A stretch of 64,000 nucleotides of DNA from Sabellastarte sp. h YS-2021 (Eukaryota > Annelida > Polychaeta > Sabellida > Sabellidae). How positions within the stretch are numbered: the first letter of the stretch is position 1; the number at the start of each line of letters is the position of its first letter. Both the position numbers and the translations under genes were made by a program. Positions 1 to 64,000 of this stretch are shown here, piece by piece. The DNA lies in assembly GCA_964017235.1 (NCBI GenBank), contig OZ024931.1:136402033-136466032 (forward strand). Direction: 5' to 3'. The notes beneath the pieces are model-generated. The model was not told the origin of the DNA. It was given only the letters and a program-made list of their open reading frames with translations, and did no database searches.

Positions 1-1317
1 GACAAAAATTTGCTGCATTATGTGATAGTACTTTGTGATACCCTTGGTAAGTGAAACATAGCTTTTGTTCTGAACAACATTACCAATGCCCTAAACAAAT
101 CATAAACAGGGGTTGCATTGAACAATATTGGCAATATCTTTGATAAGTTGTCTATGAAATTTCCTCTAAGCTGGAAGAATATGAAAACTAATTTATTTCA
201 AATCCTTTCATTTGTCTCATCATGCAATTTTGAGGATATAGAATCAGATGGACATGTGTTCCAGATGTCAATAAACAAAATGGTGGCTTGCGAGATGCCA
301 AAACTTCACCGGATTGTTGGATAATTTTAAAATATAAAATAATAAGATAAAATCCTTTAATTTGCTGCCTAATTCAAGATCTTAACTCCAAATATTCATA
401 GTTTTAACAATCGCGAAAAATCCCATAAGGGGTGATATACATAACAGTTAACCATTTTGGCAATATTGGCATTGACTGGTGATTGATAATCTAATAATAG
501 AGTAGTATCATAGTTAATCGTTTCAGCTTACATAACTAGTACATAGAAATCCAAGAAAATTTGTAATTCCAAGGGTAATGGTGTGCTAAATTTTAGTGAG
601 TTACATTTAAGTGTTGTCAATTTTGTCAGCTGACTATGCCCTGATGAATCATGAACATGAGTCATGATACAATTGATAATCATCATTGGCATTTTAATAA
701 TCGGTGGGCCATATGTCTTCTCCCTTTTCCATTCAATGAATTTTGTTTTACAATACAAATTTTAAAGTTTTACATCTGCAATGAATATTTGTATATTCAT
801 TGTTGCTGATCACTATGGATACATTTCATGGCTATTTGGGGGGGGGGGGGGGACATATTTTTTCAGTAAATATCGACTTGCTTCACTTATTACTTATACA
901 AAAAGGCCGTTAAGACATTTCATATATAACCCTTTAGATTTTTATTTTCAAATTTTAATACTCAAGATACAATGCACAATGCAGGGTTTTGAGACAAAAG
1001 TTTAGTGTTCATGTTCACCTAAAAATCAAATGCAAGGGACTAGGGATTGAACCCATTCCTTATTTAACTTGTAACACTAAGGGTCAAATGCTTAGAAATA
1101 TGCAACTCAAAGTGCAAGTCATATTAAGAATATGAAACCTCAACCCTGCAAGAATTCAAAAAGTCTTTTAGTAGGTCATTTAAAGTTGTATTCAGATATA
1201 TTCAAGCCGAAATATCTGTTCCTTACATAACTTCAAACAGTTGCTGTTTTCAAATGGTACGTATATACATTTTTCTTCATAAAAATGTATTTTACATTTA
1301 AAAATATTAAATTTATT
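1..1317. other. Non-coding stretch, nothing recognised
   Basis: AT-rich sequence with only short chance reading frames. The one distinctive feature is a run of 15 G at 838-852. No exon with splice sites, RNA gene or repeat boundary was seen. Confidence 0.5.
838..852. repeat. Poly(G) tract, 15 nt
   Basis: An uninterrupted run of G following T-rich sequence. Three other long G or C runs occur in the window, at 16467-16486, 27815-27827 and 39081-39106. Such tracts are length-unstable and easily misread. Confidence 0.9.
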
Positions 1318-3014
1318 CCATAAAACTGTAATAAACCCTACCAGATGAAAACACTTGGGTTGAATACCCACATAGAAGGATGGTGGGGAAAGGACGGGGA
1401 AAACTACCCTAAGGTTATTTTGAATTAAGAGTAGGATATTTCCTGGTGCAATTGAAGCAAAAATATCTGTGCTGAAAATATAACTCTACTGAGTTAAGAG
1501 AGTAGAATTAACTACTAAATTAACTTCAGTACTGCTGTCTACACCATATCAGGTCAACTGTATGGAAAGGGCAAAACAATGCCATGGTGCTAAGAATAGT
1601 AACATGCCAAGAGGCACTACAGCAAGCACGGTTCTTAAGTCAGAGATGTAGGAGAGATTCCCCAAAAGGGAAATACCATCCCCCTCCTTTACTGAGATGT
1701 TTAGTCTCAGATTGTCTTAAATTAGAAATTTAAGTGGAAGAGTGAGAGGAAATTGGGTGAGTGGAAACTAAGTCCACTACACCTTAAAATCAAATATTCT
1801 AAAGTGCAACATCTCTAAAAGAAAAATACGTGAAGTGCAAGGATTCCATGAAGAATCTCCCTTGATGTAAAGCAGTGGAAAACCACCTAAAGACCAGGAA
1901 AAAGCCTGGACAAAAACATCATAGGCCTTGACTTGTGAAAGAAAATTTGTGTGGGATTAAATGGTTAAGCGTTAATCCAAGTAGATATTGCCCGAGCCTC
2001 AACATAACCCTCTTAGGACTTCAAAGACAAAGAAGAACTCCTCTTTAAAATAGTCAGAATTTCTAGATAGATAGTATCTAAGGTATATGACAGAAGGACT
2101 TGTCCTCTAAGTCATCCTGACCAAGACAAAAGTTGAAGCAGGAAAAACCTTCTGAAGGTAAATGGCTAAAGCCCGGAAGGTAGGTTCTGACTCAAGGATG
2201 ACTTAGGCCATCCCTTAACAGTGAGAACAGACCTTTAAAGGAATGAAAGTCACACTTTTATTCCCAAAGCAAGGGTAGTAAGAAAGACCATGATATAAAC
2301 TGTTAATAGGAACAGATCAAATCACTTCCTGTTAAAACACCACCCCCAAGGTATGAGTAAACTCGAAGACAGAGTTGAAAAAATAAACCTCTTGGCAACT
2401 ATTGGCTCTGATGAGCCAATTATATTAATAACATTTGCACTAAGGTGCCAAATCTCAAAACCAACTTTCTTACTTCCTTGACTAAGTAAATCCTTGAGGA
2501 CCAATGGCTAGGCCCAAAGCCATTGCCATAAACTGATACACCCTGCATATTGAAGACCAGAAGTGGTCCAATGGACAAATTGAAGGGAAAAAATGATCAA
2601 CTGTTAAGTTTCCACCCTAAAAGTTGGCAAAAATAGAAAAAAATTAAATCTAATGCTGGTTTCCAACCTTCTATTTTTTGCCAAAGAAAAAGTCTTGAGT
2701 AAATATACTCAGTAAAAAGGCACTTGAATGGCTCCTATAAACAGCAAGTGTTAGGCTGATCGACAAAGAGCAGTATCCTTCTGAGAAGAATTAAAGGTAT
2801 AGGAGACACAATCAGGAAAGTGGAATCTGAAAGAGACCACTGGTACGTGAATACCAAGTTCCAGATTTCTGGAAACAGAAAGGCTAGAACCAAAACATTT
2901 CAATTGAAACGGAAAAAATCCTTTAACTTTCCACTGGCAAGTGGAGAGATTTAGAGGTAGGTGTGGAACTTTGGAAAGATCCAAAATCACTCTTACCTCC
3001 TGAAGGACATCACG

Positions 3015-3200
3015 ATGGAGATGGAGGATGAGGCTTTTGCCCTGCCTCTGGAAGGCATTTCTCCACCAGAACTATTGGAACCTGGAAAGGAACCAGGTCC
3101 CTTTAGCACTAAACTATTTCGGGAGGAGAAAAGTCTTTGATTTGGTTTGCCTCAACAGGCTGAAGCAGAAAGCCGAGAAGAGACTCCTGAGTTAGGGTAG
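3015..3200 (+). pseudogene. Possible coding relic, unknown protein
   Basis: A short acidic, proline-containing frame opens at the ATG at 3015 and begins MEMEDEAFALPLEG. After about 41 codons it meets a stop, and a shifted frame (begins near FGLPQQAEAESREE) continues to about 3200. The composition looks protein-like rather than random, but it is short and has no recognisable domain. It lies inside the possible 1318-5183 element, so it may be a remnant of that element's own gene. Confidence 0.2.
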
Positions 3201-3607
3201 TATGAAAAATTTTCTGCTGACACAGTTAAGTGTGGGAATGAAGTCTCTGAATAACAACACCACAAAACAGTGTAGGCCCACACATGGAAAAGGCACAAAC
3301 TCCCTTTCAAAGTGATAAGACACAAGTGAGGGGACAGAGGAAGGAAATCCCTCTAAATAAAGTGCAGAGGGAAAATAAATGAGTGGACGAGGCTAGAGAT
3401 CAATAAAATGTCTGATCAAGCAAATCAAGCTGATCAAGCACATTGATAATCCGGATACTTTAAGTCAACCCCACAAGCCTGCTGAAGAAGGCTTGTACCT
3501 GGCAAAACTAAGTTTGGAAGGATAATTTGGGAAAGTATCCAACTTTTTAAACTTAGAATGAGAAGATACCAAAATGATGAATGACAGAAAAATAAAAATC
3601 TGACCTC

Positions 3608-3808
3608 ATGAAGGAACTTCTGAGCCAGGAACTGATGGGCGACTCAGAGAAGATTGAAACTGATCAACATGAAAATGAGAGCAGTCTTCTGTTATCTCCT
3701 GTCATTGTGTTGGACAGAGGACTTGAAAATCTTCTGAAGAAGATAATCATTGAAAAACATAGTTCAAAACATCCATATAGTCCAACAGACTGGCACAATC
3801 AAAGGTAA
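3608..3808 (+). CDS. Exon-like ORF ending at a splice-donor-like site, unknown
   Basis: A 66-codon frame, hydrophilic and rich in Glu, Lys and Ser (starts MKELLSQELMGD). Near its 3' end the sequence CAAAG/GTAAGA, at about 3800-3810, matches a strong 5' splice site, so the frame could end an exon. No good acceptor was identified upstream and no family is recognised. It lies inside the possible 1318-5183 element. A chance frame is an equally good explanation. Confidence 0.2.
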   Translation: MKELLSQELMGDSEKIETDQHENESSLLLSPVIVLDRGLENLLKKIIIEKHSSKHPYSPTDWHNQR

Positions 3809-4401
3809 GAGAGAAGGTCCCAATAGAAGTCTGCTAGATGGTTAACTTCAGACAGAGGGACCCCCAACATAGCCCAAAAAGGGAGATGCCCCAGAAGGTA
3901 GTCAGGTATAAAAACAGGTGAAAATACACTATAAAACTGTTGAATAACAGTACATGTTCACCACACCCCCAACTCTTCCTAGAAATAGAAAAAAGATTGG
4001 AATAAAAAATTGAAAAAAATCAGTCTAAATTCAGCTGATAAGGGAGCCTGAATAAAAAGTGGTCTGGAGAAGATGGTTCCAGCACATAAATCACAGTCTG
4101 ATTAGGCTGAACCTCAGGCTCACAAGAGGCCATAAGACTAATTCCAGGAAAATTATGCTAAGAAACCAACAGATCAAAAAGACTTAAAAGGGGTAAGTAG
4201 GAAACAGGCAACAGTGAGATGGGACTCCACAGGGGAAGACTGAGTCAACCCCATGAGCCATTGACCACCAACCTCCAGAATGGAAGGGGGGAAGGCTGGA
4301 AAGTGGAAAACCTAGGTTCAGATGTGAACTCAAAACACTGAAACCAGGATCCAAACCCCAGAAATGTTAAATGGAAGGACTGACAAGCAATAAACCGTGA
4401 A

Positions 4402-4884
4402 TGGTAGGTAATTAGCATAATTTTACGATATAAAATTTACATTAAAAATGAAAATTATCACACAGTATACTTAAAATAATACACAAAGAATTATAAAAAG
4501 TGTTGTGTGAAACAAACCTGGAATAGCTGTACAGAGAAAATAAATATTTTCTAGCAACGAATTGGTTGACCTCCATTTTGGATGTGACATCATAGTCGCA
4601 CGATCTGGCGAGAATTTTGTACAAAGCTCAAGATACAGTAACAAATATGCAGGTGATTCGAAGGATTCCACAAATGAAGGAATCCTTAAAATGGCAATAA
4701 TAATGTCTGTAGAAGTGAATAAATTGATTCACCAGGGAAATGAATATTTCCAAGGGCAAACCTACATTCAGACACCAGATGAACAAATTTACGAAAAATT
4801 AATATATTCGTAAATTTTTGCATCAAACAGGCAATAAATACACCAGATATCAAAAGAAACATAATCTAAAATGGAGGAAAGGTG
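4402..4884. mobile_element. Possible 483-bp insertion flanked by a 13-bp direct repeat
   Basis: The 13-mer AATAAACCGTGAA occurs at 4389-4401 and again at 4885-4897, bracketing 483 bp. A direct repeat this long suits a retroposed insertion. No poly(A) or SINE-like head is visible at either end, so the type is unknown. Overlapping frames of 60-83 codons exist on both strands inside it, but none is convincing. Confidence 0.3.
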
Positions 4885-5183
4885 AATAAACCGTGAAAAA
4901 TCTCACAGAACATCAAAAACCTAAAAAATGTGGGTCTTTTATGAGGCAGAAAAATTGAATTTAATGTTCAATCACCATAAAAAGAATGAACAATTTCTGT
5001 TTATCTGTACATGGAAGGGTGAATTAGGTCACTAGGGGTCAAAGGGTAGCAAGTACATAGGTTTAAATAGAGTCTCCCCATGTATTTTAAATTCTATGTA
5101 TGGTTTACGTGGTGGTCACCGAACACCTTACCATCCTGAACCCAAGTGTTTCATATGGTAGGGTATATTACAGTTTTATAACA

Positions 5184-7169
5184 TAAAAACTCAGATTTTT
5201 AAAAGGTCAAATGTGGTTTCAATGGTTGATCAAATAAAATTATGGACTCAAATTAGGTTTCCCTACACATTTATTGAAAAACAAATGCATAAACTGAGTT
5301 CAAGACAGTTTCATGGCATTGTAGGCCTCAACTGACAGTCATTGCTGTACTCCCTAGGTATGATCTGACTAAGGCATAATGGTAATTGTCTGGTGCAGCA
5401 AACATGGATGGCGTTGACATTTTTTGGCTATGTGTATATACTGTTTTAGATAGGCTTCTGAAGTGTGTATCAGTTGTATTGACTTACATTAGGTCTCCTG
5501 ATACAGTTTAAGATGTTACGACATCACAATGCTATGTTGTGAAGTCATATTACAGGTCTAGATGATCCTGTTCAGTTGTATTGTGTACATGAAACGTTTT
5601 GTAGTACTTTACAAAAAATGAGGTATATTTATTGTGAACACTTACGAGAAATAATATCTGTTTATCTTTACGTTTTTTGATCATTTCATTATTTTAAATA
5701 GAGAATGTGGGTCATTATAGAATAAAAATATGTTCATGATATTCTAATTTATCAATTTTGTTTTAACATTTTACCTAAAATAAGTAAGCTCAAGAAAATA
5801 GTTAAAATGGCTGCCAATGGGGTTAAGAAGTGACAAAACATTTTTCAGTGACAGGATTATTTCATATTACAAATGCTAAAGTCCACAGCATTATTTCATT
5901 GCCAATAAAATTATAAAGCAATGTTTTATACATAATTATCCTACATTCTATTTTCTCATATTTTAATAACACACTTCTTATGACAATGAGGTTTCATTTA
6001 TTTCCTCCATAAGGAGGTCATGTTTCTGTGTATCTTTCTTTTCAGGATTACTCCAAAAGTACTCAACATAATGTACGGAAACTTTTTTTGTGGGTGGGGC
6101 CTAATCAAAGGAAAGAAGCAATTAAATTTTAAGACAGATCTGGCTCATATTTTGGATAAAAAACACACGCCAAACTTTCAAAGGTCCCATTTCTAGCATT
6201 TTCAATTACTTCTGAGAAGTTTTTTTTTAAAAATGAATTTTATATAGCCTAAGTTATCCATGCATGTGGCTGTAGGGACTGAAAAGAATTTGAATTCTGA
6301 TAATGAAATTAGATTAAATATTCAGATCATATCAATAACATGACAAATAATATACTTTACAGAAGTCTTTGGAATTTTTGTTTTCACCAACTCGTATCTA
6401 CAAGTGAAGTACCTTTGGTTAGTTACTGAAACATACAACTTGATAGCTTAAATACATAGCTTTAATAGACAAGTTAGTACCCTGCATGCATGACTAATAA
6501 TTATAACTCAGCACATTAATAACTTCCTAAATCACTTTGTAAGTTGTACATGCAAGTTAGTAGATTGTAGATACGAGTCAGTAACTGGCAGGAAAAAGAT
6601 AAGAAAAGTTTTGAGCTTCTATATATTTAGAGATAAATCACTTAGTCTACGGTTTTAGATTGAACAATGTGAAAAAAGTCAAATTTTGCTGATGAAATAG
6701 ATCACAAATTCATAAATTACTGACCAAATTGTTGTACAAATATAGTTAGATTAATATTATTAAAGATTCAAATTTCATCTCAAATCATTTGTCTGTACCA
6801 AGAGTTTAAAATAAGAAATGCACAAAGCATCCTTCACAGCCTTTCATAACCCCAGCACAGATAATTGGCTTAGACATTTTTAAAGCTCCCAACAATGTTC
6901 ACAGATAAAACACCTATTAGAAAACTATTTTATGAAATCTCAGTGTGTGATTATTATCCACATTGCGATATATTCGATGATATAGTAAGAAAAATTGGGT
7001 AATAATTTATATTTCCCATGGTCCTCCCTTGCAAGTGTCAGTGAGTTTGCATAAACAAGGGTCATTTTTCATAAAGTAATTTGTGTCTTGTTTATCATTA
7101 GAAAGGTAATTTTACAGAGTGTTTACTGCTTTTTCTTGTATCAAAATTCATGCTTGGTGAATCTAAAAT
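5184..7169. other. Non-coding stretch, nothing recognised
   Basis: AT-rich sequence without long frames, splice-flanked exons or clear repeats. Confidence 0.5.
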
Positions 7170-9680
7170 TAAAAACTGCAGGTCTATATTGATCATTGGG
7201 GGACATCTTAACATAAATCTTACTTGGCTAGTACTTATGGTAAAACTGTCAGCAGTAAAATGAAAGAATTATCAAACATTGTGACATCATTCAATGTTGA
7301 TATCTGGAGAATCAAGCATCCTGAAAGTATGTGTAACACTCGGTGTAAAAAAACCCCAAGATTTCGGCTCCCACAAATTGCTGATTTTCTTACATCTTGC
7401 ACACTACAATATTAACTTGGTTGATATTTTTACCTCACATTAAGTCAGGCTACAGTTCATTAAAACCATCTTTAACATTTATAGGAAAATTATTGATGTT
7501 CAGGCCTTTGGACATTAAATGTCAGGTTATTATTGGGCAGTGAATTTCTTCAATTTTTGCATAATTCAATAAGACAGGCAATTGTAGATACTTCTAATCT
7601 AAAAAATGTTAAAGCTGGAATTTTATAAAGTGTATTCTTCGATCAAAGTTTATTCTGCTTAAAAAGCAAAGAAGGCAAGATTAAAAATTACTTGAAAAGA
7701 AATGTATCAAATTGAGATTATTATTAGCATTGTGTATACCCTGAATTTAGTTTATGAACATGCCTCTCTCTATAAAAGAATTAATAGACAATATACATAC
7801 TGAAAAGGCAATTGGCTCTAAGGTCAAGAGCAAGAATGCCAAATAAATCCAAAAAGCCAAAAATCTAGGCTACCACTATCCCTTTTGAACCTAGAAAAGG
7901 CTCATAACTCGGGTACCAACATATCCAGTTATTAAAGCATGATCAGTTTATGGACTAACTTGTACAAAAAAACCGAGAACATATTAATAAAAGCTCAGAA
8001 GGATTCCTTTGGAAAAGTTTTTTCAGAACTACATAGAAAACAATGAGAGTATTGATGCATATTTGGACAATCTCAATATCCCTAAAAATAATACTCAAAA
8101 GTAAAACTTTCTGTGATAAATTTATAACTTTTGAAAGTAAGACAGCTGTTGATAGCTCAGCTTAGAACTGGACCCGATACAAATCTCACAATTTACAAGA
8201 TGTTTTGTCCTTAAGTTAGTGAATATATACTTAAAAGTTTCATGTAATCATTTTAAACTGGTCAACTACCGAGCCAAAACACTGGTTCAACAAATCTAAT
8301 TCCTAAACAAGGCGAGGAACTCAGACCTAAAGTCTTGCCACTATGTTACTCTTCTGAACATTGATTACAAAATTTTAGCTGAAATTCAGACAACATTAAA
8401 AAAAGCCCTGCATGAAGTTATAAATTCAGTTCAGGTTTGCTATAAAACAGCTAGAAAACAGGTCATACATAGAAAATGTTAGGCTAATATTTGATATTCT
8501 ACAATATTGTAAAACTGAGAATTTCGACTTGAATTCTTCTCGCCAATTTCAAAAGACATTAAATGACTTGACATTTTATATTGAGGCTTTGCAATAAATT
8601 GTAAGGGTATTGTGGCTTTGGGGGGACTACTCTCAAACAGCTGTGTCACTAATAATGGACATGTCTCTCCACCATGTAAGCTTTACAAAGCTAGCAGACA
8701 AGGTTGCCCTATAAGGGTGGGAGCAATTACTTTAACTAATTGCAGGCAATTGCTATTGTCCTTAGTAAAATCTCCAACTTGGAGGTATTACTGAACAAAA
8801 CAAATCACAGAGAAATTACATTATGCAAAATATGGTGGTACATAGGTTTCTGTGAATGCATTCTTTCAGCGTGCTATTGTTTTGTAAAATCAGCGTTAAG
8901 AACCTCAGTTGAGCTTCTTGAGCTAATTTTAAACATTTCTTTCTTTACAAATGATATAAAACAATCATTGACCGGAAAGGCCCATTTCTATAGGTCATGA
9001 CTTCTAAGACACAGGATTTGACAAGTGCTAATGATTTCATGTTTTTACTAAGAATGTCCTAATACATTCAGTGTTTATACATCAGACAAACTTTATAATC
9101 TGTTAACATGTGTCCTTCCAAATTAAAAAATTTACCAGCTTGTAACAGAAACAACTTCCCCTCCCATTATCTTAATTACTACATCACAGCAATGCGTGAA
9201 AAAGTGTGGGTGTGAAAAATTCACATGTTTCAAGTTTACAGTTGCAGCCCATAAAAATCCTAGTCGTAGTAAGCATGGGTCACTATCCTAGGAGACAGTA
9301 CACTGGAGAAGTTATATTCCTTGACTTGTAAAATGGCAATTGAATTTATTAGAAAACACTGCAAAATAAAATTTTAAATTGTGTCTTTTCTTATAATTAT
9401 CATTCATTTGGAACATCTCAAATATGACCAATCACTACTTCTGTAATGAACTAGATCACTTAGTACATTACTTTTATTATTGTACAGACATTTATTCACT
9501 CTGGAAAAGGGCAGGAGACTCCTTTACATTAATTTAATTGAAAATGTGGCAGGAATAACCTGAGTCTGATGTCTGGCTTTGTCTAAATGCCATTACATTA
9601 TTAATGTTGTCTATGTTAAAATTTTAACATTATTGTTCTGTTCACTTGAAATCTTACCAATCTGTTGCATCCTACACTCA
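7170..9680 (+). mobile_element. Decayed L1/Tx1-type LINE, ORF2 remnant
   Basis: Frame-hopping translation follows a non-LTR retrotransposon ORF2 in the right order. An endonuclease piece lies near 7190-7415 (IIGGHLNINLTW, then NVDIWRIKHPES; family motif GDFN and IHP). A linker resembling EKxxxKxFxxLEK lies near 7800-7900. Reverse-transcriptase motifs follow near 8305-8470 (LIPKQGEELR, then LLNIDYKILAE) and near 8640-8720 (SCVTNNGHVSP, then SRQGCPI). A C-terminal zinc-knuckle-like piece lies near 9430-9490 (CNELDHLVHYF...C...LWKR). Many stops and frameshifts separate the blocks and no single frame is longer than 90 codons, so this is an old, dead copy. The catalytic FADD block could not be found. 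Both outer boundaries are approximate. Confidence 0.75.
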
Positions 9681-9689
9681 CAAAAACTG

Positions 9690-12600
9690 AAAACAAGGGA
9701 ACAAAACTTTCTATATTCCCTGGTGGCCCTAACTGTGGACATACTTTAAAGAGATTTTTTTTCTTTAGCTTAATATGAACTTGTATTACTGTTCAAACAA
9801 AGCAACAAGTTAAATGTAAAATAACCCTGGATTCTTAAAAATATAACCTGAAGACAAAAGAGAACCCTCATCCTATAGACTTAGATTGTAAATATCTATT
9901 TTTATGATAAAATTCATTGCGACAAGTACATTACTTCAGCAATTTCCTATTACAAGAAACATTACAGAAATAGGAATCAATATATTAAAAGCAGACACCT
10001 GGATCCCCCAAATTAAGTGACTGCATTTGAAATCAGTCTAAAAAATCAGAATCCATTAATCAGCTATTCCTACAAATCAATTATTATGTTTCTGCTTGCT
10101 TATCATTTCTTTAGGATAGGAAATTCTTCCATTGTATTGAGTAACCACAACATGTACTTATAGAGACTACTGATAATATGTTCAACTTTCCTAGATCATC
10201 AGATTACATTCTCCGAAAACTCTAGCATGACAAAAATAAAGCCATGGTTAAAGTATTACATTTATTGTAAATTTCACTGTCCTTAAAATCTGTGTTGTAC
10301 TGTACATGTTTAGAAACCTAATAATTTAAAGAATTTCTACTGTTTTTAATAGGGTTGAGGCGGTAGCATATTTTGATTTTGGTTTTCCCACAATGCAATA
10401 CTGTTCTGTTTCTGGGATACTTAAAGTTTGTTCTTGCATAACTCAAAATGAATACACCTGCTTACAGGAAGTGAAGTTCATCAAAACATGACATTTCCAC
10501 TCAAAGAAGTGGATATAAAATTCCTATGATGTGCAAAAAATAATGAGATAAAAGTTTATAATTTTTTTTTCAGGTTTAGGGTTTAGAACTTTTAAAGTGT
10601 GAGCCTTATAGCTTTTGCAGTAGACCAAAGGAGATTTCAACCTTGTTAATCTTCTTTTCAATTTATTATGGATTCTTAACAACTGATTTTTTTATTTAAA
10701 CTTATAAATTGACATCAAATCAATTTTCTGTTGAATCATTTGGTCACAAAGTTTGACACATCATAAAATGGTAAAGCATTAAGCCTCAAGTTTTGGGGGA
10801 TTGTTAAAAACTACTCGCAGAAGAGTGCAGTTACTGTAACGAACTACTAGCTGTACACGATTTTAAAAAGATACATTTTCTTGTTTAATATTAACAATTT
10901 TGTATATGTTTATATAAGTCTGATCTCAGACAAGTATTTTATGCAAGTTTTCCCCGTCAATACAGTTTTCACACTGCAAAAGAGTACTTGCTATGAGGCC
11001 AATAAATAGTCCATTTTAAAAATTCACACTTGCTCAAACTTATTAAAATATTTTAACGTGTCGTCATGTGTGTCGAAACTGGTGTTGGAACAAACACTGG
11101 TCTGTCTGTCTGTAACACTTGCAATGGAGTGAGTTCAGTAGCTTTTCAGAGGCCTGCCAGTTTACTAAGTCTTTTCAGCAAGGAATTAGGCTGTATAGAT
11201 GTTTAAGAATTATATTATACCAAAGCCTGTTGGAAATCAGCAATGTTTAATTGTGGATTTAACCAACAAACTCGATATCTTCTATTATCACCCATCGTCA
11301 ATGAAGCCCCATGAGAGACACATGATTGATGAAACTCAAAGTATGACTCCAATGGCAGTGCTGACACAAACTGTCAATGGAGACCATTTTTACCGTAGTG
11401 GCCAAAATGTGGCTTATTTGATCTCAACGCTTCAAAATAACTTTGATGCACAGGAGGAGCTAGCCTATTATAAAAGTTTATAATAAAACAATTTAAGTGT
11501 TGCATTGATTTCAATATTGGAGACATAAAAGAATGATCACTGCTCTGACAACTGTTAAGCAACTGCATCGCGAGTTGTTGAGATACAACACAATGAATAG
11601 GTGAAGTTTAGAAATATGGTAAATAGCCATGTTTCTATAAAATGTATTCTAAATATGGCCAAAAATAAAAAATTACTTCAAAGTATCATTCATTATTTGC
11701 TAATACTGAATTTCAAAAAACTTTTTCAATATTAAGATATTTTTTCAGAATCAAAATTAAGATATTCATTGAGAAACTAGTATTCAAAATCTGCATATTT
11801 TAGATGCAAGTCTACGTCTTACCTAGCCTAAGGTCAATATGCTTTGGAGTGAATTAATTTGTTCGTCTTAACAACAACGTTAAAGTAAATAATAGATCTT
11901 TCTGAAATTTTATTGGAGGCTAGGGCCTGGCCAATGAAAGAAATGATGAAATTTAAGGAAAGATCCCAAATTTCCTCCGGTACCAATTCTAATTTCAATG
12001 GCTTTGGACTCTGCTTGAAATTACTCCATAAGTTAAGAGTGGGACTTCATGAAGATTTTCCTGTCAGAGGTCGGCACTCTACATGTACCTTTCAGTTGTT
12101 TATGTTTAGCCATCAAAAATAAAATGTGAAATTCAAAATAATATTAGCATTATAAAACATCACTACCTTAGAAATGACAAGACATTTGGACTGTTACTTC
12201 AGCATATACACATGAATACCAACACTGGTGAACTTGTACTGATCAGTGATCAACTTGAACCGATTGTCATCTCAACTAGTGACTCAATTCAAGTAATTCA
12301 ATCAAAAGGGTGACATTCAGTGGCATGTGAAATTTAGGAGCTATGCAACAGAACTCTTAACAGTTTTATTTTGATCTTACCAATGCTGGTGTTGACATGG
12401 TTACAACTGAAAATTTCAGTGTCTCCATTAAAGTGGTCAGACCGGCTGTGAAAATAAAAACGAAATTTCGAAAGTGTAGATATATGATAAAAAGTTTTAC
12501 GTGAGCGTACATGAGCTGCATCCTCAATAGGAAATATGGATTCGCGAGATATTTTGAAGTTTGTAAACTTCATTTACCATGAGTATAAAGCAAAAATGTA

Positions 12601-13090
12601 AGTTTGTCCTCAAATGTATATGCGCATTATTGTTTTGACGAAATATTAACCAGTACAAATTAAGCCTAATATGATGACTGGTACTTAAATATTCTTTGCG
12701 GATTTCGTCATTTCTACCTAAACGAAACAAAATGCGGTTTACTGGTTTACCGTTCCACCACTACTCCATTATGATTCCCTGTACCCTGATGTGCACTTGG
12801 AATTTGACAAATATTCACAATTAAGTTTTCTTAAATTTTAGTTCCAAAAGGTACCTTTTGGTTTTAGTGCTGATTTAAATACAGATGAATGCCTCTGTAA
12901 CTTTTAAAAGTTCAATAGTTTAGACAAATCAAGGTACATCACCGACTCTCACGAAACAGTTACCTTTTCACTTAAGCATATTACATTTTTACTTCCCTAA
13001 ATTGCAATTTTAGGTAAAATCAGACTATTTATAGCTTACCGATGTCTTGAAGCTTCCCAATCTATATCTGGTCTAATAATCACTGAAATT
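9690..13090. other. Gene-poor stretch
   Basis: Apart from one 94-codon frame listed separately (11199-11483), nothing is recognisable. Only short frames on both strands and simple AT-rich sequence are present. Confidence 0.45.
11199..11483 (+). CDS. Hypothetical 94-residue ORF
   Basis: The frame begins MFKNYIIPKPVG directly after an in-frame TAG, so the ATG is its natural limit, and ends TAA. An AATAAA hexamer overlaps or directly follows the stop near 11482-11487. The product would be soluble, with no signal peptide, membrane segment or known domain. The length is somewhat more than expected by chance in AT-rich DNA, but there is no homology or splice evidence. I do not recognise it. Confidence 0.2.
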   Translation: MFKNYIIPKPVGNQQCLIVDLTNKLDIFYYHPSSMKPHERHMIDETQSMTPMAVLTQTVNGDHFYRSGQNVAYLISTLQNNFDAQEELAYYKSL

Positions 13091-13960
13091 TCTAGATAAA
13101 TTTGAAAACTTAAAGTTCAACAAATAAATATCAGACCAGGAACTTTTTTTATGGGTCAATGCATTTTTCAAGTTAATGGACAGGCAACCCTTTCCCTACA
13201 CCTAATTTTAAAAGTGGTCGAAGTCTTCTGGTTAAATGAAATAAAGAGACAACCACATCAACAAACATACAATACTTTTTTGTCACATAAGAACAAGAGT
13301 AAGATTAGTTATCTAAATGACATGTAACTGACCAGTTTGGACATCTGTCATTCTATTCGGACAAGTAAGTTATCCAACAAGTAGAGCTTTTAGTTATTTG
13401 TATTCTGATACTGCCTCAAGTTCTTTTGCCATCATTTTCAGTAGTTATCAAATGAATTTGTTGGACTTGTTACTTCGACTTTGACTCAAGATACTCTTAA
13501 GTCCTATATACATGTAACATATCTAACACCGACTATTCAGCTAAATCGACACGGGCAAAGAAGCAAAGCTCCACCCCCTCCTAAAGACAGAGCAAAGGAA
13601 ATATGAGAGTGCAAAGGTGTTTCTACACATCCTACATTTACCATAAATCCCTTTTAAACCTCTGAATGTCCCTCACCTAGATATTCATCTGCACAAGAAG
13701 CCACAACAATTTTGCATTGACATGGTAATAAAATAGATGATAATGAACAGAAATTTGAAATTTGCATTGGGTTTTAACAAATACTGGCTCAGGAACTGTT
13801 CCTTTGGGTCAGTATGTGTTGAAAGTTAACAGACTGCTGGACTTGTAACCCTTTTCCCTAAGCTTAAGCTGAACACTGGTCAAAGTCTTACGGTTATATG
13901 AAATAAAGTAGTACAACTGCATTATTCCTGTCACATAATGAGAGTGATATCATTTTTCTA

Positions 13961-14346
13961 TAGGAGTGTGACGAGTACAAATAATTTGGGTCGATTACTC
14001 ACGGACGAAAAATTGGCTCGACATCGAGCACTCGCAAAGTTTAGTATCCACCATTACAGGAACCAACATCCAATATGGCGGCTCCCATAAACAATAAAAA
14101 TATAAAGATGAAAGCTTTGAATCACTTGAATTAGCTGATATCATATAATATACTTAACATTACGTTAAAAATGGTGGATTATGCGATTTAATGCCAGCAC
14201 GGTACGTTATTTATTTTTTATTTCCTAAAATACGTAACCACTTCAATAGGTTGTTATATGCACAAGAGTAGTTGACTCAAAATTGGCATCGAATTTTCAC
14301 AAATTTCCCTCGCTCGGCGAGTGTTGACTGCTCGTTCGCACCCCTA
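13961..14346. mobile_element. hAT-type MITE, 386 bp
   Basis: The 8-bp duplication TTTTTCTA lies at 13953-13960 and 14347-14354. The element starts TAGGAGTGTGACGAG, and its other end in reverse complement is TAGGGGTGCGAACGAG. An 8-bp target duplication and termini of the TAGGGGTG type are characteristic of hAT transposons. With no coding capacity it is non-autonomous. It sits inside a unit of the 640-bp tandem array, whose other units show the uninterrupted site. Confidence 0.85.
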
Positions 14347-15344
14347 TTTTTCTACAAAACTTGTAACTGACCAGTCGGACATCCATCATTCCATCCACAC
14401 AAGTACCTTTAAGGATAAATGAAGTTTAAATATTTTGTATTCCTGAAGTTGCTTTTTGTTAGTTATTTCAGATGGTATAAAAATGAATTTGTCAGACTAA
14501 TCACTGACTGTAACTTGAGATTTTCTTAATACACCTTAGAGTCTGCCTAGCAGAGATTAAGCACTATAAAAGTACAGAATAGAATAGAATGTATTGCACA
14601 CGATATTCACTTTGTTCAGCTAATTGACAAATGGGCAAAGCTCCTGCCCCTCCCCCACCTGATCTACCCAACACTCAAGTACAAAGAAAACATGGCACTC
14701 ATGAAAAGACTTTCTACAACCCTATGTTTACCACAAATCTATTGTGAAACCTCTGAATGCCCCTCCAATAGCTATGCATCTGCACAGGAAGCCAAATCAT
14801 TTCAACAAATAAATATTAAACCAGGAACTTTTCTTACAGGGCATTAAATGTTAAAAGTTAATGGCTGGCTGGACCAGTAACCCTATCCTTAAGCCTACGC
14901 TGAACAATGGTCAAAATCCAAAGTACAACTACATACGTCAACTTTTATTACACTATTGTCACATAACGAGAGCAAGATCACTTCTTTATGTGATACGCAA
15001 GTGACCAGTCAGACACCCGCCATTCCACTCAGACAAGTACATTAACTGACAATAAGAGCTTTTAATACTCTGTATTTCTGATGTTGCCTCAAGTTGTTTT
15101 GCTGTCATTTTTGGTAGTTAAAAATGAATCTGCGAGACTACTTATTTTGACTGAGACTCAAGATTTTCTTTGTTCTTACATATGTATATAATGCATAGAA
15201 CAATGATTTTGTTCAACTAAGTTGGCATGGCAAAGAAAAAGACTCCCCCTCTCTGTAACCCTTACTCGCTCAAGTGCACAAGAAAAATCGCAGTGTCAAA
15301 AGAGATTCTTCAGGTCCTATGTTTGCCATAAATCCCTTTTAAGT

Positions 15345-16205
15345 GACACAACAGCATTAATCAGAAAACTAAAGATTATAAAGCTTAAGATTTACAGGTA
15401 TAGCTATCAAAGGGAAATAGCACAATTAAGTAAAAGTATATATAATTATAAGTTACAATAATTCATATGCTTTGTGATTAGAGAAGTATGTCTCAAATAT
15501 GGCAGGTGAACATACTTTGGTTGAGCCAAGGTTAAAGGTCATGCCATGATTGCACACATACAGCCCAAAACCACTAAATATCAACTACCTACACCTTACG
15601 GTTTCCAAGAAACAGCCAAAACATTTTATAGGTCAAGGTCACTACTGCAAGGTCAAACCAAGGTCACACCATGATTTTGCACATCTACAATCTCCAACCA
15701 ATGTCCCTACCAAGTATCAACTTCCTACACCTCACGGTTTTCAAGATGCAGCCCGGACAAGATTTTATGGGTCAAGGTCACTACAAGGTCAAATCAAGGT
15801 CACACTATGACATACACCAAGAACCCCCAACCAATGTTCCTACCAAGTATCAACTTCCTACACCTAACGGCTTCTGAGATATGGCCCGGACAAGATTTTA
15901 TAGTTAAAGGTCACTACAACCAGGTCAGAGGCCAAGGTCACACGATGTTGCACACCTATAACCCCCTAACCAATGTCCCCTACCAAGTATCAACTTCCTA
16001 GACCTTACAGTTTGTGAGATATAGCCCAGACATGACTTTATATGTCAAGGTCACAGCAAGTTCAAAGGTCAAACCAAGGTTACACTGATGCTGCACAACT
16101 ACAATCCCCAACCAATGTCCCCACCAACCACCTAGACAAATTTTTCCCGCTGCCCACCCGCCTGCCAGACCTCCCACACTCCTGCCCAACCATCTGGACA
16201 CCTTG
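15345..16205 (+). mobile_element. AGGTCA-rich minisatellite element, copy 1
   Basis: It contains four to five copies of a roughly 135-142-bp repeat that carries CCAACCAATGTCCC, CAACTTCCTACACC, a TATAGGTCAAGGTCACTA-like block and TCAAGGTCACAC...ATG. Repeat anchors lie near 15667, 15801, 15940 and 16082. It interrupts a unit of the 640-bp array, and both termini are eroded compared with the copies at 39937 and 54693. No coding potential is credible. Long frames here are by-products of the repeat. Confidence 0.7.
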
Positions 16206-16344
16206 GGTAAAACATATTTCATAGATTTCAACATATAAACATTTGACCAGGAACTTTTCTTTTTGGCAAGAAGTTTAACTAGTTAATGGCTGGCTGGACT
16301 AAAAACCATGCGTAATGTCTACCCAAAGGGAAACATGAGTTTTG

Positions 16345-16760
16345 TTCTAAAACTTGAACAAAATTGGCAAGAGTAGATTGCCGAGATACCCTGTGGATCA
16401 AATATTTCAACAAAATCGCTCTATCTCACATGATTAAGGAGATAGAAGCAATATTTATTTTTTTTTGGGGGGGGGGGGGGGGGGGGAAATGTTTTTGAAA
16501 ATTGCAAAGAGTAGTGTGCTAAGATACCCTGTGGGTCGAGGTTTTGACAAAATCGCTCTATCTCGCATGGTTAAGGAGACAGAAGCAAATTTGTGTTTTT
16601 CCATTTTTGGCAAAAATTTGAAAATTACCTTAGTACATTGCTTAGATAACCTGTGGGTCAAAAATTTCAATGAAATCACTATCTCGCACGGTTAAGGAGA
16701 TTAGAAGCAAACTTGTGCTTTTGCATTTTTGGCAAAAATGCGAAAATTACATATGGCCGT
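16345..16760. repeat. Short tandem repeat, about 122-138 bp x 3
   Basis: Three units are anchored by CCTGTGG(A/G)TC near 16391, 16529 and 16651. Each also has ATCGCTCTATCTC or a variant, GGTTAAGGAGA and AGAAGCAA. The first unit is lengthened by the poly(G) run at 16467-16486. Confidence 0.8.
16467..16486. repeat. Poly(G) tract, 20 nt, after a T run
   Basis: A T run is followed by 20 consecutive G, inside a unit of a 122-bp tandem repeat whose sister units lack it. Confidence 0.9.
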
Positions 16761-17999
16761 AACTTTTAAGGGGATGAAAATTTTTGGAAAATTACACAGA
16801 CTAGACCCAGTGGGGCGGACACAACACTGGTTAGAATCATTTAATAATATGAAATGAAGCATCGATAAATTTTTAATACCTTTTTCTCATGTAACTAGTG
16901 TGTTGTTTATACGACATAAAACCGACAAGTCAAGACACTCGTCATTGCACTCCAACAAGTAGCTTAACTGGTATTTTAACTGGGAATTTTTTATGTTGCT
17001 TTCAGCTGGCATCACTATCAGTAGCAGCAGTAATAAAATGAATTTTTCAAACTAATGACCGACTAAAACTCAAGATTTGCTTAATTCCTGTTAAATGTAG
17101 AAAACTGACTTTCTTCAGCTAAGTTGGCATGGCATTGAAACAAAACCCCACTGCCCCTCACCCGCCCCATAACCAGACACACACAAGTGGCAAATGAAAC
17201 ATGGCATTATCAAAAAAATCTCCATAGACCCTATATTTACAACAAATCCTTTTTTGTGAAACCTCTGGATGCTCCTCAACTGGGTATGCAACTGCGCAAG
17301 AGGCCAGAACCATTTTGTGTTGAAGTAGTTACAAAATCGATCATAGACATTTGAAAACTGCATTAGATTTCAACTAAAAAACATTGGAGCAGGAAGTTTT
17401 ATTGTTGGCCAGAAAGTTTTTTCAAATTAAATGGCCGGTCCAGTAACCCTTTCCCTTAAAGCCTAAGTAGAACACAGGTCAAAAGTAGAATTGTTTATCT
17501 AAACTTTTAATATATTTACGTTACATAAGGACAGTGAGATCACTACTGTATATGGCATGAAACTGACCAGTCAGACATTCGTTATTCCATTCAGACAAGT
17601 ACCTTAACAATGAGCAGAGCTTTTCATATTTTGGGGTTTTTTTATGTTGCCATTATTATCAGCAGTTGTCAAAAAAATTTGCCAGACTGACTGTTACTCA
17701 AGATTCTCTTAATTCCTACATTATTTACACAACGATGACTTTGTTCAGCTAAGTTGGCATGGTAACAAAGCTCCCCTACACCCCAAGTCCCCCCCCCTAC
17801 ACACATTCAAGTGCAAAGGAAAGAGGACAGCATCAAAGAGTTGCCACAAAGCCTATGTTAAAAACAAATCCCTTTTCAGTGAAACCTCCCGACACCCCTC
17901 AACTAGGTATGCATCTGTACAAGAAGTAAAGACAGTTTTGTGTTGACATGGTTACCAAACAGATGATAATGAACACTTTGTATGAATTAGAACTTAATC

Positions 18000-18660
18000 A
18001 CAGGGCAATCAAACCAACTGTAGTAATGACACAAACTCAGAGGTCTACAAATCTCTTGCATATACTGTTCTCTACCGTAAAACTGGCACTACTCAAACCC
18101 ATGTTGTTTGTGTTTGTCTTATGAAAGTTAATTTTCAATTCTGAATGAAAAACATTGACACAAACACAACACATAAATTTGTTTTACACTAAAAATTCCA
18201 ACTTATTTATATTACATATTGTGGTTTGAAAATGTGCATGACATTTTCACATAAAATTGGAAACACTAAAGCAACACAACCTATCAGTGGACAGCTTACA
18301 AAGCATTAGATTTGTACTGGCAATATTGATTGGTCAGAATAGGATGTTGCACTGTTTTCTACATTTTCTGCTGATTTTAGGGTTATGCCAAGTTACGGTT
18401 GAAAACAGTAAAGCAAATAAACTCTGTGTTGAATTCCTTACTCATTTTTTTTCAGCTTCACTTCAAACCAGTCATTATTTTTTTTTTTAAGAATGAGAAA
18501 ATTTGTATCCAATAACCTTAGTTTTATAAATGTACGTTGACTGAACATAATAGACTGCAGCTGCTAGAAGCCTCACAAACAAAACAGGAAATTTGTAAGT
18601 CCTCCCACAAGCAGACAATCAGGCCCTCACAGAAGACCATGACAGGTGCTGACTCTGTTG
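18000..18660. other. Spacer, nothing recognised
   Basis: AT-rich DNA between the 640-bp array and the exon-like array, with a run of T near 18478-18488 and no credible gene. Confidence 0.4.
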
Positions 18661-18665
18661 TTTAC

Positions 18666-18927
18666 CTATCTGAACCTGTTGATTCAACTGTGAAAAATTG
18701 CTGTTGATTAAGTTGAACATGTACCTGTTTGTGTACTACACAAATATACACTTCTGCTTGCCTGTACACGATATGCTTTGGACCATCCTGAACTGGTTGA
18801 AGCCCTTGTCCAGTAGACTCTGTTGGTTTGAACCCGATGAAAATGTCCTGCTGGTAAACTGCATAGACGTATAGTGCTGCTTGCCTCAAACATATTCCAC
18901 AGTATTCCACACTGGTAAAACTGGTGT
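18666..18927 (-). CDS. Exon-like cassette E1, fully open
   Basis: A 262-bp segment with acceptor TTTGTTTCAG/ACACCAG and donor CAGATAG/GTAAAC. It is open throughout in one frame (begins TSFTSVEYCGICLRQ) and belongs to a 95-codon frame, the longest of the array. It contains an internal duplication: RQAALYVYAVYQQ is followed by RQAEVYICVVHKQ. It therefore looks like two fused cassettes, which explains its length compared with about 100-140 bp elsewhere. Its frame enters one base into a codon. No protein family is recognised. It may be a real exon of an unknown gene or the best-preserved member of a decayed array. Confidence 0.35.
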
Positions 18928-19381
18928 CTGAAACAAAATGTGCCATCAATTAGACCCATTTAATTAAAAATGTAGGAATGTATCCTCATAGTGCAAATGT
19001 CAAACTTAGGGTTTTATGTTCATGTTAATGGCTTCGATACTTCAAATTCTTGGCACTTGGAATTTGTGGTTTATAACCTCATTTGACCTCAAAACAAAAG
19101 TCAGGGTCAAATATGACCTCACAAAAAGACTTGCAACATGTGTTATATTGTCATTTGTTTCCATTTCTAAACTTCTATGACTCTAACAACAGTAATGTTA
19201 GCGCTTTTAGATGGTTTTACCCTTTAAATTAAAGGTGAAATAGAACCTCAGAAATGGATAGTAAACTCATGATTTCTTGTAATAGTTTGCACACATGAAA
19301 TCTGTACCATCCAATGATAAGACAGAAATATGCGTACTCTTGACATAGGGGGAAATATCAATTCTAAACATTAAATCTTAC

Positions 19382-19621
19382 CCTTAGCCTGATCCGGCTT
19401 TTATAATCTTGCTATTTCCTGTTGTGGTAGACTGCATGAATATAATGTGCTGATTGTCTACCAGATCCATCCCTCAGTACCCCAAACTGATGAAATGCAA
19501 TGGTTACTTCACCTGACCCAATGGTTGGACCATGTTCACAACTTGCTGGTGGTGGACACATTACACACTACTGCTTGCCCAAAGCACATCCCTTGGCATT
19601 CCAAACTGGTGACACTAGTCT
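19382..19621 (-). pseudogene. Exon-like cassette E2 (double)
   Basis: 240 bp. Acceptor TGTGTTTCAG/AGACTAGT, donor GCTAAGG/GTAAGA. The frame homologous to E1 starts TSVTSLECQGMCFGQA and stops after about 28 codons. The second half repeats CATCAGTTTGG and GCATGCAGTCTACC-like blocks, so it is a double unit like E1. Confidence 0.4.
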
Positions 19622-20356
19622 CTGAAACACAATGGTCTACCAATTAGCATCAATCTAATAGTATCAAACAGTATTTAACTGTAACAAATATATCACACAT
19701 ATCCTCATATATACAAACCACTGTCAAGTTTTTGTATAATATTGTTCTGGCAAGGACAATTATTTCACACAAAAATCAATATAAGTAAACTGAAATATTG
19801 CAATTCTGTAAACTTATTCATTTACCTGTGTAAACTAATTCTTTATGGACAGACCAAAAGGTTAATCTCGACTTCATAAAGAATAAAGATATTATAGCTC
19901 AATGGTCATGTAAACGTCTTCACATTTTGTGACACATCTTTTCCATGATTTAACCTTACTTGACCATGAAGTGAAGGTCAAAGGTTCAATATGACTTTAC
20001 AAAAGGAGAAGCAGTCTATAGTTTCATTCATGGTTCACACATTTCAAACCTACATACCATAGTAAGTGCATTGGAGCATTCAGGTGAATCATTTCATTTG
20101 ACCTTGAAAGGCGCAAGGTCATAGGACTTCAAAAATATTTGCAACACAGGGTCAGTTGTGTATCTATGACATATACTTCAGCACACCTAAAGTGGTCTTT
20201 TGCTTTCATGATGCTAAACCACTAATCGAACTAAATTCTACACGAGGTTTGAAACTCAAAAAAAAACTTTGGATACCAGTTGGTTAAAATGCTCACCACA
20301 ATCAGGTTTTGAAAAGCTATGATCATCTGTTGAAATTTCAAACCTCTGCCACTTAC

Positions 20357-20475
20357 CTGCAAACTGTTGTAGGTCTAAATCTCCTGAAGTACTTGTTTAA
20401 TACTTGTGTCAATCACGGCACACTGCTTGCCCTCGGCACGTTTTCCTCAGCAATTCAAACTTATGGGACTGGTTT
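20357..20475 (-). pseudogene. Exon-like cassette E3
   Basis: 119 bp with acceptor GTGTTGCAG/AAACCAGT and donor GTTTGCAG/GTAAGTG, a near-perfect 5' splice site. No frame is open throughout. Its longest frame contains RKTCRGQA, shared with E7. Confidence 0.4.
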
Positions 20476-20672
20476 CTGCAACACAATGGTCAGTAAATTA
20501 GCATAATTTATATCACTGCATTACAACCAAACTTTACCAAACTTATCAATTAATATATATTTTAGTTCTGTTTGTTAACATTTAAATACATTACCACTGT
20601 TCATATAAGAGAGAATAACATTAGTACTTCACAGTTAGTTGATCTTATTTGACCTTAAAGGAAAAGTCTAAG

Positions 20673-21752
20673 CTCCAAAATGAGATAATAGAAGTAGTGA
20701 AACAGTACAAAAATCTGGATACTTTCAGAGCAGTGTCAGTTATATAAAGCTCCAAACAATGTTTAAGTAGACAAAATAACGTCTAGAGAAAGAAAATGTA
20801 TGTAAAGATGAAGTACTAAAACAAGACAATTCAATAGCAAGATTGATGTAAATCAGTACACTAAAAATTATGATGCTGCAAAATTTATTGATTGGAGAAT
20901 AGCCGTCAATAGAAAAAGCACAATTATGTAAAAGTGCATATTATAATCAGTTGCAGCAATCCATATATCTTTGTCAAAAGAGAAAGAGGTCTCAAATATG
21001 GCAGGTGAACACACTTTGACAGAGCCAAAGCTAAAGCCCATACCATGAGGCACACCTACACCTTCTGACCAATGTCCCTACCAAGTGTCAACCTTCTACA
21101 CCTCATGGCATCAAAAAAATAACCCAGACAAAAGTTTAAAACTCATGCTCACTATGACAAGTGAAAAGGTTAAATCGAGGTCACACCATGACATTGCACA
21201 CCTACAACCCCCAACCAATGTCCCCACCATGTATCAACTTCCTACACCATACGGTTTCCAAGATATAGCCCAGACAAGATTGTATATTTCAAGGTCACTA
21301 CAGCAAGGTCAAAGGTCAACTCACGGTCACACCATGATGTTGCACACCTACACCCCTCAACTAATGTCCCTACCAAGCAACAACTTTCTACACCTTACAG
21401 TTTCCGGGATATAAGCCGGACAAGATTTTATAGGTCAAGGTCACTATGGCAAGGTCAAAGGTCAAATAAAGGTCATACCACAACATTGCAACTTTCTACA
21501 GCTTACAGTGTCCCAAATATAGCCTGAACAAGACTTTATAGGTCAGGGTCACTACAGAAAGGTTAAAGGTCAAATCAAGGTCACACCATGATGTTGCACA
21601 CCTACACTCTATGTCCCTACCAAGTATCAACTTCCTACACCTTACAGTTTCTTGAGATACAGCCCAGACAGCCTTATTCCCGCCGCCCACCTGCCCATCC
21701 GGACTCCACTGGTGAAAACAATACCCCGACAGCCCTCAAGGGTTGTGGGGTA
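20673..21752 (+). mobile_element. AGGTCA-rich minisatellite element, copy 2
   Basis: The 5' part shows GATACTTTCAGAGCAGTGTCAG and the ATTATGTAAAAGTGCATATTATAATCAG block, also found at 40.5 kb and 55.1 kb. Four to five repeats of about 140 bp follow (anchors near 21187, 21329 and 21583). The terminal part is CAGCCCTCAAGGGTTGTGGGGTA, ending at 21752. TCAAGGTCA occurs repeatedly. The extreme 5' terminus (TACCCCACAGCC in other copies) is missing. Confidence 0.7.
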
Positions 21753-21959
21753 AAAACCATTTTACTTCATTATCTGTTGAAATTAAGCTCATAATTTTAA
21801 AAACAGCATCCTTGGCAGGCAAGAGCCTCAGCCTGCAGATACAACTAAAAGGACAACTACATTGCAATTTGGGAAAATCTAAGGGACTATTTCAGTTGTA
21901 AGAAGTATAGAGAACACATGAGATGTCAGATATAAGAACTTTCATGATGTTAAAGAAGG

Positions 21960-22560
21960 GAGAATGGCCATTATAGTCTGATGACCCCACCTGACCTTAA
22001 TGCAAGGGTCGAAGGTCAAACTTGACACTCGCAAAAGATTCAGACCATTGTATGTTTCTTACAAGTTGTTTTCATATTTCTAAACCCTAGGAACAATTTT
22101 AAATAGAGATACAAGGCCTTTCCCTACTTGACCTTGAAGCCGACATCAAAAGTCAAATTTGACATGAGCAAAAGATTCACAGGCCATGATTTCCTTAAGT
22201 TGTTTCAACATTTGGAAGCCCTAGAACACAAAATAAAAGATACAAGAGCTTGTTAAAATGATGACTCAAACTGACCTTGAAGCAGGGGTCAAAGACCAAA
22301 TTCAACACTTCCTAAACATTTGCAGGCCATGACTTCATGTATGGTGGTTAATTTTGCATTTCAAGCTGTAATAAGGAGCAATAATGAGGGAGATACAAGG
22401 CCATTTTTGTGGGATGACCTCACTTGACCTTGGAAGCAGGTCTGCAAAAGATTAGCAGGGCATGAAGTTATTTTTTCATTTCAAACCCCTACAAGCAATC
22501 ATCAGGGAGATATTAGGCCTTGTTGATATGATGACCCCCAATTTGACATTAGAGATGTGT
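21960..22560. repeat. Tandem repeat, about 138 bp x 4-5
   Basis: Units begin near 21981, 22124, 22261, 22414 and 22531. Each has a TGACC...TTGACCTTGAAGC block, GCAAAAGATT, a (C)AGGCCATGA block and GGGAGATACAAGGCC or variants. Copies are diverged. Confidence 0.7.
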
Positions 22561-23115
22561 CATGGCAAACAATTTGTGCAAATCCGATGAAGCTAGCTGC
22601 AATATTTTAAGTTTTAGAACACATAACTGATCAATTGGCTATGGTGGCAAACTTTGTTTTTTAAAATAAGAAAGTTTTGTACAGATGTGTTTTCATAGCC
22701 ATAAACATTCTCTGCAAATTTGGTGAAGATATCTTCATAAATGCATGTACGCATGCATGCGTACACACACATGCATGGAAATTATTTCGTAATCTCCCAA
22801 CTCCGGCCTATATCCAGTGGGAGATAAAAATGTGACTGTTTTAAACTTACATTTAACAGTGCCCCCCTTTTTACTAAAGAAGTTTAAGATGAAAAAGAAT
22901 ATAAAATCTTGGGTTATAGTCCTACCCTGTATTTTTTAATTTATTCTGCTTACTTTGTGCTTAACATCGTTTGTAATACACTATAATAAATCACTATGGG
23001 TTGTTGAGTCAGAGGGGACAGTGGCTTTTTTGGAGGTCAAGATTCTGCATTAGACAAAGTCAGGCACTTTGCAAGATACAACCAACTGTTTAAATTTTAA
23101 ACCTCAACCACTTAC

Positions 23116-23214
23116 CCTTAGATTGATGTAGGTCAAAATCTCCTTCCAATGTACTGTTAACTCTGCTATCAATCATCTGGTGCACACACAGCAGAAATGT
23201 TGTGGGACCGGTCA
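23116..23214 (-). pseudogene. Exon-like cassette E4
   Basis: 99 bp. Acceptor ATTGTGTTACAG/TGACCGGT, donor CTAAGG/GTAAGTG. It keeps GGAGATTTTGACCTACATC near the donor. This segment is open there, where several other copies read TAG. Confidence 0.35.
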
Positions 23215-23545
23215 CTGTAACACAATACTCCGTAAATTAGCACAATTTCACTATAAACGATGCATACTTGACCTTACTTAACTTTGAAGGAAAGGTCAAA
23301 GTTTCAACTGATTCACAGTCCATGGTCTTTTTGTGAAATTTTCACATTTCATGCCTATATACTATAATTATGGTTTCATAAATTTCCCTTCTTGGACACT
23401 TCCGGTGTCTTAAAGGATGTCTATATTATTTGGTCAGAATTCACTCAAAACAGCTCTCTATGTTACAAAGTGATTCAAGTTTTGTAGCAAATATCAGAGT
23501 ACTGCATGCTAAAACTTGAAACAAAAATAGCATCAGAGATGCCCG

Positions 23546-23700
23546 TACCCCACAGCCGAGGGAAATATTTTTAGCACCATGAGATATAGAAGTACTGTAT
23601 CAGTACAAAGTTCAGGATACTTTCAGAGAACTGTCAGTTATATAAAGGTTCAAACAATGTTTAAATAGAGAAAATAATATCTAAAAGAAAGATAATGCAT
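23546..23700 (+). mobile_element. AGGTCA-rich element, 5' terminal fragment
   Basis: It begins TACCCCACAGCCGAGGG, matching the terminal repeat of the family, and continues with GGATACTTTCAGAGAACTGTCAG before homology fades near 23700. It lacks the minisatellite. Confidence 0.6.
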
Positions 23701-23978
23701 ATACTTTATCTACATCTGGCATGGCCGAATTATGGTTTGGATGTTTTGAATATTACCATGCATACAGAAGTGGTAATACATTCAATGAATGCTTATGTGT
23801 GGTGTTGGAGCAAACAGCGAAAAACACCAGATACTTGAGACCATCAACTTCTGTATTCTGGTTCTTAAACTTTGAGCAGAAATTCAAAAAACTTCTGCGA
23901 AATTGTCATATTGTAGCCTTTCTACCACTGTTATCAGAACACAATCTGCTAAATCTAAGAAGCAATCTAGCTTCTTAC

Positions 23979-24109
23979 CCTTGGGCTGTCGTAGGTAAAT
24001 CTCCTAATGTCCTGGTTTAAGCCTGCTGTCAATCAACTGATAGCACACAGCACAAATAAGTGTCCTAACGCGCGTTTCGTCATCAACAGGAAAATTTGTG
24101 GACTCGTCT
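23979..24109 (-). pseudogene. Exon-like cassette E5
   Basis: 131 bp. Acceptor TTGTGTTACAG/AGACGAG, donor CCCAAGG/GTAAGAAG. The body has GGAGATTTACCTACGACAG. The spacer on its 3' side (23800-23970) resembles the one beside E8 (26500-26660). Confidence 0.35.
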
Positions 24110-24349
24110 CTGTAACACAAAGATTTGTCATTTAGCCTCTCAATATACTGAAATGAAACAAATGTATCAGCAAGCATCTACATGGAGGTTTTCATGTTTT
24201 TAAAGGTATTATCACGGTACATTCAGAGATGTCGGGGCTTTACGGGGAGTTGACCTACTTTAGATTCCATTTGATGAAGATTTTCAACTACAAACCAAAT
24301 ATGGGCAAACTGCCACTAAATGTTTAAATTTTGAAAATTATAGACTTAC

Positions 24350-24469
24350 CCTTGGGCTGGCGTCACTCGTAAGCTCCTTCCAATGTACTGGCGTCACTTG
24401 GTGAGGCACGGCACAAATGCTAGCCCACAACACGTTTTTCTCAGCAACCCAGACCTGTGGCACTAGTTT
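24350..24469 (-). pseudogene. Exon-like cassette E6
   Basis: 120 bp. Acceptor ATTGTGTTACAG/AAACTAGTG, donor CCCAAGG/GTAAGTC, both strong. One frame is open across it (KLVPQVWVAEKNVLWASICA at its start) and continues into both flanks, giving an 85-codon frame. The frame matches E7 (WASIC.V.HQV) only after an early shift. Confidence 0.4.
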
Positions 24470-24688
24470 CTGTAACACAATCATTGGCAAATTAGCATCA
24501 TTCATATCAGACTTTTCTCCAAACATTTCATGGAAAAATGAAATAATATTTATTAAGGTGATTATGGTCTGAAAGTTTGTGGTCCTGCTGGTCAACAGTG
24601 TTTTTAAAACAACTGAAATTAACCCAATGATAGATAATATATGATATAATAGCTACTTTATACAGCTGCCATAAAAGAGGAACATTCA

Positions 24689-24712
24689 TTTTTTTTTTTT
24701 TTTTTTTTTTTT
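24689..24712. repeat. Poly(T) tract, 24 nt
   Basis: An uninterrupted T run followed by an A-rich stretch. It could be the A tail of a - strand retroposed fragment, but no body is recognised. Confidence 0.85.
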
Positions 24713-24805
24713 GAAAAAAAATAAGATGAAATATTTTTGGTCCAAAAAATAAGAATGGGAAAATGTCATTTATTTTCGCTCAATTAGGTTAAAAATGTTG
24801 ATTGA

Positions 24806-25023
24806 TTTGTTTATTTGGGGTTTTTACGTCGCTTTCAACACTGTACAGGTCATATCACGACGGGTAGTTGGAAGGGCAGAGGAAACCAGTACATATAGTT
24901 CGCTAGGGTTCTCTACTGTAAACTGCCGACCAATGGCAAGCAACTACCAGCTTTCCCACTTACGGCCATGATGGGGATGGAACCCCGGCCGCAGAGGTGG
25001 GAGGTGAGAGTGTTACCACTAAC
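24806..25023 (-). mobile_element. tRNA-Gly-like SINE, 5'-truncated
   Basis: In reverse complement it reads from within the A box through a B box (GGGGTTCCATCCCC), the family body (GGGAAAGCTGGTAGTTGCTT...CTACCCGTCGTGATATGACC) and the tail GTTGAAAGCGACGT...CCCAAATAAA. The flanking 11-bp duplication ATGTTGATTGA lies at 24795-24805 and 25024-25034. The first dozen or so bases of the tRNA head are missing compared with the copy at 35319. Confidence 0.85.
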
Positions 25024-25104
25024 ATGTTGATTGAAATATGACAATAAAATTACTGGAACATTTGTATGGTATTGTAGCAAAACCACCAGAGATCTTTGGT
25101 GGCC

Positions 25105-25232
25105 TGGTGGTTAACATGTTTGGTATCTAATCACAGGCTGTTAACTCTGTGTGGATTTAACTCCCAGAAGTGACAATTCAGAGGACCTTCGCCAATATGA
25201 CCCTGGCTGCTGAACAGAATGTAAAACTCCAA
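25105..25232 (+). mobile_element. Second SINE family, + copy
   Basis: It reads GGTGGCCTGGTGGTTAACATG (A-box-like), TTTGGTATCTAATCACAGGCTG and a B-box-like GGATTTAACTCCCAG. The family body follows: AGTGACAATTCAGAGGAC...CCAATATGACCCTGGCTG, then CTGAACAGAATGTAAAAC. The same architecture interrupts fucosyltransferase copy A at 43681-43839. Confidence 0.7.
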
Positions 25233-25914
25233 TTATGTTTTTTAAGGAAATCTCTAGTTTTGACTGGCATTGTGGCACAGCTACTTATACAGATCTGTGG
25301 TGACCTAGTCTAGAAGTGATGTCGAGCAATCACTGTAAAAATAGAAACTGTGGTCTATTGCACAGACTTCATGGCCAATTCAATCGCAAAAATAGCCTCA
25401 AATGAAGGATTTAGGGGTTGATAAAGTCCAAGCAATGGTAATTTATTTCTATTGTAAAATAGCAGTTAATATTTTATTCCATACTGTCAGTTTATTGTTT
25501 ACAATTTATTTTCCAGATTATACCTCAAAATTTGGTTCATCGAATACAACAAAAGACGATGCTTCTCAAAAATAACACACAAAATTATGACGACGCACTT
25601 TTGCCAACTGCACAGTCCTCCGTTTCATAATTACAAATAATCACATGGAATAAGTGTTTATAGTGGCGAGGAATACAATCTAAAATGAAATTAACTGTTA
25701 GGATGTTTTAATATCGTCATAAAATACAAATATAACCAAAAAATAGTTTTTGTTTATTTATTATGCTTGTTTAAAAATCACTTTTGAGATATTGTTGGGA
25801 ACATATCGCTATTGGTTGCTGGGAGTTGGAGAAGTCAATAAGTGGACATCAGTTGGGCAAGATTCTCCACGACAAACCAACAGGTATTGGAAATTTTATA
25901 CCTTATCCACTAAT

Positions 25915-26050
25915 CCTCAGCCTGCTGTAGGTCTAAAATCTCCTTCAATGCACTGGTTTGACCCTAGTGTCAATCACTTGGTGATGCACGACACAAATGC
26001 TTGCCCACCACACGTTTTCCTCACCAACTCGAGACTTGTCAGACTGGTTT
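25915..26050 (-). pseudogene. Exon-like cassette E7
   Basis: 136 bp. Acceptor TGTTAACAG/AAACCAGT is intact. The donor is damaged, with AGG/ATTAGT where sisters have AGG/GTAAGT. One frame reads TSLTSLELVRKTCGGQA and stops after about 26 codons. Confidence 0.4.
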
Positions 26051-26670
26051 CTGTTAACACAGTGGTCACTAGATTAGCATAACATACCTAACTTTATTCA
26101 ATCCAAACTTGTAACAAAATTTATCAGCATGTATCTTCATTACTTTTGTTCATATTTAAATGCATTATCACTGTGCACAAAAAATCAGTGTTTTACACTT
26201 GACCTTGATTCACCTTGAAGGAAAGATTAAAATTTAAAATTGTTTTCATATTTATTTCATGCTTGATAACCATAATTATCCCTCCTCTGATATTGGTGTC
26301 GGGGATGTCTACATTATCATGCCAAAATGCATTTAAAACAGCTCCTCATGTTATAAAAAGATTTAATTTTTGTTGCAAATACCAAAGTGCACTGAGTTAA
26401 TACTTGATAAAAACTTTTAAGCCCTTGTCCATTGAAACTGAGCTCAAAACATTACAAAGATCCCAAGGACTTTTTGATTATTACAGACATTTCAAGATGC
26501 TGGTTACAAATGAATGAGAAAAACACTGGAGCTCTGAGACCCTTAGACCTGGTTCATAAAGTTTTGAGCAGAAATAAAGAAATTTTTGTGAAATTATACA
26601 ATATTGTTGCTTTCTCCAACTGTTACCAGAACACAATCTGCTAAACCTGAAATTCAATTTAGGTTATTAC

Positions 26671-26811
26671 CCTTGGGCTGTTGTAGGTCGAAATCTACTG
26701 GTAACAGCTGGTGTAAGCCTGCTGTCAATCACCTGATGGCACACGGCAGGAATGTTTGTCCTACACACATTTCCTCAACTCTCGATGACACAAAAACTTG
26801 TTGACTGGTCA
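26671..26811 (-). pseudogene. Exon-like cassette E8
   Basis: 141 bp. Acceptor TTGTGTTACAG/TGACCAGT, donor CCCAAGG/GTAATA. It keeps GTAGATTTCGACCTACAACAG before the donor. No frame is open throughout. Confidence 0.35.
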
Positions 26812-27010
26812 CTGTAACACAATGGTTTGTCAATAAGTATCTCAATATACTGAAACCAAACTTAAATCTAAGTAAGCATCAATATAGAAGTTTTTAAAAG
26901 ACATTATCATGGTACACTCAGAGATGTCAGGGCTTTACATTTGGCCAGGATTCTCCACCACAAACCAACAATTGGTAAGCCGCCATACCTAATGTATTAC
27001 ATTTTGAACC

Positions 27011-27197
27011 CCGGGGTTTGGTTCCCGGCACGGCCTCAAGTGGGAAAGCTGGTAGTTGCTTGCCGTTGGTCAGCAGTTTACAGTACAGAACCCTGATGAA
27101 CTGTATGTACTGGTTTCCTCTGCCCTTCCAACTACCCGTCGTGATATGACCTGTACAGTGTTGAAAGCGACATAAAACCCAAAATAAATAAACAAAT
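27011..27197 (+). mobile_element. tRNA-Gly-like SINE, 5'-truncated
   Basis: It starts near the B box (GGTTTGGTTCCCGG), continues through the body CAAGTGGGAAAGCTGGTAG...CTACCCGTCGTGATATGACC and ends GTTGAAAGCGACATAAAACCC with an AAATAAATAAA tail. A 12-bp duplication with one mismatch (ACATTTTGAACC at 26999-27010, ACATTGTGAACC at 27198-27209) flanks it. Confidence 0.85.
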
Positions 27198-27267
27198 ACA
27201 TTGTGAACCTCGCTTAACCTTTGTGGGAAAGATACTGCGCCTGCAAAGCAGATTAGATTACACTTAC

Positions 27268-27402
27268 TCTCACACTGCTGTAGGTCTAAATCTCCTTCTG
27301 GTGTACTGGTTTGACCCTGGTGTCAATCACTTGGTGATGCACGGCACAAATGCTTGCCCACGACATGTTTTCTCGGCAAACCAGACCTGTGGGGCCGGTT
27401 TT
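27268..27402 (-). pseudogene. Exon-like cassette E9
   Basis: 135 bp. Acceptor TTGTGTTGCAG/AAAACCGG, donor GTGTGAGA/GTAAGTG. It has GGGCAAGCATTTGTGCCGTG and GGAGATTTAGACCTACAGCAG. It is the last copy recognised toward the upstream end of the array. Confidence 0.4.
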
Positions 27403-27814
27403 CTGCAACACAATCATCAGTAGATCAGCATCATTCATATCAGATTTTTCTCAAAACATTTGGTGAAAAGCTTATCATTATTCTTAAAAAAACTGATATT
27501 ATCCGATGGCAGATAATTGACAATATGTGATATACAAACTTTTTTTATGCAGCTGCCATAGAAGAGGAAAATTTTCAAAAGAAAGAACAGCTTAAAGAGT
27601 ATATCAAAGTAAGGCTTTTTTAAAATCAAAAATACTGTAACCAAGTTAGCTGGGGATCAAAAATGGTCTCAGACCAGCGACTAAAACTTAAAATCCGATA
27701 CAATTTTGTCTGTTTTAGCATATCCAGGGGCGAACAATTTAATGGACACGACAGCAAAACGATCAGGCCAGTACTTTTTCCGTATGTCTGATGCACTCTC
27801 CTGTCCGTAAGACA

Positions 27815-27827
27815 CCCCCCCCCCCCC
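27815..27827. repeat. Poly(C) tract, 13 nt
   Basis: An uninterrupted C run, equivalent to poly(G) on the - strand. Confidence 0.9.
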
Positions 27828-27861
27828 ACTTGCCCAACGTACGTGCCCAGACTCGAGTTTA

Positions 27862-28900
27862 CAGAGAGAGAGAGAGAGAGAATTTTTTATTATAGTGACA
27901 AGTACATTAACATATACAATGTAATAAATATTAAGCATTTTGTACCCAGCCCAATTGGGCTTATTTGTCACTTCAAAGCAAGTATCTGCCAGTGTGTTGT
28001 AGCTTCAACAAATAAAAGCAGGAAAATGTTACATAACACAAAAACTCAATAAGCAAAAGTAAAATATATATATAATTATATATACCAGTCTACATAACAA
28101 CAGTGTTTGAGTAACGTAATACTTTCATAGTTTTATGCAGTAGCATATAGTAACTCTCTGCGTTTCTCCCATGAATTAAATAAGAAATCAGCAACTTGCT
28201 TTATACAATTATTCATTAAATATTTTAGCTTATTATCTTTCTCAAGAGACATAAAATTTTCATTTTTAATGGAGGCTATCTGAAAGAGTTTTTGTCGCAT
28301 CTGGTTGTAACAAGTACATTCAAGCAGAAAATGTGTTTCGTCTTCAGTACGACCTGCATTACATACTAAGCAAAGTCTTTCTTCAGGTTTAGTTTTTCGA
28401 AATTTACCTTGGTTATCTTTTATAAGCTTATATCTACCAGTTTCAATATTGAGTGGTAATATCCCTAATCTAAATTGTGCTAGTATAGATCTTTTCCACT
28501 TGGGCAAGTTAAAATATAAATAGGATTCTGTACTAAAATCATACTTGGAAAGTTTGTAGGTTCTCAACTTAGGTTTGTTCCCTATATTGGAGAGCCATTT
28601 CGCCTTGTATTGATCCAACATACATTCTAGTGAACTATCAGTTCCACACTTTTCCTTTAACAAAAATTTATGACTTTGATCAGACTGCTCAAGTAATTTC
28701 CTGATTTGACTTGACCAATTATTTCTTTTCTTTTGGTAATCCCAGTTAAAAATGATCTTAGTTAATCTATCATTGCTCATATCTAGCATTCTATTCCAAA
28801 ATGATATCATGCTCCTGTGGCGTCTTAATAGAGAGGGTACCCATGCAACTTCTTCAACATCTGTGAAGTCACGCAAAATAATTCCGGCGATTCAGTTGGC
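27862..28900 (-). mobile_element. 5'-truncated LINE tail (CR1/jockey-like)
   Basis: It carries the 3' part of an ORF2 (28133-28876), a 3' untranslated region with the perfect palindrome AGCCCAATTGGGCT (27948-27961), and a terminal ATAATAAAAAATT followed by a (CT)n microsatellite on the - strand (GA repeat at about 27862-27880 on +). The 5' end is cut near 28900. Short simple-repeat tails and hairpins in the 3' region are common in LINEs of the CR1/L2 type. The clade call is inference. Confidence 0.65.
28133..28876 (-). CDS. LINE ORF2 C-terminal fragment
   Basis: A 247-residue open frame with the C-terminal region found downstream of the reverse transcriptase in many invertebrate LINEs. It has W.P...RR...M.SFWNRM near residues 13-30, RLTKIIFNWD near 37-46, and a cysteine/histidine cluster at about 168-188 (LCLVCNAGRTEDETHFLLEC). 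The reverse transcriptase and endonuclease are absent because the element is 5'-truncated, so the product has no enzymatic core. The frame is intact to a stop at 28133, which suggests a fairly recent insertion. It has no role in host genes. Confidence 0.65.
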   Translation of the reverse strand: MRDFTDVEEVAWVPSLLRRHRSMISFWNRMLDMSNDRLTKIIFNWDYQKKRNNWSSQIRKLLEQSDQSHKFLLKEKCGTDSSLECMLDQYKAKWLSNIGNKPKLRTYKLSKYDFSTESYLYFNLPKWKRSILAQFRLGILPLNIETGRYKLIKDNQGKFRKTKPEERLCLVCNAGRTEDETHFLLECTCYNQMRQKLFQIASIKNENFMSLEKDNKLKYLMNNCIKQVADFLFNSWEKRRELLYATA

Positions 28901-29063
28901 ATGAACATCCTAAACAAAATGCGAATATTTATCACGGAGAGTCACAATGGGATTTGTAAGCTATACTGACGCAGTTGACTGTGTGCTAATTCAGGGTGCA
29001 AATTGGGTTTCAATTTTGGGCAACATATATCATTATCGCCCCTTAAAAACGAACAAAGATACC

Positions 29064-29275
29064 TAGTGGTGGTGGACGCCCGGGTACCAATTCAGGCCCA
29101 CCCCCAATTTTCTTGAAGATTTACAATTTTTCGTGGAGAAGATGTTTACCACATCATAGATAATCATCAAATTGATGGTTACATTTATAATATATTGTTT
29201 AACTGTGATTGTTTTGGATAAATTCAGGGGTGGGCGTGAATTGGTACCCGGGCGAGAATTGTTCCATCACCACTA
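29064..29275. mobile_element. Small palindromic MITE with TA ends
   Basis: The left arm begins TA/GTGGTGGTGGA and continues GCCCGGGTACCAATTC then GGCCCACCCC. The right arm in reverse complement begins TA/GTGGTGATGGA and reaches GCCCGGGTACCAATTC and GCCCACCCC after a 9-base insertion. Flanking TA dinucleotides suit a Tc1/mariner-type target. A related fragment (CGCCGGGCGCCAATTCTCGCC) lies at 29645-29668. Confidence 0.65.
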
Positions 29276-29357
29276 CTGCAGTAATTAGCATGGATATTTT
29301 ATAAAATAATGATAGGCAGTGTATTATAAAAGGTGTTGGAAATAATACAAAACTCAC

Positions 29358-29488
29358 CTAACAAAACCTTGCTGAAAAGTGAAAACATGAAGAGCTGCAA
29401 AGCATTGGCATGTCTGATCCAGTACACCACACGGCTGGAAGTGAATGATTTGGGATAGTCTGTGGCATCCACGTGGTTGAGCTGCTCA
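29358..29488 (-). CDS. Orphan internal exon, unknown membrane-like protein
   Basis: The - strand shows a pyrimidine-rich acceptor CCTTTATATTAG/TGAGCAG and a strong donor TTTTGTTAG/GTGAGT. The 131-bp segment between is open in one frame as one base, 43 codons and one base. The peptide starts EQLNHVDATDYPKSF and turns hydrophobic at the end (ANALQLFMFSLFSKVLL), which could begin a membrane segment. Codon use and GC look richer than the surrounding DNA. I do not recognise the family. No neighbouring exon of the same gene was found, so other exons would lie outside the window or be too short to see. It could also be a relic carried by a repeat. Confidence 0.45.
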
Positions 29489-30077
29489 CTAATATAAAGG
29501 AATTGAGTGTTAATATGATTCATATGATTAAATCAAGTACTAACGTTCTGCAGTGAAATACTGGGCCAGATCCCCAGCATTGCCATTTATGGGTGTTGAA
29601 CCCACACAGACTAACGGTATAATTACTGTCTTGGTATCAATTATCGCCGGGCGCCAATTCTCGCCAGGAAGAATTAAAATAGACCTAGGAATGCAGTAAC
29701 TTAATTCTAGTTGTAGTAAATAATGTAGTGCTCTCAAACTGAATGGAACAGTTGTACACAAAAAGTTTTTTTTTTTCATTGTACCTTCTTTGTTATGTAG
29801 CACTTAAATATGGGAACATATGTTATTCACTGGTGCAGGAAATTGGTACCAAGCAGTAATAAGTAACAATACGGTAGATCGCAGACATTCTAACCACGAG
29901 TTGTTCTGATGATCTTGCATCAATTCAAGTGTGAGCAATATTAAATGACATAGTAAAACCAGTAACAGGTGATTCCAATTCATGATAGGAGAGATTAGAT
30001 GCCAAACCTGTTGAACTGGCGCCCTGAGAGTTAGTTGAAGCAAATAATGGGAAATCCATAATATAAACTACCAAAAG

Positions 30078-30180
30078 TTGGTAGTTACTTGCCGATGCCC
30101 GGTGGTTTACAGTGCACACAGGTTTCCTCCACCTGTAGTGTAAACTACGCGTCGCAATATGATCCTGGCTGTTGAAGTCA
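30078..30180 (+). mobile_element. Diverged SINE body fragment
   Basis: GGTAGTTACTTGCCGATG, GGTGGTTTACAGT, GGTTTCCTCCACCTG, ACTACGCGTCGCAATATGATCC and GGCTGTTGAA follow the order of the tRNA-Gly-like SINE body, without the head or tail. Confidence 0.55.
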
Positions 30181-30181
30181 A

Positions 30182-31330
30182 AGAAACAGAAAAAATTGTT
30201 GCCATGGCAACACTTGTTACCAGGGGCCGGTTTCATGAACAGACTTAAGCCTTGAGTCAGACTCTAAAGTTGAGACTTTGTCTCAAATTTTGGAAATATT
30301 TTGCTGAGTCTGTGAACTCAGACCCAATGCATTTCACAAACAAGCTCAACTTGAGACCTGGCTCAGTCACAGGCTCAAATTTGAGCCCATGAAGGAGGTG
30401 TCTCAGATTTGAGTCCAAGCTTTGATGCCAAAAAACACATACATAAAGCGATACAATTTGTTCCAAAATGAAATTGATAAATCTTGAAATCTTCTATTTT
30501 CATTTTATTTTGTAATTACAGCCACATATTCAGTATTTACTAATAACAAAAGTCAATAGAATTGACATGCTTCATAGGCTATTATCAAGTGACAGGCCTC
30601 AAGGGTGGACTCAAAGCCAGACTCAAGCTCAGTTGAGTCTCAATCTTATGGATCACTTAGAATAATATATTATCATATAATTTCTTTGTATTATGAGTAT
30701 TAAAGATATTTAAAATGATAATAATCATGAAATATAACTTTTTAAACTAAAAATAAGCCCACTAAATGTATGAAATGAGATTAAAAAGTTGAGACCATAA
30801 CTTGAGACTGGTCTCAGCTGATCCACCCTTTGTGAAATTCATTTGAGCCAAAAACTCAGCCGAGACAAAAGTCTCAGATTTGAGATCCTGACTCAGCCTT
30901 GAGTCTGGCTCAGTTTGAGACTTTTCATGAAACCGGCCCCAGGTGTTGCTGACAAACTAATCTGCTGAAATCAATGCAAGGGTTTGGAATGCAAAGATAC
31001 CCGAGAAAAAATTTTAAGCCCAAAAAACATAAAAAAGTGTTGCCATGGCAACACTTGTTGCCAGGTGTGCCGAAAAACTAATCCGCTCCAGTCTGTGCAG
31101 GGGTATGGAAAGCAAAGAACTCATAAAATATTTATAAGTCCAAGAAACAGAAAAAAGTGTTGCCATGGCAACACTTGTTGCCAGTTATTGTTAAAAAACT
31201 AATCAGCTCCAATCCATGCAGGGGTTTGGAATGCTAAGTACTCCCCAAAAGATATTAAAGCCCAAGAAACATGAAAAAGTGTTGCCACAGTAACATTTGT
31301 TGCCAGATATTGATAAGAAAGCAATCACAC
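30182..31330. repeat. About 120-bp tandem repeat with an X-box palindrome, split by a MITE
   Basis: Four units are anchored by GTTGCCATGGCAAC or a variant, near 30199, 31039, 31159 and 31279. Each is preceded by AAGAAACA(G/T) and followed by ACTTGTT(G/A)CCAG, then AAACTAATC(C/A/T)GCT and TGCA(G/A)GGGTTTGGAA. Two units have a perfect 22-bp palindrome centred on CCATGG (31035-31056, 31155-31176). The first unit is separated from the rest by the 714-bp MITE. The motif equals the RFX (X-box) consensus, which is a similarity and not proof of binding. Confidence 0.8.
30225..30938. mobile_element. 714-bp MITE with 15-bp perfect terminal repeats
   Basis: It starts GGCCGGTTTCATGAA (30225-30239) and ends with the exact reverse complement (30924-30938). 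The 5-bp duplication CCAGG flanks it (30220-30224, 30939-30943). A neighbouring repeat unit has the uninterrupted site (TTGTTGCCAGGTGTG near 31056-31070), confirming the borders. Subterminal sequence is full of GAGTC, GACTC, GAGAC and GTCTC in both orientations. There is no transposase. The superfamily is not assigned. Confidence 0.85.
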
Positions 31331-31479
31331 ACAAACTCTGATGCCATTAAACTTCCACACCAAATTTAGCTGAGACACATAAAATACTGTTCCTGAAAAT
31401 GAGCAGCAATGAAGGGTGATTCAGATGAAAAATAAAAATAATATCCATGTCCAGCAGGATGGATATAATAATTAAAATA

Positions 31480-34400
31480 AGTTGTAACTTTAAACTTACT
31501 TTTTTGACTTTCAAGTTTTTATGGTAACATTACAATAAAGATCCTGTTTTAGTCTAGACACATGTAAATGTTTAATTTAAATGAAAAACTCTAATCTATC
31601 ACTTTAATATTGCCAAAACATCACAGAAATTTGTCCTAACCTTAAACTGAATGTAAGTCAATGCAAATGTTAAGAGTTTAAGGCCATGTTAACCAAGTAG
31701 ATTCTGTTCAAGGCTACTTATAGCCAAAATTTAAATGTGCTTAAAATCTATTGCACATAATTTAAGATATTATCCAAATATTTAAAAAAAAAGTAATTAT
31801 AATTATGCCATTACTGAGATTAAAGGTCACCTCAATGTAGTCTCAGGGCATTTCTGCAACATCAGTTACACGTACCTGTAAAATATACATCAAATATGTC
31901 ATGCTATTTTGGTATACTTTGTGGAATCAGAAAAAGTTGAGCTCAGTAATATTCTTTTACACATGGGAGTTTAAGGTCACCTTAAAATAGGGCACACCTT
32001 CAGGACTAGATATATCAACATACCAAATTTAAATTAAATCTGTCATGCAGAATTGAAATACTCTCCGGAAATTGAAAAACTTAAATTCAATATAGCTACA
32101 TTATCACTAGGAGTTTAAGGTCACCTTAAAGTGGGCCACACCTTGACCACTTACATCAACGTACCAAATTTGATTTTAATCTGTGAAGCCATCTTTAAGC
32201 TATTGCCCACAAATTGCAACAGTAAAATTCAATATAAATGTGTTATAAATGGGAGTTTAAGGTCATCTTAAAGTAGGGTACATGTTGATGACCGGCAATT
32301 TCCACATGCCAAATTTGAATTTCACCCTACTTGCAATTTTTGACATATTTTCCAGAAACAAAGTGTGATGACGATGCTGGTCCTATAGGTGATCTATCAC
32401 AGTTGAGTGACACCAAACTGTTATAACCTTAAACTCATAAGTTTCTAAAATATCAGCAATTTATTGTAACCTTACAAAGGAGACCTATTTTTTGTCTAAA
32501 TATATGTACATGATGAATATCAATGAAAACATCTCAGCACATCAAATATTTTCGAAACACCAAAACAATTGTCCCAACCTTAGAGTCAATGTTAGTTTAA
32601 GGTAAGGAGTTTAAGGTAATCTTTTCCTGAAGGTTCTGTTCAAGGTTTGTTACATCCACAACTGAAACATGCATAGAATTGCAGAGTATTTGAAATGCTG
32701 TTTAAAAATTGTCAAACTTAAAGTGAATATAATTCTGTTGTTACTGGTAGTTTCAGGTCACCTTATTGTATGACACTTATCTATGGCCAGTTACATATAC
32801 ATGGCAAAATTTGGATGAAATTTCTTAATTTATTTTCAGTGTACTTTATGGAACAATAAAAAATGTAAACTTAACAAATAGCTGTGTGACTTTAAGTTCA
32901 CCTTAAAATAGGGCACACCTTGAAAACCAGTTACAACCACATGGCAAATTTGAATTTGAATCCATCAACCCATTTTTGAGATACTGTCTGGAAATGAATA
33001 ACCTTAACTTCAATATAAGTATGTTATTACTGGGAGTTTAAGGTTACCTTAAAATGGGCCACACCTTGAGGACCAGTTACATGCACATGCCAAATTGGAA
33101 TTTAATCCATAATGCCATTTTTGAGATACTCTCTGGAAAGGATGTGTGACAATGACACTGACCATACTTGTCCTCAAACATAGCTGCTAGTGACACAAAA
33201 GAAATGTGACCTTAAAGTCATAAGTTTACGAAATATCAGGAATTTACTATAACATTGCAAAAGAACTTTTTTGGTGTAGACAGATATATTTGATGACTAT
33301 CAAAGAATAAAGTCTTAATTAGCACATCAAATATCTTTTAAAAACCAAAAAAATTGTCCCAACCTTAAACTCAACGAGTTAGTTTGCAGATGTGAGGGAG
33401 TTTAAGGGAATCTTTTCCTGTAGCTTTTGTTCATGGTTTGTTACATCCACAACTTGAAAGATGCTTAGAATTGCACAGTGTTTGAAATACTGTTGAAAAA
33501 TTGCCACTCTTAAAGTGAATATAATTCTGTTATTATTGGGAGTTTATGGTAACCTTATTGAAATGCACTTACCTGTGGCCAGTTACATATACATGCAAAA
33601 TCTGAATGAAATTTCTCATGGTATCTTCAGTATACTCTATAAAAAAATAAAAAACTTAATCTCAACATAAATCTTTTATACATGGGAGTTTTAGGTCACC
33701 TTAAAGTAGGACACACCTTCAATACCAGTTAGGACCACATGCCAAATTTGAATTGAATCCATCAACCAATTTTTGAGATACTGTCTGGAAACTGAAAAAC
33801 TTAAAATCAATATCAGTATGTTACTAGTGGGAGTTTAAGGTCACCTTAAAATAGGGCACACCTTGAAAACCAGTTACAACCACATGCCAAATTTGAATTG
33901 AATTCATCAACCAATTTTTGAGATACTGTCTGGAAACGAAAAACCTTATTATGTTACTACTGGGAGTTTAAGATTACCTTAAAATAGGGCACATCTTGAG
34001 GACCAATTACATGTAAATGCCAAATCTGAAGTTAATCCATCATGCCATTTTTGAAATACACTCTGAAAATGAAGTGTGGCAACAACACTAACCATATTTA
34101 TCCTCCAACATAGCTGCTAGTGACACCAAGGTAATGCAACCTTAAACTCATAGGTTTATCAAATATCAGGGATTTACTATAACCTTACAAAAGAGATTTT
34201 GTCTTGTGTAGACAGATGTACGTGATGAATATCAAAGATTAAAGTCTTAATTAGCACATCAAATATCTTTCAAACACCAAAAAATTTCCCAACCTTAAAC
34301 TCAAAATTAGTTTGCAGATGTGAGGGAGTTTTAAGAGAATGTTTTCCTGTAGCTTTTCTTTATGGCTTGTTACATCCACAACTTGAAAGATGCTTAGAAT

Positions 34401-35090
34401 TGCAGTGTTTGAAATACTGTTGAAAAATTGCCACTCTTAAAGTGAATATAATTCTGTTATTATTGGGAGTTTAAGGTAACCTTATTGAAATGCACTTACC
34501 TGTGGCCAGTTACATATACATGCAAAATCTGAATGAAATTTCTCAAATTATTTCCAGTATACTCAATTGAAAAGTAATGTAAACTCAATGTAACCTTTAA
34601 TACATGAGAGTTTAAGGACACCTTAAAGTAGAGCACACCTTGAAAACCAGTTACAAGCACATGCCAAATTTGAATTAAATCCACCAACAAATTTTTGAGA
34701 TACTCTCCGGAAACAAAAACCTTCAAATCTGAGCGGACATAAATTTTTTATATAAGAGAGTTTAAGGTCACCTTAAAACAGGGCACACCTTCAAAACTAG
34801 TTCCAACCACATGCCAAATTTGGAATGAATCCATCAAGCCATTTTTGAGATATTCTCCGGAAACAAAAAAAAATTAAATTGAGTTTATGTATTTTACTAG
34901 TGGGAGTTTAAGGTCACAAAACTATACAGCACACCCCCAGTTACATCCACATGCCAAATTTGAATTAAATCTGACAAGCCATTTTTGAGATACTGTCCGG
35001 AATAGAAAGTGTGATGACGACGCCGACGACGCCACAAAACTGGATGATGAAGCGTTCCCTATAAGCCACTCAGCATAAATGCTGGTGACA
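31480..35090. repeat. Higher-order satellite, 0.8-0.9 kb units of 145-bp subunits
   Basis: Subunits of about 145 bp carry GGGAGTTTAAGGTCACCTTA, AGGGCACACCTT, CCAGTTACA, CACATGCCAAATTTGAATT and TTTTTGAGATACTGTC. They recur in groups of about three or four, near 31970-32252, 32889-33033, 33538-33963 and 34466-34903. Groups are joined by a longer spacer starting GTGTGATGACGA...AGCTGCTAGTGACAC, with spacers near 32365, 33143, 34073 and 35008. The higher-order period is therefore about 780-930 bp. Nothing in it looks coding. Confidence 0.8.
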
Positions 35091-35318
35091 CAATAAACTG
35101 AATGAAATAAAATATATTTAGTGTAGATACAGTGGGGCAATATAATTACTATATATTTTCCTTTGAAGTCAGAGGCCAAACCATTATTGTTGATTTGGAT
35201 TCACTAGGCTAGTCCCTACTTGAAATTATCCCAATTGTTGTATAAAGCCAATAAAGCGCATTGATTGGAATCTGGCCACTAGACCTGTAACTATGTGCTA
35301 GGCTTTGAGCTAACTGTA

Positions 35319-35547
35319 GGGGCCACGGTGGCAGAGTGGTAACACTCTTGCCTCCCACCTCTGAGGCCGGGGTTCGATCCCCGCATGGGCTCAAGTGGGA
35401 AAGCTGGTAGTTGCTTGCCGTTGGTCGGCAGTTTACAGTACAGAACCCTAGCGAACTCTATGTACTGGTTTCCTCTGCCCTTCCAACTACCCGTCGTGAT
35501 ATGACCTGTACAGTGTTGAAAGCGACGTTAAACCCCAAATAAATAAA
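35319..35547 (+). mobile_element. Full-length tRNA-Gly-like SINE, 229 bp
   Basis: The head resembles tRNA-Gly, with A box TGGCAGAGTGG at 35329-35339, CTCTTGCCTCCCACC as the anticodon arm and B box GGTTCGATCC at 35371-35380. It is followed by the body GGGAAAGCTGGTAGTTGCTT...CGTCGTGATATGACC and the tail GTTGAAAGCGACGTTAAACC then AAATAAATAAA. A perfect 14-bp duplication TTGAGCTAACTGTA flanks it (35305-35318, 35548-35561). RNA polymerase III transcription from the internal boxes is the family norm. Mobilisation would depend on a partner LINE. Confidence 0.92.
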
Positions 35548-35561
35548 TTGAGCTAACTGTA

Positions 35562-36560
35562 CCTTGTCACCTGGGTTCTTGTTTTGTGTACTGTTAGTGC
35601 TTTCATAGGTTATTGTACTATGATAAGTGAGTGATTAGTTAATTAGGTAATCTATGCATTGTCTCTTTTGGATGGATTTATATCACATAAAGAACAAAAT
35701 GGGTCCATTGACCAACTTAACTGTGGCTTCTCATCTAGAAACGTTTAACAAATTAGAAATATAAAATTATTGAGGAGATAGGCAAGGGGTTTACAGGCTT
35801 GAGAATCTAAAAACGCAAAAAGTTCTTGGAAAAACTTACAATTCCATGAGATTCAAAGAATATCAGTATCAGATGAGTGCCAGAAGAGTGAATGGAGTGA
35901 AAAAGTGAAAGCGCCTCTAAAAAGGGCAAGTGTGAAATAGAACACAATCAAGCTGTAGAGAGTGCCACTACAGATGTATCGATACAGAGCTTGAATCTCC
36001 AACCCTCAGACAGGATCACAATTGTACATGATGAGCTAATGATCGATGCATTGATGCAGTATCAAACCTTCTTAAAAACAATACCCAAATATTAAAGGCC
36101 TCCAGCCCACACTTGTTATTCAAAGCACAGAACACTGTGAACATATAGGTTTAGACTATGACCATGTTCAGGTGATTCATCAGTCATTTAGAAATCATTT
36201 GATTTGCCTGTGCTGTGAAACAAGAAGAAATGTACATCTATGATAGTATGCATGTGTAAATGAAAGGAATTTATGTGACATTATCATGGAGATATATCTC
36301 CCAAAAACATGTTAAAAGAGTTTTTCAACAATGCCAATTAATCCTGTTAGCTTAACTAGTCACTTAACCACAAGTGAAACAAATCAAGTTCAAAAGAATG
36401 GTAAAACAAAAGGCAAATCTAAGATCAACCCATTTACCAAGTCACATAGCCAAACAAATCAACTTAAAGAGTCAATAGACATCATAACCTAAAAGTAAAA
36501 AAAAACAAATCTAGTTCTAAGCAGTGGTTAAACAACAATTTCCAAATTCAATTCAGATCT
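35562..36560. other. Non-coding stretch, nothing recognised
   Basis: Apparently unique AT-rich sequence between the SINE and the start of the duplicated region, without credible exons. Confidence 0.45.
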
Positions 36561-36589
36561 AACGAATAAAGGGTTTGCTCCTAATCCCC

Positions 36590-36770
36590 CATTGATTTGC
36601 TATGTATGGACTAGTAGGAGGTGTAACTTTTTAGTGGGGGTGTAAAATACGGCATACACCCCCTTAATCCCCCATTGTTAGGGGTGTAAATATGATTGCC
36701 ATAAAATACACCCCATAAAAGATCAAAGAGAGGGTGTAAAATATGGCAGGAGTGTAAAATATGGCGTTAC
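36590..36770. repeat. Local inverted and direct repeats
   Basis: GGGGGTGTAAAATACGGC is followed at once by ATACACCCCC, giving a short hairpin. GGGTGTAAAATATGGC-like blocks then recur directly and in inverted form (ATTGCCATAAAATACACCCC) up to 36770. This is possibly a small MITE. Confidence 0.4.
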
Positions 36771-37021
36771 AACGGTATTCACCAAAGGCCACATCTTAAA
36801 AGACTTAAATTTTGCATACAAATAAAGTGTAAGATTTAGCTGACATGTTTGATGGATACATGTCCAGCCATTTAGCAATCCTCTGAAGGTACAGTAATAT
36901 CTGGTACAAGATGAAGGTATACCACGTCTATTTAACATATATGTCAAAATATATATGTTCAAAATCCAACATTTACCAAATTAGGCCCATTAGTTGACAA
37001 ATGCTTCTTGAGGTACTTGGT

Positions 37022-37150
37022 TTCCTTATGGTGAGCAAGCCTGGAATCTTATCCCAGCTTGGCACCTCTGTGTGGGTTCAACTCCCACATGTGGCAATAC
37101 TGAGGGAATGTCCCAATATAATCCCAGCTATTGAGCAATAACTTTAACGT
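37022..37150 (+). mobile_element. Second-family SINE, + copy, diverged
   Basis: CTTGGCACCTCTGTGTGGGT, TCAACTCCCACATGTGGCAA and TACTGAGGGAATGTCCCAATAT, with CAGCTATTGAGCAA at the end, follow the second SINE family. The A-box region is degraded. Confidence 0.6.
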
Positions 37151-37193
37151 TTAAATGCTCCTTGTTTAAGCGAGAGGGTTAAGGCCAAGTCAA

Positions 37194-37285
37194 AGTTAGG
37201 GTTTTATGTCTCGTTAAACCCACAGAGAGATGACATCCTGTGAGTAGATGCCAAACTTGCCAACCAACGAGGCCACTGAGGACCT
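37194..37285 (-). mobile_element. Second-family SINE fragment, - copy
   Basis: Reverse complement: GTCCTCAGTGGCCTCGTTGG, TTTGGCATCTACTCACAGGA and TGTCATCTCTCTGTGGGTTT, with a short GAGACATAAAACCC tail. The middle body is missing. Confidence 0.6.
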
Positions 37286-38270
37286 GTAAGAGAGTGTTAA
37301 GATGTAAATGCCTTTCTGTATTTAATAGGTTAAATGTGAATCTGTGAAAGTTACGGTCCTTATGAGAATGAAGAAAACCCTGAAACATACAAGGATCATG
37401 CCAACCAATCTTAGCCAAAACTGCCTAAGCAAGTGGCAGTGTTGAAGACATGATACTGGCTGTTGAACTGGATGTAAAACCATCGCCATACCCTTAGCCC
37501 AAACCCAACTGACTTTTAGTTCAAACCTGAGATTTTCCAAAAGCTGAGGGTTTGATTAAGTGGTCAAGTTGGGTTTCACACATTATCCGTGAATATGGCA
37601 ATAAGTTTCACCTATGTCAAATTCTGTACATCCTTTAATATCCATATAATATTGTAACTTAACTGAATTGTAAAGCTGTCCCTTTTGGACTTTGTAAAAG
37701 GTTTACTTATTTACATTTGACCAAAATTGTGTTCTTATGGTTTTATTTGCAGAACAATCATATGCTTTGATTTCATCCATTTCTTAAGCTACACATCCCG
37801 ATATAAACACTGTAAACAATGTGTTCAAAGTAACATTAAACTCCACTTAGTAAAAAGAAAAAATAACCAAACTTTTCATTGGGCATTATTATATTCTAGT
37901 AAAGACGAATTAAACTTTATTCTATTTTGATTGGGTCATATAGCAAGTTTTTTTATAGAATTAAATTTCCAATATTCCAGTCACGATGCTGGTCGTTAAC
38001 ATGTGGATTATTTTAAGCGCTTTCACTATTTTATAGCATAAAATTATACAAACCCTTTGTGATTCTCCAGTGTTTGGTGGGACTCCTGTGGAATGGAGAA
38101 ATTTGACTTCCTCCTGACTAGACACTGTCTATTGAATGGGATATAAAACCACAAAGGCTTGTTGTCACTGTAAAGCGTCTTTTTAATATAAATATGTATT
38201 GACCCTAGTGCAAACCAGATATAGACTTAAATAGCAGTAAATGGCAGCAAATTTTCCCATATACCTATCC

Positions 38271-39030
38271 CAGTAAACATTTATGGGTTTTGCAAACCCA
38301 TGTATTGTATTGCTAAGGTTAAAAAATGATGCGTATGTAAAACCTTTTATTATAGAATGTTTCGGAAATTTTTATGTATTCAGTTTATCATAAGTTTAAT
38401 AATAAATGTTAGAAAAACGTTACAAGTGAACATACAAATGTCTGAATAATAATGGGGTCAGGGGTAAAATTTAATATCTTTTTAAGGTTACTTACTAATG
38501 AAAATATTCTTTTATGTCTAAAACTTTAAAATCTTGGCTTTGAAATTGTGCTCCCATTCAATTCTGACTTTCAGAGATTGCATGTGGGGCAATTTTTGAC
38601 AAAGTCCTCTAAATTCCCCTATTATTACACACCCCCATCTATGTTTGGAAATGTTTGAAGGTGAAGGTTTAATAAGCATTCTGAAAATATAGGTTTAAAA
38701 AGAGTTTTTAATAAAATGTTTTAAAATATTTGATCAACAATGCTGTTTAAAGATTTTAAACTGTTTATCAAACATTTCATGACGAAAGTTTAAAAACATT
38801 TACAGCATAACCTTCATTTTTCAGCTATTTTATAAATGTTTCAAAAACATTTCCAGTCAAATTTTTAGTAAAAACGTTTGAAAAAGAATGTTTATAAAAT
38901 GTTTTAAAACATTACACCCTAAATATTTACTTGGAAACATTAAAAAACCATAAGACAAGGTTAAAAATAGGTTTTAAAAACGTTTTACAAACATTTAAAC
39001 CATTTTAAAATGTTTCTAATGTTTACTTGG
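38271..39030 (+). mobile_element. MITE M, copy 1 (unit 1 only)
   Basis: It starts CCCAGTAAACATT and ends AATGTTTACTTGG, an imperfect terminal inverted repeat. The interior is dense in AAACATTTTTAAAACATT-like words, with GGACTTTGTC/GACAAAGTCC and TGAATGGG/CCCATTCA landmarks. The inverted copy at 41003 confirms both ends. Unit 2 has the empty site (TTCCCAAATACATATATCTTTGACC region near 47040-47065), so the insertion postdates the duplication that separated units 1 and 2. Confidence 0.7.
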
Positions 39031-39080
39031 ATGTTTGACCTTTATCAAGGGCACATGGTCAAAATTAGGGGTTTTTTTTT

Positions 39081-39106
39081 GGGGGGGGGGGGGGGGGGGG
39101 GGGGGG
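39081..39106. repeat. Poly(G) tract, 26 nt, after T9
   Basis: Nine T then 26 G. The homologous site in unit 2 (about 47099-47125) reads as T runs broken by C and then GTGGGG, so the G run expanded in unit 1. Confidence 0.9.
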
Positions 39107-39584
39107 AAACCCACTCCACCTCGTCACTCAAAACTATTTACCATAAAACGGTGTTATTTCACATATATGTCAGTACTATCCAAATCTCGAGCTGGTTTGA
39201 TTCTGGGAGCAATTGAACCACAATTGGGTGATTTTTATTCTGATTAAACCCTTTATTTATCTGTTTTGCAATTTTACCCTTAAACTCTTTTGGGAGGTAA
39301 TAGCAAACCATATGCAGAGGGTCTAAAAACGCTCAGATTTACCCCTGGCCCCTCCTAGTGGGTAAACTGAGGCAATAAGATTACATATTTTGAAGTTTTT
39401 GGCATATAACTGTTTCATTATTACTTCAAGAGGTTTTGAATGTGTAGAGAGGAATAGGAAACTGTATGCTTAGAGTCTAGAAAGCCCCTCCATGGGGGTA
39501 AAACTGGGATCATGTAAATTTTGTGTTCTGCATCATTATCTTCTTTATTATTGCTTTTACAGTTTTTTAATGCATTGGGAATAC

Positions 39585-39692
39585 ATCAATGTCGGGGTTT
39601 TATGGCCTGTTCAACAACCAGGTTTATATTGGGACAGGTCCTTAGCATTGCCACTTGTTTAAGTCTAACCCACACAGAGGTGATCCAATGTA
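39585..39692 (-). mobile_element. Second-family SINE fragment
   Basis: GTCGGGGTTTTATGGCCTGTTC, GGGACAGGTCCTTAGCATTG and ACCCACACAGAGGTGA mark a - copy without its A-box head. The paralogous copy is at 47561-47660. Confidence 0.65.
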
Positions 39693-39936
39693 TAAGGAGA
39701 TATTAGGAAACCATACACATGGAGTCTACAAAGCCAACCAGATTTACCCCATGCCATCCCCTTATTGGTCAAACAGGCTTTTTTTTACTTTTAGCTCCTT
39801 TGTTGTTATTTTTTGAGGTTTTGAATGTGTTGGGAGGTAATAGAAAAAAAAATAGGTTATGAGTCTAAAAACCCAATCAGTTTTACCCCTGGTTAAACTA
39901 GGGGTCATAAAATAGCAGATTTGTATTTTTGGTTTT

Positions 39937-40820
39937 TACCCCACAGCCCTTAAAGGCTGTCAGGGACTGTTTTCTACCATGGTGTCCGGATGGGTGGGTG
40001 GGCGCTTGTCCAGATGGGCGGGTGTCCGAGTGAGCAGAGGGAAAAGTTTGTCTGGCTGTATCTCAGAAACTTTAAGGTTTAAGAAGTTGATACTAGGTAG
40101 GGACATTGGTTAGGAGGTGAAAGTGCGCAGCATCATGATGTGACCTTGATTTGACCATTTCACCTTGCTGTAGTGACTTTGACCTATGAAATCTTGTCTG
40201 GGCTATATTTTGGAAACAATAAGGTGTAGGAAGTTGATACTTAGTAAGGATATTGGTTTTTGCTTGTAGGTGAGTATCATTATGGTATGACCTTGGCTTG
40301 ACCTTTGACCTTGTCATAGTAACCATGACATTTAGAATCTTGCCTGGGCTATTTCTTGGATTCCATAAGGTGTGGAAGGTTGATACTTGGTAGGGACATT
40401 GGTTAGGAGGTGTAGGTGTGCATCATGTTGTGACCTATTTGCTCTGCAAAAGTGTGTTCACCTGCCATATTTGGGATATCTTTTTCTAATGTCAAAGATA
40501 TATGGATTGCTGCAACTGATTGCAATATGCACTTTTACATAATTGTGCTATTTCCATTGCCAGCTATTAGACAATTAATAAATTTTACAGCTTTATATTT
40601 TTAGTTTACTGATTAATGCTGTCATCTTGTTATGGAATTGTCTTCTTTTATTACTTTATCTTTACATACATTTTCTTTCTCTTAGATGTTATTTGATCTC
40701 CTTAAACATTATTTGGACCTTTATATAAGTGACACTGTGCTGAAAGTATCCCGGTCTTTGTACTGTTTCACTACTTTTATATGTCATGGTGTTGAAAACT
40801 ATTTTCCCTGGTTGTGGGTA
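39937..40820 (-). mobile_element. AGGTCA-rich minisatellite element, copy in unit 1
   Basis: It is bounded by TACCCCACAGCCC at 39937 and CCTGGTTGTGGGTA ending at 40820, an imperfect terminal inverted repeat. Inside, on the - strand, are about three minisatellite units with TCAAGGTCA words and the GCATATT...ATAATTGTGC block. Unit 3 lacks the insertion: sequence around 60225-60240 joins the two flanks directly. The ends carry TA, which could be the target. Confidence 0.75.
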
Positions 40821-41002
40821 TGGGCATCTCTGATGCTATTTTTATCTCCTTGATTATTGCTTTTAGAGCTTTTTAATGTATTGGGATGAATAAGCTAACC
40901 ATATGCTGGGGGTCTAGAAATCCCATCAGATGTTCTGACAAACCTTACCATAATCTCATACAGATTTTTATAATATCTGTGTTACAGTGTGGTATTTAAC
41001 AA

Positions 41003-41894
41003 CCCAGTAAACATTAGAAAAATTAAAATGGTTTAAACATTTTTAAAACCCATTTAAACCCTATCTTATGATTTGCCAAACATTTCTAAATAAGTGTTTA
41101 CTCTGTAATGTTTTAAAAGTGTTTTGTAAACATTCTCTATTAAAATGTTTTTACGGAAAACATTTATTAAACTTTTTAAAAATAACTCAAGAAATAAGGT
41201 TTGACTGAAAACATTTTTTAAACATTTATAAAATAGCTCACAATAAATGGAGGTTATGCTGGAAATATTTTTCAAAACTTCATTGTAAAATGTTTCATAA
41301 AGAGTACACATAAAACATTTAAACAACATTTGTTTACTATGCTTAGTGAATGTTTGATCGTAAAATGTTTTGCAAGTGTTAAATAGCGAGTGGTTTTTAT
41401 ACCCATTATTTTAAAATGTTTTTGAAATGTTTTCAATCAAATGTTTTAAAATCATTCTACCAGAAACGTTTTTAAACCCATATTTTTAGAATGCTTATTA
41501 AATTTTTACCTTCAAACATGTCCAAACAAAGATGGCGGTGAGCAATAGCAGAGGATTTTAGAGGACTTTGTCAAAAATTTGTAGTTCCTAAAACAAGAAT
41601 TGAATGGGCGCACTATTTCTAAGCCACCATCTTACAATTTTAGATATAAAAATAACATTTTCATTTTTGAGCAGCCTTACAAAGATATCTAATTTGACCT
41701 CTGACCCCATTATTATTGAGACATTATTATGTTCATTTGTAACCTTTTTCTTTGTAAACAGTTACCATTAAATGTTTAATAAACGGTATACATAAAATGA
41801 TTCTATTATGAATGGTTTTCATACCCATCAGTTTTTAACCTTTGCCAAATGTTTCCTTTCAAAAGTTTGCAAAACCCAAACATTTTTACTGTGA
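41003..41894 (-). mobile_element. MITE M, copy 2
   Basis: An inverted relative of the element at 38271. It begins CCCAGTAAACATTAG and ends near GCAAAACCCAAACATTTTTACTG. Shared landmarks include GGACTTTGTCAAAAATT and ACCCATTATT. Unit 2 has it too (55600-56455), but unit 3 does not (uninterrupted near 60385-60400). Confidence 0.65.
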
Positions 41895-42218
41895 ATAACT
41901 TTAGAAAAGTGTGTCTGTGATATTATTTCTGTTGGAGAGTATTTTGACAGCACACACTTCCTTTTCCACTTCCTTTAAGTTTACTTACTGGGTTGCTATG
42001 TTTATATTTCCCTTTGTTACTAACACAACGGAGATGGTTTAGAAACATTTTCTAAGTGTTTAAACCTTTTCAAAACGTTTCTAATATTTACTAGGTTGTT
42101 TACATATGTGCAGATGCTTGTCAGGACATAAAGAAGGCGAGCTTGATATGAAGAAAACTTTAATTCTCATTGTAATAATATCTTTGGTCATGAACTGAAT
42201 AAAGGTTGGACAAGTAAA

Positions 42219-42364
42219 GTTAGGTTTTTACATCCTATTCAACAGCCAGGGACATACTTGAACAATGCCTAAAAATTGCCACTTATGGGAGTAAAACCCA
42301 CACAGAGGTGATAGCCTGTGATTAGATGCCAAACCTAACTGGCTAGGTCACTAATGATCCCCAA
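42219..42364 (-). mobile_element. Second-family SINE copy in unit 1
   Basis: GTTAGGTTTTTACATCCTATTC and CAACAGCCAGGGACATACTTG are followed by the B-box region AAAACCCACACAGAGGTGAT, then GATTAGATGCCAAACC and CTAGGTCACTAATGATCCCC. Also present in unit 3 (60722-60873). Unit 2 has a deletion here near 56800. Confidence 0.75.
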
Positions 42365-43061
42365 TATAGAGAGAGGTAGTGGTACATACACAATGGTACG
42401 TTAGACAGCAGATATTTAGTAGAAATTTGTTCTAAATTAACAAAAAGGCAAACCTTATACCAATTGCTGTTTGAGATACTTTTTGAATGGTGAAATATAT
42501 GCAAAGCAGGAATAATGTTAACTATTAAATTTATTATAGCTAAATATTTACCCTTTACCTATCTCACTTGCATAATAACTAGCATAAATCAGTTAAATGG
42601 AAGGGAATTACTGTCTGCCATTTTAAATGGCTCAGCCATTTAGAACCCTTATTTAAAAACCATTGGGTGTGAATGGCGTAGTCTGCCATTTTTAGCGATC
42701 AGGGATTAAAATGGCAGTGAACATTTACACAGCAGTGCTTCAAATTTAATATAAAAATAAACTTCTGAATCTTTAAAACAAAATATTTATTGACTGATGT
42801 CAGGTAAAGTGTCACTTTTAAAACAGGTACAGGATTTATATTCTGACAAGTCTTTGAGAGGGTGGAGAAAAACACTGCACATCAGTGAAAACCACCAGGA
42901 ACAGTTGTAAACTCTGAAAGTATACCTTCTCTCTGCATTCTTAGGGAACCTCAGAATCTACCCCACCCTCCCAGGTTATACAAGCAGCTAATAACTTTCA
43001 TATCTGAGGTTGGGTAAGCAATAGGTTCCAAGGCTTGATAGGACCGAGGCAAGTTGGTGTA

Positions 43062-43067
43062 TTTATT
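43062..43067 (-). promoter_or_regulatory. Poly(A) signal AATAAA, gene A
   Basis: AATAAA on the - strand about 215 bp past the stop of fucosyltransferase copy A. The same hexamer is at the matching place in copies B and C. Confidence 0.45.
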
Positions 43068-43280
43068 TAAAAAGTAACACAGAACATAACTAATCTTTTA
43101 ATTTCTATTTCCTGATCAAAGTAAAAACTCCCTTCACAACAAAAATACTTATAATTTGCCCAAGAGAGTTAAACCAGAAGCATTTATACAATGCAAACAT
43201 TGACTGGCACAAAATATCGTATATACAGAATTAAACTCAAATCTAACACAAAACTGCACATCAACAGAAATTTGATGAAG

Positions 43281-44701
43281 CTAAGTCCATGAAGATTTAT
43301 CCACATTTTTATAAAACTGTGTCGGTTTATAACATTTAATCTGTGGATTCCAAAAAAGATCTAACCTGTCATAAGTCTTTCTGACATTTTTTGCAACATT
43401 CAGGTAATCACACAAATTGCATTGCATTGGTGGATGATTTACAATTTTATAAACTCCTTTCCAGGAGAGATATATGTTATATAGCTCATCATTACCATCT
43501 AACATAATCAGATACTCAGCCAGTTCCTTTGGTGAAGCAAAGTCCTTTATGTCAATGTATGAATTTGGTGGCATCAGTTCTGAATAGTTGTAAGCACCCA
43601 AAACAACTGGTACAACATCAGCATGTATGGCTTTCCAGAGCTTCTCTGTCACATAATCATCACAAACACTGTTCTCAAAGTCAAAGTCAAAGTCAAAGTT
43701 GGGGTTTAACGTCCCGTTCAACAGCCAGGGTCATATTGGGACAGGTTCTCAGCATTGCCACTTGTGGGACTCGAACCCACAGAGGTGACAGCCTATGATT
43801 AGATGCCAAACTTGCTAACCACTAGGCCACCGAGGACCTCACTGTTCTCAAAGGATAGGTAAAATTTGTATGTGGTCTTGAGCATATTGAGGCACACTAA
43901 TTCAGATTCACGTAGGGAACGTTCACACTTCAGACTTCCGCATTTACCATAGATGTCCACATCAATATAGTTCTGCAGATGTTTCACATACTCAAACCTC
44001 TTATTCTTTGTTTGACAATGACTCACAAACCAAGCCACCAATTTGGACCTTCCCTGGGCATAGTTTCTATTCATCAAGGCCATATCTGGGATTTCTCTTT
44101 TCAAAAACAACCCTCCATTGACATGTTTCAGATGGCTACTGTTCGTCCAAATATCCGAGGTGCGATCATAGGTCCAGGTTGTGTTGAACATTCCATTATA
44201 TCTGGAATAGTTACCCTTGTTTATCGGACTTTCACGAATATGCATGATCCATTTCTGATCTGGTAATCTAACAGTAGGGAAACTGTTTACATATTTCATA
44301 TGAAACAGCAATGCATCACTGGTGAGAAGTTCATCTTTGTCATCAGTTACGAGACAGTTTGTAAATTTGTAAGTCTTGAATGCATCACTTCCAACACCAA
44401 ACCACTTGCCTTTGCCTTTGTTATGTCTTGTCCAGTACAATATCTTAAATATCCTTATCCCTGATTTATTGCTGGCAGCCAGTGACTTGTCTGTCAGCCT
44501 GTAGTGTTCAGAAGTAACAGCATTGTTACCACTCAACATCTCAAACTGTAGCTGGGTAGGGAGATTTGACTGGTACAGAAATTTCAGGTACAAAACAGAA
44601 ACTAAGAAGCATTTACTGATCAGTAAAAGGACTAATAGACTCATACACCTGAATCTCATCATTTCAATTGTACATAACTTACTCATTTTTTCTTGGTTCA
44701 A
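43281..44701 (-). pseudogene. Alpha-1,3-fucosyltransferase (GT10), copy A, split by a SINE
   Basis: The family transfers fucose from GDP-fucose to N-acetylglucosamine-containing glycans as a Golgi type II membrane enzyme. The gene is one exon. A short basic N-terminus precedes a signal-anchor at about residues 18-38 (SLLVLLLISKCFLVSVLYL), then a stem. GT10 blocks follow: WIMHIRESPIN, FNTTWTYDRTSDI, SKLVAWFVSHC, VDIYGKCG, and the donor-site motif FYLSFENS / DDYVTEKLWKA. A 159-bp SINE (43681-43839) with a 14-bp duplication sits inside FENS and shifts the frame, giving a 5' frame ending at 43799 and a 3' frame starting in the SINE. Downstream it keeps ELMPPNSYIDI, which copy B lacks. The start at 44701 matches copy B; two further Met follow within 15 residues. 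Without the SINE the gene would be full length, so this is probably a recent loss. Confidence 0.85.
43681..43839 (-). mobile_element. SINE inserted in fucosyltransferase copy A
   Basis: 159 bp in reverse complement. Head GGTCCTCGGTGGCCTAGTGG (A box TGGCCTAGTGG), B box GGGTTCGAGTCCC, body AAGTGGCAATGCTGAGAACC and CCAATATGACCCTGGCTG, and tail GTTGAACGGGACGTTAAACCCC followed by (TTTGAC)n. The duplication CACTGTTCTCAAAG lies at 43667-43680 and 43840-43853 and is perfect, so the insertion is young. Copies B and C lack it. Confidence 0.93.
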
Positions 44702-45055
44702 AGTGTTTTCCTCTATTAAATTTCAATCAATGTGTTACTGCCTTATACACAAACGTAACTATGCTATTAATGTGTAGAGTTTGATGTCATTTTAGGAGCT
44801 CTGAACTCACAAACAATATTGTCCACACTGAACAATGCCACCAACAAAAAATGTAACTTTATTCATATACATCTCAAGTATGAGCAATTGTGTGACATAG
44901 TATCACCAGTAACAGGTGTTCCAATTCATGATAGGAAAATTGCCTTCACATTATCATAATGAGAAAGTGTTTTACCAAAAAAATACTTCAAATTTTTATA
45001 TCCTGTTCAGCATTATACCGATACTTGTACTATATTATAGGATTATACTGAGACA

Positions 45056-45145
45056 GGTTCTCATCATTGTCACTTGTAGGATAGGCTCATATGTGACAAC
45101 CTGTGATTAGATGCCAAACCTTCTTACTGACAAGGCCATCAAGCA
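45056..45145 (-). mobile_element. Second-family SINE remnant (unit 1)
   Basis: GAGACAGGTTCTCATCATTG, TGATTAGATGCCAAACC and AAGGCCATCAAGCAC mark a - copy. It is matched at 59215-59312 in unit 2, so it predates that duplication. Confidence 0.6.
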
Positions 45146-45559
45146 CTGGTCATAGTTGAAACAAATACTGGCAAAAACATAATATTAAGAAATGCATTTA
45201 TGTTGCCACAAGTTCTGGGATCATTTCCAGTTGAAATCTTATTTGAATAGGATTATTTAAGCTTAAATGCTCACTCAAGTTATAAAACAGGACATTATGA
45301 GATATCTTTGGGGTGAATATACATTTTTAGGATGTAAACCAGTGGGTAGCAGTTGACAACTACTAGCTTCCCATGTAGGTTCAAACCTATGGCCAGTATT
45401 CGCCAAAGGCCACATCATAACTTTTGTATATAAATAAAGCCAACTTCAGTGTAAGATTAGCAAATACATGTCCAGTCATATAACAGTCACCTGCAGATAT
45501 GATGAAGGTATGGTAATATCTGGAACAAAGATGAAGGTACCACATCTATTTAACATATA

Positions 45560-45650
45560 TATTAGAGTGTTCACCCTCAACCTATGAGGTTGCTGGTTCT
45601 AATCTCGGTCCAGGCGCTTCATGTTGGAAAGTTGGCATTTACTTGTAATA
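45560..45650 (+). mobile_element. Third tRNA-derived SINE head, truncated
   Basis: AGAGTGTTCACCCTCAACC and GGTTCTAATCTCGGTCC (B-box-like), then GGAAAGTTGGCATTTACTTG. A longer copy is at 59759-59905. Confidence 0.55.
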
Positions 45651-47560
45651 TCGTGAATAAACTGTTTATACATGGTACTATCATTCCTACTAAACTTTGA
45701 CATTTGACCAAAAATTTTGAATATGTCACCTTTAAGGTTCAAATGTAAATGTGTTTCTTTACTTAACAGGTTAAAAAGGAAACAAGTTTACACTTTGTCT
45801 ACCTATGAAAGTATGAGAAAGAGAAACAACCTGAAACATAAAACACATGGATCATATGAGCCAATTTTAGACAAAGCTACCTAAACAAGTTGCAGGGTTG
45901 AGAGCCTGTGATAATCTGACACTGGCTGTTGATCTGAATGTAAAATCGTCATTATACCCTTAGCCTAAACCCAACTGACTTTTATTTTAAACCTGAAATT
46001 TTTCCTAAGCTGAGGTTTTGATCAAGTGGTCAAGTTGGATTTCACACATAATATGTGAATGTGGCAATAAGTTTCACCTTTGTCAAATTCTGTGCATCGT
46101 TTAATATCCATATAACAATGTGACTTAACTGAGTTATAAAGCTGTCCCTTGTGGCCTTTGTAAACGGTGGACTTGGATCCATTTGACTAAAATTGAGTTC
46201 ATGACTAATTGTTTTATTTGCAGAACATTTGTATGCTTTGATTTAATCCATTTCATAAGCTAGACGTTCTGATATAAACACTGAAGACAATGTGTTCAAG
46301 GTAACCCCAAACCCCAATCACAATTTATGAAACTTTTCATTGGACACAATTATAATGTAATACAGATGGATTAAAATTTAATTCTATTTTGATTGGTTCA
46401 TGTAGCACATTCATGGTTTTAAAGAATTTAATTGCCAATATTACAGTCACAATGCTAGTTGTTAATATATGGATTATTTTAAGCACTTTCACTATTTTAT
46501 TACATAACATTGTACAACCACTTTGTGATGTCCTAGTGTTTGGTGGGACTCCTATAGAATGGAGAAGTGTGACTTCCTCTTGACTTGACAGTGTGTTGAA
46601 TGGAAAGTAAAACCACAAAGACTTGTTGTCACTGCAAAGCGTCACACAATAACCTGACTCATTTTTAAGTTTTTTATCCTGGTTTAAATTGATGTATGAC
46701 TTTTGAAGATTTGCCTGAGATTTTAATGAGCATACTTCCTTACATGCATGCTATCATATCATAGAGTATAACCTGTACAGCCTTGGCACAATTTTGGCAG
46801 AAAAGGCTTACCTGTCCCTGTTTTAACAGATTTCCTTTTAATCTAAATATGTATTGACCCCAGTGCTCAACAGATATAGACTTAAATAGCAGTGAAAACT
46901 AGTCAGTTCATCTTTCTGATTCTGGATCAAGTTTCCCAACTGCTGGAGCACATATTGTCTCTCTTGATTCTCTCTCTTATTAGTGGGTGCCTTCTAACCA
47001 TAATGTTGGCGTTTATACACCTTGGGATGGCAAGAAACTTTCCCAAATACATATATCTTTGACCTTTATCAAAGGCACATGATCAAAATTAGGTGGTTTT
47101 TTTTCTTTTTCTTTTTTTGTGGGGTATACCTACTCCTCCTCATCACTTAAAACTATTTACCATAAAACGGTGTTGTTTCACATATATGTCAGTACTATCC
47201 ACATTTCGAGCTGGTTTGATTTTGGGGGCAATTGAACCACAATTGAGTGATTTATGAGCATTTTTATTCTGATTAAACCCTTTATTAATCTGTTTTGCAA
47301 TTAAAGCCTTAAACTCTTTTGGGAGGTAACAAGAAACCATATGCAGATGGTCTAAAACACTCAGATTTACCCCCTGGCCCCTTCCAGTGGGTCAAACTGA
47401 GGCAATAAGGTCACAGATTTTGAAGATTTTGGCATATAACTGTTTTATAATTACTTCAAGAGCTTGGGGGTAAAACTGGGATCATAAAAATTTTGTGTTC
47501 TATGCCATTATCTTTTTTATTATTGCTTTTACAGTTTTTCAGTGTATTGGTAACACATCA

Positions 47561-47660
47561 ACGTCGGGGTTTTATGGCCTGTTCATCAACCAGGTTTATA
47601 TTGGGACAGGTCCTTAGCATTACTACTTGTTTAAGTCTATAACCCACACAGAGGTGATCC
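47561..47660 (-). mobile_element. Second-family SINE fragment (unit 2)
   Basis: The paralog of 39585-39692, with GTCGGGGTTTTATGGCCTGTTC and GGGACAGGTCCTTAGCATTA. It predates the unit 1/2 split. Confidence 0.6.
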
Positions 47661-48104
47661 AATGTATAGGAAGATATTAGGAAACCATACACATGGAGTC
47701 TACAAAGCCAACCATATTTACCCCATGGCATCCCCTTATTGGTCAAACTAGTTTTTTTTTACTTTTAGCTCCTTTGTTGTTATTTTTTTGAATGTGTTGT
47801 GAGGTAATGGAAAAAATATGTTGGGAGTCTCAAAACCCAATCAATTTTACCCCTGGTTAAACTAGGGGTCATAAAATAGCAGATTTGTGTTTTTGTTTTT
47901 TTTGGTTTTTTTTTTGCCACTTTATTGATCCATCAATATCACATTACATCATCAATGACAGTATACATTGCACAATGGTACACGTTCTATTTATAACTAC
48001 ATAGACTGATGTTTATATATAGACCAAAAACATCCAAAAAACTAAAATTAACTCAACTAAATTAGGGCCTTTGTATATTCATTTTCTCAGACATCTTTAC
48101 CTTT

Positions 48105-49217
48105 TTATTGAAAAAGTGGTTTCCATAAACTCCATGACTCTTCGAAAATATTTTCTTTTGAATTTATTACCGATATATACTTTTGTTCATAGTATCTTTT
48201 TTTTAATATTATTTTTAGATGGTCCATTTTTGGCAAGAGTTTCTGTTTTGAACACAAAAATATATATTCCCTTGTTAAAATTAATATAAAATTCATTGGC
48301 AGAAAATTCTGGTCTTGGACTAGGTATCCAAACAATTTATTTACTTCACTTAACACGTAATTTTGATTTATTTTTTCCTTTATCCATTCAAGAATGCTAG
48401 ACCATAAAGTTTGAACATTACTGCATTGTGTGAACAAATGCTGAATTGTTTCCACACTATTACCACATAAGCCACATGTATTTGAATCTACAATCTTAAG
48501 TTTAAACAGGTAACTCCGGGTAGCTAATATATTATATATCAATTTGTATTGGAACCATATGGTTGAATTATCTGTTGTTACCCTGAAGCAAATTTTGTAT
48601 ATTAGCGACCACACCTTTTTAGATAAAATTGTCCCCAATCTTAGATTCCATCTTGTCTCGCACCGTCTTGGTAGTTCTGATTTATTTTTAATAAAAATAT
48701 TATAGTAGGTTTTACTACTCGAATTTAGTTTCAAAAATGTCCGAATATGAAATGGAATATATGGTCTTGTCAGCATATAGTCACCTGATTGTGAGTACTT
48801 TCTGATAAAAGTGTCTACCATTTTTTTAACACGGTAATATTCTAAAATATTCACACTAAAACGGTAGTCTTGGCTAAGTTGTTTTTTGGATAAAGGAACA
48901 CCAGCAGAGTCAACCAAATCACCAATAATTCTTATGCCTTGTTTTTCCCAATGTGGGAGGAACATATCTTTCTGTATCCTTTCATTGAGCCATACATTTA
49001 ATAGCAGAATGTCACTGTTTGATTTTATCTCCTGTAGAGTACAGAATTCCATGTAGTAATTAAATACATTATTCCAAAAGGGATTACACTTCTTCAATAA
49101 TTTTTGACACCACCCCGGACCTAATGATTTAATTCTTGAAAGATTACCCACAGTATCAAGCAGTAGATTTAACCAGGGTGCATTTGTATTTAAAATTATT
49201 TTCTTTATCCATGTCAA
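48105..49217 (-). pseudogene. LINE ORF2, C-terminal part
   Basis: 370 codons in frame with the reverse-transcriptase segment but separated from it by one TAA at 49227-49229 (reads ...DIILFE, stop, SLKLTWIKK). It has the post-RT thumb/connection region typical of L1/Tx1 ORF2 and a cysteine/histidine cluster at about residues 248-268 (CGLCGNSVETIQHLFTQC). The natural stop is at 48105. The TAA can be explained by a single base change in a codon such as CAA or AAA. Confidence 0.8.
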
Positions 49218-49226
49218 TTTCAGTGA

Positions 49227-50465
49227 TTACTCAAAGAGGATAATATCCACCATTTTTAGACCACCATTTATTTTTTCAGCACATAGATCCTGTCTATTTA
49301 TTTTTTCCGGTTTATTATTCCAAAGAAACCCAAATATTTCCTTACTTAATGCTTTCAAGAAGTTTTCTGGAGTAGGGATAGTTAAAAATAAGTGTGTGAA
49401 TTTAGAAACTATGAGGGTTTTTATTACTGTTATCTTCCCTAAAGGGGTCAAGTGTCGTGTATTCCAATTTTTAATTATTTTTCTTGCTTTAATAATGGCT
49501 CTATCATAATTTAAATTCGGTATCTTATTTAGATCCATTGTAAAGGAGATTCCTAAGAGGTCAAACTCTGTGGTGTCCCAGTCTAATTTTCCTTTTACAT
49601 TTAATTGTTCTTTACATTTACTCTTGCATCCTATCCATATTAGCTTTGTTTTGTCTGAGTTCATTTTTAATCCAGAGAGGGAGCCATAGATTTCCAGGAT
49701 GTTCAGGGTTGCTTGAAGGGAGCCCAAGCTTCCATCCAAAATTATAGTTGTGTCATCTGCAAACTGTACAATTTTATGTTCTGTTTTACCTATTATTATC
49801 CCTTTCAAACCAGGGTTTGATACTATCATTATATTTAATATTTCTCCTGCAATTAGGAATAGATATGGTGCAATTGGATCGCCTTGTCTACAGCCCTTCT
49901 CTATCGGTATCGGGTCGGAAAGGAACCCACATTGTTGCACCCTTGCTTGTATGTCATTATTAAACAGCTTGATCCATTTAATAATAGAATCATCAAAACC
50001 AAAGAGCATCATTGATTTATATATGAATTCCCATGATGTTGAATCGAATGCTTTCTCGAAGTCTATACTAACCAAAAGACCAGGGATGTTTTGTTTTTTT
50101 GTTTCGAATAACAGATCATAGATTAGTCTAGTACAGTCACTTATAGATCTTCCTTTCAGAAAACCTGTTTGGTTTTTCGAAATTATTATATCTAATTGTG
50201 GTTTAATACGTGTTGCTATGGACAATGATGCTAATTTATATGTAGAGCACAATAATGAAATTGGTCTCCAATTTTTTAGAAATTTTCTATCTTTGTTCCC
50301 TTTTGGTAGACAGGTTATTATACTTTCCCTTAGAGTAGTTGACAATTTACCTTTTTTAAAACAACTATTTAGTGCATTTCTCACAAAATACTTTAAGCGT
50401 TTCCAGAAAATTTTTAGAAAATCTGCAGGGAGACCGTCCAGACCAGGAGTTTTGTTATTTTTCAT
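49227..50465 (-). pseudogene. LINE ORF2, reverse-transcriptase part
   Basis: 412 codons from NNKTPGLDGLPADF (RT block 0/1) through WRPISLLCSTYK, ISKNQTGFLKGRSI, SIDFEKAFDSTSWEF, GCRQGDPIAPYLF and the catalytic block IVQFADDTTII to NSDKTKLIWIG. All hallmark blocks of the L1/Tx1 reverse transcriptase are intact, including the FADD aspartates. It copies LINE RNA into DNA at a nicked target. The frame actually continues upstream past 50465 to the frameshift near 50588. A premature TAA ends it at 49227. Confidence 0.88.
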
Positions 50466-50497
50466 TTGTTTCAGTGATGTTCCTAGTTCTTCAACTG

Positions 50498-50950
50498 TTA
50501 ACAGCTCATTATATTTAATTTTAGGAACTGTCGGAATTGTATTCTTTGTAATACATTCTTCAAAGGTCTTTTGTTTCTCTGGATTTTTTTGAACAATTTT
50601 GCATAGAAGTCTCTAACAGACATTAATATTTTCCTTTGGTCAGTTACTAAGGTACCATCATTAAGCTCTACTTTTTTTATTATTTTTTCCACAAAGTTTT
50701 TATTTTCTAATTTGCAGAAGTACTTTGATGGGCGTTCTCCTTCATTTATCCATTGGATTCTTGCCCGTATCATTGCTCCCCTAATTTTATCTTCTCTTAA
50801 TTTTTCCAATTCTTGCTTTTTGTCATATAATTTTTTGTTTATTTCCTCCAGGTTATCTTGTCCTTCTAATAATTGAATATCATTTTTTAATTTATTTTCT
50901 AGATTTTCATTTTGCTTTTTTAATTTGGAAGAATACTTTATAGACTCTCC
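50498..50950 (-). pseudogene. LINE ORF2, linker between endonuclease and RT
   Basis: In frame with the endonuclease after one TGA at 50951-50953. The peptide has a Lys/Glu-rich stretch, then RARIQWINEGERPSKYFCKLE and TDQRKILMSVRDFYAKLF, the usual L1-type linker. Near 50586-50592 a run of A (in FKKI versus QKNPEKQ) marks a one-base frameshift, after which the RT frame takes over. The homopolymer may be true mutation or sequencing error. Confidence 0.75.
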
Positions 50951-51895
50951 TCATATTCGAAGATACAAACATTCTAAAAAGATATCATCATCTATCGTGA
51001 AAGTCAACTCTTCGTCTGTTTTTATTATATAGTCACAATTGTAAATGGGGATGGCATATTTAAGCTTTTCTTCATCTATTATATTATTAATCATATTCAA
51101 ATAGTCTGGATTTTTAAGTAATCCAGTATTTAGTTTCCAGGTCCCTTTTCCAATTTCAAATTTATGAAGGGTTAAATCAAGTTCCACAATCGAATGATCG
51201 GATCTGTAACTAGGAAGAATATTACAACCTCCTATTACATCCATGGTACAACTTGACACCAGGAAATAATCGAGCCGTGCCTGTTTAACCGGATTCTTCC
51301 TTCTCCAAGTATACCTTTGGATATCTGGATGTATTGATCTGTATGCATCCAGTAGTTCAAAATTATCCATAAGTTCCATAACGTGTTGCCTAGACTTTGG
51401 GTTATTTATATTCTTGTAATTTTTACTGTCTTTTTGGGGGTCTAATACCAAGTTGAAGTCCCCACAAATTATTAAATAATCGAAATTAGGACTATTCTTT
51501 ATCAGTTGTTTGATCTTTTCAAAAAAATCTGGTTTGTCCGAATTTGGAGCATATAGTGAAATGACATTAAGTTTGAAGCAACTTGTTTTGATTATTAGTT
51601 GGATGTAATTTCCCTCCTGATCTTTATTAATTTCGACCACTTCGTGTTCAAAATTATTATTCAAAAGGATCCCAACTCCCCGCGCATTTGTTCTTTGGCC
51701 ATTTAAATAACAGTTATTATTCCATATTTGTTTTGTTAATTTTGTATCTAATTCTGTTAAATGGGTATCCTGTATGCATACTATCCCTGCACCGGTTTGT
51801 CTTAGGTAATTTAATACATCTGTTCTTTTCAATTTGTCACGTAGACCCTGGCAGTTTACAGACAACACTTTTAATTTATTTCCTAAATTGGACAT
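50951..51895 (-). pseudogene. LINE ORF2, AP-type endonuclease part
   Basis: 314 codons starting MSNLGNKLKVLSVNCQGL. Endonuclease/exonuclease/phosphatase motifs appear in order: VNCQGLRDK near residue 13, CIQDTHL near 40, ISLYAPNSD near 113, ICGDFNLVLD near 144, QARLDYFLVS near 204 and the catalytic SDHSIVELDL near 233. It would nick target DNA to prime reverse transcription. It is ended by TGA where the frame otherwise continues (LRI, stop, GESIKYSS). The start at 51895 is the first Met consistent with L1/Tx1 ORF2. Confidence 0.88.
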
Positions 51896-52559
51896 TCAAT
51901 ATGTCTTGTGGCTCCCATGTTTCAACCCTAAACATCTCCGATTTTTTACCCAAATTATTTGCTCCTTTTTGATTATTGAGGTTAGTATTGAATTCCCTGG
52001 TTTGTACCATTTCACCTATCTTGCAAATTCTAATTTTGGTTGTTAAAACGTGGCATATGAGTACAATAACAAATAATAAGAGAAAGAAAAATTTACATAT
52101 AACAACTAAATACATATATACAAAAGAAAAGCTAACATGTTCATTATAAAGTTTTACTTGTAAAAGGAACATGTCAGCTTTTAGGTTGGGTTGTGACAAT
52201 GTAAATTATACAGTTTAACCTTACAGTCTCAATATGTCTTTTACATTCATCCCTATCATCATATGCAACATGTAACAGTCATTACTGTCTAGGGTTAGAC
52301 CCTTATAAGTCTTTACATTTTTGTATATATGCACGTAAGTATGTTTACGTTTCCATTGCTCGTTCAATTTTTAAATAGCATATTGCAATTATAATTATAA
52401 CAGTCCTTGCATTTCCATATATATATATGTTCAGGTAGGAAAGTTTATATATCCAATACTTGTGTAAGTTTGAACTAGACTGTTACATTTATTAACAGTC
52501 TTTACATTTTCATATCGACCATTGAAGATTAAAGTTTTTTTTTTTTTTGGCCTTTCCAC

Positions 52560-53290
52560 AACATTTACCACTCATTCCCACCAAAGGAGGGGACAGTCCA
52601 TGGTGTAAGAAGAGTATCAAGGTAACTGTTGTGTATCCTTTAGTGTTTTGTCAACAGTTGTTCTAGCCAAATTGTCACATTTTAAGTTATTTGATTTGAA
52701 TTATAATGGAATTAATTACATTACACCTTTTATGTGCACTTAGTTTACCCCGATCTTCAATGGTTAATATTCAATAAGCCTGATTAGTTTTGTTGTAACA
52801 CTGAAAAACTTCATTGTATGTATTACTGTTTCACCGTGAGATTTAGATATTGTATTCATGCAATGTAAACACTTGCATGTTAACACCTTTACAGAAGAAT
52901 TAATATTTCAAATTTGAGTGTGAACATTTCAATATAACATTTCAATTACTTTTTCAGTTTTGTCTCAACATATTGCTTTTATTCCCATGCACACTTTTAA
53001 GTTGCCCTACTTACACAGAAGAAAGGTATTAGAAATCTTTCCTTAAACCTTTAAATTGGATCATTACAGCTATAAGTGGTCATATACACTTAGATGCCTT
53101 CTGTCTTTTTTGCATCTACTTTTATCACTCATTTCACACCTGAGCAGTACTATATGTATTACAATTTCAATTTTATACTTGTATCACTTATTCCCACCAT
53201 TATTAAGCGTCTCCATATCCTCTACCACTCATTCCCACCAAAGGAGGGGACAGTCCATGGTGTAGGAAGAGTATCAAGGCAGATTGTTAT
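52560..53290. repeat. 60-bp direct repeat, 658 bp apart
   Basis: CCACTCATTCCCACCAAAGG and AGGGGACAGTCCATGGTGTA, followed by GAAGAGTATCAAGG, occur at about 52565-52622 and again at about 53223-53280, nearly identical. They lie in the 5' region of the LINE and may be remains of longer repeated leader units. Confidence 0.7.
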
Positions 53291-53440
53291 GAGACCTGTA
53301 ATGTTTGGCACATAGCTATTTTGGCAGTATTGTCCTTTTTATATTACAGGTTAAAGTTACAATAGCATTGTTTACCATACACATGTATATACAATTGTGT
53401 ATACAACGTGTATACACATATATATATATAAAAGTGATTA

Positions 53441-54690
53441 TATTCTCCGGTTACAGGTGAATCATCTTTGTGTGTAATTGTTATTATATTACATATATCA
53501 ATACTTTTCAATACCTTTTGCCCATTTATTTCCGATACTTGGAATTGTATTTATAGCATGTTATACATATTAATTCTTTTACAGATACACGACCTACTTT
53601 GTATATTAACCCCTTTACAGAGTTTATGTAACATACTAAGTTTATATGTAACTGAAATTTCAATGTTTATATAGTATAACAAATTACATTCACACACCAA
53701 TAAAATATTCTCCCATTATTGGAGAATTATCTTTACCTGTCATTGTTACAATATTATCAGTTTCAATACTTACAATTTTCACACCTATAAGGACATAAGC
53801 AAACATTACATTTATCCTTCCCTTCTTGCCATTAACACTTTGCATTAACAGCTACTTTTCAGTGGTTATATTGTATAATAGATTACACTCAGTCACCAAA
53901 AGATTGTTTTTTTTTCTCCGGTTACAGGTAAATCATCATTGCATGTAATTGTTACTATATTACAGGTTTCAGTTCTTAAATCATTACACCTACAAAGACA
54001 CAAGCCTACATTACATTTATCCTTCACTTCATGCCAGTAGCACTTTGTATTAACAGCCACTTTTCAATGGGTATATATTATAACAACTTAACACTCAGAC
54101 AACAGTAAATTGTTATAATCTCTCATTATGGGAGAATCATCATTACACGTCATTTTTACAATATTACAAGTCTCAATACTTGAAATTTTACATCCATAAG
54201 ACATGAGCAAACATTACATTTATCCTTCACTTCTTGCCATTAACAATGTGTATTAACAGCCAATTTTCAATTGTTATATAGTATGACAGTTTACACTCTA
54301 ACATCAAAAATATATGTTATATTGTTACAATGTAATTGTTACAATGGTATCGGTTTCCGTACTTAAATTATTACACATACAAGGACACAAGTCTACATTA
54401 CATTTATCCTTCGCTTCTTGAAATTAACACTTTGCTTTAACAGCCACTTTTTCATGGTTATATAGTATAACAGATTACACTCCAACACCAAAAAATTGCT
54501 ATATTCTCTGATTACAAGTAAATCATCATTGCGTGTAATTGTTACAATATTACAGGTTTCTGTACTTAAATTATTACACCTACAAAGACACAAGGCAACA
54601 TTACATTTATCCTCATTATAGGTGAAACTTCATTGCATTTAATTGTTACAATATTACAGGTTTCAGTACTTAAATTTTTATACCCACAAA
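53441..54690. repeat. About 200-bp tandem repeats at the LINE 5' end
   Basis: Units begin near 53441, 53706, 53912, 54116, 54312, 54502 and 54612. Shared landmarks are TATTCTCCGGTTACAGGT, AATCATCATTGC, GTAATTGTTAC, ATTACAGGTTTC, TACTTAAA, ATTACACCTACAAAGACACA, ACATTACATTTATCCTTC, TTAACAGCCACTTTTCA and ATATAGTATAAC. Periods are 265, 206, 204, 196 and 190, with a shortened last unit. Placed upstream of ORF2 on the - strand, they resemble the repeated promoter monomers of some mammalian L1s. That comparison is inference. Confidence 0.75.
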
Positions 54691-54692
54691 GA

Positions 54693-55412
54693 TAACCCAC
54701 AGCCCTTAAAGGCTGTTGGGGATTATTTTCACCCATGGTGTCCGGATGGGCAGGTGGGCGGGTGTCCGAGTGAGCAGCCGGAAAAGTTTATCTGGCTGTA
54801 TCTCAAAAACTGTAAGGTTTAGGAAGTTGATACAGATAGGGACATTGGTTAGGAGGTTTAGGTGTGCAGCGTCATGGTGTGACCTTGATTTGACATTTGA
54901 CCTTGCTGTAGTAACTTTGACCTATGAAATCTTGTCCGGGTTTTATCTTGGATTCCATAAGGTGTGGAAGGTTGATACTTGGTAGGGACATTGGTTAGGA
55001 GGTGTAGGTGTGCATCATGTTGTGACCTATTTGCTCTGCACAAGTGTGTTCATCGGCAATATACGGGATATCTTTTTCTAATGTCAAAGATATATGGATT
55101 ACTGGAACTGATTATAATATGCACTTTTACATAATTTTGCTATTTCCATTGCCAGCTATTAGACAATTAATAAATTTTACAGCTTCATATTTTTAGCTTA
55201 CTGATTAATGCTGTCATCTTGTTATGGAATTGTCTTCTCTTAGTACTTTCTCTTTACATACATTTTCTTTCTCTTAGATGTTATTTGATCTCCTTAAACA
55301 TTATTTGGACCTTTATATAAGTGACACTGTGCTGAAAGTATCCCGGTCTTTGTACTGTTTCACTACTTTTATATGTCATGGTGTTGAAAACTATTTTCCC
55401 TGGTTGTGGGTA
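54693..55412 (-). mobile_element. AGGTCA-rich minisatellite element, copy in unit 2
   Basis: Bounded by TAACCCACAGCCC and CCTGGTTGTGGGTA. It has only about two minisatellite units, fewer than the copy at 39937, with otherwise near-identical flanks, showing repeat-number change since duplication. Confidence 0.75.
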
Positions 55413-55599
55413 TGGGCATCTCTGATGCTATTTTTATCTCCTTGATTATTGCTTTTAGAGCTTTTTAATGTATTGGGAGGAATAAGGGAACCATATGCTG
55501 GGGGTCTAGAAATCCCATCAGATGTTCTGACAAACCTTACCATAATCTCATACAGAGTTTTATAATATCTGTGTTACAGTGTGGTATTTAACAACCCAG

Positions 55600-56455
55600 T
55601 AAACATTAGAAAAGTTTTAAAATGGCTTAAACATTTTCAAAACCCATTTAAACCCTATCTTATGGTTTGCCAAACATTTCTAAGTAAATGTTTACTCTGT
55701 AATGTTTTAAAAGCATTTTGTATTCATTCTCTATGAAAAGGTTTTTACGGAAAACATTTATTAAACTTTTATAAAATAACTCAAGAAATAAGGTTTGACT
55801 GAAAACAATTTTTAAACATTTATAAAATAGCTCAATAAATGAAGGTTATGCTGGACATGTTTTTCAAAACTTCATTGTAAAGTGTTTGATAAAGAGTACA
55901 CATAAAACATTTAAACAACATTTGTTTACTATGTTTAGTGAATGTTTGCTCGGAAAATGTTTGACAAACATTAAATAGCAAGTGATTTTAATACCTATTA
56001 TTTTAAAACATTTTTGAAATGTTTTCAATCAAATGTTTTGAAAACATTCTACCAAAAACATTTTTAAAGCCATATTTTTGGAATGCTTATTAAATGTTTA
56101 CCTTCAATAACAGGGGATTTTAGAGGACTTTGTCAAAAGTTAACATGCAATTCCGATAAGTAAGAATTGAATGGGCGCACAATTCCTAAGCCACCATCTT
56201 ACAATTTTAGATATAAAAAAAATATTATCATTTTTGAGCAACCTTACAAAGATATCTAGTTTCACCTCTGACCCCATTATTATTGAGACATTATTATGTT
56301 CATTTGTAACCTTTTTCTAACTTTTACCATTAAATGTTTAATAAACAGTATACATAACATGATTCTATTATAAATGGTTTTCATACCCATCATTTTTTAA
56401 CCTTTGCCAAATGTTTCCTTTTAAAAGATTGCAAACCTAAACATTTTTATTGTGA
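55600..56455 (-). mobile_element. MITE M, copy in unit 2
   Basis: CCCAGTAAACATTAGAAAAG to about GCAAACCTAAACATTTTTATTG. Same position and orientation as 41003-41894, so it was inserted before units 1 and 2 separated. Confidence 0.65.
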
Positions 56456-57460
56456 ATAACTTTAGAAAAGTGTGTGATATTATTTCTGTTGGAGAATATT
56501 TTGACAGCACACACTTCCTTTTCAACTTCCTTTAAGCTTACTTACTAGGTTACTATGTTTATATTGCCCTTTGTTAGTAACCCCATGTGATGGTTTAGAA
56601 ACGTTTTGTAAATGTTTAAACCTTTTCAAAACATTTCTAATATTTACTAGGTTGTTTACATATGTGCAGACGCTTGTCAGTACACAAAGATGGCGAGCTT
56701 GATATGAAGAAACTTTTAATTCTCATTGTAATAATATCCTTTGTCATGAACTGAATAAAAGTTGGACAAGTAAAGTTAGGTTTTTACATCCTGTTCAACA
56801 GCTAGCAGATATTTAGTGGAAATTTGTTCTAAATTAACAAAAAGGCAACCTTTTTGATACCAATTGCTGTTTGACATACTTTTTGAATGGTTAAATATAT
56901 ACAAAGAAGGTATAATGTTAACTATTAAATTTATTATAGCTAAATATTTACCCTTTACTTATCTCACTTGCATAATAACTAGCACAAATCAGCTAAATGG
57001 AAGGGAATTACTGTCTGCCATTTTAAATGGCTCAGCCATTTAAAAACCTTATTTAAAAACCATTGGGTTTTAATGGCGTATTCTGCCATTTTAAATGATC
57101 AGGGGTTAAAATGGCAGTGAACATATACACAGCAGTGTTTCAAATTTAATTTAAAAATAAACTTCTGAATATTTAAAACAAAATATTTATTGACTGATGT
57201 CAGGTAAAGTGTCACTTTTAAAACAGGTACAGGATTTATATTCTGACAAGTCTTTGAAAAGGTGGAGGAAAACACAGCACGTCAGTGAAAACCACCAGGA
57301 ACAGTTGTAAACTCTGAAAGTATACCCTCTCTCTGCATTCTTAGGGAACCTCAGAATCTACCCCACCCTCCCAGGTTATACAAGCAACTAATAGCTTTCC
57401 TATCTTAGGTTGGGCAGGCAATAGTTCCAAGGCTTGATAGGACCGAGGCAAGTTGGTGTA

Positions 57461-57466
57461 TTTATT
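57461..57466 (-). promoter_or_regulatory. Poly(A) signal AATAAA, gene B
   Basis: AATAAA on the - strand about 200 bp past the stop of copy B, at the position conserved in copies A and C. Confidence 0.45.
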
Positions 57467-57668
57467 AAAAAAGTAACACAGAACATAGCTAATCTTTTAA
57501 TTTCTATTTCCTCATCAGAGTAAAAACTCCCTTCACAACAAAAATACTTATAATTGGCCCAAGACAGTTAAACCAGAAGCATTTATACAATGCAAACATT
57601 GACTGGCACAAAATATCGTATATACAGAATTAAACTCAAACCTGCATATCAACAGAAATTTGATGAAG

Positions 57669-58889
57669 CTAAGTCCAAGAAGATTTATCCACATTTTTAT
57701 AAAACTGCGTCGGTTTATAACATTTAGTCTGTGGATTCCAAAAAAGATCTAATCTATCGTAAGTCTTTCTGACATCTTTTGCAACATTGAGGTACTCACA
57801 CAAATTGCATTGCATTGGTGGATGGTTTACAATTCTATAAACTCCTTTCCAGGAGAGATATCTGTTATACAGTTCATCATTACCATCTAACATAATCAGA
57901 TACTCGGCCAGTTCCTTTGGTGAAGCAAAGTCCTTTATGTCAATGTCTGAATAATTGTAAGCACCCAAAACAACTGGTACAACATCAGCATGTATGGCCT
58001 TCCAGAGCTTCTCAGTCACATAATCATCACATAAACTGTTCTCAAAGGATAGGTAAAATTTGTATGTGGTGTTGAGCATATTAAGGCACACTAATTCAGA
58101 TTCACGTTGAAAGTGATCACACTTCAGACTTCCGCATTTACCATAGATGTCCACATCAATATAGTTCTGCAGATGTTTCACATACTCAAACCTCTTACTC
58201 TTTGTTTGACAATGACTCACAAACCAAGCCACCAGTTTGGACCTTCCCTGGGCATAGTTTCTATTCATCAAGGCTGTATCAGGGATTTCTCTTTTCAAAA
58301 ACAACCCTCCATTGACACATTTGAGATGGCTACTGTTCATCCAAATATCCGAGGTACGATCATAGGTCCAGGTTGTGTTGAACCTTCCGTTATATCTGAA
58401 ATAGTTACCCTTGTTTATTGGACTTTCACGAATATGCATGATCCAATTCTGATCTGGCAATCTAACAGTAGGGAAACTGTTTACATATATCAGATGAAAC
58501 AGCAATGCATCACTGGTGAGAAGTTCATCTTTGTCATCAGTTGCCAGACAGTTTGTAAATTTACAAGTCTTGAATGCATCACTTCCAACACCAAACCACT
58601 TGCCTTTGTTAGCCCTTGTCCAGTACAATATCTTGAATATCCTTATCCCTGATTTATTGCTGGCAGCCAGTGACTTGTCTGTCAGGCTGTAGTGTTCCAA
58701 AGTAACAGCATTGTTACCACTCACCATCTCAAACTGTGGCTGCTTAATGAGATTCGGCTGATACACAAATTTCAGGTACAAAACAGAAACTAAGAAACAT
58801 TTACTGATCAGTAAAACAACTAATAGTCTTATACACCTGAATCTCATCATTTCAATTGTACATAACATACTCATTTGTTCATGGTTCAA
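57669..58889 (-). CDS. Alpha-1,3-fucosyltransferase (GT10), copy B, full-length ORF
   Basis: A single-exon frame of 406 residues, within the usual GT10 length. A type II topology is seen: signal-anchor at about residues 19-40 (IRLLVVLLISKCFLVSVLYL), stem, then the catalytic domain. GT10 blocks include WFGVGSDAF, WIMHIRESPIN, FNTTWTYDRTSDI, KLVAWFVSHCQTK, VDIYGKCGSLKC, FYLSFENSLCDDY, YVTEKLWKAIHADVVPVVLG and a Cys-containing C-terminus. N-glycosylation sequons include NTT and NSS. It should use GDP-fucose in the Golgi. One oddity is AYNYS running straight into DIDIKDF. Copies A and C have ELMPPNSYIDI there, so 21 bp and seven residues are lost from the conserved P..SYI segment, which may abolish or alter activity. 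The start at 58889 is conserved with copy A; internal Met at residues 7, 14 and 15 are alternatives. Confidence 0.88.
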   Translation of the reverse strand: MNHEQMSMLCTIEMMRFRCIRLLVVLLISKCFLVSVLYLKFVYQPNLIKQPQFEMVSGNNAVTLEHYSLTDKSLAASNKSGIRIFKILYWTRANKGKWFGVGSDAFKTCKFTNCLATDDKDELLTSDALLFHLIYVNSFPTVRLPDQNWIMHIRESPINKGNYFRYNGRFNTTWTYDRTSDIWMNSSHLKCVNGGLFLKREIPDTALMNRNYAQGRSKLVAWFVSHCQTKSKRFEYVKHLQNYIDVDIYGKCGSLKCDHFQRESELVCLNMLNTTYKFYLSFENSLCDDYVTEKLWKAIHADVVPVVLGAYNYSDIDIKDFASPKELAEYLIMLDGNDELYNRYLSWKGVYRIVNHPPMQCNLCEYLNVAKDVRKTYDRLDLFWNPQTKCYKPTQFYKNVDKSSWT

Positions 58890-59214
58890 AGTGATTTCCT
58901 CTAATAAATATAAATCAATATGTTACTCCCTTAAACACATATGTAACTATGCTATTAATGTGTAGGGTTTTATTTCATTTCAGGAGCTCCCAACTCACAA
59001 ACAATGTGTCCACACTGAACAAATGCCAAGAGCAGAATTGTAACTCTATTCATATACATCTTAAGTATGGGCAATTGTGTGACATAGTATCACCAGTAAC
59101 AGGTGTTCCAATTCATGACAGGATAACTGTCTTCACATTATCAGAATGAGAAAGCTTTTCACAAAAAAAAATTACTTGAAAGTTTTTACATCCTGTTCAG
59201 CAGTTAGGATTATA

Positions 59215-59312
59215 CTGAGACAGGTCCTCACCATTGTCACTTATGAGATAGGCTCATATGTGACAACTTGTGATTAGATGCCAAACCTTCTAATCCACTA
59301 GGCCATCAAGCA
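59215..59312 (-). mobile_element. Second-family SINE remnant (unit 2)
   Basis: GAGACAGGTCCTCACCATTG, TTAGATGCCAAACC and TAGGCCATCAAGCAC. Paralog of 45056-45145. Confidence 0.6.
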
Positions 59313-59758
59313 CCTGTCGTAGTAGAAGCAAATAATGGCAAAACCATAATGTTAGGAAATGTATTTATGTTGGCACGAGTTCTGGGATCATTTCCAGTTG
59401 AAATCTTATTTGAATAGGATTATTTAAGCTTAAATGCTCACTCAAGTTATATAACAGGACATTATGAGATATCTTGGGGTGAATATACATTTTTAGGATG
59501 TAAACCAGTGAGTAGCAGTTGACAACTATTAGTTTCCCATGTAAGTTCAAACCTTTGGCAGGTATTCGCCAAAGGCCACATCATAACTTTTGTATACAAA
59601 TAAAGCCAGCTTAAGTGTAAGATTTAGCAAATACATGTCCAGTCATATAGCGGTCACCTGCAGATATGATGAAGGTATGGTAATATCTGGAACAAAGATG
59701 AAGGTACCATGTCTATTTAACATATATCTTAAAATATATATGTTTAAAATCCAACATA

Positions 59759-59905
59759 GGGGACTCGGTGGTATAGCAGTTAGAGTGTTCACCCTCAACC
59801 TCTGATGTCGCTGGTTCTAATCTCGGTCCAGACACTTCATGTCGGAAAGTTGGCAGTTACTTGCAGAATCTTGACCACTACTTCCTCCACCTGTACCCTA
59901 ACTGT
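59759..59905 (+). mobile_element. Third tRNA-derived SINE
   Basis: Head GGGGACTCGGTGGTATAGCA with GTTAGAGTGTTCACCCTCAACC and B box GGTTCTAATCTC, then the shared SINE body GGAAAGTTGGCAGTTACTTGC and TTCCTCCACCTGTACC. The tail is absent. Confidence 0.65.
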
Positions 59906-59914
59906 TTTCCCTGT

Positions 59915-60002
59915 CCCGTTCAACAGTCAGGTTCATGTTGGGACTGGTCCTCAGCATTGTTACTTGTAATAGTTGAACCCACACAGAGGTGATTCAATGT
60001 GA
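59915..60002 (-). mobile_element. Second-family SINE fragment (unit 3)
   Basis: CCCGTTCAACAGTCAGGTTC, GGGACTGGTCCTCAGCATTG and TTGAACCCACACAGAGGTGA. Counterpart of 39585 and 47561. Confidence 0.6.
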
Positions 60003-60721
60003 TGGGAGGTATCAGGCAATCATACACAAGGAATCTACAAAGCCAGTCAGATTTACCCCATGGCACCCCCTTACTAGTTAAACTGGAGTCATGAAAACAT
60101 ATTTTGGGTTTTTGACCTTAATCTCCTTTATTTTTAGTTTTAGAGACTTTGAATGTTTTGGGAGGAAATGGAAAACAATATGCTGGGATCCCATACAAAC
60201 TAGAGGCCATAAAAAGCAGATTTTGTGTTTATTTTATCTCTATAATTGCTGTTAGAGCTTTTTAATGTATTGGGGGGTAATAGGTAACCATATTCTGGGT
60301 CTAGAAATCCCATCAGGTATTTTGACACTCCTCACCATAATCTGGTGCATAATTTTGCAATATCTGTTAGACAGTGTATTAACAAATTTATGAAAGTGTG
60401 TCTGTTATATTATTTTTAGGAGAATCTTTTTGACAGCACAATTTCCTTTTCATCTTCCTTTAAGATTTAACTTGTTTTAATTTTTCAACTTTCTGGGGTG
60501 ATATGTTTATATTTCCTCTTGGAAATGTTAGTTATCCCAAAGATAGGGTTTACAAATATTTTGTAAATGTTTACACCTTTTCAAAAGTTTCTAATGTTTA
60601 CTGGGTTGTTTACATATGTGCAGACGCTTGTCAGTACACAGATGACGAGTTTAATATGAAGAAACTTTTATTTCTGAATGTAATAATATCTTTGGACATA
60701 AATTGAATAAAGGTAGGACAG

Positions 60722-60873
60722 GTAAAGTTAGGTATTTACATCCTGTTCAAAATCTAGGATCACATTGAGGCAAGTCCTCAGCATTGTCACTTCTGGGAGT
60801 CCAACCCACACAGAGGTGACAGCCTGTGATTAGATGCCAAACCTGCTAGCTCACTAGGTCACTGATGATCCCC
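60722..60873 (-). mobile_element. Second-family SINE copy (unit 3)
   Basis: GTTAGGTATTTACATCCTGTTC, GAGGCAAGTCCTCAGCATTG, GTCCAACCCACACAGAGG, GATTAGATGCCAAACC and CTAGGTCACTGATGATCCCC. Orthologous in position to 42219-42364. Confidence 0.7.
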
Positions 60874-61415
60874 AATACAGAGAAAAGTAGTGCGAATGTA
60901 CACAATAGGACGTTAGATAGCAGGTATTAAGAGGAAATTTGTTCTAAATTAACTAAAAGGCCACCCTTATACCAATTGCTGTTTCAGAGACTTTTCTGAA
61001 TGGTCAAATATATACAAAGAAGGCTATCTATGTTTTATATATGTTATATGCCATTTTGACCCCACCTGCCATTTTAAATGGCGGCACTGCTGTTTTAACA
61101 GGCAATCCGTTGTTTTATATGGCTCAGTCATTTACATCAGTGAATTGCAGTGTAAATAAAACATTAATTCATTTATAGAATGATGTTTATTTTGACTGTA
61201 ATTGATCAATATATACATGTATATATTGATATCTTTTGATCAACCCACAAAATAATGTTAACTATTAAATTAGTTGTAAAAGCCATCAGGCACAGTTGTA
61301 AACCTCAGAATCTAACCCGCTCTTCCATGTTATACAGGACACTACCAACTTTTCAATGTGAGGTTGGACAGGCAATAGCTTCCAGGGCTTGACAGGATGG
61401 AGGCAAGTTGGTGTA

Positions 61416-61421
61416 TTTATT
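61416..61421 (-). promoter_or_regulatory. Poly(A) signal AATAAA, gene C
   Basis: AATAAA on the - strand in the conserved context ACCAACTTGCCTCC, downstream of copy C. Confidence 0.4.
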
Positions 61422-61527
61422 GCAAAAGTAACACAGAACATAGCTGATCTTTCAATTTCCATTTCCTCATCAAAAGAAAACTCCCTACACAACAAAAATA
61501 CTTATAATTGGCCCAATAAGCTCAAAC

Positions 61528-62760
61528 CTAACACAAATCTGCAGAAATTTGACAAAGCAAAGTCCGTGAAGATGTATTCACATTTTTATAAAACTGTGTA
61601 GGTTTATAACATTTAGTCTGTGGATTCCAAAAAAGATCTAATCTATCATAAGTCTTTCTGACATCTTTTACAACATTGAGATATTCACACAAATTGCATT
61701 GTACAGGTGGATGCTTTACAATTTCATAAACTCCTTTCCAGGAGAGATACCTGTTATACAGTTCATCATTATTATCTAACATAATCAGATATTCTGCCAG
61801 TTCCTTTGGTGAAGCAAAGTCCTTTATGTCAATGTATGAATTTGGTGGCATCAGTTCTGAATAGTTGTAAGCACCCAAAACAACTGGTACCACATTATTA
61901 TGTATAGCCTTCCAAGGCTTCTCTGTCATGTAATCATCACAAAGCCTGTTTTCAAAGGACAGGTAAAATTTGTATGTGGTGTTGAGCATATTGAGGCACA
62001 CTAGTTCAGATTCACATCAAAATCGTCCACATTTCAGACTTCCGCATTTACCATAGATGTCTACATCAATATAGTTCTGCAGATGTTTCACATACTCAAG
62101 CCTCTTACTCTTTGTCTCGCAATGACTCACAAACCAAGCCACCAATTTGGACCTTCCCTGGGCATAGTTTCTATTCATCAAGGCTGAATCTGGGATTTCT
62201 CTTTTAAAAAACAACCCTCCATTGACACTTTTCAGATGGCTACTGTTCGTCCAAATATCCGAGGTGCGATCATAGGTCCAGGTTGTGTTGAACATTCCAT
62301 TATATCTGGAATAGTTACCCTTGTTTATCGGACTTTCACGAATATGCATGATCCATTTCTGATCTGGCAATCTAACAGTAGGAAAACTGTTTACATATTT
62401 CAGATGAAACAGCAATGCATCACCGGTGAGAAGTTCCTTTTTGTCATCAGTTGCCAGACAGTTTGTAAATTTACAAGTCTTGAATGCATCACTTCCAACA
62501 CCAAACCACTTGCCTTTGTTATCCCTTGTCCAGTACAATATCTTGAATATCCTTGTCTCTGATTTATTGCTGGCAGCCAGTGACTTGTCTGTGAGGCTGT
62601 AGTGTTCGGAAGTAACAGCATTGTTACCACTCACCATCTCAAACTGTGGCTGGGTAGGGATATTCGGCTGATACACAAATTTCAGGTACAAAACAGACAC
62701 TAAGAAACATTTACTGATCAGTAAAAGGACTAATAGTCTTATATAACCGAATTCCATCAT
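61528..62760 (-). pseudogene. Alpha-1,3-fucosyltransferase (GT10), copy C, decayed
   Basis: Same single-exon gene as copies A and B, with several lesions. An in-frame TGA at 62017-62019 (GRF, stop, CES where B reads HFQRES) splits it into 247- and 157-residue parts in the same frame. Upstream, the codon before the Met pair is TAA where A and B have GAA, so only the internal Met at 62760 can start it. The normal stop TAG is now TTG, adding ten residues (LLCQISADLC). Conserved residues have changed: FENS to FENR and TEKLW to TEKPW, next to the donor site. The ELMPPNSYIDI segment is intact. A pseudogene is by far the simplest reading. Confidence 0.85.
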
Positions 62761-62943
62761 TTAAATTGTACATAAGTGTTTTCCTCTATTAATTTCAATC
62801 AATGTGTTACTCCCTTAAACACCAGCATCACTCTGTTATTAATGTGTAGGCTTTTTTTGTCATTTCAGAAGCTTCCAACTCACAAACAATCTGTGTCCAC
62901 ACTGAACAAATGCCACTAACAAAAAAATGTAACTTTATTCGCA

Positions 62944-64000
62944 TAAATTTCAATTTATTGATTCAAAAATATACACCATATTTCTAGAAGTCTCCTTTCA
63001 AATTGGTAGCATAGTAATATTTCAAATGATTCCATTCTTAACAACAATACTTTTGTCTAAACATATCCCCTGTGGTTCGTATGTGGTGGTTTGCAGGAAC
63101 TATTCAATATATCCCAGATAGTAAACAGACAATGACCATTTCCATAGGTCATTCAGGTATTGCTGAATATCCAATGATCCACCAACTAACGAGTTTAGAC
63201 AAGAAACCCATCAATAATGGCAGCTAAATTCTTCTCCATTATTGTTTAAGCCTCTGCATACAAGGGCTCACGCTAACGTGGCTTGGCTACCATCATTCAT
63301 GGCTTTACAACTAGGTATCTTTGTGGGCGGTATCGACAAATGACGGCACCTTCTTTTCTGAATCAATAACTTTAAAATGGCCATATTTTAAAAGATACCT
63401 GATAATACATAATAAATGTAATGTCACCACTACCCTGTCTAATACATGAAGAAACTTTCAAAATCAAATCGACTGCTTTTTAGGTATTTTGTTGCACAAC
63501 ATGAACTGAAGTTGAGAAAGGATAAAAAGGGTCAATTATCTAAGTTAATTAAAATGCTTACAACTGACGTGACAGAGTATAAATATAGAGTATTTTGTTT
63601 AATAATAGTGATATGGAAACATTGACAAGTATGAAATATTAAACCAAAAAGTTGCAACACATATTCCTAGCTCCATGAGACTTAAAATTCACGCTTGAAA
63701 AGTAATAAGTAAGACACAGTGGTTTTTTCAAATAAAATGGGAAAAACTTTAGAATCATTATCCTAATTCAAAATGTAAATAATAATTCTAATTGTTTACA
63801 TTAGATAAACAATGCATCACATGTTAGAAAACGATAATACAACACATTCTTAAAATGATGAAATCAAGTCTGGAAATACTTGTAAAACAGAAACATGGAC
63901 AAAGAAGTATTGGAATCATATCAAAAACCATATCACTCTTTTAACTGGATTTCTGTCAAAGGTTTTTATTTATATTTGGTCAGTGGGTGCACTTTCGGCC
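62944..64000. other. Unique non-coding flank
   Basis: Past the end of the duplicated 5' flank of copy C, the sequence has no similarity to the other units. It contains no long frame, splice-flanked exon or recognised repeat. Confidence 0.5.

What the first reader, a model, noticed from the sequence alone, without database searches (positions are those of the whole stretch)
18666..27402. Tandem array of nine or more exon-like cassettes with splice sites
On the - strand the same roughly 100-140-bp body recurs, each preceded by a pyrimidine-rich CAG acceptor and most followed by GTAAG-type donors. Spacers are also related, so whole exon-intron units were duplicated. E1 and E2 are double bodies. 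Splice sites are better conserved than any one reading frame, which is unusual: decay should hit both. Possible explanations are a decayed gene of repeated exons, an alternatively spliced or non-coding transcript, or an element that carries splice signals.
Basis: partly seen in the sequence, partly recalled or inferred. Interest (0 to 1): 0.72.

Follow-up and report, generated by a model that had tools for sequence, protein, structure and literature searches.

The report
Tandem exon array, probably noncoding
In an animal genome, probably a mollusc's, one exon with its splice signals stands in nine copies in a row; the signal that starts each exon has stayed intact while the exon text drifted with no lasting protein code that could be detected, which suggests a spliced noncoding RNA gene rather than a dead one, though no RNA could be checked.

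Summary
Nine related exon-like units lie on the - strand between 27402 and 18666. All nine have CAG acceptors and eight of nine a GT donor (six GTAAG); c8 and c9 have double bodies. Introns were copied too: a three-exon block (about 27.57-25.89 kb) recurs at about 24.69-23.09 kb. In the six answered searches of the 1.79-Gb host genome, exon matches better than chance lie only inside this array, so a dispersed element is not supported. The acceptor changes less than the exon (0.50 against 1.43 changes per column; P=0.0004), and a branch-like CTNA is kept in all nine. On terminal branches the acceptor is also quiet (P=0.006), while exon changes show no third-position excess (28 of 91). Six of nine copies have stops in all three sense frames. 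One 16-codon core hints at ancestral coding, but not when independent changes are counted (P=0.13). Donors are no better kept than exon. Best reading: exons of a noncoding, or no longer coding, spliced transcript, organised like the local repeats of the lncRNA Firre and possibly born from a coding gene. Rivals: recent decay of a coding gene; UTR or alternatively spliced exons. Transcription is not shown.

The parts
27268..27402 (-). c1, exon-like copy (135 nt), type A of first three-exon block; donor GTAAGT
26671..26811 (-). c2, exon-like copy (141 nt), type B; donor GTAATA
25916..26050 (-). c3, exon-like copy (135 nt), type C; usual donor lost, alternative AAG|GTATAA 14 nt further on
24350..24469 (-). 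c4, exon-like copy (120 nt), type A of second block; one frame open throughout; donor GTAAGT
23979..24109 (-). c5, exon-like copy (131 nt), type B of second block; donor GTAAGA
23116..23214 (-). c6, exon-like copy (99 nt, internal deletion), type C of second block; one frame open throughout; donor GTAAGT
20357..20475 (-). c7, exon-like copy (119 nt), type C; donor GTAAGT
19382..19621 (-). c8, double-body exon-like copy (240 nt); donor GTAAGA
18666..18927 (-). c9, double-body exon-like copy (262 nt), 3'-most; one frame open throughout; donor-like TAG|GTAAAC is weak, may be the last exon
27403..27432 (-). example of the conserved 3' splice region (branch-like CTGAT plus ATTGTGTTGCAG) before c1; the same module precedes the other eight copies
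25890..27573 (-). first three-exon block [A B C] with introns (ends approximate)
23092..24686 (-). second three-exon block [A B C] with introns, homologous to the first (ends approximate)

Best explanation
A single-locus, old, tandemly amplified set of exons of a spliced transcript read from the - strand. Exon-intron units, and once a three-exon block, were copied by unequal exchange (inferred). The copies kept the 3' splice module (branch-like CTNA, TTGTGTTNCAG) and mostly a donor, while the exon bodies took substitutions in all codon phases, frameshifting indels and stops. The product today is most likely a multi-exon noncoding RNA in which accurate splicing matters more than exon wording. 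The repeated exon module probably acts by number, like the exonic local repeats of Firre, as reiterated binding or retention units (inferred, untested). The ancestor may have been coding. Shown: array anatomy, no exon match above chance elsewhere in the genome in six searches, acceptor constraint, no codon constraint detected over the exon as a whole. Inferred: transcription, splicing, current function.
For: Nine copies, all on one strand, all with CAG. Acceptor -12..-1: 6 changes in 12 columns over eight copies (c6 left out); first 75 nt of exon 1.43 per column over 68 columns; intron 2.21 over 28; 0 of 57 exon windows are as low (minimum 10); permutation P=0.0004, terminal branches only P=0.006. 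Three of the acceptor's six changes are at -4, and C(-26), T(-25) and A(-23) of the branch-like site are the same in all nine copies. Exons show no codon phase: mean identities 0.695, 0.704 and 0.707 in seven copies; whole-exon coding score 0.48 at best of six frames, simulation P=0.38, against 1.33 for the right frame of two fucosyltransferase paralogues of the window. Terminal changes by codon position, summed over the three blocks: 32, 31 and 28. The longest open stretch in the joined exons is 93 aa, not more than in shuffles (P=0.23). Exon GC 0.46, intron GC 0.36. Exon matches above chance only in the array in six genome searches.
Against: No RNA data at all. Donors are no more conserved than exon (25 of 36 against 399 of 587), and c3 lost its donor. 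In one of ten pairs (c1/c3) the acceptor is less alike (7 of 12) than the exon (104 of 132); I put this down to an inserted base in c3's acceptor. The branch-like block taken as eight columns reaches only P=0.03. The seven-copy margin is one change. No conserved RNA fold in the exons, no Rfam match. The core block has a coding-like signal. Acceptor constraint could date from a coding past: the terminal-branch test is only P=0.006 and rests on parsimony with few sites.
Confidence: 0.5

Rival explanations
1. Recently decayed protein-coding gene of repeated exons. The exon encoded a short repeated peptide unit and splice sites were kept while it was translated; the gene then died, and stops and frameshifts appeared before the splice sites eroded.
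For: The 16-codon core has pN/pS 0.30 in six deep pairs in one frame against 0.92 and 1.29 in the others, and 0.75 in three recent pairs; coding score 1.40, simulation P=0.005, block chosen after looking. c4, c6 and c9 have one fully open frame, which in c4 and c9 is the core's frame and in c6 the frame of the core's second half (an extra base splits its core). Six of nine exon lengths are multiples of three, taking c3 at its lost donor. The core's frame runs on over 4 of 8 junctions (c2-c3, c5-c6, c6-c7, c7-c8), where chance gives 2.7 (P=0.26).
Against: Counted as independent changes, third positions hold 13 of 29 changes in the core (P=0.13), and over the exon terminal changes show no third-position excess, while the acceptor is still quiet on terminal branches. 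Six of nine copies have stops in all three sense frames. No relative of the c4 or c9 peptide better than chance elsewhere in the genome, none for six exon peptides in Pfam, none for c9 in the PDB.
Confidence: 0.27
2. Untranslated or alternatively used cassette exons of a neighbouring protein-coding gene, of which only some copies (such as c4, c6, c9) are translated or the others are skipped or trigger decay of the mRNA.
For: Exon-sized units with good signals; c4, c6 and c9 each have one fully open frame; the core's frame runs on over 4 of 8 junctions; no transcript ends are known, so the array could belong to a larger gene.
Against: No candidate host gene was recognised in the window and 100 kb on each side: by eye the long open frames look like retroelements and fucosyltransferases; only ten frames of the window were Pfam-scanned, so short coding exons could have been missed. 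In one search the frame breaks at 4 of 8 junctions.
Confidence: 0.13
3. Neutral relic: an old local duplication of an intron-exon stretch without any recent function; the splice signals survive by luck.
For: In the c2/c5 pair exon and intron are alike (0.79 and 0.75 identical), over four pairs exon and intron are equal (0.68 each), and donors are no better kept than exon.
Against: The acceptor block changes about three times less than exon and no exon window of equal length is as quiet; C, T and A of the branch-like site are kept at one distance in all nine copies.
Confidence: 0.1

Closest known systems
Firre (mammalian lncRNA) with its local repeats
   Same: Repeats found mainly in one locus; one repeat type (RRD) overlaps exons, 7 of 13 in human and 11 of 23 in mouse; further repeats lie in introns (passages of PMC4820808).
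   Different: Firre RRD copies have a median identity of 93% in human and 91% in mouse (same passages); here ten compared pairs are 55-82% identical in exon. No expression, nuclear retention or protein binding is known here. No sequence relation was tested.
Multi-exon lncRNAs in general, whose splice sites are among the best-kept parts
   Same: Conservation peaks near splice sites (passages of PMC2926783) and exons are GC-richer than introns (abstract of PMC4338330); the acceptor and the GC difference agree here, the donor does not.
   Different: Those are comparisons between species; here the comparison is between tandem copies in one genome.
lncRNAs derived from protein-coding genes (Xist from Lnx3 and others)
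   Same: Derivation of lncRNA exons from exons of lost coding genes is documented (passages of PMC5577775 and PMC2430539).
   Different: Here no coding ancestor or orthologue was found; the hint of coding is one 16-codon block.
Tandem exon duplication arrays in coding genes
   Same: Exon with flanking intron copied in tandem, exon size 99-141 nt for seven of nine.
   Different: No frame runs through the whole array and no codon constraint was detected over the exon. (The description of such arrays is recalled, not from a call.)

Membership tests
Spliced exon array (real exons) | Acceptor, branch and donor signals in register in the copies | tested here: met
   CAG 9 of 9; CTNA at -26..-23 in 9 of 9; GT 8 of 9
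Spliced exon array (real exons) | Junction reads | not testable with these tools
   no RNA-seq available
Multi-exon lncRNA | No codon constraint, no long open frame | tested here: met
   with a weak contrary hint in one core block
Multi-exon lncRNA | Transcribed and processed | not testable with these tools
   no RNA data
Firre-like local-repeat lncRNA | Repeat found in one locus and hardly elsewhere | tested here: met
   (queries from c1, c4, c7, c8, c9); the c2 unit did not complete, and the tool warns that very common words are skipped
Firre-like local-repeat lncRNA | Nuclear retention, hnRNPU binding | not testable with these tools
   needs experiment
Protein-coding gene with tandem duplicated exons | Open frame through the exons and purifying selection on codons | tested here: not met
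   six of nine copies have stops in all three sense frames and the core's frame breaks at 4 of 8 junctions; whole-exon score P=0.38
Transposable element carrying splice signals | Dispersed copies in the genome | tested here: not met
   DNA and pattern searches match exon only inside the array
snoRNA or miRNA host gene with repeated units | Structured small RNA in the introns | tested here: inconclusive
   no Rfam family at gathering score; six relaxed matches, all E 2 or worse and far below gathering score; unknown families not excluded

The most novel reading that the evidence does not exclude
A lncRNA locus caught in the change from protein-coding to noncoding: a gene of repeated exons whose peptide unit was under selection in the early duplications, lost its frames copy by copy, and whose exons nevertheless stay under selection to be spliced, so that splicing itself or the number of exons became the function.
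Probability: 0.18. Interest if true: 0.62.

Novelty: new member of a known kind. Interest (0 to 1): 0.4.

Why it matters
Tandem copies within one genome give a replicate experiment on which parts of an exon are kept. Here it is the acceptor, with the branch-like site, and not the codons. If the RNA is real, the locus would let one test whether lncRNA exons are retained for the act of splicing, and how a coding exon array can turn noncoding. It would also be a candidate for a Firre-like local-repeat organisation outside mammals.

Tried and rejected
Dispersed element: not supported, exon matches above chance only in the array. The three matches outside it fall on query positions 541-607, window about 19140-19074, an AGGTCA-type repeat in the intron between c8 and c9; the one has E 7. 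Coding on the window + strand: the best antisense frame scores 0.48 per codon, not above simulation. Known RNA families: none at gathering score, six chance-level. tRNA genes: none (bacterial setting). Conserved exon fold: none. Pfam for six exon peptides and PDB for c9: none. A first parsimony run with nine copies misaligned c6, which carries a deletion, so its permutation value (0 of 100,000) and the nine-copy Poisson value (3e-7) are inflated; I rely, which drops c6. Stop counts in the core's frame are lower than in the other frames, but stops of those are shared by descent (TGATTGA), so I do not use them as evidence of coding. The very low P values treat related pairs as independent and are not relied on. 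Papers: five searches; I saw the listings, passages of PMC4820808, PMC2926783, PMC5577775 and PMC2430539, and the outline with abstract of PMC4338330. No title or abstract start listed there described an array like this, but the searches were narrow.
Full report
OBSERVATION. The region was read on the - strand and searched on both strands with single-copy seeds. Nine copies of one unit lie on the - strand, at c1 27402-27268, c2 26811-26671, c3 26050-25916, c4 24469-24350, c5 24109-23979, c6 23214-23116, c7 20475-20357, c8 19621-19382 and c9 18927-18666. A profile of the nine finds these nine in the window plus 100 kb on each side; the next match has E 2.1. All nine begin after CAG. Eight have GT at the donor; six read GTAAG. 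Of the eight donors compared (c1 to c8), six match at least 7 of 9 consensus positions, which 0.6% of positions of the region do; c2 matches 6, c3 3, and c9's weak donor 6 (the consensus MAG|GTRAGT is recalled). Copy c3 has lost its donor, but AAG|GTATAA lies 14 nt further on. c8 and c9 hold two bodies each.

HISTORY. Self-comparison shows that introns were copied with the exons. A block with three exons (c1, c2, c3, about 27.57-25.89 kb) recurs as c4, c5, c6 (about 24.69-23.09 kb), and the flanks of c7 match those of c3 and c6. Insertions interrupt the array: a SINE-like repeat at about 27.2-27.0 and 25.0-24.8 kb, and a longer repeat with internal tandem arrays at about 21.7-20.7 kb. Exon identity in the ten pairs compared runs from 0.55 to 0.82, so the array looks old; no date is given because no rate is known for this organism.

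UNIQUENESS. The window lies in an assembly of 1,785,957,881 bases in 647 contigs. Six searches of it were answered: DNA of c7 (3 matches, all in the array), DNA of c8-c9 (itself and three matches that fall on an intronic repeat), the c9 open frame (itself and one match at E 7), the acceptor pattern with up to 3 mismatches (2 matches, both in the array), DNA of the c1 unit (5 matches, all in the array) and the c4 frame (3 matches, all in the array). The tool scores only the best candidates and warns that very common words are skipped; it also missed some of the nine copies, so diverged copies elsewhere could be missed too. The unit around c2 could not be searched.

SPLICE SIGNALS AGAINST EXON. 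On a tree from exon columns of eight copies (c6 left out because of a deletion), the acceptor columns -12 to -1 carry 6 changes (0.50 per column), the first 75 nt of exon 1.43 per column over 68 columns, the intron 2.21 over 28. None of 57 exon windows of 12 columns is as low (minimum 10 changes); permutation P is 0.0004, and 0.006 if only terminal branches are counted (4 changes; exon windows 5 or more). In the seven-copy alignment the acceptor is also the quietest window, by one change only. Three of the six acceptor changes are at position -4. In all nine copies C, T and A of a CTNA motif stand at -26, -25 and -23; taken as an eight-column block the branch-like site reaches P=0.03 there. 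CTNAY is a usual form of an animal branch site (recalled); c5 reads CTAAA. That the degenerate positions of the signals are among those that vary is what selection for splicing predicts. The donor does not stand out: in four pairs 25 of 36 donor sites are identical, against 42 of 47 at the acceptor, 399 of 587 in exon and 515 of 758 in intron; acceptor and donor together against exon give P=0.02. In one of the ten pairs (c1/c3) the acceptor is less alike than the exon, which I ascribe to an inserted base in c3.

CODING. Identity by codon phase over seven copies is flat: 0.695, 0.704, 0.707. A substitution score by frame is at most 0.48 per changed codon over the whole exon (simulation P=0.38), against 1.33 for two fucosyltransferase paralogues of this window in their frame. 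The joined exons have a longest open stretch of 93 aa, as in shuffles (P=0.23). Six of nine copies have stops in all three sense frames; c4, c6 and c9 each have one open frame. The core's frame runs on over 4 of 8 junctions (2.7 expected, P=0.26), but every copy of the longest in-phase run, c5 to c8, has a stop in that frame except c6. For coding: a 16-codon core (c1 exon nt 51-98) scores 1.40 in the array-sense frame (P=0.005 with seven copies; 0.90 and P=0.007 with eleven bodies; one of four stretches tested, picked after looking), and its pN/pS is 0.30 in deep pairs and 0.75 in recent ones. When changes are counted once on the tree, third positions hold 13 of 29 changes in the core (P=0.13); on terminal branches over the three blocks of the exon the counts by codon position are 32, 31 and 28. 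I read this as a possible coding past and no detectable coding constraint in the recent past. Frameshifting indels between copies blur the phase and reduce the power of these tests.

OTHER EVIDENCE. No Rfam match at gathering score and six chance-level ones, no tRNA, no conserved fold in seven exons, no Pfam match for six exon-derived peptides and no PDB match for c9. Exons have GC 0.46, introns 0.36. Long open frames in the window and 100 kb on each side look mostly like retroelements, plus fucosyltransferase genes; only ten window frames were scanned against Pfam, so the other labels are by eye.

EXPLANATION. Constraint on the acceptor, on branches where the codons look free, points to a transcript that is spliced but not translated through these exons. 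The closest known organisation is Firre, with a local repeat in 7 of 13 human exons that is found almost only in that locus (passages of PMC4820808). Conservation peaks near splice sites (passages of PMC2926783) and GC-rich exons (abstract of PMC4338330) are known marks of multi-exon lncRNAs, and birth of lncRNAs from coding genes is documented (passages of PMC5577775 and PMC2430539). What the RNA does is not known; a role of the repeated exon as a multiplied binding or retention module is inference by analogy. The main rival is a gene that died recently enough for the splice sites to be intact. The terminal-branch result argues against it but does not exclude it.

VERDICT. The interpretation as an element is not supported, the noncoding-transcript interpretation is favoured, and the decayed-gene interpretation remains open. 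Without RNA or a second species it stays a candidate.

Noticed in passing
window 43281-44722, 57669-58922, 61528-62760, - strand: Cluster of GT10 fucosyltransferase genes: the copy at 57.7-58.9 kb is one 417-aa frame; the one at 61.5-62.8 kb is split by an in-frame stop; the one at 43.3-44.7 kb is split near 43.7-43.8 kb, where a dispersed repeat (also at 25232-25089) lies. (the 43-kb copy was not itself Pfam-scanned; it resembles the others by eye).
   Followed up: partly
about 86.2-84.9 kb left of the window start, + strand: A 412-aa open frame whose start resembles by eye the fucosyltransferase frames of the window.
   Followed up: no
window 48105-51895, - strand: LINE-like retroelement with endonuclease and reverse transcriptase frames.
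   Followed up: no
window 15.4-16.1, 20.7-21.7, 40.0-40.8 and 54.7-55.4 kb: Four copies of a repeat; in three of them Tandem Repeats Finder reports arrays of 108-146-bp units (not at 54.7-55.4 kb), rich by eye in AGGTCA-like motifs; the copies share homology beyond the arrays.
   Followed up: partly
window about 27.2-27.0, 25.0-24.8 and 35.3-35.5 kb: SINE-like repeat, three copies, 87-93% alike, two of them inserted in the exon array.
   Followed up: no
introns upstream of c3, c6, c7, c8 and c9 (for example 19140-19074): An AGGTCA-type repeat recurs by eye in the introns before these exons; the one before c9 has relatives on other contigs. Whether it helped the duplications is unknown.
   Followed up: partly
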